DNA of 64,000 nucleotides from an uncultured Spartobacteria bacterium (GTDB taxonomy: Bacteria > Verrucomicrobiota > Verrucomicrobiia > Chthoniobacterales > Chthoniobacteraceae). The notes below the pieces were generated by a model. The model was not told the DNA's origin. It saw only the letters and a program-made list of their open reading frames with translations, and did no database searches. Location: contig CAIRYQ010000129.1 in assembly GCA_903882875.1 (NCBI GenBank), positions 1 through 64,000 of the forward strand, given 5' to 3'. This document shows, one piece after another, positions 1 to 64,000 of this stretch; position 1 is the stretch's first letter, and each line of letters opens with the position of its first letter. A program made the position numbers and the translations under genes.

Positions 1-355
1 CCACATGCGTGGCGATGGCGATGGCCTCCTCGGGATCCAGTCGCCCCTTGCGCTTCAGCCGATCCTGCGCGGACTCGCCCTCCACGTATTCCATCGCGAA
101 CCAGTGCAACCCGTCCGTCTCACCCGCGGAATATACCTGCACGAGGTTTGGATGGTTGAGCGACGCGGCGGCCTTCGCTTCGCGGCGGAAGCGCGCGATG
201 TATTCCTGATCGGCCGCGATCGCCCGTTGCAAAGTCTTCAGTGCGACGAGGCGGTCCAGCGAAACCTGCCGCGCCTTGTACACGGCACCCATCCCGCCCT
301 GCCCGAGGCGTTCGAGGATTTCAAATTCGCCGAGGCGCTGGCCTTCGAGACTCAT
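1..355 (-). CDS. Serine/threonine protein kinase, N-terminal part (cut by window edge)
   Basis: The first 118 residues of a Hanks-type kinase read leftward off the window edge. The glycine-rich ATP loop (LGQGGMGAVYKA, residues 17-28) and the ATP-anchoring lysine in VALK (Lys40) are present, followed by the hinge-like FAMEYVEGES. This is the PknB-like layout common in Verrucomicrobia and Planctomycetes, where such kinases often carry C-terminal sensor or TPR domains that cannot be seen here. The ATG at 355 gives a short leader before the loop, as expected. Family assignment is secure; substrate and C-terminal architecture are unknown. Confidence 0.9.
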   Translation of the reverse strand, partial: MSLEGQRLGEFEILERLGQGGMGAVYKARQVSLDRLVALKTLQRAIAADQEYIARFRREAKAAASLNHPNLVQVYSAGETDGLHWFAMEYVEGESAQDRLKRKGRLDPEEAIAIATHV

Positions 356-428
356 GCGGCGCGGAGAACTACCGGGCGCATCCGCACCGTGCGAGCGTTA
401 AATGGCCGGCGCCACGCGCCGAAAATGC

Positions 429-1679
429 TCAGCCCTCGAATTTCCCCAGCACCACCGTCGCATTATGCCCGCCGAAGCCGAAGCTGTTGTTGATGGACAC
501 ACGCGGTTTGCCTTCGCGGGCGGTGTGCGGCACGTAGTCGAGGTCGCAGCCTTCGCCGGGGTTGTCGAGATTGATGGTCGGCGGGATGATGCCGTCCTGC
601 ATGGCCTTGATGCACACGATGCTCTCCACCACGCCCGCCGCGCCGAGCAGATGGCCGGTCATGCTCTTGCTGGAGCTGACTTGCAGCTTCTTCGCGTGCT
701 CGCCGAAGACGAGCTTGATGGCCTTGGTCTCGCATACGTCGCCCATCGGCGTGGAAGTGCCGTGCGCGTTCACGTAGTCCACGTCGGTGGGGTTCAGCCC
801 GGCCTTGCGAAGCGCCATCGCCATGCAGCGCGCGGCGCCTTCGCCTTCGGGCAGCGGCGCGCTCATGTGGTAGGCGTCGGCGCTCAGGCCGTAGCCGAGG
901 ATTTCGCCGTAGATTTTTGCGCCGCGCTTTTTCGCGTGCTCCAGTTCCTCGAGGATGACGATGCCCGCGCCTTCGCCCATGACGAAGCCGTCGCGGTCGC
1001 GATCCCACGGGCGGCTGGCCTTGGCGGGTTCGTCGTTGCGCGTGCTCAGCGCCTTCATCGCGGAGAATCCGCCGACGCCCATCGGCACGATCGTGGACTC
1101 GCTTCCGCCCGCTACAAAAATGTCCGCGTCCCCTTCCCTCAACATCCGCCACGCTTCGCCGAGGGAATGCGCGCTCGTGGAGCACGCGCTGGTCGTCGCG
1201 TAGTTCGGCCCCTGCAGGCCCCATTCCATCGAGACGGTGCCGCTGGCCATGTTGCTGATGAGCATCGGGATCACGAAGGGCGAGAGCCGGCTGGGGCCCT
1301 TCTGCATCAGCACGGTGTGCTGCGCCTCCAGCGTTGCGAGGCCGCCGATGCCGCTGCCGATCATGCAGCCGAACCGCTCGCCATTTTCCACGCGTCCCGT
1401 GAATCCCGCGTCCTCCATCGCCATCCGAGCCGCGCCCACGGCGAGTTGCGTGTAGCGATCCGCGCGGCGCACGTCCTTGGGCACCTTGAAAAATTTCACC
1501 GGATCGAAATCGCGCACCTCGCCCGCGATTTTGCAGTCAAACGCCGACGCGTCGAACTGCGTGATCGGCCCGATGCCGCTCACGCCGTTGGTGATGTTGC
1601 TCCAGAAGGTCGCAAGATCATTTCCCACAGGCGTGAGGACTCCGATCCCGGTGATGACGACGCGGCGTTGTTGGCTCAT
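429..1679 (-). CDS. fabF: Beta-ketoacyl-ACP synthase II
   Basis: A 416-residue condensing enzyme that elongates acyl-ACP with malonyl-ACP in cytoplasmic fatty acid synthesis. The catalytic triad is readable: Cys166 in TTSACSTS, His306 in NAHGTST and His343 in SKSMTGHLLGAAG. Length matches FabF. The ATG at 1679 gives MSQQRRVVITGIG, the normal N-terminus. No acpP or other fab gene adjoins it, so it may be transcribed alone. It could in principle be a FabB-like paralogue, but the sequence around the active site is FabF-like. Confidence 0.95.
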   Translation of the reverse strand: MSQQRRVVITGIGVLTPVGNDLATFWSNITNGVSGIGPITQFDASAFDCKIAGEVRDFDPVKFFKVPKDVRRADRYTQLAVGAARMAMEDAGFTGRVENGERFGCMIGSGIGGLATLEAQHTVLMQKGPSRLSPFVIPMLISNMASGTVSMEWGLQGPNYATTSACSTSAHSLGEAWRMLREGDADIFVAGGSESTIVPMGVGGFSAMKALSTRNDEPAKASRPWDRDRDGFVMGEGAGIVILEELEHAKKRGAKIYGEILGYGLSADAYHMSAPLPEGEGAARCMAMALRKAGLNPTDVDYVNAHGTSTPMGDVCETKAIKLVFGEHAKKLQVSSSKSMTGHLLGAAGVVESIVCIKAMQDGIIPPTINLDNPGEGCDLDYVPHTAREGKPRVSINNSFGFGGHNATVVLGKFEG

Positions 1680-1767
1680 GCGGTTGCTTTCAAAAGGGCG
1701 CGCACTCTCCTCACGGCGCCGCTGCGTGGCAAATGGAAAGTGCCCGCGCGAAGCCGCGCTCCACTTT

Positions 1768-1807
1768 CAAAAACAAGGGCCGGCCGCCGCATTGCGACGA
1801 CCGGCCC
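1768..1807 (-). terminator. Rho-independent terminator, minus strand, in a 325-bp gene-free stretch
   Basis: A GC-rich hairpin (GGGCCGG at 1777-1783 pairing with CCGGCCC at 1801-1807, with a partly paired inner CGCCGC/GCGACG) is followed on the minus strand by TTGTTTTTG. It lies about 200 bp past the stop of the outer-membrane-type gene ending at 2005. A second dyad (GAAAGTG/CACTTTC, about 1736-1768) lies just beyond. The gene-free stretch 1680-2004 holds only these hairpins as far as I can see. Confidence 0.6.
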
Positions 1808-2004
1808 CGTTCTCCAACCCAAAACGGAATGCGGGAACCATGACGAACGCCGCACCCCATTCGCTTCGGAAAATCCGTCAGAATCGCAGCCCGAAGGTCG
1901 CGAAGCCAAACCCGTCAGCGGCACTCTCCGCGCCGTTGCATTCGCACAGCGCCGGAGACTGCACGCAGCCTTGGCCTCGCGTGCCTTGAGCGATCAAAGT
2001 GAGA

Positions 2005-3018
2005 TCAAAACTTGAAGCTGACCGCGACCTTCACCAGCGCAGGCGCGACCAGTTGGTTCCCGGTCACCTGCTGGAAGACGGGGAAGGCGACGCTCGCGTT
2101 GATCATGACCGGATGGAGATCAATCTCCACGCCCGGCGAGAGCAGGATGCGCTCGTAGCCCGAGGCGACGGGCTGCATGGCGTTGGGGCCACTGTCACTC
2201 GTGCGGTAGGAATTGATCACCTGGAAGATCGGCCTGACCTTCGCTCTGCCGACGGACCAGCCGTTGTAGTAAAGGCCGACTGAGGCATCGAGTTCCGTGC
2301 CAGGGCAGTAGCCTTCCTGCGAGAACATCGGCACATCGAGATTCGCCTGCGCAAACCAGCGCCATTTGTTGTCCTTGGTGATCGCGTGGTGATAGAAAAT
2401 GCCGAGCAGCAGGTCGGTGCTTCCGCTCCCGATCTGGGTGTCGCGGTCAATGTCCCCGTTGGCGTCATTGTGATTGTAGTCGCCGGTGGGCAGCTTCAGG
2501 CCGAAGGTCACGCCGAGGGAATGATCCTTCAAAATGCCGGTGTAGATGCCCCTGATGCGCATGTCGCCAAGGCCGCTCCAACTGAGCTTCACCGGCCCGC
2601 CGGTCGCATCACTGATCGTGGTGAAGCTCCGGGAAACGTACGGCAATTCGAGCTTAATGCCCCAACTGCTGTTGAACATGTACTGGAAACCGAGCGTGAC
2701 GAAGTGGGTCAGGATTCGCTGGTCGCTGTTGTTCTCGCCGGGTGCCATCGAGTTGCCGGAGAAGTTGTGGTTCTGATGTTGGAAATCGTATTCGAGGAAG
2801 ACCATCCCGCCTTTGCCGTCCGGAAACATGGCCAGATCCCCCACTTCAAACACGCCGCAACCGCAGGCGCAGGCGCTGCTGGTTTGCGGCGTGAGAAGCA
2901 CGGCAAGGAGCGCGACCAGACCGAGGACACTCGAAACGAGAGCCCTCGGTGTGGCGGGACTGCTGAATGATCCGCGGTTACAGGATGATTGAACGGAGAT
3001 GTGATTTTGCATTTTCAT
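2005..3018 (-). CDS. Secreted outer-membrane beta-barrel-like protein with CACGCG motif
   Basis: About 337 residues when started at MKMQNH (3018). A long signal region with a hydrophobic core (LGLVALLAVLLTP) ends at SSACACGCGVFEVG, so a Cys-rich CACGCG cluster sits at the mature N-terminus. The rest alternates aromatic and polar residues (YMFNSSWGIKLELPYV, GIFYHHAITKDNKWRWFAQ) and ends in VKVAVSFKF; a terminal aromatic is typical of outer-membrane barrels. I recognise the general type (a transporter-like barrel) but no named function. A small membrane protein with a CEMC motif lies 209 bp upstream on the same strand. The cysteines suggest metal or redox binding, which is inference. An upstream in-frame ATG at 3135 would give a poor N-terminus. 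Confidence 0.7.
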   Translation of the reverse strand: MKMQNHISVQSSCNRGSFSSPATPRALVSSVLGLVALLAVLLTPQTSSACACGCGVFEVGDLAMFPDGKGGMVFLEYDFQHQNHNFSGNSMAPGENNSDQRILTHFVTLGFQYMFNSSWGIKLELPYVSRSFTTISDATGGPVKLSWSGLGDMRIRGIYTGILKDHSLGVTFGLKLPTGDYNHNDANGDIDRDTQIGSGSTDLLLGIFYHHAITKDNKWRWFAQANLDVPMFSQEGYCPGTELDASVGLYYNGWSVGRAKVRPIFQVINSYRTSDSGPNAMQPVASGYERILLSPGVEIDLHPVMINASVAFPVFQQVTGNQLVAPALVKVAVSFKF

Positions 3019-3227
3019 GATGGGTGTGGAATGTGGGACGTGGGATTGGATTGAGGCGTGCGCGCGCCGACATGGCACGAGCGGGGCTGGCAGAGACCGG
3101 CGACAAAGGCGCGGCAGCGGAGCACTTCTCCGCATGGAAAACCGGACAGCCGCGGAAATGCGGCCATCCGCCGATCAAGCATCACCGCGCGCCGGAAGGC
3201 ACGGCGGCAGATCGGCTGCGCACTGCG

Positions 3228-3611
3228 CTACGCCAGCCTTGGCGGCGGCACCGGCGGGCGCTCCGCCCGCGGCGTCCCTCCGGCCCGTGCCGGAGGAAAA
3301 ATGAATGGCTTCGACGGCGGCGCAATCGCGATGAGCCGCAGTTCGCACACGAGATCCAGCTTCACCTTCACCGGTGCCTTTTCCTCCTGCTGCTCCTGCT
3401 GCTTGCCCTCGGTGATGCGCTTGCACATCTCGCACGGATGCTCGCCATCGAGCGTCGTCTGCACCGCGGCGGCGAACGATTCCTCGTGCGTGCGCTCAAT
3501 GATCATCCGCGTCCACGCGACCGATTGCAACAGCGCCCAATGCCCGCCGACGCTTGCGAGCAACGCGAGAATCACGAGGATGCGGCTGAATTTGCGGAGG
3601 ACGATTGCCAC
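3228..3611 (-). CDS. Small membrane-anchored protein with HPCEMC motif
   Basis: 127 residues. One N-terminal transmembrane segment (ILVILALLASVGGHWALLQS), then a soluble stretch containing GEHPCEMCKRI, a Gln/Glu/Lys-rich linker, and a Pro/Arg-rich tail. The CxxC could bind a metal or be redox active. It lies upstream of, and co-oriented with, the CACGCG barrel gene, suggesting a joint envelope function. The last part of the reading frame overlaps GC-rich inverted repeats (CCTCCGG/CCGGAGG, 3277-3296), so the tail may be repeat-derived. No known function. Confidence 0.6.
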   Translation of the reverse strand: MAIVLRKFSRILVILALLASVGGHWALLQSVAWTRMIIERTHEESFAAAVQTTLDGEHPCEMCKRITEGKQQEQQEEKAPVKVKLDLVCELRLIAIAPPSKPFIFPPARAGGTPRAERPPVPPPRLA

Positions 3612-3657
3612 GAGTCTTGCTGCTAGTGGTTCGGGAAATGCGCGTCAAGCGCAGACA

Positions 3658-4590
3658 TCACTTCGCCGGCGCAGGTTCCGCGGGCTTCGGCGCAGCGGGC
3701 TTGCGCGCGCCCTTCGGATCGAGATTCGCAGCGAGATCCTCGTCGGTGACTTTCGACTCGATGCCACCCGTGGGAACCTCCGCGTTCGCACTCCACACGA
3801 TCGCGTTCAACACGAGCTTGCGCTGATCGGCGTTGCCCCAGCCCTTGTGAAAATGTCCGCCGGTGAATCCGAATCCGTGTCCGCCGTCCTCGCGCTGAAC
3901 AGCCCATGCGACATGCTGCGGCACCTTGTTCTTCACGTCCTCGCGCACGGCGGGATTGCCGCTGTGCGTGCCGTCCGGGCGCGACATCGTGCTGTCCGTC
4001 GCGATCGCGGTGAGGATGGGCGTCACACCCTTCAAGCCGTCACGGAAGCGCATGTGGAAATACCATTCGTCATTCGTTCCGAACGGCTTCACGCCGCTGG
4101 TGATCGCATGTGCGGGCAGCGACTTGAAGTCCGCGTCCCAGTGCGGATTCACGCTCCAGTTTTTCTCGAAATATCCGCCGAGCCAGTCGGTGAACTCGGG
4201 CCCGCCCTTTTCCTTCTCCACCTCCACCGCGTAATGCAGGCACACGAAGCCGCAGCCACGCTTCATCTCCTTGCCGAGCTGCGCGAGATGATCTGCCTGC
4301 ACCGCGGGATGCCCCGCGCCGCCGTCGGAATAAATCACCACCGTGTCCGCCTTCGCGAACTCCTCCGCGGAAGGCCACTCGGCGTTCAGGTGAAACTTCA
4401 CCTCCACACGATCCGCCGCGCCCTGCCCGAGACATTTCGCGAGGAGCTGGATGCCCGCATTGTGCTCATGGTCGCCCGGCCCGTGCGAGGGCTTGCCGGC
4501 GATCATGAGGACGTTCTTCTTTGCATCAGCGGCAAAAACGGGAGCGCCGAGCGCGGTGCAGACGAGGAGGATGAGAGGGAGTTTTTTCAT
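3658..4590 (-). CDS. ThuA-domain protein (trehalose-utilisation / glutamine amidotransferase-like), secreted
   Basis: 310 residues with a signal peptide (MKKLPLILLVCTALGAPVFA). The body follows the ThuA family, a flavodoxin-like fold related to class I glutamine amidotransferases: KKNVLMIAGKPSHGPGDHEHNAG, then VVIYSDGGAGHPAVQ, GCGFVCLHYAV and DEWYFHMRF. It ends in an Ala/Pro/Lys tail. ThuA proteins are expanded in Verrucomicrobia and Planctomycetes and often accompany sugar dehydrogenases, but none adjoins it here. The catalytic role of the family is poorly defined, so no substrate is claimed. Confidence 0.8.
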   Translation of the reverse strand: MKKLPLILLVCTALGAPVFAADAKKNVLMIAGKPSHGPGDHEHNAGIQLLAKCLGQGAADRVEVKFHLNAEWPSAEEFAKADTVVIYSDGGAGHPAVQADHLAQLGKEMKRGCGFVCLHYAVEVEKEKGGPEFTDWLGGYFEKNWSVNPHWDADFKSLPAHAITSGVKPFGTNDEWYFHMRFRDGLKGVTPILTAIATDSTMSRPDGTHSGNPAVREDVKNKVPQHVAWAVQREDGGHGFGFTGGHFHKGWGNADQRKLVLNAIVWSANAEVPTGGIESKVTDEDLAANLDPKGARKPAAPKPAEPAPAK

Positions 4591-4688
4591 GGGAAGTTTT
4601 CGGTGTGGCGGAGAATCAAGCCGCGCGCCAGCACGTTCTTGGAATCCATTCGGAAAAATGGCGTCCCAATCTGCACACCGGCATCCGT

Positions 4689-5828
4689 TCAGCCCTGCTT
4701 GCCCTGCGACTTCCGCTCATTGTCCACAGACGTCTGCGCGGACTGTGCAGCCTGTGCGAGCTTGCGTTCCTTGCGAAGTTTCCGCGCGCGGCGGTAGCCG
4801 ACCAACTTGCCGCGCTGCTCGTCCCACAGCCGGTAGGTGAGCGACTTCAGGCTCTTGAAAAATGTGACCGGCTTCACCTCTTGGAACATCGGATCCGCTT
4901 CATGGCATCGCTCGAGATTGTAGTTCGGAATCCGCGAACTGAGGTGGTGAATGTGATGGTACCCGATGTTCCCCGAGAACCACTGGAGGATTTTCGGCAG
5001 CTTGTAAAAGGAGCTTCCCTTCAGCGCCGCAGCCGTGAAGTCCCAGTTCTCGTCGCGCTCCCAATACACGTCCTCGAACTGGTGCTGCACATAGAACATC
5101 CAGATGCCCACGCCGCCGCCCACCGTTACGATGACCAGATGGATGAGCAGATAAACCGTGATGCCGAAACCCCATCCGCGGTGCATCGAAAAGAGCCAGC
5201 TCAGCCCCGCCGCAATCCCGAGCACCGCGAGATTCATCCAGCGCACCGACCACCGCTCGCGCGGATTCGCCTTCGATGAGTAAAATCGCTGGTGGATCAT
5301 GAACAGGAAAATCGGCGCGATGACGAAGAGCACCACCGGATTGCGCGCAAGCTTGTAGGCGAACCGCTTCCATCGGGACGATTGCAGGTATTCCTCCACC
5401 GTCATCGTCCATACGTCGCCGGTGCCGCGCCGGTCCAGCGAGCCCGCGCTCGCATGGTGGATCGAGTGCTCCCATCGCCAATGATAGTACGGCGTGAGCG
5501 TGAGCGCGCCGGTGATGAAGCCGACAATGTCATTCGCCAGCCGGGACTTGAAATACGACCCGTGCCCGCAGTCGTGGAAGATGATGAAAATGCGCACGGT
5601 GAACAGCCCCGCGAGCATCGCGAGCGGCAGCGTGATCCAGTAGGACCACGACAGGCTCAGGAACATGAGATACCACAGCGCCGCATAGGGCCCGAGCGTG
5701 TTCACGAGCTGCCAGATCGCGCGCGGCAGCGAGGGTTCCTGGTACTTGAGCACGATCGCCTTCCACGCTGCCGTGTCCTGCTTTTGGGTGACTTGCGGCT
5801 CGGGTGCCGCCTCAACATTGGTATTCAC
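4689..5828 (-). CDS. Membrane fatty acid desaturase
   Basis: A di-iron integral-membrane desaturase. The three histidine boxes are present: HDCGHGSY, HSIHHASAG (HxxHH type) and HHIHHLSS, separated by hydrophobic segments. About 380 residues, normal for the acyl-lipid/carotene desaturase superfamily. The GTG at 5828 is preferred because GGGAG lies about 10 nt upstream and the protein then begins with a polar leader; an ATG at 5864 in the same frame is the alternative. It probably introduces a double bond into membrane acyl chains. It shares no operon with fabF. Confidence 0.85.
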   Translation of the reverse strand: MNTNVEAAPEPQVTQKQDTAAWKAIVLKYQEPSLPRAIWQLVNTLGPYAALWYLMFLSLSWSYWITLPLAMLAGLFTVRIFIIFHDCGHGSYFKSRLANDIVGFITGALTLTPYYHWRWEHSIHHASAGSLDRRGTGDVWTMTVEEYLQSSRWKRFAYKLARNPVVLFVIAPIFLFMIHQRFYSSKANPRERWSVRWMNLAVLGIAAGLSWLFSMHRGWGFGITVYLLIHLVIVTVGGGVGIWMFYVQHQFEDVYWERDENWDFTAAALKGSSFYKLPKILQWFSGNIGYHHIHHLSSRIPNYNLERCHEADPMFQEVKPVTFFKSLKSLTYRLWDEQRGKLVGYRRARKLRKERKLAQAAQSAQTSVDNERKSQGKQG

Positions 5829-5935
5829 AGAAGGACATCTCCCACATCCGCGGGCGCGATGCACGACGATGTTTGTAATTTTTCAACCTTATCTTCTGCA
5901 TGAGGCCGAAAACACGTCCGCATCTCTTCAGAAAA

Positions 5936-6415
5936 TTACAACCCCAGCTCCGAGAGCCCCGGATGATCATCCGGTCTGCGCCCGATCGGCCAGCGGTATT
6001 TCCGCTCCTCCTCGCGGATCGGCAGGTCATTGATGCTCGCGATGCGCCGCCGCATGAAGCCGCGCTCGTCGAACTCCCAGTTCTCATTCCCGTACGAACG
6101 GAACCACTGCCCCGAGTCATCATGCCACTCGTACGCGAAGCGCACCGCGATCCGGTTCCCGTGAAATGCCCACAGCTCCTTGATGAGCCGGTAGTCCAGC
6201 TCACGCGCCCACTTCCACCGCAGGAACGCCGCAATCTCCGCTCGCCCCGACAAAAATTCCGCGCGATTCCGCCACACACTGTCCGCCGTGTAGGCGAGCG
6301 CCACGCGCTCCGGCTCGCGCGTATTCCAAGCGTCCTCGGCCATGCGGACTTTCTGCGCAGCAGTCTGCGCATCGAACGGCGGAAAGGGAGGGCGAGGATT
6401 TTCAGCAGTGCTCAT
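5936..6415 (-). CDS. DUF1348 / NTF2-like (SnoaL-type) protein
   Basis: 159 residues rich in Trp, Arg and Tyr, matching the DUF1348 nuclear-transport-factor-2-like family: [57 protein letters not shown] and a [14 protein letters not shown] tail. The fold is a cone-shaped alpha+beta barrel with a pocket; the biochemical role of the family is not established. The gene is monocistronic between the desaturase and a GNAT gene. Confidence 0.85.
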
Positions 6416-6435
6416 TTGGAAACGTGACGGCTGTC

Positions 6436-6879
6436 TCAGCCGACCGGAATATTTTCAGGGATGCGCTTGCCCATGCTGACACGCTTCTCAATGGAATACC
6501 CAAGTGCGGAATAAAACGACGCGACGCGCTCTTTGCCTTCGATGATCTGAAGATTGATCTTCATGCAGCCCCTTTCTGCCAAGGCCCGCTCCGCCTGCAT
6601 CACGAGCCGGGAGCCAATGCCCTCCCTGCGATGGGACGGGGATACCGCCAGCGAATAAATCCAACCGCGATGTCCATCGAATCCCGCCATCACCGTGCCC
6701 ACGATCTCAGCACCAGCCAGAGCGACAAAAAACAACCCGTCATCCACTGCAATCTTCCCATCAATGACCAGCCCTGGCGCATTGTGCGCCGCATCGTAAC
6801 CAAAAACCGCATTCCACAGGGCCACAACCTGTCCACGATGAACGGCATTCAGAAAAGGAGTGATGGTGACGGTGTTCAT
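6436..6879 (-). CDS. GNAT-family N-acetyltransferase
   Basis: 147 residues from the ATG at 6879, chosen because AAGGGGGAAACTGC gives a rare good ribosome binding site just before it. GNAT motif A is readable: [17 protein letters not shown] (acetyl-CoA pyrophosphate loop R-x-x-G-I-G), followed by [21 protein letters not shown], resembling RimI/YpeA-type enzymes. Substrate unknown. The 185 bp to the next gene is the divergent promoter region shared with the ABC ATPase at 7064. Confidence 0.85.
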
Positions 6880-7063
6880 GCAGTTTCCCCCTTCGCGGCA
6901 GCGCCACAGGAGAGATTGGAAAATCAACGGCTCATTTGAGCTTCAGGGCCGCGGTTTGCCAAGGAGTCTTCAAATGGGACTCGCAGATCGTGAAATGCCA
7001 CACATGACGCCCGGCGTGATTTTCCCTCGCGCTCGCGCTGCGCGTTCCTGTAACTGGCGCGAC

Positions 7064-8062
7064 ATGCCCGCCATCACCGCCAGCGGCCTCACAAAAATCT
7101 ACCGCACTTACAAAAAACGCCCCGGCCTCGCAGGGGCGGTGCGCGGACTTTTCAAACGCGAATACGAGGAGGTGCGCGCGGCTGACGGTGTCAGTTTTTC
7201 CATCAAGGAGGGCGAGTTCGTCGGCTTCCTCGGGCCGAACGGTGCGGGCAAGACGACCGTGCTGAAAATGCTCAGCGGCCTGCTGCATCCGACCAGCGGC
7301 GATGCCCGCGTGCTCGGGCACATTCCGTGGAAACGCGAGGACGCACTGAAGCGGCAGTTCTCGCTGCTCATGGGCCAAAAAAATGCGCTGTGGTGGGATC
7401 TGCCCGCCCGCGAATCGCTGGAGCTGAACCGGACGATCTACGGCATTGATGAGAAGCGCTTCCGCGAGGTGGTGGGCGCGCTCACGGAGATGCTCGACGT
7501 GAAGGACAAGCTCGACGTGATGGTGCGCGAACTCAGCCTCGGCGAGCGGATGAAGCTCGAACTCATCTCCGCGCTGCTGCATTCGCCAAAAGTGCTTTTC
7601 CTCGACGAGCCGACCATCGGACTCGACGTGACTTCGCAGCAAAAGGTGCGCGATTTCCTCCGCGACTACAACAAGGGCCACGGCATCGTGACGATACTCA
7701 CGAGCCACTACATGGGCGACATCGAGGCGCTCTGCCCGCGCGTGATCATCATCGATCACGGGAAGATATTTTTCGACGGCCCGCTCGCGCGCGTCATCGA
7801 GCGCTACGCCACGCACAAGATCATCGGCTTCGCATTCGGCGACGCCGCGCCGGGCGATCTTTCGGCATTCGGCGAAGTCGTCGAGACGACCGCGCACACC
7901 GTCCGCATCCGCGTTCCGCGCACGCGCACGACCGAAGTATGCCGCGAAGTGCTCGGGCGCTTCCCGATCACGGATCTCAACGTGCAAGAGCCGCCGATCG
8001 AGTATGTGATCCGCCAGCTCTTCGCCGAGCACAGCCCTGCGGACGCGAAGACGGCGACCTGA
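7064..8062 (+). CDS. ABC transporter ATP-binding protein (NatA / ABC-2 type)
   Basis: About 332 residues from the ATG at 7064 (MPAITASGLTKIY). Walker A is GPNGAGKTT, the signature is LSLGERMKLEL, Walker B is VLFLDEPTIGLDV, and the H-loop is TSHYMGD. It belongs to the long exporter-type ATPases that normally work with one or two ABC-2 permeases encoded directly downstream. Here the next gene is pfkA on the opposite strand, whose stop is one base away, so the permease is missing from this locus. Substrate unknown. Confidence 0.85.
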   Translation: MPAITASGLTKIYRTYKKRPGLAGAVRGLFKREYEEVRAADGVSFSIKEGEFVGFLGPNGAGKTTVLKMLSGLLHPTSGDARVLGHIPWKREDALKRQFSLLMGQKNALWWDLPARESLELNRTIYGIDEKRFREVVGALTEMLDVKDKLDVMVRELSLGERMKLELISALLHSPKVLFLDEPTIGLDVTSQQKVRDFLRDYNKGHGIVTILTSHYMGDIEALCPRVIIIDHGKIFFDGPLARVIERYATHKIIGFAFGDAAPGDLSAFGEVVETTAHTVRIRVPRTRTTEVCREVLGRFPITDLNVQEPPIEYVIRQLFAEHSPADAKTAT

Positions 8063-8063
8063 T

Positions 8064-9155
8064 TCAGTCGCCGAACGAAATCCCGATCGCGCGGCACGTC
8101 GCGACCATCTGGCAGTCGGTCTGCACGATCTTCTGCCGACGCACCGCGCTCGCGATCGGCACGTTCAGCACCTGCGAATGCTGGTAACTCACCATCTGGC
8201 CGAATTTTCCCTCGGCGATGAGGTCCACAGCCTTCACGCCGAAGCTCGTGCCGAGGATGCGATCCAGCGTCGTCGGATCGCCGCCGCGCTGGAGATGCCC
8301 GAGCACGCACGTTCGGATTTCTTTCGTGAGCCGCGGACGGTTGATGCGCCGATCCAGCTCGTGCGCGACGGTCTCGCCGATGCCGCCGAGCCGGTATTCA
8401 CCGGACTGCGCGGCGTGGTAATGTTCGCGCCCGCCCGCGAGCCGCGCGCCCTCGGCGACGACGATGATCGTGCTCGGGTGCCCCGACTTTTCCCTCGCGC
8501 GCACCGCATCCGCCAGCCGGTCGTAGCTGAACGGAATCTCGGGGAGCAAAATCGCATCGGCACCGCCGGCGAGCCCGCCGTGCAGCGCGATCCATCCGGC
8601 GTGACGGCCCATGACCTCGATGATGATCACGCGCTTGTGCGCGCGCGCCGTCGTGTGCAGGCGATCCAGTGCGTCAGTGACGCACGCGACTGCGCTGTCG
8701 AATCCGAACGACGACTCCGTGGCCTCGAGATCGTTGTCTATCGTCTTCGGCACGCCGATGACATTGATGCCCGCCTCGAAAAGCTGCTGCGACGTGCTCA
8801 GCGAACCGTCGCCGCCGATCGTCACCAGCGCGCTGATTCTCAGCCGCGCGAGCGTTTCCTTCGTGCGCGCGATCACGACTGGATCGAGCCGTCCGCGCCC
8901 GCCGGAGCCGCCCTTGCGCACAAAATGGCCGCGGTTCGTCGTGCCCAAAATCGTGCCGCCGCGCTGCATGATGCCCTCGGTGTTTTGCAGCGTCAGCTCC
9001 ATGTGCCCGTCGTCCGCGAGCAGGCCCTCGTAGCCGTCGCGGAAGCCGATCACTTTCCAGTCGAGCTTCGCCGCCGTGCAGACGACGCCGCGCAAAACCG
9101 CATTCAGTCCGGGGCAGTCGCCGCCGCTCGTGAGGACTCCGATCGTCTTGTTCAT
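8064..9155 (-). CDS. pfkA: 6-phosphofructokinase, probably ATP-dependent
   Basis: 363 residues from the ATG at 9155 (MNKTIGVLTSGGDCPGLNAV). It phosphorylates fructose-6-phosphate in glycolysis. GGDGS (residues 114-118) has Gly at the position where pyrophosphate-dependent enzymes have Asp, favouring ATP. The second specificity position in PKTIDND is Lys137, a residue shared with PPi-type enzymes and with actinobacterial ATP enzymes. MGRHAGW is also present. The start overlaps the stop of the upstream carboxypeptidase gene in an ATGA, implying coupled translation. Confidence 0.9.
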   Translation of the reverse strand: MNKTIGVLTSGGDCPGLNAVLRGVVCTAAKLDWKVIGFRDGYEGLLADDGHMELTLQNTEGIMQRGGTILGTTNRGHFVRKGGSGGRGRLDPVVIARTKETLARLRISALVTIGGDGSLSTSQQLFEAGINVIGVPKTIDNDLEATESSFGFDSAVACVTDALDRLHTTARAHKRVIIIEVMGRHAGWIALHGGLAGGADAILLPEIPFSYDRLADAVRAREKSGHPSTIIVVAEGARLAGGREHYHAAQSGEYRLGGIGETVAHELDRRINRPRLTKEIRTCVLGHLQRGGDPTTLDRILGTSFGVKAVDLIAEGKFGQMVSYQHSQVLNVPIASAVRRQKIVQTDCQMVATCRAIGISFGD

Positions 9156-10132
9156 CGCGAGGAACCGGGCTTGCGAACATTCATCGGGCGGCCCGCGCGC
9201 GCCCATTCGTCGAGCAGCGACCAGCCGCGCGCGAGCAGTGATCTTGCAACGTCGAAACGTGAAGTCGCTCCGAGCACCACGACCGTGAGCCGCCGCGGCA
9301 CGATGATGTGCTCTTCGCCGACCTGCCTGCTGTCCGGCGGCTTCGCGGCGGAAATGACGACGCACGCACCGGCCCTGCGCGTCGTGCCGGTCTTCACACC
9401 GTCAATTCCGTCCGTGCCGACGAGTTCGTTCGTGTTCTTCAGCGCGTACGACTGTGCGCCGCCGTCCGCGGTCCGCCACGAAATTTTCCGTTCCCGCTGC
9501 GAAGTGTAAAAGGCGAAGCCCGTCTGCGACATCGCGTAATTCGTGAGCAGCGCGACATCGCCCGCGGTCGAATACGGCAGCTTCTTTTCGAGATCGTCGA
9601 GGCCGTGCGGATTCAGGAACCGCGTGCCCTTCATCCCGAGCTTGCGTGCGAGCGCATTCATCTGCGCGACGAAATAGATGACCGCGTCCTTGTCCGTCTT
9701 TCCTCCGCCGAGCTTCGCGCCGACGTGCGCCGCAAGCGTCTCCGCAGCCTCGTTGTCGCTCTGGAGCAGCGCGGCGTAAAGCGCGTCGCGCAGCGTGATG
9801 CTGTCGCCCGCGTGCAGGCCGATGCTGTTCGGGCTGTTCAGCGCGCTCACCGCCTGCGGCACCGTCGCGGACTGGCCGAGATCCTCGCCGTGCGCCTTCG
9901 CCCAGTCGAGCACGACCATCGCCGTCGCGATTTTTGTGATGCTGCCGATCTGCACCTGGCGGCCCGCATTCGACGAATCGAGCACGAAGCCGGTCGTGGA
10001 ATCCGCGATGACCCAGGCGGCAGCGCCGAAGCCGCCGCCATCCTGCGCACGCGACGGCGCAGGTGCGATGAGGAATGCGACAAGAAACGCGAAGAGCGCG
10101 GGCAGTGTGAGAAAGATCGGTGTGCGTTTCAT
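9152..10132 (-). CDS. D-alanyl-D-alanine carboxypeptidase (PBP5-like, S11 family)
   Basis: 326 residues with a signal peptide (LPALFAFLVAFLIAPAPSRA). All three penicillin-binding motifs are visible: SITK (Ser64-Lys67), SDN (125-127) and KTGT (247-250). It trims the terminal D-alanine of peptidoglycan stem peptides in the periplasm. It ends soon after the KTG domain's neighbouring strands, with only a short tail. It is the first gene of a two-gene unit with pfkA, joined by an ATGA overlap. Confidence 0.9.
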   Translation of the reverse strand: MKRTPIFLTLPALFAFLVAFLIAPAPSRAQDGGGFGAAAWVIADSTTGFVLDSSNAGRQVQIGSITKIATAMVVLDWAKAHGEDLGQSATVPQAVSALNSPNSIGLHAGDSITLRDALYAALLQSDNEAAETLAAHVGAKLGGGKTDKDAVIYFVAQMNALARKLGMKGTRFLNPHGLDDLEKKLPYSTAGDVALLTNYAMSQTGFAFYTSQRERKISWRTADGGAQSYALKNTNELVGTDGIDGVKTGTTRRAGACVVISAAKPPDSRQVGEEHIIVPRRLTVVVLGATSRFDVARSLLARGWSLLDEWARAGRPMNVRKPGSSR

Positions 10133-10259
10133 TGGCGAAAAAGTGCGCGCACTCTAGCGCGTAGCACAGGCGAGGCAAGAGGCAGCGCACATCCTGCGCC
10201 ATCACCTTTTTTTGGAGATGGCATGACGCATGAGAACGCGGTGCGGCAACCGACCGCTT

Positions 10260-10294
10260 CCGGGTGGAGCACGCAACTCGCGTGCTCCACCCGG
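10260..10294. repeat. Perfect 15-bp hairpin (REP-like) after the permease gene
   Basis: CCGGGTGGAGCACGC (10260-10274) and its exact reverse complement (10280-10294) flank a 5-nt loop, immediately past the stop at 10300. There is no T-run, so it is an RNA-stabilising or REP-type palindrome rather than a classical terminator. Its GGTGGAGC core also occurs in the arms of the element at 62102-62260. Confidence 0.75.
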
Positions 10295-10299
10295 GAGAA

Positions 10300-13200
10300 T
10301 CACTCCGTCCGCAGCGCCGCGAGTTGTGAGCGACGCAGTGCAAGACGGGTGGCGAGCCAGGCCCAGAATGCGCCGAGCAGCGCCATGCCGAAAAGGAGCG
10401 TGAGGATTCCGCGCCATGGGAAATGTGCGGCTTGCGCGGAGAGGCGCGGCCACACGGCGGTGAGCGCGCTCACGGCTCCGATGCCGAGCGCGCCGATAAT
10501 GAGCCAGCGGTGCTCGGCGAAGACGAGGCGGCGCAGCGTCTGCGGCGTGAAGCCGACGGCTTCGAGCAGGCCGAATTCGCGGCGGCGCTCGAAGACATTC
10601 CGCGCGACGACGATGCCGAGTCCGGCGCTGCCGAGGAGCATTCCGAGTCCGCCGAGGACTTGGAAAATTGAGAGGTAGGTGTTCTCGACTTCGTTGAATT
10701 CCGCGAGGCGTTTCACGGCGGGGGTGAGTTCGAGTCCGCGGTCGCCGAGCTGTCGCGTGAGGTGCTCACGCACGGCGTCCATTTTTTCCCGAGGGCAATC
10801 CACGAGGAAGAAACGGTAGCCGGCGGTGTTCGGAAATTTTGCCACGAAGTCGCGCTCGGGGATGACAACGAGGCCCTGAAGGACGCTGCCGTCCACGGTC
10901 GCCGCAAATTGCACACGCACCTTCTCGCCGCGCTCGCCGTCGTATTCGATCACATCGCCAATCTTCTTCTGCATCGCCCATTGCAGCGTGTTCCCATCCA
11001 CCACTCCGGGGACTGCGCCGTTGGCTTTGACTCCGGACCAATCGAGACCGAAGGGCTTGTCGCGCAACTCGGCGATGTCCACACCGAGCAGGCGCGGCTG
11101 CACGGCGCGGTTGAGGTTCAGGCAGCTTGCGTCGTCGCCGTCGCGCACGCGCATCTGCACGACGCGGACGCCGGACATGAGTTTGTCGTCGAGCGCGTAG
11201 GCGTCGCGGCCTTTGGCGGAGTTGAGGTCTTCGTAAATCGGCGCGCTGCTCTCGCCGATGAATGCGAAGCCGCCGGTGCCGCTGTCGCGTCGTGTGGAAT
11301 CTTCGGGCGCGCCTTTGCGGAAGGAATCCACGGCGATGACCATGAAGACGCCGCTCGCGAGCACGGCGATGGTCGCGAGGCTGCGTCCGCGGCGGCGGGA
11401 GATGTTGCGCGCGCCGAGTTGCGCGATGGATTCCGCGCCGGTGCCTGCGGCTACTTGGCGAAGTCGCGCGAGTGCGAAAAGACATCCCGTGATGAGCAGC
11501 AGCGCGCCTGCGCCGAAAAATGCGCCGGAGTTTCCCTTTGCGAAAACTGCAAGTGCGACGGCTCCCACGACGCACACCGCAGCGATGATCGCGAACTTTC
11601 CGACAGCACCTTTTCGTTTCGGCTGAGTTTCGCTGCGAGTGCCGTTCGTCTCGTTGTTCGTGCCATTCAGCAGCGCGGCGGCTTCCATTTTGAAAAGCCT
11701 CCGGCTCGCGAGCCACATCGCGAAGATCGCGACGAGCACGCCGCTGACGACGCCGATGGCCATCGTTGCACCCGACGGAGCGAAGACGAAGCGCGTGCCG
11801 CCCGTCGCGCCGCCCCACACTCCGGCGAGCGCGTGCAGCACGCCCTTTGTGTAGAGCGCGGCGAGCAATACGCCGACAAGCGAGCCGATGAGCGCGAGCA
11901 CGAAGCCTTCGCGCAGGAACAGGCGGCGCACCTTTTTCACCGGCCAGCCGACGGCGAGCAGCAGCCCGGCTTCGGCGGCGCGCTGCTCGATGGTGAACGT
12001 GAACAGCAGCCCCGTGAGCACCGCCGCCGCGGCGATGAGGAAGAAGCTGAAATAGACAAACAGCTCGCCGAAATCCACGGGCGCATTCGTCGCGGCGAGC
12101 GCCTGCTCGCGGAGGTTCACGGTGCGGAAGCCGAGCGCGGCGGGGTCTATGAATGCGGCGATGCGCTCGACCTGCTCGCGTTTCGTGCCGGCGGGATAGC
12201 GGATGCTCGTGAGGCTGCCCCAGCGGTTGCCCCACAGCTCCTGGCCGGTTTTCAGCGTCACAAATGCCTTCGGCGTGCCGCGGTATTTTTCCCAGTAGGC
12301 CTCGTCCTTTTTGCGGACGCGCGTCGCGTCGAAGTCGAAGCCGGGCTTCCATTTTCCGAAGCTTTTTTTGTCGGGCACGTTTGGAAAATCCGGCATCCAC
12401 GAGTCTTTGCCGTCGGCATCCGTCTGGAGCTGCGGCGTGTCCATCTCGAGGATCGGCGCGGCGACGGTGAAAATGCGCGTCGTCTCGACGAGCTGACGCC
12501 GCTCGCCCATCACGAAATACTTCACCGTCACGTTCGCGCCAGGCGCGACGCCGAGATCGTCCGCAAGCCAGCGCGTGATCTGGATTTCGCCGTCCGCCAG
12601 CTTCGGATTCACAAAGCCCGACGCAGCCGCATCAATCGCCGTGACCATCGAGTAAGGCGTGGCGGTCGCCTTCGCATCCGAGCTGTCGCCCGCGCGGAGT
12701 TCGTTGACGAAGTAGGTGAGGGAGTCGAGTCCGCGGGGAGGTGGAGCGATCAGCTTGTCTTTTTCCGGCACCGCTGCCCGGGGATCGACAAGCAATATCC
12801 ACCGTGGCGGCTCCTGTTCGTTCTTTCTCGCAGCAGCAGTGATTGGCGAATCGAGAAAAACACGGGGTGTGCGAATTTCAAAGTCAGAGGAATTCGGCAG
12901 TTCGTGAATGACTACCTCCGATGACTCGAGCACCGCGTTCCTTGATTCGGGCACATTTTCAGCATCGGCTACCCTGAGCTCCTTCAAAATTGTGGTATCC
13001 GCCGAACGTCTCCGACCGAGTAATCGGTTCACCCACGAAGGCAACGAGGTGTTCCAACCACCAGGAAGAATCGGATCGGGCGGCGGTGGCTCGGCATTGA
13101 GCAACACATTTGTCTTCGTTCCGATGCCGAGCTTTTCCTGCAAGATCGCGAGCGGCACGAACGCCGTGTGCGGCGGCACCTGGCCGCTCGCAAGCGCGAA

Positions 13201-13794
13201 GCGTCCGAAGTCCGCATCGCCCACGACGCGCGCGGCGCGCACGCGAAGCGAGACGCTGCCCTCCTCTTCGCCGGAGAGCGGCGCGTCCTTGGAAAATGCG
13301 CTCGGCTTTTCGAGGCGCAGCAGGACTTCGTCGCCGAGCTTCACGCCGAGCTGCGCGGCGAGGCGTTCGTTCAGCGCAATTTCGTTTGCGGTGAGCGGGA
13401 CTGCATTCGCCGATGGCGACAATTTCCAAAACGCATCGTCCACGCCGACGATCTGGACTTTGTTCGCGCGCGCCTTTCCGTCGGAACGCGCGGCGGTGCC
13501 GGAGAGCATCAGCACGCCGGCGGCGTCCGGCCCCGGCGCAAATGTGCGCGCCACGACTGACGGACGCTTTTCCACCTCGCGCAGCCACGGGACGAAGCGC
13601 TCGCCGCAGAGCAGTGCCTCGCCGATTTTTCCCACGCGCGCTTCGGCCTGCGCGCGCAGCGTGGCTTTCACCGAATCGCCGACCATGAGCGCGCCGGTGA
13701 GCACGAGCGCGGCGAGCGCGGAGCCGAGGATGACGCCGAGGTGCGTGCGCCAGTAGTGACGGATGCTGTCAAGCAGCAGGCGGCGCGTGGTCAT
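10300..13794 (-). CDS. FtsX/MacB-type ABC transporter permease with large ectodomain
   Basis: 1164 residues. One transmembrane helix near the N-terminus (LGVILGSALAALVLTGALMV) precedes a large extracytoplasmic region. Three helices follow around residues 580-720 (LFVYFSFFLIAAAAVLTGLLF and neighbours), then a second ectodomain, and the final helices end in LRRSQLAALRTE. This duplicated FtsX layout is typical of LolCE/MacB-like permeases that move lipids, lipoproteins or peptides rather than importing nutrients. It is the last gene of the ATPase / Uma2 / permease unit, starting 6 bp past the Uma2 stop. Substrate unknown. Confidence 0.85.
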   Translation of the reverse strand: MTTRRLLLDSIRHYWRTHLGVILGSALAALVLTGALMVGDSVKATLRAQAEARVGKIGEALLCGERFVPWLREVEKRPSVVARTFAPGPDAAGVLMLSGTAARSDGKARANKVQIVGVDDAFWKLSPSANAVPLTANEIALNERLAAQLGVKLGDEVLLRLEKPSAFSKDAPLSGEEEGSVSLRVRAARVVGDADFGRFALASGQVPPHTAFVPLAILQEKLGIGTKTNVLLNAEPPPPDPILPGGWNTSLPSWVNRLLGRRRSADTTILKELRVADAENVPESRNAVLESSEVVIHELPNSSDFEIRTPRVFLDSPITAAARKNEQEPPRWILLVDPRAAVPEKDKLIAPPPRGLDSLTYFVNELRAGDSSDAKATATPYSMVTAIDAAASGFVNPKLADGEIQITRWLADDLGVAPGANVTVKYFVMGERRQLVETTRIFTVAAPILEMDTPQLQTDADGKDSWMPDFPNVPDKKSFGKWKPGFDFDATRVRKKDEAYWEKYRGTPKAFVTLKTGQELWGNRWGSLTSIRYPAGTKREQVERIAAFIDPAALGFRTVNLREQALAATNAPVDFGELFVYFSFFLIAAAAVLTGLLFTFTIEQRAAEAGLLLAVGWPVKKVRRLFLREGFVLALIGSLVGVLLAALYTKGVLHALAGVWGGATGGTRFVFAPSGATMAIGVVSGVLVAIFAMWLASRRLFKMEAAALLNGTNNETNGTRSETQPKRKGAVGKFAIIAAVCVVGAVALAVFAKGNSGAFFGAGALLLITGCLFALARLRQVAAGTGAESIAQLGARNISRRRGRSLATIAVLASGVFMVIAVDSFRKGAPEDSTRRDSGTGGFAFIGESSAPIYEDLNSAKGRDAYALDDKLMSGVRVVQMRVRDGDDASCLNLNRAVQPRLLGVDIAELRDKPFGLDWSGVKANGAVPGVVDGNTLQWAMQKKIGDVIEYDGERGEKVRVQFAATVDGSVLQGLVVIPERDFVAKFPNTAGYRFFLVDCPREKMDAVREHLTRQLGDRGLELTPAVKRLAEFNEVENTYLSIFQVLGGLGMLLGSAGLGIVVARNVFERRREFGLLEAVGFTPQTLRRLVFAEHRWLIIGALGIGAVSALTAVWPRLSAQAAHFPWRGILTLLFGMALLGAFWAWLATRLALRRSQLAALRTE

Positions 13795-13800
13795 TGCGCG

Positions 13801-14373
13801 CTAAGCCTCCAGCCCCGTGCGCGCGTAGATCGCGTCGAGCGTGGTGCTGAATTCCAACTCGGGCACCGTGAGTATGTCCGCGCCGGTGAGGATCGTTTTT
13901 TCCCAGCCCTCGGGCAAGCGCCGATAGACGGTGACTTCACGCCTGTCCTGCTCGGCGAGGATGTAGGTGTGGAGACTCGGGATGCCCTGATAGGCGGCGA
14001 GCTTTTCGCGCCGGTCGATCGCTTCGGTGCTGGGTGAAAGCACTTCGACGATGAGCGCAGGCGTGTTGCAAAAGTAATTCTGCTGCCCGGCGGGATCGCA
14101 GTTCACCATCACGTCAGGATAATAATACGACTCGTCGCGCGCGTCGCGGATGCGGGCCTTCATGTCGTTCATGAAAGGCGCGCATTTTTTCCCGCGCAGA
14201 TGGATGTAGAGTTCGGCGAAAAAATTTCCTGCGATGAAATTGTGATTCACGCTCGATCCGCCCATAGCATACACGCGGCCCGAGATGTATTCGTGGCGGA
14301 TTTCGCTGCGAAGCTCACCGGCGATGTACTCCTCGGGTGAGATGAGGGTTTCGATCATGCGGATGGCGCTCAT
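13801..14373 (-). CDS. Uma2-family (DUF820) putative PD-(D/E)xK nuclease-fold protein
   Basis: 190 residues from the ATG at 14373 (MSAIRMIETLISPEEYIAGE). Family features are clear: EEYIAGELRSEIRHEYISG, GRVYAMGGSSVNHN, the YYPDVMVNCD strand with the conserved Asp, and ALIVEVLSPSTEAIDRREKLAAY. Uma2 proteins have a restriction-endonuclease-like fold and are amplified in cyanobacteria and Verrucomicrobia with no firm role. It lies inside an ABC transporter operon (31 bp after the ATPase stop, 6 bp before the permease start), an unusual place for this family. Confidence 0.85.
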   Translation of the reverse strand: MSAIRMIETLISPEEYIAGELRSEIRHEYISGRVYAMGGSSVNHNFIAGNFFAELYIHLRGKKCAPFMNDMKARIRDARDESYYYPDVMVNCDPAGQQNYFCNTPALIVEVLSPSTEAIDRREKLAAYQGIPSLHTYILAEQDRREVTVYRRLPEGWEKTILTGADILTVPELEFSTTLDAIYARTGLEA

Positions 14374-14404
14374 GGTGTGACGATGCGGTTCAGGAATGGT
14401 GGTG

Positions 14405-15079
14405 TCAAACTGCGGACAGACGCCCATCAAGCAGCGGTAGCACGCGGCCCATGCGGCGCGCGAGTTCGGGGGCGTGCGTGACCATGACGATGGTGATTTT
14501 CTCGCGCTGATGCACCTCGGCGAGCAGGTCGGCGAGGCGTTCGGCGCTGGCGCGGTCGAGCGCGCCAGTGGGCTCGTCGGCGAGGAGGAGCTTCGGGCTG
14601 TTGATGAGCGCGCGGGCGACGGCGGCGCGCTGGCGTTCGCCGCCGGAGAGCTGGCCGGGGCGGTGGTCGAGCCGGTGACTTAGGCCGACGGCTTCGAGAA
14701 GCTGCGCGGCACGAGCACGAAGTGCGGCGCGGTCGGCTCCCTTGCGCACGATGGAGGGGACGAGGACGTTTTCCAGCACGGTGCACTGCGGGAGCAAATG
14801 GTGGAGCTGGAAGACGAAGCCGACGGTGGTGTTGCGGAATTCGGCGAGCTGCTGCGTGTCGAGCTTCGTGAGGTCGCGGCCGGCGACGCGGATTTCGCCG
14901 GAGTCGGCTTGGTCGAGCGCGCCGAGGAGATTGAGGAGCGTGCTTTTTCCGCAGCCGCTCGGACCGGTGATGGCGACGGTCTCGCCCTCGGCGATGTTGA
15001 GGCTGATGCCGTTCAGCACGGGCACCGTGACGGAGCCGGACTGGTAGGACTTTGTGACGTTGGTGAGTTCCGCGAGCAT
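14405..15079 (-). CDS. ABC transporter ATP-binding protein (LolD/MacB type)
   Basis: 224 residues from the ATG at 15079 ([16 protein letters not shown]). Walker A is GPSGCGKST, the signature is [15 protein letters not shown], Walker B is [12 protein letters not shown], and the H-loop is MVTHAPEL. The DEPTGALD and FQLHHLLP motifs are typical of the LolD/MacB/FtsE group that powers FtsX-fold permeases, matching the permease at 10300-13794 two genes downstream. First gene of the operon. Confidence 0.9.
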
Positions 15080-15247
15080 TGCCGTGGAGCATCGGCGATC
15101 CGGGGGCGAAGTTCCAACTGCGAAGTTTGATGAGGGCCGCAGAGGCCGCGTGAAATCCGGAGAGATGCTGAATGCCCGCGGTGCGCACGATTTGCAAAGG
15201 CGCCGATCAGCGCCGACACGCAACGGCTGAAACTGACCGGTTCGGAT

Positions 15248-16147
15248 CTAAATCATCCAGTTATCCGCGACCTTGCGGTCCTTCTCCAACACACGCACGC
15301 CCTGGCCTTCCGCGAGCACGAGTGAGCGTGGCGGCACGCTGTGCGTGAGGAAGACGCTCGCGCCCACCGTCGAGCCCGCGCCGATGACCGTGTCGCCGCC
15401 CATGATCGTCGCATTTGCGTAAATGGTCACATGGTCCTCGATGCTCGGGTGGCGCTTCTGCCCGCGTAATGCCTGACCGCCGGCGAGCGATTTCGCGATG
15501 AGCGAAACGCCCTGGTAGAGCTTCACATGTGTGCCGAGCACGCTCGTCTCGCCGACGACGACTCCCGTCCCGTGGTCTATGAAAAAGTGCGAGCCGATGT
15601 GCGCGCCGGGATGGATGTCAATGCCCGTGCGGCTGTGCGCCCACTCCGTCATCATCCGCGGGATGAGCGACACGCCGAGCGCATAGAGCACATGCGCGCT
15701 GCGCTGGATCGCGATGGCCTCGATGAACGGATACGACAGGATCACCTCGTCCGAAGCGCCCGCCGCGGGATCGCCCTCGAACGCCGCGCACACGTCGGTC
15801 TTCAACAGCTCGCGCACCTGCGGGATGCCGCCGAGGAAATCGCGCGTGATTTTCATCGAGCCCTCATTCGGGCAGTTCGGATCGCCGAGCCGCTGGCTCT
15901 TGCAGACTTCTTCCGCGAGCCGTTCCGCGATCGTGAAGACACGGTGCGAAGTGACGCGCGGCAGATGCTGCGAGTGGATCGGCTCCGCATCGTGGAAGCC
16001 GGGAAAAAGAAGCTGCAGCAAGTCCTCGCAGATCGCCGCGACCGCGCGTTTGGAAGGCAGGTTCGCCCCGTCCACATGGTTGATGCCTCCGCCAGTCTCG
16101 TAGGACCGGAGGATCGCATCGGTCGCTTTGCCGAGATCGTGTTCCAT
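15248..16147 (-). CDS. cysE: Serine O-acetyltransferase (CysE/SrpH type)
   Basis: 299 residues from the ATG at 16147 (MEHDLGKATDAIL). The C-terminal half is a left-handed parallel beta-helix of hexapeptide repeats, including IDIHPGAHIGSHFFIDHGTG and VVVGETSVLG, the serine acetyltransferase signature with the catalytic His-Asp pair. The long N-terminal helical domain matches SrpH/plant-like enzymes. It makes O-acetylserine from serine and acetyl-CoA for cysteine synthesis. No cysK adjoins it. The ending VADNWMI is not the usual CysK-binding Ile tail context but does end in Ile. Confidence 0.85.
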   Translation of the reverse strand: MEHDLGKATDAILRSYETGGGINHVDGANLPSKRAVAAICEDLLQLLFPGFHDAEPIHSQHLPRVTSHRVFTIAERLAEEVCKSQRLGDPNCPNEGSMKITRDFLGGIPQVRELLKTDVCAAFEGDPAAGASDEVILSYPFIEAIAIQRSAHVLYALGVSLIPRMMTEWAHSRTGIDIHPGAHIGSHFFIDHGTGVVVGETSVLGTHVKLYQGVSLIAKSLAGGQALRGQKRHPSIEDHVTIYANATIMGGDTVIGAGSTVGASVFLTHSVPPRSLVLAEGQGVRVLEKDRKVADNWMI

Positions 16148-16243
16148 CGCGCTTGAGTATGAGCGCTCCGCGGAAAAAGGAAACCCCGCGGTGAGATGCA
16201 CGCATGATCCGGGTTTTCAGCGCGGGAAAAAAAGCGCCGCCGC

Positions 16244-16378
16244 TCAGCCGCGATCCGGCAGCGTGCCGTTGCCGCTCACCCACACGCACAGCGCTGTGCA
16301 GCCCCATGCGATTGTCGCAGCGGTGATGAGAAGAAACGAGGCCGCGCACCCGATGAAATTGGAGAGGAATTGTTTCAT
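16244..16378 (-). CDS. Possible 44-residue membrane peptide
   Basis: A short open frame between cysE and dnaG: start MKQFLSNFIG, then a single hydrophobic segment (CAASFLLITAATIAWG), ending TLPDRG. Its basic start and one membrane span look like a real small membrane protein or a decayed signal-anchor, but no ribosome binding site is visible and nothing else supports it. The remainder of the interval 16148-16471 shows nothing I can interpret. Confidence 0.35.
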   Translation of the reverse strand: MKQFLSNFIGCAASFLLITAATIAWGCTALCVWVSGNGTLPDRG

Positions 16379-16471
16379 GCGGACGTGGAAATGCAGGTTT
16401 CACGCCAGCTTCCGCGGCGGTGCCGCGCTTGACACGACTCCCGCCACGCTCGTCACTCGCCTCCCCGAAAA

Positions 16472-18277
16472 ATGCCGCCCATTCCGCAGGAAATCATCGA
16501 GCAGATCGCCGCCGCGAACGACATCGTGGAGGTGATCGGCGGGTATTTTCCGCTGCGTCGCATGGGCGGGACTTTCAAAGCGCTGTGCCCCTTTCACAAC
16601 GAGCGCACGCCGTCGTTCAACGTGAATCCGCACCGGCAGATTTTCAAATGCTTCGGCTGCGGCGCGGGCGGCTCGGTGTTCCGTTTTGTGATGGATTACG
16701 AGCACCTGGATTTCGTCGCGGCGGTGCGCAAGCTGGCAGACAAGGCGGGCATCAAGATTCCCGAAGCCGAGATGTCGCAGGCGGATTACGAGCGCGCGGA
16801 TCTGAGGCGGCGGCTGCTCGCGTTGCACGCGGACGCGGCGGACTTTTTCCACCAGCAGCTCATGCGCGGGAAGTCGGCTGATACGGCGCGCGATTACATG
16901 AAAAAGCGCGGGCTCTCGGCGGAGGTCGCGAAGTCATGGAAGATCGGCTTTGCGCCGGACTCCTGGGACGGGCTGCTCTCTGCGATGCAGTCAGCCGGCT
17001 ACTCGGAGATGGAGCTGCAAGAGAGCGGTCTATTTTCGCACGGCGAGGACAGAGGGAAAACGTACGACCGTTTCCGAGGGCGCGTGATGTTCCCGATCTG
17101 CAACGACACCGGCGAGGTGATCGCATTCAGCGGGCGCGTGCTTTTTGCCGAGCAGAGCCCGGCGAAATATGTGAACTCGCCCGAGACGATGCTTTTCACA
17201 AAGGGCAACGTGCTCTTCGGCCTGCACAAGTCGAAGCGCGCGCTCATCGCGGCAAAGCAGGCCATCGTGTGCGAGGGGCAGGTGGATCTCATCACCGCGT
17301 TCGAAGCCGGCGTGCAGAATGTGATCGCGCCGCAGGGAACGGCGTTCACGGACCGGCAGGCGCGCATTTTGAAACGCTACGTGGACGAGGTGGTGCTGTG
17401 CTTCGACGCCGACGCCGCGGGCGAGAAGGCCGCCGAGCGATCGCTGCCGCACCTGCTCGCCGAGGGCCTGCTCGTACGCGTGATGACGCTGCCGCAGGGC
17501 GAGGACCCGGATTCACTCATCCGCACGCAGGGCGCGGAGGCGTTCCGCAAACGCGTCGCGGCGGCGAAGGATTTTTTCGACCACCAGATCGATCGCGCGA
17601 CCAGTTCGCCGGACTTCGCGACACCGCGCGGCAAGATCGCGGCGGCGCGGAAAATCGCGGAGCTGCTCGCATTCATCCCCGACGGCATCGCGCGCGAGGC
17701 CGTGCTGAACAACGCCGCGATGCGACTCGAAGCCAGCCCGCAGGATCTGCGCGTGCTCATCAAGCGCGCCCCGCAGCGTGCGACGCTCGCCGAGGAAAAT
17801 GCAGAGCCGGAGCGCGCCGAGCCGATCACCCTCGATCCGACGAAGGAGTGGCTCGCGCTCCTCGCGCTCCGCAGCCCCGCAGCGCGCATGTGGCTCCAGG
17901 CGCAGGGCTGCGACCGCGTGCTGAACGACGGCCAGCCGGACTCCGCGCTGCTGCTAAAAGTCCTCGACGCCGACTTCCGCACCGACGAGCCCTCATCCGT
18001 GAACGCCTGGCTCGCGACGCTCGAACCCGGCGAAGAGGCATCGCTTTCCTCCGTGCTCGAACGCGCCGTGCCGCCCGAGGCACGCGTGGTCGCCGAGGAC
18101 TGCTGGCACGAACTCGAACGCCGCGTGCTGCTCCGCAGGCGGCAGTCCGTCGAGGCGCAGCTCCGTACGCCCGGCATTGCGATCGAGGACATGGCGCGTC
18201 TGCACCAGCAGGTGCTCGACTTTCAGCGCCAGCTCGCCGCGCTCCCGCCGCCGCGCGCCCCAAAAGCGTCAGGATGA
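16472..18277 (+). CDS. dnaG: DNA primase
   Basis: 601 residues. The N-terminal zinc finger is Cys39, His42, Cys60, Cys63 (CPFH and FKCFGCG). The TOPRIM domain has Glu268 in VCEGQVD and the DxD pair Asp312/Asp314 in CFDADAAGEKA. The C-terminal DnaB-interacting region is less conserved. It synthesises RNA primers at the replication fork. It is followed by rpoD after 132 bp, the end of the classical macromolecular-synthesis operon, here without rpsU in front. Confidence 0.95.
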   Translation: MPPIPQEIIEQIAAANDIVEVIGGYFPLRRMGGTFKALCPFHNERTPSFNVNPHRQIFKCFGCGAGGSVFRFVMDYEHLDFVAAVRKLADKAGIKIPEAEMSQADYERADLRRRLLALHADAADFFHQQLMRGKSADTARDYMKKRGLSAEVAKSWKIGFAPDSWDGLLSAMQSAGYSEMELQESGLFSHGEDRGKTYDRFRGRVMFPICNDTGEVIAFSGRVLFAEQSPAKYVNSPETMLFTKGNVLFGLHKSKRALIAAKQAIVCEGQVDLITAFEAGVQNVIAPQGTAFTDRQARILKRYVDEVVLCFDADAAGEKAAERSLPHLLAEGLLVRVMTLPQGEDPDSLIRTQGAEAFRKRVAAAKDFFDHQIDRATSSPDFATPRGKIAAARKIAELLAFIPDGIAREAVLNNAAMRLEASPQDLRVLIKRAPQRATLAEENAEPERAEPITLDPTKEWLALLALRSPAARMWLQAQGCDRVLNDGQPDSALLLKVLDADFRTDEPSSVNAWLATLEPGEEASLSSVLERAVPPEARVVAEDCWHELERRVLLRRRQSVEAQLRTPGIAIEDMARLHQQVLDFQRQLAALPPPRAPKASG

Positions 18278-18302
18278 CGCAAAATATATTTGGAAGGAGC
18301 CC

Positions 18303-18331
18303 TTGACCTGCTCCGCCGGACTCCCCATATT
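18303..18331 (+). promoter_or_regulatory. Sigma-70-type promoter for rpoD
   Basis: TTGACC (18303-18308), a 17-bp spacer, and CATATT (18326-18331) lie in the dnaG-rpoD gap. Predicted transcription start near 18338 gives a leader of about 75 nt. The -35 matches 5 of 6 consensus bases and the -10 matches 4 of 6. Confidence 0.5.
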
Positions 18332-18379
18332 CCGCGGCCTTTTTCCCATCGCGGACTGCGGATCGAAACCGCAGCAGCC

Positions 18380-18395
18380 GGAGGTGAGAATGTAA
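18380..18395 (+). promoter_or_regulatory. Start-stop element (GGAGG-ATG-TAA) in the rpoD leader
   Basis: The strongest Shine-Dalgarno in the neighbourhood (GGAGG, 18380-18384) sits 5 nt before an ATG (18390) that is followed at once by TAA (18393). The rpoD start is 15-21 nt further on, too far to use this site directly. It could be a minimal upstream frame or ribosome standby site, or chance. Confidence 0.35.
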
Positions 18396-18409
18396 TTTAG
18401 AATTCCTTC

Positions 18410-20404
18410 GTGGACATGCCGAAAAACAACAAAAAAGCCGCCTCAAAATCCGCCAAACCCGCGAAGAAATCCCCGAAGAGCGCAGGCACGAAGAAGGCCA
18501 AGGCACCAGCGGCGAAGGCTTCGGCGAAAAAGAAGACAGCAAAGAAAACCAAGCCCGCAAAGGCTGAGAAAAAGGCAAAGATTCCCAAGCCTCCGAAAGC
18601 ACAGAAGCCTGCGAAAGCGCCCAAGGCTCCGAAACCGGCTGCTGCCGAGAAAACCAAGGAATCCCCCGTCGGAAAAAACGGGAAGCTCAGCTCGAAGCTG
18701 GCGGAACTTCTGAAGACTCCATCGAAGCCGAAGCTCGGCCCCGGCCAGAGCATCCTCGACACCGTCGAGGGCGCGGAAAAATTGCGCGAACTCGTGAAGC
18801 TCGCGAAGGAGCAGGGCTACCTCACCTTTGATGATCTGAACGAGCACCTCCCCGAGTCCGTGAACGACCCGGAGGAGCTGGAGCTGATCATGAACCGTCT
18901 CCGCGGCATGGAGATTGACATCATTGATGCCTCGCAGGTGGACAACTACAAAGTCGGTCCGAAGTCCGAGGAGCAAAAGGAAGAGGAGGAGCCCGAGAAG
19001 CCCGCCGAGAAACTCGACATCCTCGACGACCCCGTCCGCATGTATCTCAAGCAGATGGGCCAGGTGCCGCTGCTCACGCGCGAACAGGAGGTGGATATCT
19101 CCATGCGCATCGAGGAGGCCGAGCTGAACGTGCAGAAGCATGTGAACAATTTCGGCTTCATCCCGCGCGCGTACCTTGAACTCGGCCAGAAGCTGATTGA
19201 CGGACGCGAACGCTTTGACCGCGTGATCCTCGACAAGAAAATCGAGAGCCGCGACAAGTACATGAAGGGCCTGCCCCGGCTCATGAAGGCGCTCGAATCC
19301 TCGATGAACGAGGCGTCGAAGGCCTACAAGAACTACCTCGCGCACGGCGGCACGAACCAATCCTCGAAGAGCTACACCGACTTCCAGAAGCGCCACGCCG
19401 GGGTGCAGAAGCACTTTCCGAAATTTTTCTACAAGCAGAAGGTCACCGAGGATTTCGTCACTCTCGTCGAGGAGAAAAACCGCGTCATGCACGCGCTCCA
19501 GCACGAGGCGAACAAGCCGAAGAAGCAGCAGCAGCGCACCGTCGGCGGCGCAAAAGTGGACTACACCACGCAGCTCAAGGAACAGCAGTCGCTCATGTGG
19601 ATGAGCGCCGAGGGCTTCGCCGCGGAATTCAACGAGCTGCGCAAGTGGCTGCGCAAGGCGCTGCGCGCGAAAACAGAAATGGTCGAGGCGAACCTGCGAC
19701 TCGTGATTTCCATCGCGAAAAAATACACGAACCGCGGGCTGTCGTTCCTTGATCTGATCCAGGAGGGCAACATGGGGCTGATGAAGGCCGTGGAAAAATT
19801 CGAGTATCGCCGCGGCTACAAATTTTCGACCTACGCGACGTGGTGGATCCGCCAGGCGATCACTCGCAGCATCGCCGACCAGGCGCGCACGATCCGCATC
19901 CCCGTCCACATGATCGAGACGATCAACAAGCTCATGCGCGTGCAGAAGCAGCTCGTCCAGGACTACGGCCGTGAGCCCACGCCGGAGGAGGTCGCTGAGG
20001 AAATCAACCTCCCCGTCGAGCGCGTCCGCGCGGTGCTGAAGATGGCGCAGCAGCCCATCAGCTTGCAGTCGCCCGTCGGCGACAGCGACGACACGAGCTT
20101 TGGCGATTTTATCCCCGACCAGACCGCGGAGGATCCTGCGGACGTGACGGCGATCAGTTTGCTCAAGGACAAAATCCGCGACGTGCTCACGACGCTCACC
20201 GAGCGCGAGCGCCAGGTGCTCGAGCAGCGCTTCGGCCTCGTGGACGGCTACAGCCGCACGCTCGAGGAAGTGGGCCGGCAGTTCAAAGTCACGCGCGAAC
20301 GCATCCGCCAGATCGAAGCAAAGGCGCTGCGGAAAATGCGGCACCCGACGCGCATCCGGCAGCTTGAGGGATTCCTCGAGGCGTCGGATCTGCACCTCGC
20401 ATAA
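18410..20404 (+). CDS. rpoD: Primary RNA polymerase sigma factor with Lys/Ala/Pro-rich N-terminal tail
   Basis: 664 residues from the GTG at 18410; the ATG two codons later (18416) is equally possible. Region 1.2 is [20 protein letters not shown]. Region 2 runs from [19 protein letters not shown] through the -10-binding [14 protein letters not shown]. Region 3 is around HMIETINK. Region 4 carries the -35 helix-turn-helix ([20 protein letters not shown]). Residues 5-90 are an extremely basic Lys-Ala-Pro tract resembling histone H1 tails, replacing or preceding region 1.1. Housekeeping sigma factor; its own TTGACC/CATATT promoter lies upstream. Confidence 0.95.
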
Positions 20405-20422
20405 CGCGCGTAACGCGATCAC

Positions 20423-20497
20423 TCCTGCCCGCCACACACTGTTCAATCAGGCGGAGCGGAGTACGCTGCCAACGACTCAGTCCCGTTGCGGGCAGGA
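20423..20497. repeat. Inverted repeat downstream of rpoD
   Basis: TCCTGCCCGC (20423-20432) pairs exactly with GCGGGCAGGA (20488-20497) across 55 nt. It lies 18 bp past the rpoD stop and may help terminate or stabilise that transcript; no T-run follows. The surrounding 20405-20638 interval shows no gene. Confidence 0.55.
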
Positions 20498-20638
20498 TTG
20501 TCCGCGCTAAAGCCGCCACACAGCCGCACCCCATCCGTTCACACGCAGCCGAATGAAAAGAAAAAACCAGCAGGCGGGCGCAATCATCAGCGCAATATTT
20601 CTGGACGCATTCACCCCGAAGGCGGGACGCTCCCCGGT

Positions 20639-21838
20639 ATGAGCGAGCCTGTGAAGCCCTTCTTCAAACCTTTCTCCCAGTCCCCCGCTCCTCTCGCATC
20701 AGAAAGGAGCGGCGTTTCCGTGTCCGAAATCACGACCTACGCCGTTGCCGCCGGGATGCACCCCGACGATCGTGCCGCATTTCTCGCCCACGCCTGCGCG
20801 GGAGACGACGCCCTCCGCGAGAAGATCGAGCAACGACTCGCCGCGCGCATTCCTGCACCCGTCCCTGCTCCCGCACCGGCGGCCTCACCCGCGCCCACGC
20901 CCGTTCCGGATGCCGAACTCCAGCGCATACCGGAGCCCATCCTCAGCATTTCACAGAATCAGCCCGCAGGGATGGCTCTCGTGCCCATGTCCGCCAGCCA
21001 GCTTGCGGCCATCACTGCGCAACGCCAGAACACCTTCCCGTGGATCACCGCCGTCTTCCTCGCGGTCGCAGCCGGCGCATTGGGTGTCTTTCTGATGCAG
21101 GAAAATGAAGCCCGTCATCGCGCGGATGCAGCCATGCAGCAGGCAGGGCTGCGCGCCGAGACCGCCGCAAAGGACGCCGCCGACGCCCGCGCCATTGCCG
21201 GGAAAGAACGCGAGACCGCCACGGAACAAATCACCGCTGCACGCACGGAATCCGAAAAGCTTCGCGCCGCCGCCGAGGAGCAGCGCCAGCGCGCCGAAGC
21301 CGCCACGCAGCAGGCGGCCCTTGCGAAGGCCGAGGCGGAGCGTCAGCGCCTCGCCGCCGAGGCTGCCGCCGGGAAAGACGGAGGCGACAACGGGCCCGGC
21401 AAGGCCATGCTCGCGAAAGCCGAACAGGAGCGCGACGCCATCCGCGCGACGCAAAAGGAAACCGTCCTCGCCTTTGCCGACACCCTCGCGAAGCTCGCCG
21501 CCGCGCAGCTCGACGGCTCCCGTTTTGCCGAGGCCGAGACCTCGGCCCGCCGTTCCCTGGAACTGCGCGTCATGGAAGCCGTCACCGGCTGGCCTCTCGT
21601 GGAATCCCGCACCCTGCTCGGTGCGGCCCTTCTGCAAAAGAACGCGGATGCCGTAGCCGCGCGCGAATTCGCCGCCGCCGCCGCCGACATCGAACAGCTC
21701 GGCGCTCCCGTCGGCGAAGCCGATCGCGCCCGCTTCATCGCTGCCGCAAAGCGCATCGTGCAATTCTACAACGCCACGGGCCACCGGAAAGAAGGCACCG
21801 AACTGAAGCGCAAATTCGACGCACTGGCCCGCCCGTAG
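20639..21838 (+). CDS. Membrane-anchored coiled-coil / TPR-like protein of unknown function
   Basis: 399 residues from the ATG at 20639 (MSEPVKPFFKPF). The N-terminus has DDRAAFLAHACAGDDALREK, the motif that begins many Verrucomicrobia/Planctomycetes kinase-associated proteins, then a Pro/Ala linker. One transmembrane helix (ITAVFLAVAAGALGVFLM, near residue 145) is followed by a coiled coil of Ala/Glu/Gln repeats (about 160-270). The C-terminal region (AETSARRSLELRVMEAVTGW and TGHRKEGTELKRKFDALARP) resembles the TPR tails of those kinases. It looks like such a protein lacking the kinase domain. Role unknown. Confidence 0.7.
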   Translation: MSEPVKPFFKPFSQSPAPLASERSGVSVSEITTYAVAAGMHPDDRAAFLAHACAGDDALREKIEQRLAARIPAPVPAPAPAASPAPTPVPDAELQRIPEPILSISQNQPAGMALVPMSASQLAAITAQRQNTFPWITAVFLAVAAGALGVFLMQENEARHRADAAMQQAGLRAETAAKDAADARAIAGKERETATEQITAARTESEKLRAAAEEQRQRAEAATQQAALAKAEAERQRLAAEAAAGKDGGDNGPGKAMLAKAEQERDAIRATQKETVLAFADTLAKLAAAQLDGSRFAEAETSARRSLELRVMEAVTGWPLVESRTLLGAALLQKNADAVAAREFAAAAADIEQLGAPVGEADRARFIAAAKRIVQFYNATGHRKEGTELKRKFDALARP

Positions 21839-21850
21839 CCCCTCAAATCG

Positions 21851-22336
21851 TCAATGCGCTGCAGAAGGCCGGTGCTGAGTGCTGCCGGCGTCGAAGACGG
21901 GGAACTTGCGGTAGGCGATGGGACGGCAGAGGACGGTTTTCGTGACTTTCGTGGCGAGGACGACGAAGTGGTGGAAGTCGTCGCTGTTGTCGTACTGGCG
22001 AAAGTAGGCGCGGGATTTGCCGGGGATGGCGTCCCACCAAGGCTGGACGGCATCGCCCTCAATGATGCGAGTCTCGCCGGAGACGTAGGCGATATTCTCG
22101 ATGGTGAAGTCGGGATGAGTGAACATCCATTCGGCGCGGGGATTCGCGCGGAGGTTCACGACCTTCTGCGTGGTGGGGGCGGGGATGGTGAAAATTTCGT
22201 CGAGGGTGCCCTTGGTCTGAAAGTTCATCCATGTGGCGTGGGGCCAGCCGTCCTTGTCCACGGTGGTGAGAAGGCCGTGGCGGGCGTCGGCGACGAGTTG
22301 CCAGACCATCCGGGAGAGTTCGGTGTCGAGTATCAT
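21851..22336 (-). CDS. Pyridoxamine 5'-phosphate oxidase-fold flavin protein (general stress protein 26-like)
   Basis: 161 residues of the split-barrel flavin-binding family: ARHGLLTTVDKDGWPHATWM, then TQKVVNLRANPRAEWMFTHP and YVSGETRIIEGDA. It probably binds FMN or a related flavin. True PNPOx catalytic residues are not evident, so a detoxifying or redox role is likelier than vitamin B6 synthesis. Start ATG at 22336; no operon partner. Confidence 0.8.
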   Translation of the reverse strand: MILDTELSRMVWQLVADARHGLLTTVDKDGWPHATWMNFQTKGTLDEIFTIPAPTTQKVVNLRANPRAEWMFTHPDFTIENIAYVSGETRIIEGDAVQPWWDAIPGKSRAYFRQYDNSDDFHHFVVLATKVTKTVLCRPIAYRKFPVFDAGSTQHRPSAAH

Positions 22337-22510
22337 GAGGGAATATCGCGCGATGCGGGCGCAATGGCACCCGGAGCTTGGCCGAGTATGCCCGGCTCTT
22401 GGCGCGACCGTTTGCGGCGATCCAAAAAAAGTGAGGTGCAGCGACGTGCCGGAAATCGCTGCAGTGAGCGCGGTGAAGCGCAGGAGCCGTCCCCAGCGCT
22501 CCGCGGACGT

Positions 22511-22687
22511 TCAGTAGTGGCGGACTTCGGTCTCCGTGGTGGTGCCGCCGTGAGGATTGCGCGTGGTGGTTTCCTGAGTGGTGGTGGTGTGTGTGGTGGG
22601 CTTGGCGGGTTCCACGACGACGGTCTTGCAGGAGGAGAACGTGAGAATCGCGGTGAGTGCGACGAGAGATGCGGCGAGTGTTTTCAT
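22511..22687 (-). CDS. Small Thr-rich lipoprotein
   Basis: 58 residues from the ATG at 22687. A lipoprotein signal (MKTLAASLVALTAILTFSSC) ends at a candidate lipidated Cys, followed by a Thr-rich low-complexity stretch (THTTTTQETTTRNPHGGTTT). The next gene upstream, ending at 22720 on the same strand, is a secreted duplicated-domain protein that is also Thr-rich at its end, so the two may form a unit. No function known. Confidence 0.6.
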   Translation of the reverse strand: MKTLAASLVALTAILTFSSCKTVVVEPAKPTTHTTTTQETTTRNPHGGTTTETEVRHY

Positions 22688-22719
22688 GGGTGTTTTGTGT
22701 TTGGATTGGTTTCTGGCGG

Positions 22720-23400
22720 TCACTTGCTTTCTTCGGTGACGGTGGTGGTTTTCTTCTCAATGATGACGCCCGCGGGGGGCGATGTTTTGCGGACGATGAC
22801 GCGGGTGGCGTTCATGCGGTCGCCTTCGCGCGTGAAATAGACGGTGACGGGGACGCCGGACTTCACCGTCTCGACGGAGACGGGCCTGCCGTTCTCGTCC
22901 ACGTAGGTGGTCTTCTTCGAATAGAGATAGCGGACAGGCGCGGGCGAGGTGTCGGACTTGATGAAGAATTCGTCGGCACCGAATTCGCTGACGGTGCCGA
23001 GGATGTTCGTGCCGGCGATGGTGTGTTCGCTCACGACATCAACGCCACCTCGTGCGGCAGGTGTGCGGCGGACGACGACCTTGGAGGCCACCATGCGGTC
23101 GCCGTCCTTGGAATAATAGACAGTGACGGGCAGGCCGGACTTCACGGTCTCGAAGGCGACAGGCGCGCCGTTTTCATCCACGTAGGTGGTGGTCTTTGTG
23201 AAGGTGTAGCCGAGCGGGGTGCGCGAGGTCTTCGTGTGGATGACCATGCGATCGGTCCCGAATTCGCTGATGGTGCCGGAAGTGGTAGTGGTGGTCTCGG
23301 TGACTTTCTGCACGGGCAACTGGGCGAGCACGGTCGGCGCGGTGGCGACGGTGAGGCCAAGAAATGCGGCGGTGGCGAGGAGACGGGCGGATATTTTCAT
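22720..23400 (-). CDS. Secreted protein with two tandem ~70-residue repeats
   Basis: 226 residues from the ATG at 23400, with a signal peptide (LLATAAFLGLTVATAPTVLA). Two copies of the same domain follow. Copy 1 starts at GTISEFGTDRMVIHT and contains TTYVDENGAPVAFETVKSG. Copy 2 starts at GTVSEFGADEFFIKS and contains TTYVDENGRPVSVETVKSG. Each ends in a VTVYY/F-DGDRM-A-V-VVR strand. The pattern suggests small beta-barrel units in the periplasm or outer envelope. A longer in-frame extension to 23823 runs through an adjacent gene and is rejected. Function unknown. Confidence 0.75.
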   Translation of the reverse strand: MKISARLLATAAFLGLTVATAPTVLAQLPVQKVTETTTTTSGTISEFGTDRMVIHTKTSRTPLGYTFTKTTTYVDENGAPVAFETVKSGLPVTVYYSKDGDRMVASKVVVRRTPAARGGVDVVSEHTIAGTNILGTVSEFGADEFFIKSDTSPAPVRYLYSKKTTYVDENGRPVSVETVKSGVPVTVYFTREGDRMNATRVIVRKTSPPAGVIIEKKTTTVTEESK

Positions 23401-23536
23401 ATCCACATATCGCGAGCCGACGATGCAGAGGTCGTATGTGTTTTGAAAATGCCCGGCCTGCCGGCGGGATGAGGCAGCCGACGGGAAAGGCGAGATTGCC
23501 CCCGATGGGTGCGTCCACCACGATGCGGTGAATCCC

Positions 23537-24058
23537 ATGACGACGCCCTTTTCCAAACCGGACGCCTCAATGCCCGCCGTGATCGAGGCGAATCTTTCCC
23601 TGCCGGAGCACGCGGCGGCGGTGCTGGCGATGCTGGATGCGTATTCGGCGGATCCAATGGCGGACGGGCATCCGCTCTCGGCGGAGGCGCAAGCGAATCT
23701 CATCGCTGGACTGCGGGCGCATCCGACAACGCTAGTGTTCATCGCGTTTCGCGACGGCGAGCCGGTGGGAATCGCGACGTGCTTCCGCGGGTTCTCGACA
23801 TTCGCCGCGAAGCCGCTGATCAATGTGCATGATTTCTACGTGGTGCCGTCGCTGCGCGGCTGCGGGATCGGGCGCGCGCTGCTCGCGGCGGTGGAGCGCA
23901 AGGCAAGAGAAACGGGCTGCTGCAAGCTGACGCTGGAGGTGCTGGAGGACAACACGCCCGCGCGGCGGCTCTACGAGTCATGTGGCTTTTCGCAGGCGCA
24001 ATATTCCGAGGCCGCAGGCAAGGCGTTCTTCCTTTGGAAACCGCTGCCCGGCAAATGA
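23537..24058 (+). CDS. GNAT-family N-acetyltransferase
   Basis: 173 residues from the ATG at 23537 (a GTG lies three codons upstream). Motif A is readable: HDFYVVPSLRGCGIGRALLA (acetyl-CoA loop RGCGIG), followed by CCKLTLEVLEDNTPARRLYESCGF. Substrate unknown. It ends 15 bp before vsr on the same strand and could be cotranscribed with it. Confidence 0.85.
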   Translation: MTTPFSKPDASMPAVIEANLSLPEHAAAVLAMLDAYSADPMADGHPLSAEAQANLIAGLRAHPTTLVFIAFRDGEPVGIATCFRGFSTFAAKPLINVHDFYVVPSLRGCGIGRALLAAVERKARETGCCKLTLEVLEDNTPARRLYESCGFSQAQYSEAAGKAFFLWKPLPGK

Positions 24059-24073
24059 TCCGAAACCGAACCG

Positions 24074-24526
24074 ATGGCGGACATTTTCACCAAGAAGAAA
24101 CGCAGCGAGGTGATGGCGGCGATCCGCAGTCGCGGAAACAAGGCGACGGAACTGCGGATGGCGATACTTTTCCGAGCACACGGGATCACGGGGTGGCGGA
24201 GGCAGGTGAAATTGCGGGGCGCTGAACGCGGAACGCAGAAAGGGAAAGCTGCGCGCATGAGCGTAGACTTTGTGTTCCGGCGGGAGCGGGTGTGCGTGTT
24301 TGTGGACGGGTGCTTCTGGCACGCGTGCCCGCGGCACGGGACGCAGCCGACGGGAAACCGCGCATTCTGGAAAAACAAGTTCGCGCGAAATGTGGAGCGG
24401 GATCGTGAGGTGTCGCGCGCGCTGCGCAAAGCTGGCTGGACGGTGCTGCGCGTATGGGAGTGCGCGCTGTCCCGCTCGCAGACGGCCCGCACTCTGTCGC
24501 GCATCGTAAGGGCGCTGCACGCGTAA
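24074..24526 (+). CDS. vsr: Very short patch repair endonuclease
   Basis: 150 residues. Vsr nicks beside T:G mismatches produced by deamination of 5-methylcytosine. MAAIRSRGNKATE, SVDFVFRRERVCVFVDGCFW and the tail NVERDREVSRALRKAGWTVL are diagnostic. The catalytic Asp65 and His83 keep the 18-residue spacing of E. coli Asp51/His69. Before Asp65 there is an extra basic stretch of about 14 residues (GAERGTQKGKAARMS) absent from the usual PGxPDFVF. No cytosine methyltransferase is in the window. Confidence 0.9.
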   Translation: MADIFTKKKRSEVMAAIRSRGNKATELRMAILFRAHGITGWRRQVKLRGAERGTQKGKAARMSVDFVFRRERVCVFVDGCFWHACPRHGTQPTGNRAFWKNKFARNVERDREVSRALRKAGWTVLRVWECALSRSQTARTLSRIVRALHA

Positions 24527-24571
24527 GGCAGCATGCGCCTGTCTGCGGCAGCAATCTGAACGGACAAGCCC

Positions 24572-24590
24572 TCGCCACTCATCGTGGCGA
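24572..24590. terminator. Hairpin between convergent vsr and microcompartment operon
   Basis: TCGCCAC (24572-24578) and GTGGCGA (24584-24590) form a perfect 7-bp stem with a 5-nt loop, 30 bp past the last gene of the microcompartment operon and 46 bp past vsr. No T-run follows in either direction, so terminator function is only likely from position. Confidence 0.4.
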
Positions 24591-24619
24591 ATCACTGCCC
24601 ACCGAGAACAATCGCCCGC

Positions 24620-25705
24620 CTACTTTTTCAGATTCGCGACGATCTCGTCCGTGAGCTTCTGCACGAGCGCCTCGACCTCCGCGTTGCTCGCGGGCGCATC
24701 GTTCGTCATCGGATTGAACGGCGTGACCGGCGACGAGCAGCCGTGCGAGCCGCACATCTGCACCCACGGATCCACTTCGCACAGGCCCGCGGGCTTGAGG
24801 TCGTAACGGTCGTCAGGCAGGCCGAGGCTCTTCTTGATGTTGAGCAGCTCGGGCAGCTTGTCGCACGGAATGGACGCGCTTCCGGGAATGGACTGCGCGA
24901 GGATCACCGTGCGGCAATACGCGTCGGTGATCTCCATTTTGAAATACGCGTCCTCGACCGATTTGCCCCAGCAAATCACGCCGTGGTTGCCCATGAGGAT
25001 GGACTGGTGCTTCGGCGCGAGCGGGAAAATCTCCGCGGCGATCTCCGGCGAACCCGGTGTCTTGTAAGGCGTGTAGGCGACTGTGCCGACGAACACTTCC
25101 AACTCGGGAATGAGTCGCGGCGGTGGCTGCATGCCTTTGATCGCAAACGCTCCCGCGTGGCACGGATGCGCGTGGCAGACGCTCACCGCCTCGGGCGTGG
25201 AGTGGAAGATGGCCATGTGCGTCGTGATTTCGCTGGAGCGTTTCCACGTTCCGCCGAGCTGCTTTCCCTTGCCGTCCACCATGCACATCATGTCGGGCGT
25301 CATGAAGCCCTTGCTGACGCCCGTCGGCGTGCAGATGAAACGATCCGGGCCGAGCCGCGCGGAGATGTTGCCACCGTTGCCGTCGCAATACTCGCGCGCC
25401 CAGATGCGACGCCCGATGTCGCAGATCTGCTCCTTGATCGTGTTCGCTTCCTTCGAGGCAAAAAGTGCGATGTCTGCCGCGCTGTACGGTGCTGGCGTGG
25501 CGACGGGCGCATAGCCCGCCGATGCGGCGGTTGGCTTTGCGTCGCCCCATGGAGAGGGCGCGGCACCGTCGTACACAACTTTCACTCCGGCCTCGGTGAA
25601 AACGTCCTTCGCGCCGGGCGTCAGGCGCGTCTCGCCGTTCTGCCGGAATTCCTTCGCGCCGGTTTTCACAAAGTCGGCTGCTTCTTTCTGTGCGATCAGT
25701 TTCAT
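24620..25705 (-). CDS. Microcompartment class II aldolase (fuculose/rhamnulose-1-phosphate aldolase type)
   Basis: 361 residues. The class II aldolase/adducin fold is shown by GNGGNISARLG, the zinc site CHAHPCHAG and GNHGVICWG. It should cleave a deoxy-ketose-1-phosphate to dihydroxyacetone phosphate and lactaldehyde, the entry step of planctomycete-type microcompartments. An N-terminal extension of about 75 residues includes LTPGAKDVFTEAGVKVVYD, a motif seen in other microcompartment-associated enzymes, then a Pro/Ala linker; I infer it serves lumen targeting. Last gene of the operon, 3 bp after a shell pentamer gene. Fucose/rhamnose isomerases and kinases are not in the window. Confidence 0.85.
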   Translation of the reverse strand: MKLIAQKEAADFVKTGAKEFRQNGETRLTPGAKDVFTEAGVKVVYDGAAPSPWGDAKPTAASAGYAPVATPAPYSAADIALFASKEANTIKEQICDIGRRIWAREYCDGNGGNISARLGPDRFICTPTGVSKGFMTPDMMCMVDGKGKQLGGTWKRSSEITTHMAIFHSTPEAVSVCHAHPCHAGAFAIKGMQPPPRLIPELEVFVGTVAYTPYKTPGSPEIAAEIFPLAPKHQSILMGNHGVICWGKSVEDAYFKMEITDAYCRTVILAQSIPGSASIPCDKLPELLNIKKSLGLPDDRYDLKPAGLCEVDPWVQMCGSHGCSSPVTPFNPMTNDAPASNAEVEALVQKLTDEIVANLKK

Positions 25706-25708
25706 AGA

Positions 25709-25987
25709 TTATTCCTTGTAGAAAATTTCGTCCACGAGCGCGGCGCAGTAGGCGTCCACGGGCGTCGGCTTCTCAAACGGGCACGCGGCCTCGCGGCCTT
25801 CACTGATGGCGATCTGCTGGCCGACACCCGCGCCGAGTTGATCGTAAACGACGATGGCCGGGTCGTGTTTCTGCGCGCCGCCGAAAGTGTCGGTCTTCCA
25901 AGGCAGCGTGAGAAGCAGCCGCTCGCCGATGTATTTCTTCGAACGCACCGAGAGCGTTACGCGACCGATGACCGTGCCCATTCTCAT
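25709..25987 (-). CDS. Microcompartment shell pentamer (BMC-P, EutN/CcmL family)
   Basis: 92 residues from the ATG at 25987, chosen because it overlaps the upstream stop in ATGA (translational coupling); an internal ATG at 25981 is the alternative. MGTVIGRVTLSVRSKKYIGE starts the beta-barrel, and YDQLGAGVGQQIAISEG carries the conserved LGAG pore motif. The C-terminal VDAYCAALVDEIF is the usual terminal helix. BMC-P pentamers close the vertices of the icosahedral shell. One of three here. Confidence 0.9.
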   Translation of the reverse strand: MRMGTVIGRVTLSVRSKKYIGERLLLTLPWKTDTFGGAQKHDPAIVVYDQLGAGVGQQIAISEGREAACPFEKPTPVDAYCAALVDEIFYKE

Positions 25988-26247
25988 AGCGCGAGACTCC
26001 TCTCCGGATCGATGATGCCCATCACGGTCCACCGCGCCGGGCTGCGCTCGTCGCCGACGATCTTGCGCGCCTCGCTGCCATCGCTCGAAATCATCACCTT
26101 CTGCCCGATGCCCGCACCGAGCGCGTCGAGCACGATTTGCGGCGCGAGATCGGGACTCTCCGGCACAGCGATGAGAAGCCGCCAGCCTTCGAGGCTTTTG
26201 TGCTTCATCGTCGAGGTGACGTGGCCTTTGATCGTTGCGATTCGCAT
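25984..26247 (-). CDS. Microcompartment shell pentamer (BMC-P, EutN/CcmL family)
   Basis: 87 residues: MRIATIKGHVTSTMKHKSLE, then LDALGAGIGQKVMISSDGSE with the LGAG motif, ending in VMGIIDPERSL. It abuts the aldehyde dehydrogenase stop with no gap and overlaps the next pentamer gene by ATGA, so the three genes are tightly coupled. Its sequence differs enough from the other two BMC-P copies to suggest distinct vertex roles, as in the characterised planctomycete locus. Confidence 0.9.
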   Translation of the reverse strand: MRIATIKGHVTSTMKHKSLEGWRLLIAVPESPDLAPQIVLDALGAGIGQKVMISSDGSEARKIVGDERSPARWTVMGIIDPERSLAL

Positions 26248-27678
26248 TTAGAAAAGGTTGAGATTTTCGACCATCACGCAGCGGCGCGAGCGCGTGAATG
26301 TCATTGGAGTCGTCACGCCTTCGCCGGTCGGCGTGGCGACGGAAAAACTGAGGAAGCCTTCACCGCCGAGTCCGAGGCCAGTCATGCACGGGCCGTTCTT
26401 GATGAAGAGCGTCGTGTCCACGACCTGTGCCATTTTGGTGAGGTTGCGGATGTTCTGCGAATGCATGATCGCCGTGTGCTTGTAGTTGTGCTCGGCCTTG
26501 ATCGCCTCCGCGATGGCGACATCCACATTCGGCACGCGTACAACTGGGATGAACGGCATCATCTGCTCCTCATCCACGAAAATGTGATCCGCCTTCGTCT
26601 CGCCGAAGAGGAGCTGCGTGGAAGGCGGGACATCAAGCCCGATGGCCTTTGCGAGCACTGCGGCATCACGTCCGACGAGGTCGCGGTTCACGACCGGATG
26701 CGGGCAGCCCGCGCCTTTTCCCTGCGGGAAAACGAATGCCTTCTCAGCGAGCGCCTCGACTTGCTTCGCGTCGAGTTGCACGGCTCCGGCGCGCTTCAGC
26801 GCAGCCATGAGTTTGTCCGCGACGGCTTCCACGACGAACACTTCCTTCTCGCCGATGCAGAGCAAATTATTGTCGTAGCTCGCGCCTTGGATGATGCACT
26901 TCGCCGCGTGATCGAGGTCCGCGGTTTCGTCCACGACGACCGGCGGATTTCCCGGCCCGGCGCAAATCGCGCGCTTGCCGGCTTTCATCGCCGCGGCGAC
27001 GACCGCCGGGCCGCCGGTGACGCAGAGCAGGCGCACCTTCGGGTGCTTGCACATGATGTCGAAGGTTTCGAGTGTCGGCTTCACCACGGTCGTGAGCAGG
27101 TCGCTGATGCCGGTCTCCTGAAAAATCGCCTCGTTGTAAGCGCGCACCGCGAGCGCCGCCACGTTGCACGCGGCAGGATGCGTGTTGAACACCGCCGCGT
27201 TGCCCGCGGCGATCATGTTGATCGCGTTGCCGGTGAGCGTCGGGACGCTGTGCGTCGAGGGAGTCACCGCGCCGATCACGCCCCACGGCGCGTAATCAAT
27301 GATCGTCAGGCCGAAGTCGCCGCTGAACGCCATGCGCTCGAGAAACTCCACTCCGGGCACAAGGTCGCCGCAAATCTTGAGCTTCTCGATCTTGTGATCG
27401 AGCCGGCCGATCTTCGTCTCGGCCATTTCGATTTCGCCCCACTCCTTCGCCTTCGCGACGCACATCTTGCGGATGACGTTGATCGCCTTGCGCCGCGCCG
27501 ACACGCCGAGTTCGCGCAGCTTTTCAAACGAGCGATGCGCCGCCTCACAGGCGTCCTCCATTTTGTCATACACGCCGAACGCGGTCTTCGATGAAGGCGC
27601 GGCCTTCGTCTGCGAGGCGAGGCGGGCGAGCACTTCGCTCACCACTTTGGACACCAGCTTTTCGTCAATCGTTGCCAT
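26248..27678 (-). CDS. CoA-acylating aldehyde dehydrogenase of the microcompartment (PduP-like)
   Basis: 476 residues. It oxidises the aldehyde (lactaldehyde/propionaldehyde class) to acyl-CoA with NAD. The catalytic cysteine is Cys274 in NNLLCIGEKEV, and the cofactor loop is around GAVTPSTHSVPTLTGN. Residues 1-20 (MATIDEKLVSKVVSEVLARL) form an amphipathic helix followed by a Ser/Ala/Pro linker, the classic encapsulation-peptide layout of PduP/EutE enzymes. Flanked on both sides by BMC-P genes. Its acyl-CoA product would pass to PduL. Confidence 0.92.
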   Translation of the reverse strand: MATIDEKLVSKVVSEVLARLASQTKAAPSSKTAFGVYDKMEDACEAAHRSFEKLRELGVSARRKAINVIRKMCVAKAKEWGEIEMAETKIGRLDHKIEKLKICGDLVPGVEFLERMAFSGDFGLTIIDYAPWGVIGAVTPSTHSVPTLTGNAINMIAAGNAAVFNTHPAACNVAALAVRAYNEAIFQETGISDLLTTVVKPTLETFDIMCKHPKVRLLCVTGGPAVVAAAMKAGKRAICAGPGNPPVVVDETADLDHAAKCIIQGASYDNNLLCIGEKEVFVVEAVADKLMAALKRAGAVQLDAKQVEALAEKAFVFPQGKGAGCPHPVVNRDLVGRDAAVLAKAIGLDVPPSTQLLFGETKADHIFVDEEQMMPFIPVVRVPNVDVAIAEAIKAEHNYKHTAIMHSQNIRNLTKMAQVVDTTLFIKNGPCMTGLGLGGEGFLSFSVATPTGEGVTTPMTFTRSRRCVMVENLNLF

Positions 27679-27693
27679 GTGAGGAATCTAGTT

Positions 27694-28002
27694 TTACTGC
27701 GCTTTGAAAAGGATGTGTTTGCCGACATCCACGGTGTCCACGATGCCGATCACGACGGCATCCAAGGGAGCGTCCTTGTCGTCAGTGGCGAGCCGCGCGG
27801 AACTGCCCTGCACGATGAGGACGATTTCGCCCTCACCCGCGCCGAGGGTGTCCGTGACCACGAGCGTGCTCGTGCCGGGCTTCCATTCCTTGGCCGTCGG
27901 CGAATCAATCACGAGCGGACGCACGAGGAGAAACTTGTTCCCCGTCATCTTCTTGTTTTTCTTCGTCGCGACGACGCTGCCTTCTACGCGGGCTAAAATC
28001 AT
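27694..28002 (-). CDS. Microcompartment shell pentamer (BMC-P, EutN/CcmL family)
   Basis: 102 residues, the longest of the three pentamers: MILARVEGSVVATKKNKKMT, VVTDTLGAGEGEIVLIVQGS with the LGAG pore motif, then AVVIGIVDTVDVGKHILFKAQ. A basic Lys/Asn loop near residues 14-22 is longer than in the other copies. It lies 15 bp before the dehydrogenase gene and is separated from the upstream BMC-H gene by a hairpin. Confidence 0.9.
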   Translation of the reverse strand: MILARVEGSVVATKKNKKMTGNKFLLVRPLVIDSPTAKEWKPGTSTLVVTDTLGAGEGEIVLIVQGSSARLATDDKDAPLDAVVIGIVDTVDVGKHILFKAQ

Positions 28003-28011
28003 GGTCGGAGT

Positions 28012-28077
28012 TTTGATCCGCGACGCATACGAAATGCGCAGAATGGTTCTGCGTCCGCGGCGTCTGCGGAGATCAAA
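28012..28077. repeat. Intercistronic long hairpin in the microcompartment operon
   Basis: TTTGATC (28012-28018) pairs with GATCAAA (28071-28077). Inside it, CGCAGAA/TTCTGCG (28037-28043 with 28047-28053) forms a perfect 7-bp stem with a 3-nt loop. It fills the gap between BMC-H and BMC-P cistrons. It may be an RNA processing or stability element, or a repetitive palindrome. Confidence 0.6.
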
Positions 28078-28359
28078 TTACTTCGCCTTCGGCAGCACTG
28101 CGACGAGGTCGCCGTGCGGGCGCGCGATGACGCTGATGCTGACGATTTCGCCGAGTCCTTGCGCGGCGATTTTGCCGGCTTCGGTCGCGGCCTTCACAGC
28201 GGCGACATCGCCGGTGACGCAGACGGTCACCATTGCGTTTCCGACCTGGGTGATGGGGCCGACGAGTTCGACGTTGGCGGATTTGAGCATCGCGTCCGTC
28301 GCCTCGACGAGTGCGACGAGACCGCGGGTTTCGATGAGTCCGATTGCTTGTTGTGCCAT
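28078..28359 (-). CDS. Microcompartment shell hexamer (BMC-H)
   Basis: 93 residues of a single Pfam-BMC-type domain: [20 protein letters not shown], then MLKSANVELVGPITQVGNAM and [20 protein letters not shown], ending in VIARPHGDLVAVLPKAK. Hexamers tile the flat shell facets; the central pore loop here reads QVGNA. It lies between ackA and a pentamer gene, apart from the two other BMC-H genes. Confidence 0.93.
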   Translation of the reverse strand: MAQQAIGLIETRGLVALVEATDAMLKSANVELVGPITQVGNAMVTVCVTGDVAAVKAATEAGKIAAQGLGEIVSISVIARPHGDLVAVLPKAK

Positions 28360-28375
28360 GGGTTTTGTTTGGTTT

Positions 28376-29560
28376 TTAGTTGAGTGCAGAAAGTTTTGCC
28401 CACGCGTTGCGGGCGATGATGATTTCCTCGTTCGTGGGGATGACGCGCACCTCGATCTTCGAGCGTGGCGTTGAGATCACGGCCTCGCTCGCGCGGGTGC
28501 TGTTGTTCGCATCGCGATCCAGTTCGAGGCCGCAAAAATCGAGGTTCGTGCAAATCTGTTCGCGCAGGCCCGGGTTATTCTCGGCGATGCCGGCGGTGAA
28601 GATGAGCATGTCCGCGCCGTTCAGTTCGACGAGGAACTGGCCGATGTATTTGCGGATTGCGCCGATGAAAACATCGAGCGCGATTTTCGCGTCCGCGTTT
28701 CCATTGCTCGCCGCGTCCATGATGTCGCGCACGTCACCGCTGGCCATGCCCGACAGGCCCTTGAGGCCGGATTGCGAGGTGAGCGCCTTTTCCACGGCAT
28801 CAATCCCGAGGCCGAGATCCCGCGCGAGATAGATGAGCGCGAAGCAGTCGAAGTCGCCCACACGGTTGTTCTGCGGCAGTCCGCTTTGCGCCGTCATGCC
28901 CCAGCTCGAATCAATCGCCTTTCCATCGCGCACCGCCGCGATGGAACTGCTGCCGCCGAGGTGGCACGAAATGATGCGCAGCTTGTCCGTGCCGCGCAGT
29001 TCCGCGCATCGCTGCGAGACGAAGCGGTGGCTCGCGCCGTGGAATCCGTAGCGGCGGATCCCATATTTCGTCTCCCATTCGCGCGGCACCGGATAGCGCG
29101 TGTTTTCCACCGGCACCTCGTCGTAAAATGCCGTCTCGAATGTGCCGATGCACGGCAGCTTCGGGTGCGATTTGTGGAAGCTGCGCACGGCTGCGACGTA
29201 GGGCGGATTGTGCGCGGGCAGGAGTGTGTTGATTTCCTCCATCGCGCGCAGCACGGGTTCCGCGAGCACCTGCGTGCCCGAGATGCCGCGCGCCATCACC
29301 GGCTTGAAGCCGACCGCCGCGAGTTCGCCGAATCCGCCGAGCAATTTCTCGACGAGCGCGATGGCCGCGCCGTGGTCGGGCAATGCAGCCGTGCCTTTCT
29401 GCTCCGGCTCGCCGCCGATCTGCGCTTTCCAAGGCGACTCCGCGCTGCCGATGCGCTCCACGCCACCCTTCGCCAGCACGCGTTCGGACGGCATCTCGAT
29501 CAAGCGGAACTTGAACGAGGTGCTGCCGATGTTGGCGACGAGGATTTTGTTCGGAGTCAT
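28376..29560 (-). CDS. ackA: Acetate kinase-family enzyme of the microcompartment (divergent)
   Basis: 394 residues of the acetokinase family: VANIGSTSFKF (phosphate loop), YGFHGASH (His174), CHLGGSSSIAAVRDGK and the Arg233-containing NNRVGDFD. It should make ATP from acetyl-, propionyl- or lactyl-phosphate produced by PduL. Two usual active-site residues are altered by my eye alignment: the catalytic Asp of FDTAFH is Glu142 (FETAFY), and the Arg of HRVVHGG appears as Lys86 (VGFKPV). A homologue belongs to the known planctomycete-type locus. Preceded by a long hairpin. Confidence 0.88.
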   Translation of the reverse strand: MTPNKILVANIGSTSFKFRLIEMPSERVLAKGGVERIGSAESPWKAQIGGEPEQKGTAALPDHGAAIALVEKLLGGFGELAAVGFKPVMARGISGTQVLAEPVLRAMEEINTLLPAHNPPYVAAVRSFHKSHPKLPCIGTFETAFYDEVPVENTRYPVPREWETKYGIRRYGFHGASHRFVSQRCAELRGTDKLRIISCHLGGSSSIAAVRDGKAIDSSWGMTAQSGLPQNNRVGDFDCFALIYLARDLGLGIDAVEKALTSQSGLKGLSGMASGDVRDIMDAASNGNADAKIALDVFIGAIRKYIGQFLVELNGADMLIFTAGIAENNPGLREQICTNLDFCGLELDRDANNSTRASEAVISTPRSKIEVRVIPTNEEIIIARNAWAKLSALN

Positions 29561-29576
29561 GGATTCAGCGCGGTCG

Positions 29577-29634
29577 CATCGGTCCTATCGTTTCCATTTG
29601 TCCCACGGGACAAAGGTGACGAATAAGACCGATG
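29577..29634. repeat. Long imperfect hairpin between BMC-H and ackA
   Basis: CATCGGTC (29577-29584) pairs with GACCGATG (29627-29634), and TTTGTCC pairs with GGACAAA around 29597-29614. The strands between are largely complementary, giving one nearly continuous stem of about 26 bp. Its ATCGGTCCTATCG/AATAAGACCGATG text resembles dispersed repeats I recall from Planctomycetes and Verrucomicrobia genomes. It separates shell and kinase cistrons. Confidence 0.65.
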
Positions 29635-29638
29635 GGAA

Positions 29639-29944
29639 TTACTTCGCGACGGCGTTCGCGGGTTTTCCGCCGAGGAATTTTCCGAGAAGGTGCAGGTCGT
29701 CGTGCGGACGCGGGATCACATGGACGGCCACGACTTCGCCGATGGCGGTCGCGGCGGTCGCGCCGGCTTCGACTGCGGCCTTCACCGCGGCGACATCGCC
29801 TTTTACAAAGACGGTCACGTAGCCCGAGCCGACTTTTTCCCAGCCGATGAGTTCCACATTCGCGGCCTTCGTCATTGCGTCCGTTGCTTCGAACTGCGCG
29901 ACGAGGCCTTTGGTTTCGATCATTCCGATTGCTTGTCCAGCCAT
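29639..29944 (-). CDS. Microcompartment shell hexamer (BMC-H)
   Basis: 101 residues from the ATG at 29944: [20 protein letters not shown], pore loop KVGSG (the PduA-like form), [20 protein letters not shown], then [18 protein letters not shown] and a short tail ANAVAK. The KVGSG pore is the type associated with small polar metabolites in PduA. The frame stays open upstream to 30109 through the intergenic gap and the next gene, but homology begins at MAGQAIG. Confidence 0.93.
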
Positions 29945-29984
29945 AGTATTTGAGAGGTAAAAGTTGAGTGTTGAGTGCCTGCGT

Positions 29985-30254
29985 CTAGCTCGTGAAGAAC
30001 TTGAGCAGCTCCGGCGTGGGCCGGGCGATGACGTGGGATGCGACGAGGTTGCCGACGCGTTTAGCCGCTTCCTTCCCGGCTTCGACGGCGGCTTTGACGC
30101 TGCCGACATCCCCGCGGACGATGGTCGTGATCAGCGCGCCGCCGATCGGGATGGATTTTACCAGTTGCACATTCGCGGCCTTGACCATGGCATCACTGGC
30201 TTCCACCAGGCCCACGTAGCCGCGAGTTTCGATTAGTCCGATTGCTTCGCTCAT
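29985..30254 (-). CDS. Microcompartment shell hexamer (BMC-H)
   Basis: 89 residues, the shortest of the three: [20 protein letters not shown], pore region SIPIGGA instead of x[24 protein letters not shown], ending [15 protein letters not shown]. The differing pore sequence implies different permeability from the 29639 copy. Second gene of the operon, 90 bp after pduL; that gap is T-rich on the plus strand and contains a small CCGCAA/TTGCGG hairpin. Confidence 0.93.
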
Positions 30255-30344
30255 TTGTTTTTAGTTTTGGTTTGGTGATTGGTTTGCCCGCAAAATTGCG
30301 GACGGATCGTTTTTGTTGTTTGCGTTTCGCGTGTTTGCGGAAAA

Positions 30345-31016
30345 TCAGGATTTGATGAGTTCGACCTTCGTCACTCGTTCGAGGTCGCAGGCGTTCGCCT
30401 CGTCGGTGTCTATGTGGACTTCCAATTTGAAGCTCGGGTCCACGCGCACGATCATTTCGTCAAAGCGCGTGTTGCACATCGGCGACGTGACTTTCATCGT
30501 GATCCGGTCGAGGTGCTTGACTCCGTAAAATTTCGCATCGCTCGGAGACATGTGGACGTGCCGCGCCGCGCGGATGATGCCGTCCTTCATTTCGAGCATC
30601 CCCTTTGGTCCCATCACGTATCCGCCCGGCGTGCCTTGAATGTCACCCGACATGCGCACCGGGATGTCCATGCCGAGCTGAATCGCGTCGGTGATGGCGA
30701 GTTCGATCTGCGTGAGATTCCGGCAGGGGCCGAGGATGCGCAGGTTCGGAATGACGCGACGGCGCGGCCCGATGAGCGTCACGGTCTGCTCCGAGGCAAA
30801 CTGTCCTTCCTGGTAAAGCATCTTGTGGACGGTCAGCTTCGCGCCCTTGCCGAACAGCGCTTCGAGATTCTCCGGCGAAATGTGCATGTGCCGCGCCGAA
30901 CTGTTCACCACGAGCGTCGGCGGATTCGCGGGCGCTTCCTGTCCGAGCTGCTTCGCCAAAGTGGAGCGCACGAGAGCCTCGATGACGGGGCGGCTGGGGG
31001 CATTGATGGCGCTCAT
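30345..31016 (-). CDS. pduL: Phosphate propanoyltransferase (PduL type)
   Basis: 223 residues. It converts acyl-CoA and phosphate to acyl-phosphate, regenerating CoA inside the shell. Two halves of the duplicated barrel carry the metal-binding histidines: ARHMHIS (His43, His45) and ARHVHMS (His153, His155), with a further His201 in KLEVHIDTDEANA, the PduL signature end. N-terminal residues 1-25 form a short helix (VIEALVRSTLAKQLG) consistent with an encapsulation peptide. First gene of the operon; its promoter overlaps an operator-like dyad. Confidence 0.93.
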   Translation of the reverse strand: MSAINAPSRPVIEALVRSTLAKQLGQEAPANPPTLVVNSSARHMHISPENLEALFGKGAKLTVHKMLYQEGQFASEQTVTLIGPRRRVIPNLRILGPCRNLTQIELAITDAIQLGMDIPVRMSGDIQGTPGGYVMGPKGMLEMKDGIIRAARHVHMSPSDAKFYGVKHLDRITMKVTSPMCNTRFDEMIVRVDPSFKLEVHIDTDEANACDLERVTKVELIKS

Positions 31017-31034
31017 TTTTCTGGAGAAAGCTTA

Positions 31035-31054
31035 TATGACTGCTCGCAATCATA
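31035..31054. promoter_or_regulatory. Candidate DeoR-type operator, site 0 (on operon promoter)
   Basis: TATGACTGCTCGCAATCATA, part of a perfect 8-bp inverted repeat (TTATATGA/TCATATAA, 31032-31057) with a 10-bp spacer. It shares the pattern TATRA-N10-TCRTA with two other sites around the adjacent deoR-type gene. It overlaps the -10 box of the microcompartment promoter, fitting a repressor site. Confidence 0.6.
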
Positions 31055-31076
31055 TAAAAATCCTGCGTTCGGTCAA
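31049..31076 (-). promoter_or_regulatory. Sigma-70-type promoter of the microcompartment operon
   Basis: On the minus strand, TTGACC (31076-31071), a 16-bp spacer and TATGAT (31054-31049). The -35 and -10 each match 5 of 6 consensus bases. The predicted start near 31042 leaves about 25 nt before the pduL ATG. The -10 lies within the left half of operator site 0 as read in the transcription direction. Confidence 0.6.
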
Positions 31077-31095
31077 TGGAAAAATTCGTCTTTTT

Positions 31096-31115
31096 TACGA
31101 ACGTGTTCAGTCATA
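31096..31115. promoter_or_regulatory. Candidate DeoR-type operator, site 1 (at regulator stop codon)
   Basis: On the minus strand, TATGACTGAACACGTTCGTA, matching site 0 in the first eight bases and in the TCRTA end, with the same 10-bp spacer. It covers the last codons and stop of the regulator gene. Its centre is 61 bp from that of site 0, close to six helical turns, so looped binding is possible. Confidence 0.55.
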
Positions 31116-31980
31116 AAATATAGACCGGTATTTCGTCCCTCTCCGCCTCTGCGACAGAGGCGCTCTCCGGTACCGGGAGTGCCTGCGCAGTCGGATGACG
31201 CCCACCCGCCGGGGCGCGCTGCCCGTCTTTCAGTGTGATCCCGGCCTTCTCGATCCGTTCGGCGGAAACATCCGTGACCAACACATCCACCCTGTCCCAC
31301 GACACGAGGAAATGCGGTGCCTCGCGGTTCAGCTTCGAGCCATCAATGCAAAAAACCGTCCGCCTGCTGCGTTCGAGCACGACCCGTTGCTGGTCCACGA
31401 TAGCCGCCTGCGAATTCCACACCCCCGCCGGATTCATCGCCTCCGCCGAGAGGAATGCCGTGTCGAATTTCCAAAACTCCAGACTCTTCTGCGCCGTTTC
31501 GCCGAGCAGCGTGGACTGCAAGTGCAAGAGCTGCCCCGCGACCATGAACACCTGCACGTCTGGAATCGCCGCCAGCATTTCCGCGACCGGAAGATTCGAG
31601 GTCACGACCGTCACCGGCGTGACCGGACGATTGCAGAACATCTCCGCCACCGCGAAAATCGTCGTCCCGGAATCGAGAAAGTAAGTCCCGTTCGGCTCCA
31701 TTAGCGCCACCGTCGCCCGGGCGATCTTCGCCTTCGCCTGCGCGGCCCTCCCCTGCCGATCCCGAAATGAAGGAAACCGGTCATTAAACTCCGAAAGCGC
31801 CCCGCCGTGGGTTCGTTTGATCTTCTTTTCCCCGAGCAGCGCCGCTAGATCACGGCGTGCCGTGGCCTCTGACACGCCAAGCCTACGGCACAGTTCCTTC
31901 ACCGGCAGGTAACGATGTTGCCCGAGCAACTGAGCAAGCCGCTCGCGACGAGCCTGCACGATATGGAAGGGAACTTTCAC
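31111..31980 (-). CDS. DeoR-family transcriptional regulator of the microcompartment operon
   Basis: 289 residues. The N-terminal helix-turn-helix is LPVKELCRRLGVSEATARRD, followed by the DeoR wing (KIKRTHGGAL). The C-terminal DeoRC sensor domain shows DSGTTIFAVAEMF, TVVTSNLPVAEML and FCIDGSKLNREAPHF; it normally binds a phosphorylated sugar. It is co-oriented with and directly upstream of pduL, so by position and analogy it should repress the operon until a fucose/rhamnose catabolite appears. A nonconserved tail of about 35 residues follows the core. Candidate operators flank it. Confidence 0.9.
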   Translation of the reverse strand: MKVPFHIVQARRERLAQLLGQHRYLPVKELCRRLGVSEATARRDLAALLGEKKIKRTHGGALSEFNDRFPSFRDRQGRAAQAKAKIARATVALMEPNGTYFLDSGTTIFAVAEMFCNRPVTPVTVVTSNLPVAEMLAAIPDVQVFMVAGQLLHLQSTLLGETAQKSLEFWKFDTAFLSAEAMNPAGVWNSQAAIVDQQRVVLERSRRTVFCIDGSKLNREAPHFLVSWDRVDVLVTDVSAERIEKAGITLKDGQRAPAGGRHPTAQALPVPESASVAEAERDEIPVYIL

Positions 31981-31999
31981 GCTTTGAAAATCCGGTTTT

Positions 32000-32019
32000 T
32001 ATGAACGATGTCAATTATA
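32000..32019. promoter_or_regulatory. Candidate DeoR-type operator, site 2, over the regulator's own -10 box
   Basis: On the minus strand, TATAATTGACATCGTTCATA. It fits TATRA-N10-TCRTA with 10-bp spacing; over a 25-bp window (31996-32020 against 31092-31116) it matches site 1 at 19 positions. It contains a perfect TATAAT (32019-32014) about 35 bp before the regulator start, so binding would give autoregulation. A perfect TTGACA overlaps it as well. Confidence 0.55.
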
Positions 32020-32098
32020 ACCTGTGCCCAAAAAAATGCGCGATCCAGTCAGGCTGAGGCATTCTCACATTCCTTCGCGAGAAGTGTTCAATCCTGCT

Positions 32099-33085
32099 TC
32101 ACCGTTGCGGTGGGTTTGCGACAGGCGTGATTTTTTCCGCGATGGCTCGTGCAAGGATTTCGTGACCGCGACCGTTCAGGTGCGCAGTGTCCATAAAAAG
32201 CGGTGCGAAGTCCGTGCCGGAAAACACGTCCTTCATCGTAAGGACATCCACGCCCGGCGCGACGAATGAACGGGCGAGATCATCGAGGCCGCTGTCGTCG
32301 AGCGTGGCGGATTTTCCTGTCCCGCGCATCCGCACCTGCGTGACGAGCAGCACGGGCACGCCGGCCGCGCGGCAGAGGTCGAGATCTTCCTTCAGAAAAT
32401 TGCGGACGCGATCCTGCCAGGCGCGGATTTGCTTTTCATCTGTCATCGCGATGATCTTTGCGCCCGCATCGTTCATGCCCTGCTGCGCGCGGATTTTTTC
32501 GGGCAGCAGCGACCAGAATACACCCTCAGTCTTCATCTCGTGGAGACGGCGGACGAGCAGGCTTTTCATCAGCAGATTTTTCGGATGCCAGCCCTGGAAA
32601 TCCTGACTGCGCCGCCACTCACGTTCGTCCTCGTATTCGTTCGAGTTGTTCACATGGCGGATGATGAGACTCGGCTGGTATTTCAAAGCCTGCGCGAGCA
32701 CGATGTGGCAGCGGTGCGCGCCGTAGCCGGGCAGGCATAGATTCCAGCCTTCGGCGGGGATGCCGGGGCCGTTTACGAATTCCGCGACACGTGTCGAGTA
32801 GGCCTCCGCAAGCGATGGGCCGCGCGGCACCGAGTCGCCGACGACCATGATACGAAACAAGCCCCTGGGCTTCTTCTGTATGTAGAGCTGCCGATGAAAA
32901 CGGCGCCCTCCCGCGCGCACGAGTTCGAGTCCACCGTTGGGCTTTTCCACGAAACCCGCAGTCGGATGGTAGCCGTAATCGAAACGTCCCGAGAGCCCGC
33001 GCGACCAGAATGCGCGCATGGCGATCTCCGCAACGACGAGGATGGCGATGACGAGCAAGAATGTTTTTGTGAACGCGCTGTGCAT
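32099..33085 (-). CDS. SGNH-hydrolase-like protein (AlgJ/AlgX role) paired with MBOAT
   Basis: 328 residues from the ATG at 33085, which overlaps the MBOAT stop as TGATG. One N-terminal membrane anchor (FLLVIAILVVAEIAMRAF). The SGNH signature is IMVVGDSVPRGPS (nucleophile Ser85), with the C-terminal Asp-x-x-His block in DTAHLNGRGHEIL. In such pairs the MBOAT moves the acyl group across the membrane and the SGNH protein places it on an exported polysaccharide. The polymer is not known here; no glycan synthase gene adjoins. Confidence 0.85.
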   Translation of the reverse strand: MHSAFTKTFLLVIAILVVAEIAMRAFWSRGLSGRFDYGYHPTAGFVEKPNGGLELVRAGGRRFHRQLYIQKKPRGLFRIMVVGDSVPRGPSLAEAYSTRVAEFVNGPGIPAEGWNLCLPGYGAHRCHIVLAQALKYQPSLIIRHVNNSNEYEDEREWRRSQDFQGWHPKNLLMKSLLVRRLHEMKTEGVFWSLLPEKIRAQQGMNDAGAKIIAMTDEKQIRAWQDRVRNFLKEDLDLCRAAGVPVLLVTQVRMRGTGKSATLDDSGLDDLARSFVAPGVDVLTMKDVFSGTDFAPLFMDTAHLNGRGHEILARAIAEKITPVANPPQR

Positions 33086-34731
33086 CAGAATTGAAAGTAG
33101 ATGAACTCCACCTCGCCGCTCGTGCTCGATACGATGGCGAGGATCATAAGCACATAAATGATCCCCCGCACGGGCCACGGCCATGCGCTGTTGTCGGATT
33201 CATCGCCGGAGCGGCGCGCGGCGAATTGCAGCAATGCGAGTGGCAGCGCGTGGATGGCGAACCACAGCGCAGGCTTCAGCCAGTCCACCGCGATATTTGC
33301 TAGCGGTGCCGCGAGCACTTCGCCGATGGCGGGCTTCGACCAACCGATGCCGCTCGTGCCCTGCCAGTGGCCGAATGCCGCGAACCAGTCACCAAGCTGC
33401 GCGAGCGAGCCGCAGCGGAAAACCGCCCAGCCGACGAGCGTGAGCGCGAACATCACGATGGTGCCGAGCAGCACGCGTGGGCGACTTTTTGCCGACTCCA
33501 GCGCATGCAGCGGCGGCACGAGTCGGTAAATGATCAGCAGCGCGCCATGGTATGCGCCCCAGAGGATGAACGTCCAGTTCGCGCCGTGCCACAGGCCGGC
33601 GAGCACCATCGTGAGTCCGAGATTGCGCAGCGTCGCGAAGGTGCCGCCGCGATTTCCGCCGAGCGGAATGTACACGTAGTCGCGGAACCACGACGACAGC
33701 GTGATGTGCCACCGACGCCAGAAATCCGACGGCCCCTGCGCGAAATACGGGAGGCGGAAATTGTGGTTGAGCCGGAAGCCGAGCAGTTGCGCCGAGCCGC
33801 GCGCGATGTCCGTGTAGCCGGAGAAGTCGCCGTAAATCTGCACCGCAAACGCGAGCACGCCGAGCAGCGCCCACGGGCCGTTCAGCGGCGTGTCGGCGGC
33901 GAACGCGTAGTTTGCGAGCAGCGCGCAGTTGTCGCCGACGAAAACCTTTTTGAACAAACCAAACAGCAGCAGACGTCCGCCGCGCTGAAACGCCGTGGGG
34001 TCCCACACGCGCGGCTTTTCAAACTGCGGCATCATCTGGTGGGTGCGCTCGATGGGGCCGGCTACGAGCTGCGGAAAAAATGAGAGGAACGCCGCGAACA
34101 GCGGGAAGTCCGCGACCGATTTTGTCTGCCCGCGATACACGTCAATCGTGTAGCTCATCGCCTGGAATGTGTAGAACGAGATGCCCACCGGCAGCACGAT
34201 GTGCGGCAGCGTCCAGCCGGTCTTCCATCCGAGCGCGGCGAGGATTTGCACGAGCGAGTCGGCGAAGAAATTGAAGTATTTGAAAAAGCCGAGCACGACG
34301 AGATTCGAGCCGAGGCTGAGGAGCAGGAAAGCCTTGCGCCGCCGCTGATCCGGCACGCGCCAGAGCGCCGTGTAGAGACCGCAGAAAAGCACGGGCAGCG
34401 CGATCGCCGGCGCGAGGTGCTGCCAAGCGACATCGTGATTTTGCACGCGTGCGAATTTGCAAAAGAGCATCCACAGCGCGGGCAGCGAGGTCATCACCGC
34501 AACCTGTCGCAGCGGTACGCGGCCCTTTTCCATCGCGAGCGCGGCGTAGAAATCCACGACCGTCGTCGTGAAGTGGAGTGCGAGAAAACGCGCATCCCAC
34601 GCGCCGTAGAAAATGTAACTCGAGACCAGCAGCAGCCATGTGCGACCGCGCCACGGCAGCCGCCAGTAGAGCGCGAACACGCCGATGAGCAGCGCTGCAA
34701 ATTGCCACGAGGTGAAGGACATCGTCGGCAC
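33085..34731 (-). CDS. MBOAT-family O-acyltransferase (AlgI-like)
   Basis: 548 residues with about a dozen membrane helices. MBOAT family marks: WLLLVSSYIFYGAWD near the N-terminus, GISFYTFQAMSYTIDVYRG, QLVAGPIERTHQMMPQF, YGDFSGYTDIARGSAQLLGF and the catalytic-His block TMVLAGLWHGANWTFILWG. AlgI-like proteins provide acyl (usually acetyl) groups for periplasmic O-acylation of exopolysaccharide or wall polymers. Translation is coupled to the downstream SGNH gene by a TGATG overlap. Confidence 0.93.
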   Translation of the reverse strand: MPTMSFTSWQFAALLIGVFALYWRLPWRGRTWLLLVSSYIFYGAWDARFLALHFTTTVVDFYAALAMEKGRVPLRQVAVMTSLPALWMLFCKFARVQNHDVAWQHLAPAIALPVLFCGLYTALWRVPDQRRRKAFLLLSLGSNLVVLGFFKYFNFFADSLVQILAALGWKTGWTLPHIVLPVGISFYTFQAMSYTIDVYRGQTKSVADFPLFAAFLSFFPQLVAGPIERTHQMMPQFEKPRVWDPTAFQRGGRLLLFGLFKKVFVGDNCALLANYAFAADTPLNGPWALLGVLAFAVQIYGDFSGYTDIARGSAQLLGFRLNHNFRLPYFAQGPSDFWRRWHITLSSWFRDYVYIPLGGNRGGTFATLRNLGLTMVLAGLWHGANWTFILWGAYHGALLIIYRLVPPLHALESAKSRPRVLLGTIVMFALTLVGWAVFRCGSLAQLGDWFAAFGHWQGTSGIGWSKPAIGEVLAAPLANIAVDWLKPALWFAIHALPLALLQFAARRSGDESDNSAWPWPVRGIIYVLMILAIVSSTSGEVEFIYFQF

Positions 34732-34849
34732 GATGTAGCCGCGCTTGTCAAAGCGCGGGCAAACTTTTTCTCACGGTGATTTTTCCGGGCGCGAAAAATC
34801 AGCCTGCGCTTTCACAAGCGCAGCTACGGGGATGAGTGTCCGCGCCGCC

Positions 34850-36547
34850 TCACTTCAGCGGCAGGTAGAGCTTCGCGATGTATTCGTTCGCGACCCTGCT
34901 CCACTCGAAACGCACGGCCTTCGCATTCGCGACGATTTTTGCCCAGCCCTCGGCATCGGAGAGTTTCATCGCCACGGCCTTGCGCACGGCGGCGGCGAAG
35001 CGGTCCGCCTTTTCCACGAGGCTCTCGCCGGAAAAAAGGAAGCCGTCCGTGCCGTCGCGGATCGTGTCCTTCAGCCCCCCGGTCGCATGCGCGACGACCA
35101 CCTGGCCGTCGCGCATCGCGAGCATCTGCGCGATGCCGCACGGCTCGAAGCTCGATGGCATGAGGAAGATGTCGCCGCTCGCGTAGAGCGCGTCGGCGAT
35201 GGGCGCGGCGAAGCCGTTGATGAAAATGAGATTCGTGTGGCGCACGGCGAGCCCGGTGAGGAAGTCCTCGATGTCGTGATCGCCGGAACTGATCATCACG
35301 AGCACGCCCTTGTCGCCGAGGTCGCGCAGGATCTGTTCGAGCGCAGACACGCCGCTTTTTCCCGCGACGGACTCGCTCACGGGCGTGCGCATGAGGTCCA
35401 CCTTCTGGCTCGCGGCGCGCGTCACGCAGGTGAGCAGGAGCTTGTCCGCCCTCGCGATGAGCGAGGGATCGAGAAGCCGCGCGAGCACGGTGATGTGCGG
35501 GAGCCAGCGGCGCTTTTCATCCGGCGCAGACTGGAAGAGCGACGGGAGCAAATCGCGCACATTTCCGAAAAGCTGCGCGGCATCGAGCTTCGGCGGCACG
35601 CGGCCGGCGGGATATTCGCAGCCGTTCAGGATGCCGTGCAGACGGCCCGCGGCAGCGGCGTTGCGCATGTCCTGGTCGAGACCCTCGCCACCGCAGCGGC
35701 CGGTCGCGAGATCGTTCGGCAGCAGCACTTCCTGCGCGTAGGTCGGCGAGACGACATGCACGGCGTCCGCGAGGCGGATCGCGGCAAGCATCGGATTGAA
35801 GCACGCGGGCCAGCGCGGATCGCGGAGCACGGAATCGCGGTGCGGCGCGACGGTGCCGCGGCTCCATTCCACGCCTTCGAGATCGGGGAACCACGCCTGC
35901 AACGACGAGTCGTCGCCAGTGAGCGGACGCACACCCTGGTATGCGAGATTGTGAATGGTGAACGCGGTGCGGATGCCGCGGAGAAATGCGAAGTCGGGAT
36001 GGAATTCGCGCACCGCAAACAGGAATCCCGTCTGCCAGTCGTGCAGGTGCAGGCAGTCCACCTTGCCGAATGCGCCCGCGCGGATCGCATCGCCCGCGAT
36101 GCGGCAGAAGTGCGCGAATTTCGTCGCATCCGTCGCGAACGGACGGTCCGCCGAATCAGCGACGTAGATCGCCTGCGAGCGGAGCAGCGGGTGATCCACC
36201 ACGACGTTGCGCACGCCTGCGGAAGCCGCGCCCGGTTTTGCCGGACAGTCGTACAGCACAGGCACCGCACCCGCGTGGCTCGGGAGCGGCGGCGCATTCT
36301 GGCACTTCGCTGCGCCCGGCGCCGTGTGCAGGTAGCCGTACGACGGCGTGAGCACGATCACCTCGCAGCCCGCCGCGGCGAGCGCGCGCGGCGCATCGCG
36401 CACGACATCGGCGACGCCGCCGACCTTGCACCGCGGGATTGCGTCGTTCTCGGCAGCGATCATCAGGATGCGCAGCGGCGGCACGGTCTTCGCGGGCGCG
36501 GGCTGCGGCACGGGCGCTCTCTTTTTTCCAGCGACGGATTTTTTCAT
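34850..36547 (-). CDS. glgA: Glycogen synthase-like GT5 glycosyltransferase
   Basis: 565 residues from the ATG at 36547 (MKKSVAGKKRAPVPQPAP). The nucleotide-sugar loop is CKVGGVADVV (KxGG), followed by the GT5 landmarks CLHLHDWQTGF and TAFTIHNLAYQGV, and in the C-terminal domain DIFLMPSSFEPCGIAQMLAM with the Glu-x7-Glu-like catalytic block. It would extend alpha-1,4-glucan from ADP- or UDP-glucose. About 90 residues longer than typical GlgA, partly from the basic Pro-rich N-terminus. The frame is open to 37549, but that part lies antisense to the next gene and is rejected. Confidence 0.85.
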   Translation of the reverse strand: MKKSVAGKKRAPVPQPAPAKTVPPLRILMIAAENDAIPRCKVGGVADVVRDAPRALAAAGCEVIVLTPSYGYLHTAPGAAKCQNAPPLPSHAGAVPVLYDCPAKPGAASAGVRNVVVDHPLLRSQAIYVADSADRPFATDATKFAHFCRIAGDAIRAGAFGKVDCLHLHDWQTGFLFAVREFHPDFAFLRGIRTAFTIHNLAYQGVRPLTGDDSSLQAWFPDLEGVEWSRGTVAPHRDSVLRDPRWPACFNPMLAAIRLADAVHVVSPTYAQEVLLPNDLATGRCGGEGLDQDMRNAAAAGRLHGILNGCEYPAGRVPPKLDAAQLFGNVRDLLPSLFQSAPDEKRRWLPHITVLARLLDPSLIARADKLLLTCVTRAASQKVDLMRTPVSESVAGKSGVSALEQILRDLGDKGVLVMISSGDHDIEDFLTGLAVRHTNLIFINGFAAPIADALYASGDIFLMPSSFEPCGIAQMLAMRDGQVVVAHATGGLKDTIRDGTDGFLFSGESLVEKADRFAAAVRKAVAMKLSDAEGWAKIVANAKAVRFEWSRVANEYIAKLYLPLK

Positions 36548-36673
36548 TTCACGCACATCCTGCCGCGTCGTGGCCGCAGGCTCAATGCGATTGATGGCCT
36601 CCCCGGAAATCCGCGGGCCACGTGCAGCCTGCGCAGTTGGCAAGCGTGGCGCGTGTGCTAGGAACTGCGGGCC

Positions 36674-37423
36674 ATGCTCCGCGCTGCCGCCATTTTTCTC
36701 GCACTCGCGTCGTCGCTGATCGCGCGTGAATTCGATCCGCGGCGCGACGTGTTCGCGTTCTCGAACGACACGGTGATGAACTACACGGTGACGCACGACG
36801 GGCGGCTCCACATCGGGGGGAAAAAGGGGAAGTCCGACCGGCCCACGCACTGCTGCTTCCTGTTCACGCGGTCGGCGATGCAGTTTTGGAAATTCGCGCG
36901 CTTCGAGCCGAAGCAGCCCAGGCTCACCGACGAGGAATACCGCACGCGCATCCGCACGCTCTTCCGCATTTCGCCGTGGTCGGAACGCAGCGGGCGCATC
37001 GCCTTTCCCGGCTACGCGGACCTGTGGTCGTTTTCGCGAGAGCACGAGAAACTCCTGCGCGCCGATCTCGGGAGCTGGCTGCTCACGTATCTGCGCGTGG
37101 GCAACTGGCGCACGATGAATCCGATCATGCGCCCGATGCAGCGGCATTTTGCGGAGCAGCTTTTTGCAAAGGTGAGCGCGGGCGAGGTGCGCGCGATGTA
37201 TCTCGCGAAACTCCCGCACATGAACCACGTCGTGCTCGTGTATCACGCCGAACGGCTGCCGGGCGGCGGGATGCGCTTCCATGTGTACGACGCGAATTAC
37301 GCGGGCGATTGGAAACGGCTCGACTACGTGCCGGGCAGCAATCTGTTCGACTTTGAAAAATGCTTCTACTGGCCCGGCGGCGAACTGCGCGCCTTTCCTG
37401 TGTATGACCGGCCGCTGCACTAG
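36674..37423 (+). CDS. Secreted protein with possible papain-like Cys/His/Asn arrangement
   Basis: 249 residues with a signal peptide (MLRAAAIFLALASSLIA). I do not recognise a named family. THCCFLFTRSAMQFWKFARF (Cys60/Cys61), MNHVVLVYH (His186) and FHVYDANY (Asp207/Asn209) occur in the order Cys, His, Asp/Asn typical of papain-fold peptidases or amidases, where VYDxN often follows the His strand. That is suggestive only. Divergent from glgA across 126 bp. Confidence 0.6.
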   Translation: MLRAAAIFLALASSLIAREFDPRRDVFAFSNDTVMNYTVTHDGRLHIGGKKGKSDRPTHCCFLFTRSAMQFWKFARFEPKQPRLTDEEYRTRIRTLFRISPWSERSGRIAFPGYADLWSFSREHEKLLRADLGSWLLTYLRVGNWRTMNPIMRPMQRHFAEQLFAKVSAGEVRAMYLAKLPHMNHVVLVYHAERLPGGGMRFHVYDANYAGDWKRLDYVPGSNLFDFEKCFYWPGGELRAFPVYDRPLH

Positions 37424-37483
37424 GCCCGACCATGCGCTGTTTTGCAGAGAGCCATCATCCGAGCACCAAAGGTGCGAACCAAA

Positions 37484-37629
37484 CCAGCCCAGGGCAACGC
37501 CCTGGGTTCCGGCAACCGATGAAACAAAGCCCTGAAGGGGCGGCACCATTGTCGCGCCCCTTCAGGGCTTTGTTCGTTCCTATGCGCGTTTCCCAGGGCG
37601 GCGCTCGTTCCTCGCTTGCCCTGGGCTGG
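37484..37629. repeat. 146-bp nested palindromic element
   Basis: The core is a perfect 20-bp inverted repeat (37523-37542 with 37555-37574; AAGCCCTGAAGGGGCG arm, 12-nt loop). Outside it, CGCCCTGGG (37498-37506) pairs with CCCAGGGCG (37592-37600), and CCAGCCCAGGGC (37484-37495) pairs with GCCCTGGGCTGG (37618-37629). The left flank also forms its own hairpin (CCCAGGGC/GCCCTGGG). It resembles a dispersed repeat I recall from PVC-group genomes. It occupies the gap before the antiporter gene. Confidence 0.85.
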
Positions 37630-37690
37630 CTTGTGGACTGGCCTTTGGCCCTTGATACGCTCGCATTACGCATAGCAACGCTCTGAATTC

Positions 37691-38983
37691 ATGATCCTCG
37701 CCTCCGCACCCGCCGCATCGTCTCCGCCCTGGCTCATCGCGCCGTTTGCGCTGCTGCTGCTCTGCATCGCGCTCGGGCCGATCGCGTTTTCGCACTTCTG
37801 GCACCGGCGGTATCCGGTCATCGCGGTCGCGCTCGCGGCGGTCAGCGCGGCGTGCCAGGTTTTCACCGGCGGGACTTTTGCTCCGCTGCTGCACGCGCTG
37901 GAGGAATACGCGGGGTTCATCGCGCTCATCGCATCGCTCTACATCGTGAGCGGCGGCATTCACATCCGCGTGAAGGGCGAGGCGACGCCGTTCGTGAACT
38001 GCGTCTTCCTCGCCATCGGTGCGGTGCTCGCGAATGTCATCGGCACGACCGGCGCGTCCATGCTGCTCATCCGCCCATGGATTCGGATGAACCGCTACCG
38101 CATCACCGCATTTCACGTCGTCTTCTTCATCTTCGTCGTGAGCAATGTCGGCGGCTGCCTCACGCCCATCGGCGATCCGCCGCTCTACATGGGCTATTTG
38201 AAAGGCGTGCCATTCTGGTGGGTGCTCGCGCACTGCTGGCAGGGCTGGCTCGTCGCAGTCGCGGGACTCATTGCGATCTTCTTCGCGTTCGACCGCGCGA
38301 ATTTCCTCCGCGCGCCGAAAAATGTGCGCGACACCGAGACTGCGCACGAGACGTGGCGCTTCGACGGCCTGCACAATCTCCTCTTCCTCGCCGTGATTCT
38401 CTTCGCCGTGCTCATGCTCCCGCTCGGCTGGCGCGAGGGCGCGATGGCCGCCGCCGCGCTCGGCTCGTGGTTCACGACGAAGCGCGACATTCACCAGTCG
38501 AACGACTTCGGCTGGGAGCCCGTGAAGGAAGTCGCGTGGCTCTTCATCGGCATCTTCATCACGATGACTCCCGCGCTGCACTACCTGCAATCGTCCCCGC
38601 CGCCGCTCACCAGCGCGCACGCCTACTACTGGGCCACCGGCGCGCTCTCCGGCATGCTCGACAATGCGCCGACGTATCTCGCATTCCTCGCCACTGCGCT
38701 CGGGCAGCAGCATCTCGCGATGGAAAATGTCGCGGACATCACCACATTCGCATCGGCGCACGCCGGGACGCTGCAGGCGATTTCACTCGGCGCGGTGTTC
38801 TTCGGCGCGATGACCTACATCGGCAACGGACCGAACTTCATGGTGAAGGCCATCGCCGAGCACGCGAAAGTACACACGCCGTCCTTCCTCGGCTACGTCG
38901 TGCGGTTCGCGCTGCCCATCCTGCTGCCATTCCTCGCGCTCATCGGCATCCTGTTCTTCTCGCGCTGGCACATCTTTGGTTAG
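37691..38983 (+). CDS. Sodium:proton antiporter (NhaD/ArsB-NhaD ion transporter superfamily)
   Basis: 430 residues with about 11-12 membrane helices. NhaD-type marks: IGAVLANVIGTTGASMLLIR, VSNVGGCLTPIGDPPLYMGY (the conserved TPIGDPPL re-entrant loop) and the second half GALSGMLDNAPTYLAFLATA with GAMTYIGNGPNFMVKAIAE. It exchanges sodium for protons across the inner membrane for pH and salt homeostasis. The start follows a palindromic repeat; riboflavin synthase begins 10 bp downstream. Confidence 0.88.
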   Translation: MILASAPAASSPPWLIAPFALLLLCIALGPIAFSHFWHRRYPVIAVALAAVSAACQVFTGGTFAPLLHALEEYAGFIALIASLYIVSGGIHIRVKGEATPFVNCVFLAIGAVLANVIGTTGASMLLIRPWIRMNRYRITAFHVVFFIFVVSNVGGCLTPIGDPPLYMGYLKGVPFWWVLAHCWQGWLVAVAGLIAIFFAFDRANFLRAPKNVRDTETAHETWRFDGLHNLLFLAVILFAVLMLPLGWREGAMAAAALGSWFTTKRDIHQSNDFGWEPVKEVAWLFIGIFITMTPALHYLQSSPPPLTSAHAYYWATGALSGMLDNAPTYLAFLATALGQQHLAMENVADITTFASAHAGTLQAISLGAVFFGAMTYIGNGPNFMVKAIAEHAKVHTPSFLGYVVRFALPILLPFLALIGILFFSRWHIFG

Positions 38984-38992
38984 CATCGCGCC

Positions 38993-39607
38993 ATGTTCAC
39001 CGGACTGGTCATCGAAACAGGCGAGTTGCTCTCGCTCGAACGCACGGGCGCGAGCGCGCGCCTCACGCTGCGTGCGCCCACCGTCGGCCCGCGCGCCGAA
39101 ATCGGTGACAGCGTCGCGGTGAACGGCTGCTGCCTCACCGTGACCGTGCGCGACGGCGAGAAGCTCAGCTTTGACCTCCTCGCGGAAACGCTGCGCGTCA
39201 CAAATCTCGGCGAACTCGCCAGCGGCTCGCGCGTGAACCTCGAACCCGCGCTCGGCGCGGGCGCGAAGCTCGGCGGGCATTTCGTGCAGGGGCATGTGGA
39301 CACCACGGCGGAGGTGCTCGACTTCTCGCCGCACGGCTCGGACTTCCGGCTGGAGATCGCCCTGCCCGCGGATGTCGCGCAATACGTCGCTCACAAGGGC
39401 AGCATCGCCGTGGACGGCATCAGCCTCACCGTCGCGGAAGTCCGCGATGGAAAGGGCGGCGGCGCCGGGAGCTTCGTGTGCTGGATCATCCCGCACACCC
39501 GCGCGGTCACGAACCTCGCCACGCGGCAAAAGGGCGAGCGCGTGAACCTCGAATTCGACCTGCTCGCGAAATACGTCGAGCGCATCGTGGCGAGGAAAAG
39601 GGAATGA
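38993..39607 (+). CDS. ribE: Riboflavin synthase alpha subunit
   Basis: 204 residues with two similar lumazine-binding halves: MFTGLVIETGELLSLERTGA with GDSVAVNGCCLTVT, and GGHFVQGHVDTTAEVLDFSP with GSIAVDGISLTVAEV. It dismutates two 6,7-dimethyl-8-ribityllumazine molecules to riboflavin. Full length for the family. It follows the antiporter by 10 bp and overlaps the next small gene by ATGA, so it lies in a compact four-gene run. Confidence 0.93.
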   Translation: MFTGLVIETGELLSLERTGASARLTLRAPTVGPRAEIGDSVAVNGCCLTVTVRDGEKLSFDLLAETLRVTNLGELASGSRVNLEPALGAGAKLGGHFVQGHVDTTAEVLDFSPHGSDFRLEIALPADVAQYVAHKGSIAVDGISLTVAEVRDGKGGGAGSFVCWIIPHTRAVTNLATRQKGERVNLEFDLLAKYVERIVARKRE

Positions 39608-39825
39608 TGCTGGCGCTTCGCATATTCTGGGCATCCGCGGCGTTTAGCTTTTTCGTGCTCGGCCGGATTCCATTCATCATCGCAAGTCTGAATGGCGGAA
39701 CTGACGAAGCGACTTGCGTCATTCTTGAACTGCTGTTTGTGGCTTACCTCATCCTGTGGATCCTTTTCGGAAAATGGTGGATTCGCCACACCATCGGATG
39801 CTTCAAACGAGAGCAGAAACAGTGA
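39604..39825 (+). CDS. Small two-helix membrane protein, unknown
   Basis: 73 residues from the ATG at 39604 that overlaps the riboflavin synthase stop (ATGA). Two hydrophobic segments (RIFWASAAFSFFVLG and VILELLFVAYLILWILFG) and a basic C-terminus (TIGCFKREQKQ). Its own stop overlaps the next start (TGATG). Tight coupling on both sides supports expression. No function recognised. Confidence 0.6.
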   Translation: MMLALRIFWASAAFSFFVLGRIPFIIASLNGGTDEATCVILELLFVAYLILWILFGKWWIRHTIGCFKREQKQ

Positions 39826-40271
39826 TGTCAATCCGCCCCATCACCGCCGCCGACACCATCGCCGTGCGCTGGCCCATCCTGCGCCCCGGCTTCCCGCGCG
39901 AGACGGCGGTCTTCGATGGCGACGATGCGCCGGGCACGCTGCACTTCGGAGGATTCGACGGGGAGCGGCTCGTCGGCGTCGCCTCCATTTACCTCGTGCC
40001 ATTTCCCGCGCAGCCGGACGTGTCGCCCGCCTACCAGCTCCGCGGCATGGCCACGCTACCGGAGGTGCGCGGCGCGGGCTTTGGCAAGGCCCTGCTTGAT
40101 GCCTGCGTCGCCGCCGCGCGGGAACACGGCGCGGGGCTGCTCTGGTGCAATGCGCGGACGAGCGCGATGCCGTTTTACGAGAAGAACGGCTGGCAGACCG
40201 TGGGCGAGGAGTTCGACATCCCGACCGTCGGCCCGCACTTCCGGATGGTTGTCCCGCTCGTGGACGGATAG
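39825..40271 (+). CDS. GNAT-family N-acetyltransferase
   Basis: 148 residues from the ATG at 39825, overlapping the upstream stop as TGATG. Motif A: QLRGMATLPEVRGAGFGKAL (acetyl-CoA loop RGAGFG), then GLLWCNARTSAMPFYEKNGW and TVGPHFRMVVPL. The pattern matches small predicted GNAT enzymes such as YitI/ElaA-like ones. A 21-bp minisatellite begins 43 bp after its stop. Confidence 0.85.
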   Translation: MSIRPITAADTIAVRWPILRPGFPRETAVFDGDDAPGTLHFGGFDGERLVGVASIYLVPFPAQPDVSPAYQLRGMATLPEVRGAGFGKALLDACVAAAREHGAGLLWCNARTSAMPFYEKNGWQTVGEEFDIPTVGPHFRMVVPLVDG

Positions 40272-40314
40272 CGGCCCAAGGTGGGGCTGATTGCGAAAAG
40301 CGCGAAAAGCCTCG

Positions 40315-40566
40315 GGCCGATTGCCAAAAGCCACAGGCCGATTGCCAAAAGCCTCGGGCCGATTGCCAAAAGCCTCAGGCCGATTGCCAAAAGCCACAGG
40401 CCGATTGCCAATAGCCTCAGGCCGATTGCCAAAAGCCACAGGCCGATTGCCAATAGCCACGGGCCGATTGCCAATAGCCACGGGCCGATTGCCAATGGCC
40501 ACAGGCCGATTGCCAAAAGCCTCAGGCCGATTGCCAATAGCCTCAGGCCGATTGCCAAAAGCCATG
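40315..40566. repeat. Minisatellite: twelve 21-bp units between convergent genes
   Basis: Twelve complete head-to-tail units of GGCCGATTGCCAAAAGCCACA, with variation limited to AAAA/AATA/AATG and the last four bases (CACA, CACG, CTCA, CTCG, CATG). Degenerate units flank both ends (from about 40286 and to about 40585). The period is a multiple of three, so several frames stay open; these are artefacts. This fills nearly all of the 317-bp gene-free gap. Low divergence suggests recent expansion and possible copy-number polymorphism. Confidence 0.95.
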
Positions 40567-40588
40567 AGCGGATTGGGCAAACGGCAAC

Positions 40589-43237
40589 CTATTCCCTCAC
40601 GACCTCATACCAGAGCGTGCGGTGCTGGGGGCCGATTTCGAGGGTTCCGTTGGCGACGGGGATTTCCGCGCGGCGCTGGCCGCGTTCGTCGAGCGCCCAA
40701 GCCTTGAACTTGCCGCCGTTCTCTCCTTGAGGAAGCTCGATCTTCGCCGCCGGCCCTTCGACGAGGACGGGTGCCTTCCCCCAATCGCGCCCCACGCTCG
40801 TCTTCGCGGCGTTCTTCCAGCCCATGCCGGTGCTCTCGATGTCGCCGGTGGCGGTGATGAGGATGCGCTTGGCGGTGGAAAAGTCCGCGCGCTTGTCGCG
40901 GTCGAGGACGGTGGACTGGTAACAGGCCCAGTTCTGACGGGCTGCGGTTGGCAGGATCCCACCGCCAACCAACCGATGGTCGCCAGCGTCAGGCAGCGTG
41001 CCGACCAAGGCGTATGATTTCGCGGAGCGAATCGTCGCACGCGCAACCGGGCCATCATTCTTCCAGAACATTTCCGGCGGATTGCCAAAACAGGCGATGC
41101 TGAAAAAGCCGCCGCGCCCGGACTCCGCGACGAGTTGCACGGCACGGCGCAAGTGCGGAACGAAGCGCGTTCGGGCAGATGCAAACTCGCCCGCGGAGAA
41201 ACCGGGACCGCGTTGCAGCGCAGCTTGGAGCGCGTCGTCCTTTTTCAAACCGACCACCATCTCCGACACCTTTTCAGCAAACATGTCTCCCCGCCGAAAA
41301 CTGATCACCGCCCCCGGCAGCGTCGCCATTTTCACCGGGTGGCGGTCTATGTCGAAGAAGTTGTTGAAGTGCTCCTGCGACCACGCGTCGCCGGCGCGGT
41401 GGCTGTAGCTGAAGGCGAAGACGCCGTCCCAATCCTGCAGCGCGGCGAAGGCGCAGAGCAGCGGGAAAGTCTCGGCGGAATGGGTGTTCGGCGCGGGGTG
41501 GTTGTATTCGGTGCAGATGAAGGGCTTGCCCGCGACGCGCTGCGCGGCGAGGCCGGGGAGCGTGCCGCCGTCGGGCGCGCCGGCCATGGGCTCGTTCTTC
41601 ACGTCCCACACGTCGGGGTTCCAGCCGCGGCCGTGGAAGTCGGGGTGGTGCCAGTAGGCGTGCGAATCAATGACATCCATGCCCGCCTGCACGTGGCCGG
41701 GGCTCCAGAATCCCTGCGTGCCGACGACGGGGGCCTTCACGCCGAGGTCCTTTTTCAAAAAGTCGCGCATGCCGTTCCAGTAGGCGGTCTCGGTGTCCCA
41801 GATGAATTCCTGCCAGTCGCGCTGCATGGCCTGCGTGTGCCGGGAAAGATCCCGCTTGCGGATGATGGGGACGCGGCCGCGCGGTTTTTCCACGGTGCCG
41901 GAACCGTCGCGCGGAAGGGTGCCATCCACGCGCGCTCGCAGCTCCGCGATAATCTGCGCAACCTCGTCCTCGGAAACTGAGCGTATGACGAAGCCGTATA
42001 CGCCCGCGGTGCGCAGCGAGAAATTGCTGAACTCGAAGGTGCCCGTGGTCGTGCCCATGCCACCGATGGTGAGGCGGGCCTTATCGTCGGCGTCGGCGAC
42101 TTTGATCATCGCAAAGACTTCGCGCCAGCCATCGCCCGTGTCCGCGCCGGGCTTCACGTTGGCGGAGCCGAGGACTTTCCACGGCTCGTGCGACTGCATG
42201 AGCGCGACGGAGAGAGTCGCGTCCTTCGGCGCGCGGACGCGGAAGTGCACTTCGTAAGTCTCGGCTTTCACCGCGAGCGGTGCGGTGGAGAACTGGACGT
42301 GCCAGTTCTCGGTGCCGGGCTTCTCGATGTTCACGGTGATGACGCCGTCCTTCTCCGAGTGCGTCTGTGCCGCGGAGCCGTGCTGCTCGAAGTTCCACTT
42401 CGGCGCGGACAGAATCTGAGCGCCCGCCACGCGCGCGCCTTCGCTCCACGCCTTGCGCGCGGCTTCGTCGCTGCCGTGTCTTTTTACGATCCATGCACCC
42501 CACAGCGATTCGAGTTCCTCGCGATACGGCGCGGTGAGGTCGTCCATCTGCCCGGCCCACCACTGGAAGCCGAGGGCGTTCTCGTTGTTGATCTCCACGA
42601 GCGCGACGGCGGGTTCGTCGGCGTAGCGGTGGCCGGTGTAGGCGTTCACGTGCGTGAGGAGGGCGCGGGCGTAGTCCTTTTGCAGGGCGATCATCGCGGC
42701 GCAGTAGTTGTCCACGCCCTTGTCGTAGTCGGGGTTGCCCTTTTTCTCCTCGCGCGGACGGTCGGGATACGTGCGCGAGACGTGCAGGTTCAGGTCGGCG
42801 TAGATGCCGTTCTTCTTCAGCTCGGCGATGAAGTAGTCGAGCCGGTCGAGTTGTCCGGGGTCGAGCGTGCGTCCGTCCTTCGCGAAGATGCCGCCGGGCG
42901 CGCTCATCATGTCCATGTGGTGGAAGCGCACGCAGTTGATGCCGAACTTCGCCATGCGCGCGGCGACCTTCAGGGCCATGGCCTTGTCGGGGAAGTTCGC
43001 GGCGAAGCAGGTGTTCACGCCGAAGATGCGCAGGCGTTTTTCGCCGGCGAAGAGGTGGCCGTCCTTCACATGGACGAAGCCCGCAGCGCCAGCGGGCTTG
43101 TCGTTGAGCCACGAGACATTCGTCGCCGACTCGCTCGCATCGTCCCACGGGAGCTGGAAGGGGAACAGGTCGGGCTTGTCCGCGGCGTGCGCGGCGATGG
43201 TGAATGCGAGAAGCGGGAGGAGGCGCAGGGTTTTCAC
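40589..43237 (-). CDS. Secreted clan-A-like glycoside hydrolase with inserted carbohydrate-binding-like domain
   Basis: 882 residues from a GTG at 43237, which begins a clean signal peptide (KTLRLLPLLAFTIAAHA); further upstream the frame has no homology. A TIM-barrel glycosidase: GVNTCFAANFPDK, NCVRFHHMDM, VALVEINNEN with likely acid/base Glu219, and KPFICTEYNHPAP with likely nucleophile Glu577. Between them (about 285-415) lies a beta-sandwich-like region (NWHVQFSTAPLAV, TFEFSNFSLRTAG) typical of CBM4/9-type domains. It probably cleaves a plant or algal beta-glycan outside the cytoplasm; the substrate cannot be told. Its 3' end borders the minisatellite. Confidence 0.8.
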   Translation of the reverse strand: MKTLRLLPLLAFTIAAHAADKPDLFPFQLPWDDASESATNVSWLNDKPAGAAGFVHVKDGHLFAGEKRLRIFGVNTCFAANFPDKAMALKVAARMAKFGINCVRFHHMDMMSAPGGIFAKDGRTLDPGQLDRLDYFIAELKKNGIYADLNLHVSRTYPDRPREEKKGNPDYDKGVDNYCAAMIALQKDYARALLTHVNAYTGHRYADEPAVALVEINNENALGFQWWAGQMDDLTAPYREELESLWGAWIVKRHGSDEAARKAWSEGARVAGAQILSAPKWNFEQHGSAAQTHSEKDGVITVNIEKPGTENWHVQFSTAPLAVKAETYEVHFRVRAPKDATLSVALMQSHEPWKVLGSANVKPGADTGDGWREVFAMIKVADADDKARLTIGGMGTTTGTFEFSNFSLRTAGVYGFVIRSVSEDEVAQIIAELRARVDGTLPRDGSGTVEKPRGRVPIIRKRDLSRHTQAMQRDWQEFIWDTETAYWNGMRDFLKKDLGVKAPVVGTQGFWSPGHVQAGMDVIDSHAYWHHPDFHGRGWNPDVWDVKNEPMAGAPDGGTLPGLAAQRVAGKPFICTEYNHPAPNTHSAETFPLLCAFAALQDWDGVFAFSYSHRAGDAWSQEHFNNFFDIDRHPVKMATLPGAVISFRRGDMFAEKVSEMVVGLKKDDALQAALQRGPGFSAGEFASARTRFVPHLRRAVQLVAESGRGGFFSIACFGNPPEMFWKNDGPVARATIRSAKSYALVGTLPDAGDHRLVGGGILPTAARQNWACYQSTVLDRDKRADFSTAKRILITATGDIESTGMGWKNAAKTSVGRDWGKAPVLVEGPAAKIELPQGENGGKFKAWALDERGQRRAEIPVANGTLEIGPQHRTLWYEVVRE

Positions 43238-43352
43238 GGCGGGAGCTTGCCGCCCGCGGAGCAGGAGGACAAGCGGGCGGGTGCCCGGAAGTTTGACGTG
43301 CCGCGCCCGCATTGACCCCGCCGCGCACCGCCGGTAGCGTCCCCGCCCCTTC

Positions 43353-44705
43353 ATGGAATCCACCACACCACTGCTCGGCCTCCGCGGCTGCGTGATTGAC
43401 GCCCCCGAATACGGCAAGCTGCGCGCCTGGCGCGACGGGGCCGTGATCATCGGCGACGGGCGCATCGTCGAGGTCGGCAGCTTTCAGTTCCTCGGGAGGA
43501 AGCACCGCCCGCAGCCGATCCACTGGCAGCAGTCCGACCGCGCGATCATTTTTCCCGGCCTCATAGACATCCACACGCACCTGCCGCAATACCCCGTCGT
43601 CGCACGCGGGCGCGGGCAGCTCCTCGAATGGCTGCACCAGCACGTCTTCCCGAGGGAGCGCAATTTCACCGGGCAGATCGGCGCGCGCGAAGGGGCCGCA
43701 TTTTTCTCCGAACTCGCGCGGCACGGCACGACGACCGCGGCAATCTACACGGCGATCTACGAGGACTCGTGCGACCTCGCATTCGAGGCTGCCGCGCAGT
43801 CGGGCATGAGGATCATCATGGGCCAGACGATGATGGACGTGGGCACCTACGGCACGCTCCAGCCGAGGAAAATCCTCAGCGTCGCGCTGCTGGAAAGCGA
43901 ACGCCTCTGCCGCAAGTGGCACAGCGAGGCGGACGGGCTGCTCGAATACGCGTTCAGCCCGCGCTTCGCCCTCGCGTGCAGCGAGCGGCTCATGCGCTCC
44001 GCCGCGGAGATGGCGCTCGAATTCGGCTGCCACATCCAGACGCACCTCTCGGAGAACCGCGAGGAATGCGAGCGCGTGCGGCATCTTTTTTCCAAGGCGC
44101 TCGACTACACCGATGTGTATGACAAGGCTGGCCTGCTCGGGCCACAGACGATCCTCGGCCACTGCATCCACCTCTCGCCGCGCGAGCGCGCCGTGCTCGC
44201 GGAGACCGGCGCATCGGTCGCGCACTGCCCCACGGCGAACCTCTACCTCAGCAGCGGCATCATGCCCCTCGGCGAACACCTCGCGGCGGGCATCAAGGTC
44301 GGCCTCGGCAGCGACGTCGCCGCCGGCCCGGAGCTGAATCTCTGGCAGGTCATGCGCAGCGCGATCGAGAGCCAGAAGGCGCGCAGCTTTTCCGACCCCA
44401 ATGTGACCATCCCCTCGCCCGCCGAAGTCCTGCACCTCGCCACGCAGGGCGCCGCGACGGCGCTCGGAAAAGGCGACATCCTCGGCACCTTCGACTCCGG
44501 CAAGGAGGCCGACATCACCGTGATGGATCTCGCCGCGCTGCTCCCATACGGCGGCACCGAGACGAAGATCGAAGACCTCACGCCCGACGACATGCTCGCG
44601 CTGTGCATCTACCGCGGCGGCCCGCACGCCGTGCTGGAGACATTTGTGCGCGGAGTCAGCCACGCGCACGCCCACGCGCACGCCGAACACGTCGCGCACG
44701 AATAA
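43353..44705 (+). CDS. guaD: Guanine deaminase
   Basis: 450 residues of the amidohydrolase superfamily. Zinc ligands: DIHTHLPQ, QTHLSENREE and LGHCIHLS, with the catalytic Asp in GLGSDVAAG. HTHLPQYPVVARGRGQLLEW and VAHCPTANLYLSSG match guanine deaminase rather than cytosine or chlorohydrolase relatives. It converts guanine to xanthine in purine salvage or degradation. An unusual His/Ala-rich tail (SHAHAHAHAEHVAHE) may bind metal. nadC starts 13 bp downstream. Confidence 0.87.
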   Translation: MESTTPLLGLRGCVIDAPEYGKLRAWRDGAVIIGDGRIVEVGSFQFLGRKHRPQPIHWQQSDRAIIFPGLIDIHTHLPQYPVVARGRGQLLEWLHQHVFPRERNFTGQIGAREGAAFFSELARHGTTTAAIYTAIYEDSCDLAFEAAAQSGMRIIMGQTMMDVGTYGTLQPRKILSVALLESERLCRKWHSEADGLLEYAFSPRFALACSERLMRSAAEMALEFGCHIQTHLSENREECERVRHLFSKALDYTDVYDKAGLLGPQTILGHCIHLSPRERAVLAETGASVAHCPTANLYLSSGIMPLGEHLAAGIKVGLGSDVAAGPELNLWQVMRSAIESQKARSFSDPNVTIPSPAEVLHLATQGAATALGKGDILGTFDSGKEADITVMDLAALLPYGGTETKIEDLTPDDMLALCIYRGGPHAVLETFVRGVSHAHAHAHAEHVAHE

Positions 44706-44718
44706 CCGTCCCGCCGCG

Positions 44719-45600
44719 ATGCCCGGCTCAATCCGCAATCCGCAATCCACAATCCGCAATTCCCCCGACCCCGTCGCGCTCGCGCTCGCGGAGGACATCG
44801 GCGACGGCGACCTCACTTGCGCGTATTTTGTGGACGCCGCGCGCAGCGGAAAGGCGCGCATCTTTGCGAAGCAGCCGTGCGTGCTCGCGGGCGTGGATTG
44901 CGCGGTGCGTGCGTTTGCGCTCGTGGATGCGACGCTCGCCGTGCGCGCCATCCGCCAGGACGGCGACGCATTGCAGCCCGGCGACACCGCGATCGAAATC
45001 TCCGGCCCGGTCCGCAGCATCCTCACCGCCGAGCGCACGGCGCTGAATTTCATCCAACAGCTCAGCGGCGTCGCCACGCTCACGCGCAAATTTGTGGACG
45101 CCGTGAAGCCGCACCGCGCGCGCATCCTCGACACGCGCAAGACCACTCCCGGCCTGCGCGCGCTGGAAAAGGCCGCGGTCGTCGCGGGCGGCGGCACGAA
45201 CCACCGCATCGGGCTTTTCGACATGGTGATGGTGAAGGACAACCACCTCGCCGCCGGCACGACGCTCGCGCAGCTCGCGGAAAATGTGCGCCGTTTCCGC
45301 GCGGAACATCCGGGCATCCGCGTGGAGATCGAAGCCGACCGGCTCGATCAGGTGAACGACTTCCTCACGCTCGACGGCGTGGACGTGATCCTCCTCGACA
45401 ACATGACCAGCGCGCAGCTCACCGAAGCCGTACGGCTCCGTGATGAAAAAAAGCGCGCCGTGCTGCTTGAAGCCAGCGGCGGCGTGACGCTCGCAACCGT
45501 GAAAGCAATTGCGGCGACCGGCGTGGATTTCATCAGTTCAGGCGCGCTCACGCACTCCGCGCTCGCGGTGGATTTTTCGCTCGAACTCATCGAGTCATGA
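44719..45600 (+). CDS. nadC: Nicotinate-nucleotide pyrophosphorylase (quinolinate phosphoribosyltransferase)
   Basis: 293 residues. ALAEDIGDGDLT, RTALNFIQQLSGVATLT, ILDTRKTTPGLRALEKAAV and GGGTNHRIGLFDMVMVKDNH are the diagnostic NadC blocks. It turns quinolinate and PRPP into nicotinate mononucleotide for NAD synthesis. The first 15 codons contain a 7-bp direct repeat (44730-44757), so the exact start is uncertain; the ATG at 44719 keeps frame. It overlaps birA by ATGA. Confidence 0.93.
   Translation: MPGSIRNPQSTIRNSPDPVALALAEDIGDGDLTCAYFVDAARSGKARIFAKQPCVLAGVDCAVRAFALVDATLAVRAIRQDGDALQPGDTAIEISGPVRSILTAERTALNFIQQLSGVATLTRKFVDAVKPHRARILDTRKTTPGLRALEKAAVVAGGGTNHRIGLFDMVMVKDNHLAAGTTLAQLAENVRRFRAEHPGIRVEIEADRLDQVNDFLTLDGVDVILLDNMTSAQLTEAVRLRDEKKRAVLLEASGGVTLATVKAIAATGVDFISSGALTHSALAVDFSLELIES
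44730..44757 (+). repeat. Four tandem 7-bp repeats in the 5' end of nadC
   Basis: Four copies of AATCCGC (the third is AATCCAC), with a degenerate fifth to 44764. The period is not a multiple of three, so gain or loss of a unit would shift the frame of the ATG at 44719 relative to nadC. Confidence 0.8.
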
Positions 45601-46592
45601 GCGCGCTGTCGCTCGACGCACGCCTCCTCCGCGAACTGCGCGCGACCGCCGTGCATCTGCTCCCCGGCGATTTCGCCGACGCGCTCGGCGTGCCGCGCGG
45701 ACAGATCACCGAGGCAATCACGCGACTGCGCGACGCCGGCTTCGACATCGAGGAAAAGCCCGGCATCGGCTGCCGCCTGCTCGCTTCACCGGACCGACTC
45801 ATCGCCGACGATCTGCACGCGCGCATCGGAGAATCCACGCTCGTGCGCGAGATCCTCACCTTCGAGAAAACCTCCTCGACGAACGACATCGCCGCACGTC
45901 TCGGACGCGAAGGTCATGCGGGCGGCCTCGCCATCTTCGCCGAACGGCAGACCGCGGGCCGCGGACGCTTCGGGCGCCGCTGGGATTCCGCGGCGCACGC
46001 GGGCCTGTGGTTCTCGCTGCTGCTGCGCCCCAAGTTTCCGACACCGCTCTGGCCGCGCCTCACGACTTGGGCTGGCGTATCCGTCGCCGCCGCAGTCGAA
46101 CGCGCCACCGGCCTGCGCGCGCAGATGAAGTGGCCGAACGACATCCTCGTCGGCGGGAAAAAAATCGCCGGCATCCTCACCGAATGCTCCAGCGATGCCA
46201 CGCGAAGCATGTTCGCCGTCGTCGGCATCGGGCTGAACGTGAACCACGACGCAATGCCCTCAGACATCGCCGATCGCGCCGCGTCGCTGCGCCAGCTCAC
46301 TGGCCGCGCGCTCGACCGCAGCGCACTCGCCGCCGCGATCCTCGGCGAACTCACCGCGCGCCTGCCCGACGTGGACGCCCATTTTTCCAACATCCTCGAC
46401 GAGGCTGCGCGTCGCAGCACGATCCTCGGCAACTGGATCCGCCTCGATGCGGCGGACATCACCTTCGAGGGCCGCGCCGAGAGCCTCGACGCCGAAGGCA
46501 ATCTGCTCCTCCGCCTCGCCGACGGCACGCTCCGCACGATGACCGCCGGCGAAGTCAGTTCCCGGTCATCCGCCGTGCCAGCCAAGGATTAA
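45597..46592 (+). CDS. birA: Biotin--[acetyl-CoA-carboxylase] ligase, bifunctional type
   Basis: 331 residues. An N-terminal winged-helix region (GDFADALGVPRGQITEAITR) precedes the ligase core: TSSTNDIAARLG, AERQTAGRGRFGRRW (biotinyl-AMP loop), MKWPNDILVGGKKIAGIL and VVGIGLNVNHD, then a C-terminal SH3-like domain. It biotinylates carboxylase carrier protein and, with the DNA-binding domain, probably represses biotin genes. The start overlaps the nadC stop (ATGA). Confidence 0.92.
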   Translation: MSALSLDARLLRELRATAVHLLPGDFADALGVPRGQITEAITRLRDAGFDIEEKPGIGCRLLASPDRLIADDLHARIGESTLVREILTFEKTSSTNDIAARLGREGHAGGLAIFAERQTAGRGRFGRRWDSAAHAGLWFSLLLRPKFPTPLWPRLTTWAGVSVAAAVERATGLRAQMKWPNDILVGGKKIAGILTECSSDATRSMFAVVGIGLNVNHDAMPSDIADRAASLRQLTGRALDRSALAAAILGELTARLPDVDAHFSNILDEAARRSTILGNWIRLDAADITFEGRAESLDAEGNLLLRLADGTLRTMTAGEVSSRSSAVPAKD

Positions 46593-46670
46593 ATCCCTGT
46601 TTGTCGCGCAAAAGTCTCGGTGCACGAAGTCCTCGCACACGGGCTGCTACGTATCACGGACAGCTCTCCC

Positions 46671-47411
46671 ATGATGCAACTCGTACTCTCCGAATTTCAG
46701 GATCAGTTGATGCGCGGCCTGGCCCATCGAATGAACAACATCCTGTCTCTTTTCCACGGCTACCTCGGACTCCTCATGGACGACCAGAAGCTCAACCCCG
46801 TGATGAAGGAGGGCCTCACCCGAGTCAGCGACGGCGCACGCGAGGCAAGCGACCTCATGGAGCGCATCAACTCCATCACCCGCCCCGCTTCCTCGCTCCC
46901 CCGTGAAATGGCGCCCGCGGATCTTTTCCGCCAGCTTGCACCGACACTCGACCGGCTGCAGACGCCGCGCGTCAAACTGGGCGTCGAGTGCCCCGAAGGT
47001 CTTCCGGCCGTGTGCGTGGACATCTCGCGGATGAAGCTCGCGGTCGTCGAACTCGTGCGCAACGCATGCGAGGCGGCGCATTCAAAAGTCACCGTCCGCG
47101 TGAGCGCGGAGCCGGGCGCGGAACAGCCCGAACTTTTCCCGAGCGGCGGCAGCATAAGCAACGGCGAGCGGGTGAAAATCGAGATCATTGACGACGGCCC
47201 CGGCATCCGTCCGTCGGACGCGACGCGGATCTTCGAGCCGTTCTTTTCCACGAAGAAAAAAAACCACGCCGCAGGGCTCGGCCTTGCGGTCGCGCTGGGC
47301 TGTGCGCAGGAATTCGGCGGCGCGCTCCGGCACCGGAGCAGCAAGGCCGGTACGACCTTCGATCTCACGCTGCCCGCACGCGCACAGCGGCAGCTCAAGG
47401 CCGTGGCGTGA
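46671..47411 (+). CDS. Soluble histidine kinase-like protein without sensor domain
   Basis: 246 residues from the ATG at 46671 (a GTG at 46620 is possible). It starts almost at the phospho-acceptor helix: RGLAHRMNNILSLFHGYLGL (His19). The HATPase domain follows with VELVRNACEAA (N box), IDDGPGIRPS (G1), FEPFFSTKK (F box) and AAGLGLAVALG (G2). There is no membrane segment, PAS or receiver, so it must be recruited by another protein or act as a phosphotransfer module. No response regulator adjoins it. Confidence 0.82.
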   Translation: MMQLVLSEFQDQLMRGLAHRMNNILSLFHGYLGLLMDDQKLNPVMKEGLTRVSDGAREASDLMERINSITRPASSLPREMAPADLFRQLAPTLDRLQTPRVKLGVECPEGLPAVCVDISRMKLAVVELVRNACEAAHSKVTVRVSAEPGAEQPELFPSGGSISNGERVKIEIIDDGPGIRPSDATRIFEPFFSTKKKNHAAGLGLAVALGCAQEFGGALRHRSSKAGTTFDLTLPARAQRQLKAVA

Positions 47412-47443
47412 ACTGACGGAGACGCGGGCTCAATGCAAGCTGG

Positions 47444-47473
47444 GGCCGCAAACCTCCCCTGCTTCTTGCGGCC
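47444..47473. terminator. Hairpin between convergent genes
   Basis: GGCCGCAA (47444-47451) pairs exactly with TTGCGGCC (47466-47473) across 14 nt, in the 82-bp gap between the histidine kinase and the convergent cytochrome/WD40 gene. No T-run; termination is inferred from position only. Confidence 0.35.
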
Positions 47474-47493
47474 TCTCCACCGAAGGGGCGGAA

Positions 47494-50400
47494 TCAGTTC
47501 TGCGAAAGTTTCGTAGTCGCGGCTGCGGCCTTCTTCCCGGCCTCGTATTGGGCGCGCAATTTTTCCGCGGCGGCCTTCGCCGCCTCGATATCCTTCGCTG
47601 CGGCGACCGCAGCCTTCTCTGCGTCGGCCTTCGTCTTCACAGCGTCCTTTTCCATCTGAGCGATGCGGGCCTTCAGCTCCGCCGACTGTTTCTTCGCGTC
47701 CTCGATTTCCTTTTTCGCGGCAGCCACGGCCTTCTCTGCGGGCGCGAGTTTTTTCGTCGCGAGTCTCGCATCCAGCTCCGCCTTCTTCACGGCTTCCGTG
47801 AGATCGGCCGGCACGGGATTCTCCGGCGGCTTTGCGGCATTTGCCTTCGCGGCTTCGAGCGCCACGCGCGCCTTTTCGAGATCGGCCTTGCCAGCCTGGT
47901 AGGGTTCGTTCGCCTTCGCATACTCGGGCGTGCCCTCCTTGAACTTGGCGCGTTCTTCCTTGAGCCGGGCGTTCCGCGCCTCGATGTCCGCAAATTTTTT
48001 CGCGGCCGCATCCGCCTCCGCACTGATCGCCTTGATCGCCGCTTCCGCAGCGTTCTTGTGATCCGCGACAGCCTTGTCCGCAGCAGCGAGCGCTGCCGAG
48101 GCGGTATCGGCCTCGTGCTTCAGCTTCGCGAATACAGCCTCCTTTTCCGCGACATTCTTCGGGCCGTCGGCGACGGTCTTCTCCGCGTTCACGATGCCCT
48201 GCTTCGCGATCTCGACCTGCCGGAACGCATCCTTTGCCGTCGCCACCAGATCGTCGAGTTTCGCCTGCTTCTCGGCGACGGTCTGCTTCGCGTTGAAGAC
48301 GATCTGGTAAAGTTGCGCGCGCTTCCAGCGTGCGACACCGCCCTGCGAAGCCGCGACCTGCGCATTCGCCGCATCGAGCGCAGCCTTTGCGGCGGCGAGC
48401 GCCTTCTCGCCTTCGGTCGGCTGCGGCCCTGCGACCGCTGCCTTCGCCTCATTCAGCGCCGTCTCGATTTTTGCGAGATCGTTCTTCCTCGCCTGCACGA
48501 CCTCGTTCGCCCTCGCGTAGTCGGTCGAGCCCTCCTTGGACTTCGCACGGTTCGCACGGGCCTGTTCGAGCTGTGCGTTCATGGCGTCGAAATTTTTCTG
48601 CAACGTCGCGACCTTCTCAACGCTCTCGGGCGAGGGCGCGGCCTTGCCGGACTGGAGCTTCGCAATCTCGGCATCCACCGCCTGCACGGACTTCTCGGCA
48701 TCAGCGATCGCTTTCGGCGTGATCGTCTTGATGCGCCCGGCTTCCGTCAGCGATTTCTGGTACTGCTGGCGCAAATCTTCGAGCGACTTTTGCAACGCGG
48801 CAACCGCTGCCTTCGCGGCATCTACCTTCTCACGGCCCGGCGGGATCGGCGTGGTTTCCACGGCGTGTTTCGCCTCCGCGAGCGCCTTTTCCGCCTGCGC
48901 GAAGTTCGGCTGCAATTCCTTCACCTGTTGCTCCGCCTTCGCAAATTCCGGAGAGCCCGCCGCCGCTTTCGTACGGACATCCGTGCGCTTCGCGAGTTCA
49001 GCCTTCGCACGATCGAATGATTCCTGTGCCTGCTTCGCCACAGCCTCGGCATTTGCGCGCTGACGCGATGCCGCGGCGGCCTCGATGTCCACTGCACTCT
49101 TGCGTGCAGCGGTGAGCGCGGAATCCGATTTTCCGATCTGCGCCTTCACGGACTCCGCGGCCTTCTCGGCATTCGCCGGCCCGCTCTTCGCATCGGCGAG
49201 CGCCTTCACCGCAGCGGCCTTGCGCTGCTCGGCGGCGGCGAGTTCCGCCTTGCGTTTTGCTTCCGCGGCTTCGCGCTCGGCCTTCAGGTTTGCCTCTGCA
49301 TCGGCGACGGCTTTCTGCAAATTCGGCAGCGCGGCCTGCGCCTCGGTGAGCGTCTTTTCAAACTGCGCGAGCTGCTCGGCGATGCCCGCGGGGTTTGCCG
49401 TCAGCGCGCCGAGTTTCTTGCCTTCGATCGAATACACGCGGATGTCGCCGGTCCAGTCGGAGGCGATGACACGGTTGTTGTTCAAAGTGCAGCGCAGCGC
49501 GAGATCGGCGAATGCCTCCGTCGCGACAATCTGCTGGCCCGTCGCGTCCCACACCTTCGCGATCTTGTCGCGCCCGCAGCTCACGATGCGGCCGTCCGGC
49601 GTGAAATCCACCCACAGCGCTCCGCCCGTGTGCGCGGCCCAGCTCCGGATTTCCACGCCGTCCTTCACATTCCACAGCGTGATCTTCCCGTCCTCGCTCG
49701 CGCTCGCGAGCACGCCGGGCATGAATGCGAGCGCCGTGCAGGATGCCTTGTGGCCGGCCAGCGTGTTGAACGGCTTCGGGTCCGCGCCCGCCTCCCACAC
49801 TTCCACGCCGCCGTTGCGATCCGCGGTCGCAAGATATTTCCCGTCCGGGCTGTACGCTATCGCCGTCACCCACTCGGTGTGCTTTTTGATCAGCCCCGTC
49901 TGCTTGCCGTCCTTCGTGCTGAAAATTTTCACCTGCTTGTTCGGCCCGCCGAGCGCGACAAACTGCTGGTCCGGGCTGATGTCCGCCGCGAGCACCGCGT
50001 CCGCCTCATTGCCCACGGTGCCGATGCGCTCGCCCGTCGCCACATCCCACATCACGACCTTGCCCAATTTTCCGCCGAGCCCGCCGCCCGCGATGAGCAG
50101 CTTCGCGTTGCGCGAAAAGCGGAGCGTATTCGGGTAGCCCTCGGGAAATGCGAGCACGCCGACGCGATCCAGCGTCTCGGTGTTGTAAAGCAGCACCTGC
50201 CTCTGCCCGCCGATCGCCACGAGCGGCGCCCACGGGCTCGCGGCCATCGCGATGACGGCGTTGTTCGCGCGCGATTTCACAAACGGCTCCAGCGGCATGT
50301 CGCCCGGCATCGGCGGCGGGCCGTCCGGTTTCGCGAGCGACACGACCGCGACGTCCACCTTGTTCGCCGAGACTTGCGCGGGTTTGCTGTTCGCATTTTC

Positions 50401-50757
50401 GAGCGCGAAACCCGCGATCCACGCCTTCAGCAGCGCCATGTCGCCGTCGGAAAGCGAGTCGCCCTTCGGCGGCATCTTCGGATCACCGTCCGCCTTGCAC
50501 ACTTTGTAAATGAGGCTGCCGTCCGCATTGCCGGGCTTGATCACCGCGCCGTTCTCGCTGCCCGCGATCGTCGCCTGATACGTCGTGAGATCGAGGCCCG
50601 CCTTTTTCTTGTCGGGATTGTGGCAGTTCGTGCAGGCGTTGCGGAAAATCGGCGAAATCTGATCCGCATACGTCACCTTCGTCTGGGCGAATGCGGCGAG
50701 GCTCAGTCCGAAAAACGCGGCGGTGGTGAGGGCGGATTTGTGCATAATCGGGAACAT
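47494..50757 (-). CDS. Planctomycete-type cytochrome c / WD40 / giant coiled-coil protein
   Basis: 1087 residues, secreted (HKSALTTAAFFGLSLAAFA). Domain 1: planctomycete cytochrome c, FRNACTNCHNPDKKKAGLDL with heme site CTNCH (Cys42, Cys45, His46) and distal KMPPKGD. Domain 2 (about 150-460): WD40-like propeller, with repeats such as WVTAIAYSPDGKYLATADRN and VWEAGADPK. Domain 3 (about 465-1080): 600 residues of Ala/Lys/Glu-rich coiled coil. The first two domains are a known combination in Planctomycetes and Verrucomicrobia; the coiled coil is exceptional. Start may be the internal ATG at 50745. Confidence 0.88.
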   Translation of the reverse strand: MFPIMHKSALTTAAFFGLSLAAFAQTKVTYADQISPIFRNACTNCHNPDKKKAGLDLTTYQATIAGSENGAVIKPGNADGSLIYKVCKADGDPKMPPKGDSLSDGDMALLKAWIAGFALENANSKPAQVSANKVDVAVVSLAKPDGPPPMPGDMPLEPFVKSRANNAVIAMAASPWAPLVAIGGQRQVLLYNTETLDRVGVLAFPEGYPNTLRFSRNAKLLIAGGGLGGKLGKVVMWDVATGERIGTVGNEADAVLAADISPDQQFVALGGPNKQVKIFSTKDGKQTGLIKKHTEWVTAIAYSPDGKYLATADRNGGVEVWEAGADPKPFNTLAGHKASCTALAFMPGVLASASEDGKITLWNVKDGVEIRSWAAHTGGALWVDFTPDGRIVSCGRDKIAKVWDATGQQIVATEAFADLALRCTLNNNRVIASDWTGDIRVYSIEGKKLGALTANPAGIAEQLAQFEKTLTEAQAALPNLQKAVADAEANLKAEREAAEAKRKAELAAAEQRKAAAVKALADAKSGPANAEKAAESVKAQIGKSDSALTAARKSAVDIEAAAASRQRANAEAVAKQAQESFDRAKAELAKRTDVRTKAAAGSPEFAKAEQQVKELQPNFAQAEKALAEAKHAVETTPIPPGREKVDAAKAAVAALQKSLEDLRQQYQKSLTEAGRIKTITPKAIADAEKSVQAVDAEIAKLQSGKAAPSPESVEKVATLQKNFDAMNAQLEQARANRAKSKEGSTDYARANEVVQARKNDLAKIETALNEAKAAVAGPQPTEGEKALAAAKAALDAANAQVAASQGGVARWKRAQLYQIVFNAKQTVAEKQAKLDDLVATAKDAFRQVEIAKQGIVNAEKTVADGPKNVAEKEAVFAKLKHEADTASAALAAADKAVADHKNAAEAAIKAISAEADAAAKKFADIEARNARLKEERAKFKEGTPEYAKANEPYQAGKADLEKARVALEAAKANAAKPPENPVPADLTEAVKKAELDARLATKKLAPAEKAVAAAKKEIEDAKKQSAELKARIAQMEKDAVKTKADAEKAAVAAAKDIEAAKAAAEKLRAQYEAGKKAAAATTKLSQN

Positions 50758-50919
50758 GGTGGTCGTGGTGAGAGGAAAGCGTGGAATGGCAGGGAAATTA
50801 GGTGCCGTTTCTTGCGGGAAACCACCCCGAATTTGCGTTCATTTTCAGGACTGGAAAAATCACACCGCGCACAGGATTCCACGTTTGGCATCCGCCTCAC
50901 GCCCCGGCAACTTGCGCGA

Positions 50920-51861
50920 GTGAACAGCGCACCGCGCACAGCATTCGTCCTCGGCGCCGGCCTCGGCACGCGGCTCCGTCCTTTGACGAACCGCCGGCCA
51001 AAGCCGCTCATCCCGGTCGCAAACCGGCCACTCATCACGCACGCTTTTGATCACCTCATCGCTGTGGGCGTGGAGCGATTCGTCGTGAATACGCACTGGT
51101 GCGAACAGCGCTACCCCGAGTTTTTTCCCGGCGGAAAATGGCGCGGCCGTCCCATCACCTTCGTCCGCGAATCGCCCGAAGTGCTCGAGACCGGCGGCGG
51201 AATCTGGCACGCCCGCGCGCACCTCGGCGACGGCCCGTTCTGGGTTTATAACGGCGACATCCTCAGCGATCTCCCGCTCACGCCCGCCCTCGACGCCCAC
51301 CGCGCCGAGGGCAACGAAGTCACGCTCATCCTCCGCTCGCACGGCGGAAATACGAACGTCGCGTTCGACGCCGCGGGCGGTCGCATCCTCGACTTGCGCC
51401 GCGCGCTGCGCCCGGAAATCGAGCCCCGGCATCTCTTCACCGGCATCTACATCGTCGAGCCGCCGTTCATCACGCGCATCCCCGCCGCGCAAAAAATTTC
51501 CGTCGTCCCGATCTTCCACGAAATGATCCGCGCAGGCGCAAAGCTCGGCGGCATCGTACTCGACGAAGGCGCGTGGTGGGATCTCGGTTCGCGCTCCGAA
51601 TACATCGCCGTCCACGCCGCGCTTGCGGAAAAAAATGCGCCGTGGATTTCATCCGAAGCATCAGTCTCGCCTGGCGCAAAAATCACCGGCGCAACCGCCG
51701 TCGCCGCTGGCACACGCGTCGGTCCAGGCGCGGTCTTGCACGACTGCATCGTGTGGGAAAATTCCACCGTCACCCCCGGCGCGCGCCTCACGCGCTGCAT
51801 CGTCGCCGACGGCACGACCGCATCCGGCGAACACACCGATGTGGACTTTGCCGCGGGATAA
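50920..51861 (+). CDS. murU: NDP-sugar pyrophosphorylase, probable MurNAc-1-phosphate uridylyltransferase
   Basis: 313 residues from a GTG at 50920 (NSAPRTAFVLGAGLGTRLRP). Nucleotidyltransferase signature GLGTRLRPLTNRRPKPLIPV, FWVYNGDILSDL (catalytic Asp) and FTGIYIVEPPF. The C-terminal hexapeptide helix (KITGATAVAAGTRVGPGAVL) makes it about 90 residues longer than Pseudomonas MurU. Its partner 19 bp downstream is an AmgK-like kinase, so the likely reaction is MurNAc-1-phosphate + UTP to UDP-MurNAc in peptidoglycan recycling. Other sugar-1-phosphate substrates remain possible. Confidence 0.72.
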   Translation: MNSAPRTAFVLGAGLGTRLRPLTNRRPKPLIPVANRPLITHAFDHLIAVGVERFVVNTHWCEQRYPEFFPGGKWRGRPITFVRESPEVLETGGGIWHARAHLGDGPFWVYNGDILSDLPLTPALDAHRAEGNEVTLILRSHGGNTNVAFDAAGGRILDLRRALRPEIEPRHLFTGIYIVEPPFITRIPAAQKISVVPIFHEMIRAGAKLGGIVLDEGAWWDLGSRSEYIAVHAALAEKNAPWISSEASVSPGAKITGATAVAAGTRVGPGAVLHDCIVWENSTVTPGARLTRCIVADGTTASGEHTDVDFAAG

Positions 51862-51880
51862 CGGTTCACACTCGCGCGCA

Positions 51881-52828
51881 ATGTCCACCACCGTCGAGCC
51901 CATCGAAAAGGGCGGCTCTGGCCGCAAGTTCTGGCGCATCCGCAACGGCGGCGGCTCGTGCATCCTCGTCCGCTACTCGCTCGATCGCGCCGACAACGCG
52001 GGCTACGCGGACATCGCGCGCTTTCTCACGCAGGTCGGCGTAAGCGTGCCCGAGATTTTTCTCCACGACGCAGCCGAGGGCGTGATGGTCATGGAGGATG
52101 TCGGCAGCGACGATCTGTTTTCATTCCGCACCGCGCCGTGGCCCGAGCGCCGCCGCCTCTACGAACTCACCCTCGACCAGCTCGCGCTCCTGCACACGCG
52201 TGCGCATTTGGTCCACGTCCTCGATGTGCCGTATGGCCGCGATGACTGCACACCGCTCCAGCCGCCCTTCGACGCCGCGCTCTACGAATGGGAGCAGGAC
52301 TACTTCATTGAGCACTGCCTCGCGCTGCATTTCAAAATGAGCGCCGACGAAATCACCGCGCAAGTGGACCGCCCGCGCCTCCGCGAAATCGCCGCACAGC
52401 TCGCAGCCGAACCGCGCTGCCTCATCCACCGCGATTTTCAGAGCCAGAATGTGATGATCCGCGACGGCCAGCCCTCATTCATAGATTTCCAGGGCCTCCG
52501 CCGCGGTCTCGCGCAATACGACCTCGCCTCGCTCCTGCTCGATCCTTACGTGAGCCTCCCCGCCACCGAGCGCGACACGCTTTTCGAGCACTACCTCACC
52601 GCCGCACGCCTGGAAGATCCCGAGCACTTCCGCGCGCTCTACGACCTCTGCGCGATGCAACGTCTCATGCAGGCCCTGGGCGCCTACGGCAAACTCGGCC
52701 ACGCCGATGGCCGCACGCATTTCCTCACGCACATCCCCGCCGCGGTCGCGCTGCTGCGCGAAACGATGAAGCGGGTCCCCGGCTTGGAGCAGACTGTGAA
52801 CCTGCTCACTCGATTGCCGGCAGTGTGA
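51881..52828 (+). CDS. amgK: Aminoglycoside-phosphotransferase-fold sugar kinase (AmgK-like)
   Basis: 315 residues. Kinase-fold marks: GGSGRKFWRIRNGGGSCILV (nucleotide strand), VMVMEDVGSDDL, CLIHRDFQSQNVMI (catalytic HxD) and FIDFQGLRRGLAQYDLASLL (metal-binding Asp), the APH-family arrangement of AmgK. With the preceding MurU-like gene it would phosphorylate anomeric MurNAc/GlcNAc, bypassing de novo UDP-MurNAc synthesis. The order murU-amgK is reversed relative to Pseudomonas. Convergent with a ROK kinase. Confidence 0.75.
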   Translation: MSTTVEPIEKGGSGRKFWRIRNGGGSCILVRYSLDRADNAGYADIARFLTQVGVSVPEIFLHDAAEGVMVMEDVGSDDLFSFRTAPWPERRRLYELTLDQLALLHTRAHLVHVLDVPYGRDDCTPLQPPFDAALYEWEQDYFIEHCLALHFKMSADEITAQVDRPRLREIAAQLAAEPRCLIHRDFQSQNVMIRDGQPSFIDFQGLRRGLAQYDLASLLLDPYVSLPATERDTLFEHYLTAARLEDPEHFRALYDLCAMQRLMQALGAYGKLGHADGRTHFLTHIPAAVALLRETMKRVPGLEQTVNLLTRLPAV

Positions 52829-52892
52829 TCATCGCGCGATCTGCGCCGACGATTTTCATCCGCGTCCGTTCGCGGTTGAAAAAATAAGCAGC

Positions 52893-53828
52893 TCACTTGG
52901 TTTCCAGCGCGAGCGCTGCGGCACCGATGATTCCCGCATCGTTGCCCAGCGTCGCCGGGACGACCTTGAGCTGCTCGTGGAAAAGCGTGCTCGTCCGCTC
53001 GCAGATCGTCCGCCGGATCGGGTCTATGATGATGTCGCCGGCTGCGGCGATGCCGCCGCCGATGACGATCGTGTCCGGGTTCAGCAACCACACGCCGTCC
53101 GCGAGCGCCGCGCCGATATCCGTGCCGATGGCGTCCCACAAAGCGATCGCAATGTGGTCGCCCCCGTTGGCCAGGGCGGCGAGTTCGGCGGGCGTGCATT
53201 TTTCCAGCGTCCGCTGCTGGCGGGAAGCCTTGTAAAGCCGGGCGGCGCGCTCGGCGATCTGGCGGTTGCCCACGTACGTCTCGAGATCGCCGGGCGTGCC
53301 GTACACGCCGCGCGGCCCGTGCGAATCAATGCTCATGTGCCCGATCTCGCCGGCGGCCAGCCGCGAGCCGCGGTAGAGCCGCCCGTCGAGGATCAGCCCG
53401 CCGCCGACGCCCGTGCCGAGCGTCACGCAGATCGCATTGCGCGCGCCCTTCGCCGCGCCGTGCAAAAATTCGCCGTAGGCCATCGCGTTCGCGTCGTTCT
53501 CGATCGCCGCGCGCAGGCCGGTCTTTTCGCGCAGCAGCGCGACGAGCGCGACCTCGCGCCAGCCCTGCACATTCGTCAGCTCATGCACGATGCCCGTGAC
53601 GCTGTCCACAAAGCCCGGCAGCCCGATGCCGATCGCCTCGATCTCCGTGTGCGCCGCGCGCATCGCCGCGATGACGCGCAGCAGTTCGCCGATGATCCCC
53701 TCGGCCGTCGTCTGCGCCGTGGTGTGAATGACCTCGCCGCGTTCGAGAACCGCGCCGTCCTGCACGACGGCCGATTTGATGGTGGTCCCGCCGAAGTCAA
53801 TGCCGATGGCCTTTGCTGAATTGCTCAT
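52893..53828 (-). CDS. ROK-family sugar kinase (glucokinase-like) lacking the zinc cysteines
   Basis: 311 residues. KAIGIDFGGTTIKSAVV (ATP loop), ENDANAMAYGE (catalytic Asp112), TLGTGVGGGLILDG and EIGHMSID (His164) mark a ROK kinase for glucose or a related hexose. The usual zinc motif CxCGxxGCxE is replaced by HGPRGVYGTPGDLETY (170-185), with no cysteine there. Polyphosphate/ATP glucokinases without this zinc exist, so activity is plausible. ATG at 53828; monocistronic. Confidence 0.87.
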   Translation of the reverse strand: MSNSAKAIGIDFGGTTIKSAVVQDGAVLERGEVIHTTAQTTAEGIIGELLRVIAAMRAAHTEIEAIGIGLPGFVDSVTGIVHELTNVQGWREVALVALLREKTGLRAAIENDANAMAYGEFLHGAAKGARNAICVTLGTGVGGGLILDGRLYRGSRLAAGEIGHMSIDSHGPRGVYGTPGDLETYVGNRQIAERAARLYKASRQQRTLEKCTPAELAALANGGDHIAIALWDAIGTDIGAALADGVWLLNPDTIVIGGGIAAAGDIIIDPIRRTICERTSTLFHEQLKVVPATLGNDAGIIGAAALALETK

Positions 53829-53889
53829 GCTCTTTGGAAAATTCGTGCGCGCACCGTGCGTGGCTCCGCGGCGAATGTCGAACGTCGAA

Positions 53890-53931
53890 TGTCGGCGGCA
53901 GCGGGCGCGTCATGCCCCGTAGCCGCCGACA
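53890..53931. repeat. REP-like palindrome upstream of the PQQ-repeat gene
   Basis: TGTCGGCGGC (53890-53899) pairs perfectly with GCCGCCGACA (53922-53931), with an inner GGGC/GCCC. Just before it the octamer GAATGTCG is repeated (53873-53892). It lies in the 258-bp divergent gap between the ROK kinase and PQQ-repeat genes; nothing else is seen there. Confidence 0.65.
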
Positions 53932-54086
53932 GCAGGAAGCGGGCACTTCTCCGAAGCGGGATCGGGAATCAAATCCACACGTCACGCCCATCTGTTCCGG
54001 CTTTCGCATTTCGCGCCGATAGATCCGCTACGATGCGGCCACTCGCCACTCGTCATTTTCGCCGCCGCCGGGTTATCTTCTGCAAC

Positions 54087-55373
54087 ATGCGCACCCCCAT
54101 TCTCACCGCATTCTTCGCACTCGCCACGTCCACTTTTGCCGGCAACTGGCCCGCGTGGCGCGGCCCGGCTGCCGACGGCACCACGCCGGAGACCGATCTG
54201 CCGCTGCACTTCAGCGCGACCGAGGGCGTGAAGTGGAAGATTGACCTGCCCGAGCGCGGGAACAGCACGCCCATCGTCTGGGGCCAGAAAATTTTCCTCA
54301 CGCAAGCTGTCGGCACGAAGCGTACCGTGATGTGCCTCGACCGCAAGGACGGCCACACGCTCTGGCAGGCCGGCCCCGGATGGACCGCGCAGGACGTGAC
54401 GCACCAGACGAACCCGTATTGCAGCAGTTCGCCCGCGACGGACGGCGAGCGCGTGGTCGCGTGGTTCGGCAGCGCGGGCCTGTGGTGCTGGTCGCTGGAT
54501 GGCAAGGAGCAGTGGCACATTGACCTCGGCCCGCAGAAACACATCTGGGGCTACGCCGCCTCGCCCGTGCTGCACGGCGACCTGTGCATCCTGAATTTCG
54601 GCCCCGGCGAGCGCAGCTTCATCGTCGCCGTGGACAAGAAGACGGGCAAGGAAGTGTGGCGCTTCAACGTCCCGCCGCCCGCCGTGAGCGAAGGGGCCGG
54701 TGCAGGCAATGGCTACTCGGGGTCGTGGAATACGGGGAGGGTCGCGAAGCTCGGTGCGCAGGAGGAGTTCGTGATCTCGCTGCCCGGTGCGCTTTACAGC
54801 CTCGATCCGAAAACCGGCAAGGAGTTCTGGCACTGCAATGGGCTGAACCCTGTGACGTATTGCGAGCCGATTGTGCAGAGTCTTGTCGGCCGCACTGCCG
54901 ATGGCCCGCCCGTCAACCACAGCTTTTGCGCGGCCTTCGGCGGCTATGGCGGCTTCAGCATCGGCGTGACGCCCAGGGGCAGCGGCGACATCACGGCGAC
55001 GCGCATTTGGCAGGAGAGAAAAAACCCGCAGCGCATCGGCAGCCACATCGCGAGCGGCGTGCTTGCGTGGCTCACCGGCGAGCCGGGCATCATCCAGTGC
55101 GTCAGTCTTGAAACCGGAGACACACTCTGGAAGGAGCGCATGACGACGCCCGCGGGCCGTGCGAACACGTGGAGTTCGCTCGTGCGCAGCGGCGACCGCA
55201 TCTACGCCGTCACGCAGAATTCCGACGTGGTCGTCTTCAAGGCCTCGCGCGAAAAATACGAGCAGCTCGCGGTGAATTCCCTCGGCGACGGACTCACAAA
55301 CTCCTCCCTCGCCGTGAGCGACGGCCAGCTTTTCCTCCGCACGCACAAGCATCTCTGGTGCATCGGCAAGTAA
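54087..55373 (+). CDS. Secreted PQQ-like beta-propeller repeat protein
   Basis: 428 residues from the ATG at 54087 with a signal peptide (ILTAFFALATSTFAG). Pyrrolo-quinoline-quinone-type propeller blades recur: WKIDLPERGNSTPIVWGQKI, VMCLDRKDGHTLWQAGPG, SFIVAVDKKTGKEVWRFNV, ALYSLDPKTGKEFWHC and CVSLETGDTLWKERM. This family is abundant in Planctomycetes and Verrucomicrobia; most are structural or scaffold proteins without a cofactor. NWPAWRGPAADGTTPETDLP is its typical N-terminus. Substrate or partner unknown. Confidence 0.88.
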   Translation: MRTPILTAFFALATSTFAGNWPAWRGPAADGTTPETDLPLHFSATEGVKWKIDLPERGNSTPIVWGQKIFLTQAVGTKRTVMCLDRKDGHTLWQAGPGWTAQDVTHQTNPYCSSSPATDGERVVAWFGSAGLWCWSLDGKEQWHIDLGPQKHIWGYAASPVLHGDLCILNFGPGERSFIVAVDKKTGKEVWRFNVPPPAVSEGAGAGNGYSGSWNTGRVAKLGAQEEFVISLPGALYSLDPKTGKEFWHCNGLNPVTYCEPIVQSLVGRTADGPPVNHSFCAAFGGYGGFSIGVTPRGSGDITATRIWQERKNPQRIGSHIASGVLAWLTGEPGIIQCVSLETGDTLWKERMTTPAGRANTWSSLVRSGDRIYAVTQNSDVVVFKASREKYEQLAVNSLGDGLTNSSLAVSDGQLFLRTHKHLWCIGK

Positions 55374-55379
55374 TTCGGC

Positions 55380-56111
55380 TCACACGCGCGCGCGGCCCTG
55401 CTCCCGCATGAGCGCGACAGCCGCCTGTTGCGCGGCGAGCGAGACGACGCAATAGGCCGCGAACCAATAGAACCCAGGCCCGTACGTCGTCTCGAAGTGG
55501 ACGGGCTGGCCGACGCCGATGCTGTTCTTCGCGCCGAGATACGCCGTGTAGATCGAGACCACGAAGACATCCGCCATGCTCCATTTGCCGATGACGTTGA
55601 TGGCGTTCAGCAGCATCTCGCGCCTGCGGTCGCGCGAGTGGATCGCCACGAAGAAGACGAGCACTTTCCCGAGCGGCACGCATACGCTGAAGAGCAGCAG
55701 CAGCGTGCCCGCGAGGTAGCCGCCATTTTCAAAAAGATACCGGATGGTGACGACGATGGTCTGCGTCTGCACATACACGGTGTCGCCGCGGCTCGGCACC
55801 CTGCTCGCGCCGTCAATCTTCCCGCGCACGACGCCGCCGGCGAGGCGGCCGATGAACTCGCTCAATTCTTCATCCGTGAATTTCGCAAATTTCGCCGGGT
55901 TCAGGTAGCTGCGCACGAGCGCGAGGCGTTCGGGCGGGATCTGCGCGGCGGTGAGTTTGTCGGCGAAGGAGCCGACGCCCTCGATGTCGAGCACACCGCG
56001 GATGGTGAGCGCATTCTCCGTGAGGCCGGGGTAAAGCAGGCCGAGCGTGAGAACGATCAGCGCGACGGCGAGCCAGTAGCGTTGCTTGGAAGACATGGCG
56101 TGTTTGCGCAA
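55380..56111 (-). CDS. Paraquat-inducible protein A-like membrane protein
   Basis: 243 residues (an internal ATG at 56096 could be used). Four membrane helices: YWLAVALIVLTLGLLYPGL, GTLLLLFSVCVPLGKVLVFF, WSMADVFVVSIYTAYLG and the last one near FYWFAAYCVVSLA. VIGKWSMADVFVV is the PqiA signature. It is a single PqiA domain with a large extracytoplasmic loop between helices 1 and 2; E. coli PqiA has two domains and works with PqiB MCE proteins in lipid transport. No MCE gene adjoins it. Confidence 0.82.
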   Translation of the reverse strand: MRKHAMSSKQRYWLAVALIVLTLGLLYPGLTENALTIRGVLDIEGVGSFADKLTAAQIPPERLALVRSYLNPAKFAKFTDEELSEFIGRLAGGVVRGKIDGASRVPSRGDTVYVQTQTIVVTIRYLFENGGYLAGTLLLLFSVCVPLGKVLVFFVAIHSRDRRREMLLNAINVIGKWSMADVFVVSIYTAYLGAKNSIGVGQPVHFETTYGPGFYWFAAYCVVSLAAQQAAVALMREQGRARV

Positions 56112-56184
56112 AACCTCTCAGGGAACCGCTAGAGGGGCAACGCGGGAATGCCCGGCAAGAACGCGTAGCGGATCGCATGATGGT

Positions 56185-56496
56185 TCACGCCAGCCCGAGG
56201 AGCATCTTTCGACGACCGGATTCGGCTATGGCCCACCACGCCGTCTCGTTGCCTGCCTCACACAATCCCCGCGCTGCCCGATAGCGTGCGTTCCCTGATC
56301 TGCGGGCCAACCGCACCGCGTCAGCTTTCAATTCAGCCAACTCGGGAAAATCATTGAACAAAGCAGCTTGTGGCATGGGCAGTATCTGAACCGCCGCCGC
56401 CCCGGTGAGCGAATTCCGTCCGACTGCCTTTTGCGGCCGGCTGGTTGATTCTTCTGCGTGCATCGGAGCGGATGGCGTGCGTTTCCGCGCCCCCAT
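56185..56496 (-). CDS. Possible small protein downstream of mcsB, unknown
   Basis: About 103 residues if started at MGARKRTPSAP (56496), or 63 if started at MPQAALFNDFPELAELKADA. The C-terminal half (VRLARRSGNARYRAARGLCE) looks helical and proteinlike. Base composition is less GC-biased at third positions than in neighbouring genes, so it may be horizontally acquired or noncoding. Low confidence. Confidence 0.35.
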   Translation of the reverse strand: MGARKRTPSAPMHAEESTSRPQKAVGRNSLTGAAAVQILPMPQAALFNDFPELAELKADAVRLARRSGNARYRAARGLCEAGNETAWWAIAESGRRKMLLGLA

Positions 56497-56601
56497 AATG
56501 CAATCGTAACGAACGAAAAAATACGGGCGTTCCGGGGATGATTTCATGTCGCTCTTCCATGGGAAAAACATGAAAGACATGCCTGAATCGGAAACGCTTT
56601 C

Positions 56602-57735
56602 CTACTCCGTACGGCCGTCCTTCTCTTCCTTCTCCTTGCGCTCCTCGCGTCCTCGCTCGATCGCTTTCTTGCCGTCGGGCTTCGGAAATTTCGCGAGCTT
56701 TGCTCGGATGATTTCCGCACGCAGCGTGTCGCGCTCCTCGGCCTGCAATTTCTGCTGCGAGCTTTTCTGCAAGTGCGCCGGCTGCGTCTCCATGAAGAGC
56801 TGATCCACGAGCAGGCGCCCATCCTCCGGGAAAAATCCGAGGTCCGTGCCGAGCTTGATGCAGCTCAGGAGATTCAGCGCCTCCTTGCTCGCCATGCTGT
56901 GCGCGTGGCGGAGAATGCCGTAGGCGCGGCCGATGTTGTCGAGCAGCAGCACGGCCTTTTTTTCCAGCAGGCTCACACGCGAGTTTTGCTCGTGCTGGAG
57001 GATCTGCTCGATGACCTTGTTCAAGCGCGTGAGGATCTCGTCCTCCTTTTCGCCGAGCGTGATCTGGTTGGAAATTTGGAAAAGATTTCCCAGCGCCTCG
57101 GTGCCCTCGCCGTAAAGTCCGCGCACCGCCAGGCCGACCTTGTTCACTGCTTGGATCACTTGATTGATCTGCTCGCTGAGCACGAGCCCCGGCAGGTGCA
57201 TCATCGCGCTTGCACGCATCCCGGTGCCGACATTCGTCGGGCACGCGGTGAGAAAACCGTATTGCTGGTGAAATGCGAAGTCGAGTTTTTCGCCCAGCGC
57301 CGTGTCCACTTTGTCCACAAGCTTGAAAACATTTTTCAACTGCAGCCCGCTGCGGATGCCCTGAATGCGCAGGTGATCCTCCTCGTTGATCATGATCGAG
57401 AGCGTCTGCTTGCGGTTCATCACCACCGCAGAGCCGATTCCCTTCGCCGCGTGCTCGCGCGAAACGAGGTGCCGCTCGACGAGCACCTGTTTTTCCAGCG
57501 CGCTGAGATCCTGCGAATACGCCGAATACGCGTCGGCCATTTCCGGCAGCGACTCGACCTGCGGCTTCACGCATTCGAGCACCGCTATGCGATCCGCCTT
57601 TTTCGCCCAGCCGGGAAATGAAAAGTTGCGCAGGTTGCGCGCGAGCCGCACGCGGCTGCTGATGACGATGTGGCTTTGCGGCCCGTCGCCGCTCAGCCAC
57701 TCACCGGATTCCGCAAGGATGTTGTGCAGCGCCAT
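56602..57735 (-). CDS. mcsB: Protein arginine kinase
   Basis: 377 residues of the guanido-phosphotransferase family. SHIVISSRVRLARNL, the loop MINEEDHLRIQGIRSG (catalytic Glu region) and FLTACPTNVGTGMRAS with Cys165 are diagnostic of McsB, which phosphorylates arginines on misfolded proteins and marks them for ClpCP in Firmicutes. The C-terminus ends in a charged Lys/Glu/Arg tail. It starts 3 bp after the mcsA stop. No ctsR or clpC is nearby, unlike in Bacillus. Confidence 0.93.
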   Translation of the reverse strand: MALHNILAESGEWLSGDGPQSHIVISSRVRLARNLRNFSFPGWAKKADRIAVLECVKPQVESLPEMADAYSAYSQDLSALEKQVLVERHLVSREHAAKGIGSAVVMNRKQTLSIMINEEDHLRIQGIRSGLQLKNVFKLVDKVDTALGEKLDFAFHQQYGFLTACPTNVGTGMRASAMMHLPGLVLSEQINQVIQAVNKVGLAVRGLYGEGTEALGNLFQISNQITLGEKEDEILTRLNKVIEQILQHEQNSRVSLLEKKAVLLLDNIGRAYGILRHAHSMASKEALNLLSCIKLGTDLGFFPEDGRLLVDQLFMETQPAHLQKSSQQKLQAEERDTLRAEIIRAKLAKFPKPDGKKAIERGREERKEKEEKDGRTE

Positions 57736-57738
57736 GGT

Positions 57739-58236
57739 TCAGGTCGCGCCGGTGTTGCCCGGCTCGAAGTGTTTGATCCTGTCGCGCAATTCCGCCGCCG
57801 TCTCGTACTTCTCGTCGTCCACCGCCTTGCGCAATTCGCGCTGCAGCCGCTTGAGTTCCTCCGCGTGCTGCCGCGCCTTCAGCAGCCGCTGCGGCACCTT
57901 GCCAGTGTGCGTCGTGCCCTTGTGCATGCCCTTCAGCATCGCCTCCAGCCCCTCCGAAAAAACCTCGTAGCAGTTCGAGCAGCCGAAGCGTCCCGTCTTC
58001 TTAAAATCCGCCTGGCTGAATCCGCACATCGGGCATTTCTGCCCCACGCCGCTGCGCTCCATTTCCTCGGACGCGCCGAGTCCGAGCAGCAGATCCGCGA
58101 GCGCAAAACCCTTCGGATCCGTCACGCCCTTTTCCTTCGAGCACGCATCGCACAGGTTCACCTTCTGCATCTTCCCATCCACGATTTGGGTGAGAAAAAC
58201 CGTGGCTGTTTTCTGTTTGCAGACATCGCAGTTCAT
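57739..58236 (-). CDS. mcsA: McsA, zinc-finger activator of McsB, with UVR domain
   Basis: 165 residues. Cys pairs in CDVC (3/6), CDAC (29/32), CPMC (68/71) and CSNC (86/89) form the zinc clusters of McsA. The C-terminal UVR domain is LKRLQRELRKAVDDEKYETA with AAELRDRIK. In Bacillus McsA binds and activates the arginine kinase McsB. Lies in a tight operon: 5 bp after the small upstream gene and 3 bp before mcsB. Confidence 0.92.
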   Translation of the reverse strand: MNCDVCKQKTATVFLTQIVDGKMQKVNLCDACSKEKGVTDPKGFALADLLLGLGASEEMERSGVGQKCPMCGFSQADFKKTGRFGCSNCYEVFSEGLEAMLKGMHKGTTHTGKVPQRLLKARQHAEELKRLQRELRKAVDDEKYETAAELRDRIKHFEPGNTGAT

Positions 58237-58241
58237 GGCGG

Positions 58242-58469
58242 TCAGTTGCGGCTCCTTTTCGTTGCGCGCGTCTCATCTGCGACCGAAACAATGTGCAGCG
58301 CGTCGAGCGTGTGAGTGACATCGCGCGTATCAATCACCGACACCACGCCACGACCGACCGCGGTGAAATCCGGATGCGGGATGCGAAATTGGCGCCCGTC
58401 GGAAAGATGAATCACGAGAGGCTTGAACTGCTGCGCGAGCCGCTCGCGGATTGGATTGAGATTCAGCAT
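58242..58469 (-). CDS. Small conserved-looking protein upstream of mcsA
   Basis: 75 residues from the ATG at 58469: MLNLNPIRERLAQQFKPLVI, then DGRQFRIPHPDFTAVGRGVV and DTRDVTHTLDALHIVSVAD. The HPDF and LDALHIVSV blocks resemble a small beta-rich family I have seen in Verrucomicrobia and Planctomycetes, of unknown function. It heads the mcsA-mcsB transcription unit with a 5-bp gap, so a link to arginine phosphorylation or to a shared stress promoter is possible. Confidence 0.65.
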   Translation of the reverse strand: MLNLNPIRERLAQQFKPLVIHLSDGRQFRIPHPDFTAVGRGVVSVIDTRDVTHTLDALHIVSVADETRATKRSRN

Positions 58470-58516
58470 GGGAGGAAAATTCACCCCTTGTGCGCGGGGG
58501 TCAAGCCGCCGTCCGC

Positions 58517-59401
58517 TTATTCGTACACCGGCGTTCCCGTCGAGTTCGCGATCTCGCGGAATTTCGCGATGACGCGCTTTGTGATCACGCCGGGTTTTCC
58601 GTCGCCGATGACGCGCTGATCGAGTTTCACCGCCGCGATGACTTCCGCCGCGGTGCCGGTGAGGAAGCATTCGTCCGCCGTAAAAATGTCGTGCCGCGTG
58701 AGGTCGCGCTCATGCAGCGGGATGCCGAGCGTCGCCGCGATTTCAAACACCACGCGCCTCGTGATTCCGTCGAGCGCGCCCGCGCTGAGCGGCGGCGTGG
58801 AGATCGCACCGTCGCGGATGATGAAGATGTTGTCGCCCGTGCATTCCGCGACGAGACCCTGATCGTTCAGCATGAGTCCCTCCTCCGCGCCGGCTTGGAT
58901 TGCCTCCACTTTCGCCATCACGTTGTTGAGATAGTTCAGCGACTTCACCTGCGGCGGCAGGATGTCGTGCCGCGGGCGTCGCGTCGCGACCGTGGCCATC
59001 ACGAGCCCATTTTCATACGCGCTCGGCGGATAGAGCTGGATGCTCGCCGCGATGATGAACACCGAAGCCTTCGGGCATTTGTAAGGCGAGAGCCCCATCG
59101 GGCCGACGCCACGCGTGATCACCGTGCGGATGTAGCCGTCGCGAAGCCCGTTCGCCTTCACTGTCTCGACCGTCGCTCCGATCATTTCCTCGGGCGTCAT
59201 CGGAATCGTGAGCAGCAGCGACTTCGCGCTGTCGTAGATGCGCCGCGTATGCTCTTCGAGACGGAAGACGCGCCCGTTGTAAAAGCGGATGCCCTCGAAG
59301 CAGCCGTCGCCGTAGAGCAGGCCGTGATCGAATACGGAAATCTTCGCCTGCGATTCAGGGACAATCTTTCCGTCGAGGTAAATGAGCAGTTCTTTCGTCA
59401 T
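58517..59401 (-). CDS. ilvE: Branched-chain amino acid aminotransferase (class IV PLP enzyme)
   Basis: 294 residues from the ATG at 59401 (MTKELLIYLDGKIVPESQ). Class IV aminotransferase blocks: VFDHGLLYGDGCFEGIRFYN, TRGVGPMGLSPYKCP, KSLNYLNNVMAKVEAIQAGA (PLP-binding Lys in VKSLNYL), EEGLMLNDQGLVAECTGDN and FLTGTAAEVIAAVKLDQR. It transfers amino groups between glutamate and leucine, isoleucine or valine. D-amino acid transaminase or ADC lyase relatives are less likely given the GYIRTVITRG and CTGDN signature. Confidence 0.9.
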   Translation of the reverse strand: MTKELLIYLDGKIVPESQAKISVFDHGLLYGDGCFEGIRFYNGRVFRLEEHTRRIYDSAKSLLLTIPMTPEEMIGATVETVKANGLRDGYIRTVITRGVGPMGLSPYKCPKASVFIIAASIQLYPPSAYENGLVMATVATRRPRHDILPPQVKSLNYLNNVMAKVEAIQAGAEEGLMLNDQGLVAECTGDNIFIIRDGAISTPPLSAGALDGITRRVVFEIAATLGIPLHERDLTRHDIFTADECFLTGTAAEVIAAVKLDQRVIGDGKPGVITKRVIAKFREIANSTGTPVYE

Positions 59402-59626
59402 GCGAGCGGCGGACGGTGGCAGGCCGCGCGGCGAATTCAAGCGGCGACATACACGACGTGCGTTTCACATTCATCATGCCGAACGCGCCGCAGATCCGAT
59501 GTCGCGCGAATGTCGCTTGCCGCCATCCCGTCAGCGCCGGCGAAGCAGGGCCGCACGCACATTGAAAAATCTTCCCCGTGCCATCCGTTCCTGCCCGGCT
59601 AGACTGTCATCGCCATTCAATTTCTG

Positions 59627-60082
59627 ATGAACACCGAACTCGAAGAACTCTACCAGCAGGTCATCCTCGACCACTCGAAGCGCCCGCGCAACTACGGCGA
59701 GCTGCCCGGCGCGGTGAGCGTCCACGGCGACAATCCCTCGTGCGGCGACGAACTCGATCTGCATGTGAAATTCCGCGCGGACGGCGGAGTCGAGGATCTG
59801 AAATTCACCGGCAGCGGCTGCGCGATCAGCCAGGCCAGCGCGTCGCTGATGACGATGAAGCTCAAGGGCAAGCCGCGCGCGGAGGCCGAGGAATTTCTCC
59901 GCGCATTCCACCATCTCGTGACGGCCGGCACCGCGCCGACAGTGAAGGGCTTCGGCGATCTCATCCTGCTCGGCGGAGTGCGAAAATTTCCCCAGCGCGT
60001 GAAGTGCGCGATGCTCGCGTGGCGCGCATTCGAGCAGGCGCTCCGCGAGCCCGGCGGCGCGGTGACGACGGAGGCGGAGTGA
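59627..60082 (+). CDS. sufU: SufU/IscU-type iron-sulfur cluster scaffold or sulfur-transfer protein
   Basis: 151 residues. ELYQQVILDHSKRPRNYGEL starts the family; metal-binding residues are Cys39 and Asp41 in NPSCGDE, Cys65 in GSGCAISQAS and Cys127 in VKCAMLAW. The insertion between the second and third cysteines (GKPRAEAEEFLRAFHHLV) is the SufU hallmark versus IscU. It should take sulfur from a cysteine desulfurase; no sufS/B/C/D gene is in the window. Confidence 0.9.
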   Translation: MNTELEELYQQVILDHSKRPRNYGELPGAVSVHGDNPSCGDELDLHVKFRADGGVEDLKFTGSGCAISQASASLMTMKLKGKPRAEAEEFLRAFHHLVTAGTAPTVKGFGDLILLGGVRKFPQRVKCAMLAWRAFEQALREPGGAVTTEAE

Positions 60083-60095
60083 GAGATTTTCACCA

Positions 60096-60167
60096 CGAAG
60101 GGCACGAAGAACACGAAGAATGAGGTATGGATGCGAGCGTGTTCATTTCCGCCCTTCGTGCCCTTCG
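60096..60167. repeat. Dispersed-type palindromic repeat (CGAAGGGCACGAAG)
   Basis: A perfect 14-bp inverted repeat (60096-60109 with 60154-60167), accompanied by an extra ACACGAAGAA direct copy. The sequence CACGAAGGGCACGAAG is of a type I recall as highly repeated in many Planctomycetes and Verrucomicrobia. It sits just downstream of sufU and may stabilise or end that transcript. Confidence 0.7.
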
Positions 60168-60234
60168 CAGTTAAATTTGCCACGCGTCCAATTCGGCGCT
60201 TGCCACCGCGCGTGCGAATCAGCCCGATCACGGG

Positions 60235-60723
60235 ATGCAACTTACCGACGAACAAAAACAGAAAGTCACCGCGTGGCTGGCGGACGGCCTGAAGCTTTCC
60301 GACATTCAAAGCCGCCTCGGCGACGAATGCGGCCTGCGCCTCACCTACATGGATGTGCGGATGCTCGTGGACGACCTCAAGCTCGTGCCGAAAGATCCGC
60401 CCGCGCCCGTCGTGGAAAAACCCGAGCCTGCGGCGGCGGAAGCCGCTGCTCCCGCACCAGCAGCAACGCTCGTCGCGGATTCAGCAGATGCACCGGCGCA
60501 GCCTGCATCGAAAGTCTCGCTCACCGTGGATCAGATCGCGCGTCCCGGAACGATCGTCAGCGGCGGCGTAACATTCAGCGACGGCAAATCCGCGGCGTGG
60601 TATCTCGATCAGACGGGCCGCCTCGGCGTCGTGCCCGGCGAGCAGGGCTACCGTCCGCCCGAAGGCGACGTGGAGCAGTTCCAGGCAATGCTCGATCGCG
60701 AACTCGCAAAGCTCGGCTACTGA
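60235..60723 (+). CDS. Unknown protein: helical N-terminus, Ala/Pro linker, C-terminal beta domain
   Basis: 162 residues. The N-terminal part (DEQKQKVTAWLADGLKLSDI followed by QSRLGDECGLRLTYMDVRML) resembles a helix-turn-helix. A Pro/Ala/Glu linker (about 55-95) leads to a C-terminal domain (GTIVSGGVTFSDGKSAAWYL, then DQTGRLGVVPGEQGYRPPEG). I recall similar hypothetical proteins in Verrucomicrobia but no function. Monocistronic. Confidence 0.65.
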   Translation: MQLTDEQKQKVTAWLADGLKLSDIQSRLGDECGLRLTYMDVRMLVDDLKLVPKDPPAPVVEKPEPAAAEAAAPAPAATLVADSADAPAQPASKVSLTVDQIARPGTIVSGGVTFSDGKSAAWYLDQTGRLGVVPGEQGYRPPEGDVEQFQAMLDRELAKLGY

Positions 60724-60960
60724 ACGGACGGTGCGGACATCGGCAGCGTTGGGATGGCAATGCGGTTGGTGATGCGCTGAGATGTTGTGGTGCCCAATTT
60801 CTGCGCGGAGGCTTTACAGATTGTTGCGACGGCGGTGTGCGGAGCGCAGTGTCGGGCCTTCCATGAGTCCCCGCCTTTTCCTCCGATCCGCAGTCTCTGC
60901 TCTCGCGCGCTTCATGGGCTGCAGCCTCGATGAAACCCAGCACGATCTCACCACTCCGGA

Positions 60961-61905
60961 ATGAGCGGCACTTTCCAAAACACGACAGTCGGCGCCATCG
61001 AAGCTGGCGGCACGAAGTTCATCTGCTCGGTCGGCATCGGGCCGGACGCTGGGATGCTGGCGCGCGCGCATTTTCCGACTGGCGACGATCCGGTGCGGCT
61101 GATGGGCAAAGTCGTCGAGTGGTTCAAAGCGCAGCAGAAAATGCACGGGCCGCTGGCGGCGATCGGTGTCGCGTCATTCGGGCCGGTGGATCTCGATGCA
61201 CAGTCGCGGACGCATGGCTTCATCACCACCACACCGAAGCCCGGCTGGCGGAACGCGGACATCCTCGGCCCGCTGCGACGCGCGTTTCCGCGCGTGGCGC
61301 TCGGCTTTGACACCGATGTGAATGGCGCGGCGCTCGGCGAACATCGCTGGGGTGCGGCGCGGGGGCTGGACGATTTCGTGTACATCACCGTCGGCACCGG
61401 CATCGGCGGAGGCGGGATGGCGCGCGGGCGTTTGCTGCACGGGCTCGTGCATCCCGAGATGGGCCACATGGGTCTGCCACGGCTCTCGGGTGATGACTTC
61501 GAGGGCGCGTGCCCTTTCCACGGACGCTGCTGGGAGGGCCTCTGCTCCGGCCCCGCGATCGCGAAACGCACAGGAATGCCCGCGGAGGATTTGCCGCCCG
61601 AGCATCCCGCGTGGGAGACCGTGATTCGCTACGCGGCCCACGCGCTCGTGAATATCACCTGCGTGCTGTCGCCGCGCCGCATCATCGTCGGCGGCAGTGT
61701 GAGAAAGGCGGGCCGCCTCGGCGAGGAGGCGTTCTTCGCGCGGCTGCGCGCGGCCTTTCGCGAAATCATGGCCGGCTACATCGCATCGCCGTCGCTCAGT
61801 GAGACAGGCATTGCGGACTTCATCGTCCCGCCGGATCTCGGCGACGACGCAGGCGTCTGCGGCGCCATCGCGCTGGCGCAGGAGGCACATCGAGAAAAAT
61901 CATGA
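60961..61905 (+). CDS. ROK-family fructokinase
   Basis: 314 residues. GAIEAGGTKFICSVG (ATP loop), FDTDVNGAALGEHRWGAA (catalytic Asp119), VYITVGTGIGGGGM, and the zinc site His169 with Cys184, His187, Cys190 and Cys195 in GACPFHGRCWEGLCSG. EAGGTKF and CPFHG-C-EG are the marks of the ScrK/Mak fructokinase branch, which phosphorylates fructose (or mannose). The contrast with the zinc-less ROK kinase at 52893 is clear. The 237-bp region before it (60724-60960) shows nothing I can interpret. Confidence 0.9.
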   Translation: MSGTFQNTTVGAIEAGGTKFICSVGIGPDAGMLARAHFPTGDDPVRLMGKVVEWFKAQQKMHGPLAAIGVASFGPVDLDAQSRTHGFITTTPKPGWRNADILGPLRRAFPRVALGFDTDVNGAALGEHRWGAARGLDDFVYITVGTGIGGGGMARGRLLHGLVHPEMGHMGLPRLSGDDFEGACPFHGRCWEGLCSGPAIAKRTGMPAEDLPPEHPAWETVIRYAAHALVNITCVLSPRRIIVGGSVRKAGRLGEEAFFARLRAAFREIMAGYIASPSLSETGIADFIVPPDLGDDAGVCGAIALAQEAHREKS

Positions 61906-62101
61906 AGGCATCACCGCTCGCGCCGACGCGTCGGATGCAGAGCCCGTGAATTCATTCCCCGAAGACCAGCGCGACCAATGCACGTCCACGACAAGGACGA
62001 CGGCAAAGTGGCAGCGGCGGTTGAATGGGTGCCAGTGCGGATTGAACGGCTGTGGATCCGGGTTACACGGGTATGGATAAGCCGTCTCCTCAATCATTTT
62101 C

Positions 62102-62260
62102 AGTTAAAGTGTAGCCGCTGTGGTTCGGGGATCGGTGGTGGAACGCGTCGCTCCGCGCGCGTTTGGGCGTGGATGGCGAGGCTTGCTTGCAGTCGGAGGA
62201 AGCGCGCGGAGCGATGCGCTCCACCGCGCACAACTCCACCCATCCGGCCACACTTTAACT
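62102..62260. mobile_element. 159-bp MITE-like palindromic element
   Basis: Terminal inverted repeats AGTTAAAGTGTAGCCG (62102-62117) and CGGCCACACTTTAACT (62245-62260) match at 15 of 16 positions. An inner pair of 23-bp arms (62137-62159 with 62203-62225; GGTGGA-CGC-TCGCTCCGCGCG) matches at 21 of 23. No reading frame of note. It occupies the 364-bp gap between convergent fructokinase and histidine kinase genes. Target-site duplication is not obvious. A nonautonomous element or large REP is likely. Confidence 0.65.
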
Positions 62261-62269
62261 TAAACTGCT

Positions 62270-63451
62270 CTACGCCGCCGGTGCCGGGAGCATCCGCACG
62301 CGCTGGTCGTCGAGCGGCAGCTTCATGGTGAGCGAGAGGCCTTTTCCAGCGTCGTTCAGCAGCTCGATCTCGCCGCCGTGTTCGCGGACGATGCGGCGGA
62401 CGATGAGCAGACCGAGGCCGCTGCCCGCGGCCTTTGTGGTAAAGTAGGGCTCGAAAATTTTGCTCATCTCGGCCTCGGGAATTCCGCCGCCACTGTCGGC
62501 GAAGGTGATGCTCACGAAGCGGTCGTCCATATCCGTGCGGATGCGGAGGATGCCGCCGGCTTTCATCGCCTGGAATGCGTTGCGGATGACGTTGAAGAAC
62601 GCCTGCTTGATCTGCGTGCGATCGAGTTCGAGCAGCGGAAGGTCGGAGCGCAGCTCGGTCTCGATGATGATGCTGCGGTCGGTCGTCTCGGCGTTCAAAA
62701 AGCGGACGCTCTCCTCGACGAGCTGGTTCACATTTTCGAGGCGGCGCTCCAGTCGCGCGGGACGGATCGCGCCGAGGAACTGCCGGATGATCGTGTCGAG
62801 CCGCGAGATTTCCTCCTTCGCGATGTCCACGCTGCCGAGCAGATCCTTGCGCTGCGATTCGGGGAGCTTGCGCAGTTTGCGCGCGAGAAGCTGGAGCTGG
62901 ATGTTGAGTGAGTTGAGCGGATTGCCGACCTCGTGCGCGACGCCCGCGGCGAGCATCGTGAGCGCGTTCATGCGCTCGCTCTGGATGGTCTCCTCCGTGC
63001 TCTTGCGGCTCTCGGTGATGTCGCGGAGGATCACCGCGTAGCCGATGAGCTCCTGCTCGGCCGCACCGCGTTTCTTGCCGGGTGATTTTTCCACGCGCAG
63101 CGGCGTGACGTAAAAATTCAGGAACCGGTTCTGCGGGTAGAAAACCTCCATGTCGCGCGACACGGATTTTTCCGCCGCGGCGATGGCATTCCAGTCGAGC
63201 CCGCGGAGCTGCGACGCGAGCGGACGGCCCTTCGCCGCATCGCGCTCGATGCCGAAAAATCCGCACGCGGTGCGATTGAGATACGTGATGTGGCCCGCGG
63301 GATCGGTGACGATGACGCCCTCGTGCAGCGCGTCGAAAATCGTCTCGAAGAATCCTTTCTCATCGGCGAGCCGGTGGACGTAGTCGCGGATTTCCTCGGG
63401 ACGGACGCGTCCGAGGCGTTCGAGGAGCTTGTCGAGGAAACCGGAGTTCAT
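62270..63451 (-). CDS. PAS-domain sensor histidine kinase (NtrB-like), cytoplasmic
   Basis: 393 residues without membrane helices. PAS domain about 35-145: FETIFDALHEGVIVTDPAGH and ITYLNRTACGFFGIERDAAK. HisKA: LAAGVAHEVGNPLNSLNIQL with phospho-acceptor His173. HATPase: FFNVIRNAFQAMKAGG (N box), FADSGGGIPEAEMSKIFEPY (G1 and F boxes) and KAAGSGLGLLIVRRI (G2). The HEVGNPLNSL form is close to NtrB/AtoS-type kinases that act on NtrC-family regulators. No response regulator is in the window; the gene downstream on this strand is not visible before the MITE. Confidence 0.9.
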   Translation of the reverse strand: MNSGFLDKLLERLGRVRPEEIRDYVHRLADEKGFFETIFDALHEGVIVTDPAGHITYLNRTACGFFGIERDAAKGRPLASQLRGLDWNAIAAAEKSVSRDMEVFYPQNRFLNFYVTPLRVEKSPGKKRGAAEQELIGYAVILRDITESRKSTEETIQSERMNALTMLAAGVAHEVGNPLNSLNIQLQLLARKLRKLPESQRKDLLGSVDIAKEEISRLDTIIRQFLGAIRPARLERRLENVNQLVEESVRFLNAETTDRSIIIETELRSDLPLLELDRTQIKQAFFNVIRNAFQAMKAGGILRIRTDMDDRFVSITFADSGGGIPEAEMSKIFEPYFTTKAAGSGLGLLIVRRIVREHGGEIELLNDAGKGLSLTMKLPLDDQRVRMLPAPAA

Positions 63452-63578
63452 GCGCGCTGTGCATAACCGCCGCGGCGCGCTTGCGGAAGCAAAAGGGCGG
63501 AGGCTGGCGCGGCACCCGCCTTCCTCGCCGTGTGCCCTGCGGGTGTTCGATGCAGTGTGCTACCCGAGCGGAAATGCG

Positions 63579-64000
63579 CTACCGGGCCTCGACGCGGAAA
63601 CAGAAATTTTCGGCGCTCGCGCCGCCCTTGCCGTCGCGGACGATGGCGAACACGCGGTAGTTCCCCGGCTTGGCGGGCGTGCGGATGACGGCCTGATTTT
63701 TTTCCGCGCTCACGATGGCATCGGGGAATGACGGCGGTTCCGCTTCCTTGTCGCCGCCGACCTTCAAGTCCGTGCTCTCAGCGGTTACGGTCCACTCCCA
63801 TTTGAGATCGTCGCCATCGGGATCGGTCGCCTCCGCCCGCACGGTGCAAAGCTGGCCGGGCGCGATGACCGCTTCCTTCAATTCCGACTCGAAGCGCGTG
63901 ACGCGCGGGCAGCGGTTCGCCGGCCATTGGTCGGTCCATGCGCGGCACATGGCGTCCACCTGCGGCAGTTTCTCGCCGGTTTTCAGGAACATCCCGTACC
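63579..64000 (-). CDS. C-terminal part of a large protein with PKD/Ig-like domain (cut by window edge)
   Basis: The frame is open to the right edge, so the gene extends beyond the window; the ATG at 63992 is internal. AMCRAWTDQWPANRCPRVTR precedes an Ig-like fold (APGQLCTVRAEATDPDGDDL, KWEWTVTAESTDL, PGNYRVFAIVRDGKGGASAE), the PKD type. WPANRCPRV before such a domain is typical of the ends of secreted glycoside hydrolases in this phylum, so a glycosidase is my guess. Confidence 0.65.
   Translation of the reverse strand, partial: YGMFLKTGEKLPQVDAMCRAWTDQWPANRCPRVTRFESELKEAVIAPGQLCTVRAEATDPDGDDLKWEWTVTAESTDLKVGGDKEAEPPSFPDAIVSAEKNQAVIRTPAKPGNYRVFAIVRDGKGGASAENFCFRVEAR

Follow-up and report, generated by a model that had tools for sequence, protein, structure and literature searches.

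Putative palindromic operators of a DeoR-type regulator at a rhamnose/fucose microcompartment locus of an uncultured Spartobacteria bacterium, with a candidate site inside the regulator gene

Escherichia coli DeoR, the founding member of its family, controls the deoxyribonucleoside pathway by way of looping and multiple operators, which lie hundreds of bp apart. GlpR of E. coli recognises a 20-bp palindromic operator of the form TATG...CATA, of which several are found in its regulon, some of them within coding sequence. PVM loci are defined by a class II aldolase as signature enzyme together with PduL, an acylating aldehyde dehydrogenase, BMC-H/BMC-P, acetate kinase and a DeoR regulator (PMC4207490). 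In Planctopirus limnophila the DeoR protein PvmA controls the same compartment type; the promoters predicted for regulator and compartment are separate, the PvmA/PpvmB system responds to induction by rhamnose and shows derepression in E. coli, and PvmA is inferred to act as a repressor (PMC11958385). The motifs of the DeoR-type RhaR regulators of rhamnose catabolism, finally, are imperfect direct repeats with a period of 10-11 bp (Rodionova 2013, PMC3870299).

The locus studied here lies in a 64-kb stretch of DNA (the window) from a 5.78-Mb genome that among named organisms is closest to Chthoniobacter-like Verrucomicrobiota. By Pfam and NCBIfam assignments its gene content is that of a PVM-type microcompartment locus (Table 1); the third, probable BMC-H gene (28078-28359) was assigned from tblastn matches in relatives. 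The regulator combines an N-terminal helix-turn-helix (PF08220) with a C-terminal DeoRC sensor domain (PF00455), both above their gathering scores, which makes it a DeoR-family protein, and it stays below all of the curated equivalog cut-offs (GlpR, AgaR, UlaR, SrlR, FucR, DeoR), reaching at best 122.6 bits against 300. Its C-terminal tail PV[HY][IF]L (31114-31131, at the 3' end of deoR) is conserved in most close relatives, the region preceding it being variable, and may possibly have a role in oligomerisation or ligand binding. The deoR-pduL intergenic region of 94 bp holds two dyads, and a search for an intrinsic terminator between these genes found none. The genome further contains a rhamnulokinase-like gene, near which no operator was found; a search of the genome for a FucI-family L-fucose isomerase found none.

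Table 1. Genes, predicted promoter elements and putative operators in the window (operator scores by the held-out matrix).
Feature	Position	Strand	Evidence or remark
deoR, DeoR/GlpR-type regulator, 289 aa, GTG start	31111..31980	-	PF00455 1.8e-34, PF08220 3.1e-16
pduL phosphotransacylase, first compartment-operon gene	30345..31016	-	PF06130 2.7e-68; NF011652 above cut-off
remaining compartment operon	24620..30254	-	Pfam + NCBIfam
BMC-H shell proteins	29985-30254, 29639-30109, probably 28078-28359	-	Pfam/NCBIfam
acetate kinase	28376-29560	-	Pfam/NCBIfam
BMC-P	27694-28002, 25984-26247, probably 25709-26032	-	Pfam/NCBIfam
acylating aldehyde dehydrogenase	26248-27678	-	Pfam/NCBIfam
class II aldolase	24620-25705	-	Pfam/NCBIfam
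compartment promoter, TTGACC, 16 bp, TATGAT	31049..31076	-	only sigma70-like site in 30900-32150
candidate -35 TTGACA of regulator promoter, within O1	32009..32014	-	predicted
O1 (site 2 of the initial annotation), TATAATTGACATCGTTCATA	32000..32019	-	score 23.2, the window's best; 20-39 bp upstream of deoR GTG
O2, intragenic, deoR codons 66-72 (NDRFPSF), AATGACCGGTTTCCTTCATT	31766..31785	-	score 20.9
O3 (site 1 of the initial annotation), putative weak auxiliary site, TATGACTGAACACGTTCGTA	31096..31115	-	score 15.8; contains deoR stop TGA
O4 (site 0 of the initial annotation), TATGATTGCGAGCAGTCATA	31035..31054	-	score 21.7; over compartment promoter -10 and start region

The initial annotation had described three 20-bp dyads of the form TATRA-N10-TCRTA (O4, O3 and O1) with CTG or TTG after the first arm. 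All three are present where it had placed them and match this pattern, the CTG/TTG element is correct once each dyad is read in its proper direction, and O4 and O3 are indeed 61 bp apart from centre to centre. Within the window the pattern occurs in these three places only (O4 on both strands), it is found in none of 100 dinucleotide shuffles of the window, and across the 5.78 Mb, where all searches were degenerate pattern scans, it has one extra match (G000:C122:77484), which by the later matrix scores as a non-operator (-2.8). The motif as first stated is too short, the true one being longer and more symmetric, with the 20-bp palindrome TATGATTGANNTCAATCATA as the consensus of all sites, and the set of three has become one of four: a fourth, better-scoring dyad, O2, was missed because its ends are A...T and not T...A. 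When a more symmetric pattern was scanned against the genome, the window sites again ranked on top. A held-out matrix made from 32 operators, all from outside the window's family, likewise places the four sites first in the 64 kb, with the next position scoring 5.2. The other hits in the genome, C58:42466 (matrix score 19.1) and C106:24806 (17.0), are both intragenic, the former inside a gene read as a TrbE/VirB4-type ATPase; both were taken as chance and used for false-positive calibration, and with chance scores of this height a lone intragenic score is therefore no proof.

Conservation in related genomes, on which the initial annotation had made its proposal depend, is clear. Loci were gathered around pduL (80) and, in addition, around deoR, plus extended regions, from relatives that are almost all Verrucomicrobiota, and a site was counted when its matrix score was at least 11. 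An operator was thus found at 52 of 65 orthologous loci upstream of deoR and at 41 of 48 upstream of pduL, counts which are independent inside the window's family and not fully so outside it, because those sites partly trained the matrix; 13 deoR loci and seven pduL loci have no recognisable site. Upstream of deoR the dyad occupies -38 to -45 in the majority of these 52 loci and in nearly all close orthologues; upstream of pduL it is mostly found at -33 to -59, reaching about -70 in L180 and L181. In 23 distinct pduL operators TATGA does not vary, nor do C13, T16 and C17. The sites at the promoters are 20-bp inverted repeats of the form TATG-N12-CATA, which places them in the class of GlpR-like palindromic operators. 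On this comparison the same predicted operator sequence recurs before the same genes across the whole bacterial class. Some loci show a different arrangement, with two strong operators upstream of deoR (L023 at 4066 and 4146, L024 at 3859 and 3885) and none at pduL, which suggests that deoR and the compartment genes form a single transcript there.

The dyad tracks the regulator and not the compartment. In contrast to the counts above, none of a further 46 PVM loci from Verrucomicrobiota (L038-L084 except L069) carries the operator upstream of pduL, and nearly all of these have a divergently oriented, non-orthologous DeoR of about 30% identity, the helix-turn-helix of the two regulator types differing as well (VSEATARRDL against S[IV]STVRRDL or similar). 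In these Limisphaerales-type loci (for example L047, L048 and L055) direct repeats TTGGAAGAT-TTTGCAAGAT with a period of about 10 bp are found next to TTGAC; here the same compartment has an operator code of another kind. Conversely, pduL and deoR lie on separate contigs in G015, G150, G032 and G083, and the pduL operator is kept with deoR on another contig (L178, 19.9; L179, 18.4; L180, 28.0; L181, 29.3), which fits action in trans. Where the compartment is absent from the locus (L146, L152, L157, L167, L168), the regulator orthologue keeps its own operator and has as neighbours genes for rhamnulokinase, rhamnose isomerase, the bifunctional rhamnulose-1-P aldolase/dehydrogenase (RhaD) or L-fucose isomerase. 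These neighbours point to a methylpentose-derived ligand, which probably is L-rhamnulose-1-P or L-fuculose-1-P.

At pduL the geometry of operator and promoter is nearly constant. Of 27 loci, 24 have the arrangement TTGACS-N16-TATGAT, in which the spacing from TTGAC is exactly 16 bp and the operator opens with the -10 hexamer, which bears out the earlier placement of O4 over the -10 of the compartment promoter; a site over the -10 and start region is a repressor position. The regulator promoter is a different matter, since TATAAT (32014-32019), which the initial annotation had read as its -10, has an upstream -35 of 2/6 at best, and in relatives it is the TTGACA of O1 that has the look of a -35. 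The TATAAT of the operator is preceded by a -35 matching at 4/6 or better in 5 of 37 loci, and we rejected this as the leading reading; TATAAT probably does not serve as a -10. Downstream of the TTGAC in the deoR operator, a -10 matching at 4/6 or better stands at 15-19 bp in 13 of the 37 loci, where a control window gives 1 of 37, so that O1 more likely overlaps the -35 of the regulator promoter. Each reading is weak in the window itself, where the -10 downstream of the O1 TTGACA matches at 3/6. The autoregulation proposed earlier is implied by a site upstream of the regulator gene in the 52 loci.

The interesting part of the operator set is O2. Of the 20 orthologues that have N[DE]R at the O2 position, 15 encode Ser71 by TCA and 18 encode Asn66 by AAT, TCA making up 6% of the Ser codons in these genes and AAT having a background of 52%; in orthologues without N[DE]R there, TCA is used for Ser71 in 4 of 44. 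In 16 compartment-linked deoR genes codons 66-72 are the stretch of seven with the strongest codon bias in the gene, and by this measure Ser71 heads the 103 conserved positions. In nine relatives, moreover, offset +195 tops 820 deoR offsets by mean matrix score (19.1, the next being -11.3). The conserved AAT...TCA codons thus indicate constraint at the DNA level. Two genomes of the same genus, in which deoR lies away from the compartment, encode the identical NDRFPSF with AAC and TCC/TCG; both fall inside an O2-bearing clade of the regulator tree (97/91), and the absence of O2 from them is therefore probably due to one loss. Over the whole tree, the distribution of O2 needs at least 4-5 changes. 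Several loci with linked deoR do not have the site (L009, L015, L021, L022), and one genome in which pduL was not detected has it (L111). The strongest intragenic site of all (23.3) is found in G121 (L148/L182), a 71%-complete genome in which no pduL was detected. We consider it likely that O2 is a real operator.

O3 contains the deoR stop codon, and its left half is therefore partly coding. Its score, 15.8 in the window, differs between relatives: some have 20.5, 18.3 and 13.6, and in three close ones it drops to 7-11. Most members of the family have it 60-61 bp from O4 (two have it at 63 and 50 bp), a spacing that is also the top upstream offset among relatives, and L092 and L094 have a strong site 222-223 bp upstream in its place. 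O3 keeps the 60-61 bp in L178 and L179, where deoR lies elsewhere and the site is possibly a remnant of an old deoR end. Other lineages have auxiliary sites at other distances (L007, L022, L023, L024, L035). By its scores and distribution O3 appears to be a weak auxiliary operator limited to the window's family, and the 60-61 bp spacing together with the recurrence of auxiliary sites makes looping plausible.

But are all four sites functional? One could argue that only O4 and O1 are, and that O2 and O3 are coincidences of the NDRFPSF code and of the Leu-stop codons TTA-TGA. Both sites do overlap coding sequence, chance intragenic matches of 17-19 occur in this genome, and O3 is weak in several relatives. 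Coincidence would however not readily explain why TCA and AAT are used at O2 far beyond the genes' own codon usage, why the same seven amino acids are encoded by other codons in the two same-genus genomes with unlinked deoR, and why O3 stays at its distance without deoR upstream, even if the possible deoR remnant weakens this last point. We therefore regard coincidence at O2 and O3 as unlikely. An alternative to looping is plain steric repression at each promoter, with the auxiliary sites serving as a local reservoir or roadblock. That the auxiliary position differs by lineage (50, 60-63 and 222-223 bp) favours steric repression, whereas the near-constant spacing inside the family and the recurrence of auxiliary sites at several distances elsewhere speak for looping, and we give the case without looping a chance only slightly short of even.

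Our direct observations concern the sites, in their sequence, position and conservation, the geometry of the promoter, the codon constraint at O2 and the co-occurrence with the orthologous regulator. Binding of the dyads by another factor, such as a global regulator, instead of the adjacent DeoR seems to us extremely improbable, as the motif goes with the orthologous DeoR throughout the class, whether or not a compartment is present, is gone where this regulator is replaced and has essentially no further occurrences in the genome. The same DeoR might also bind the sites as an activator or dual regulator, and the model of the L-fucose operon activator is indeed among its weaker NCBIfam DeoR-family matches; this match, however, amounts to 76 bits against a cut-off of 259, O4 has the position of a repressor site, and the related construct of P. 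limnophila is strongly expressed in E. coli in the absence of rhamnose (PMC11958385). We hold activation or dual regulation to be very unlikely.

Taken together, the dyads are very probably real binding sites of the neighbouring sugar-sensing repressor, by which the rhamnose/fucose compartment would be switched. We are highly confident of the explanation as a whole, in which they would be operators of the adjacent DeoR for compartment repression and autoregulation, with O2 and O3 as auxiliary sites and release by a sugar phosphate; binding, repression, ligand and looping are what we infer from the sequences compared. Without inducer, the repressor would sit on O4, where the -10 and the start region of the pduL promoter lie, and keep the compartment operon silent, and on O1 it would regulate its own promoter. 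O2 within its own gene and O3 at the stop codon would raise the local repressor concentration and would probably permit looping or form a roadblock against transcription that runs on from deoR into the operon. Release of the repressor would probably be brought about by a phosphorylated intermediate of methylpentose breakdown (L-rhamnulose-1-P or L-fuculose-1-P). More tentatively, and with the feeling that it is rather less probable than its opposite, we suggest that the codon-constrained O2, which is kept in many loci with deoR directly upstream of the compartment, belongs to a four-operator region in which transcription of the regulator is coupled to silencing of the organelle operon by a complex, looped or roadblocked, that spans deoR.

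The proposed operators would provide a concrete and testable code for a widespread sugar-degrading bacterial organelle. Such a code lets the operons of the regulon be predicted, including those of genomes with unlinked regulator and organelle and of organelle-free rhamnose/fucose loci, and the locus supplies the design of a native inducible promoter. O2, moreover, would be a clean case of a protein code and an operator code on one stretch of DNA.

The closest described system is PvmA/PpvmB of P. limnophila (PVM microcompartment; Erbilgin 2014), which like the window has the DeoR gene directly upstream of rhamnose/fucose compartment genes. It belongs to another phylum and, by its published description, has an intergenic region of 46 bp as opposed to the 94 bp with two dyads found here. 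The initial annotation knew of no description of such a control scheme for this compartment class; this does not hold for DeoR control as such, which is published for P. limnophila, and holds for the operator, which, unlike in the window, is not defined in the accessible part of that account (PMC11958385). The RhaR regulators, including B. subtilis RhaR, also belong to the DeoR family and have a local rhamnose regulon, and several orthologues of the window regulator adjoin rhamnose genes; the motif of the window, however, is a true palindrome (inverted repeat) and not a direct-repeat operator of RhaR type (PMC3870299). Our literature searches for an operator of this compartment class or regulator, and for intragenic operators of DeoR proteins, found no paper on either. 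Similarity of the regulator to E. coli DeoR is low, at 57 bits against an equivalog cut-off of 244. As compared to E. coli GlpR, the inner bases of the operator differ (TATGTTCG in GlpR, TATGATTG in the window), as does the ligand, and the intragenic site of the window lies in the regulator's own gene. The type of control is nonetheless that of the known DeoR/GlpR repressors.
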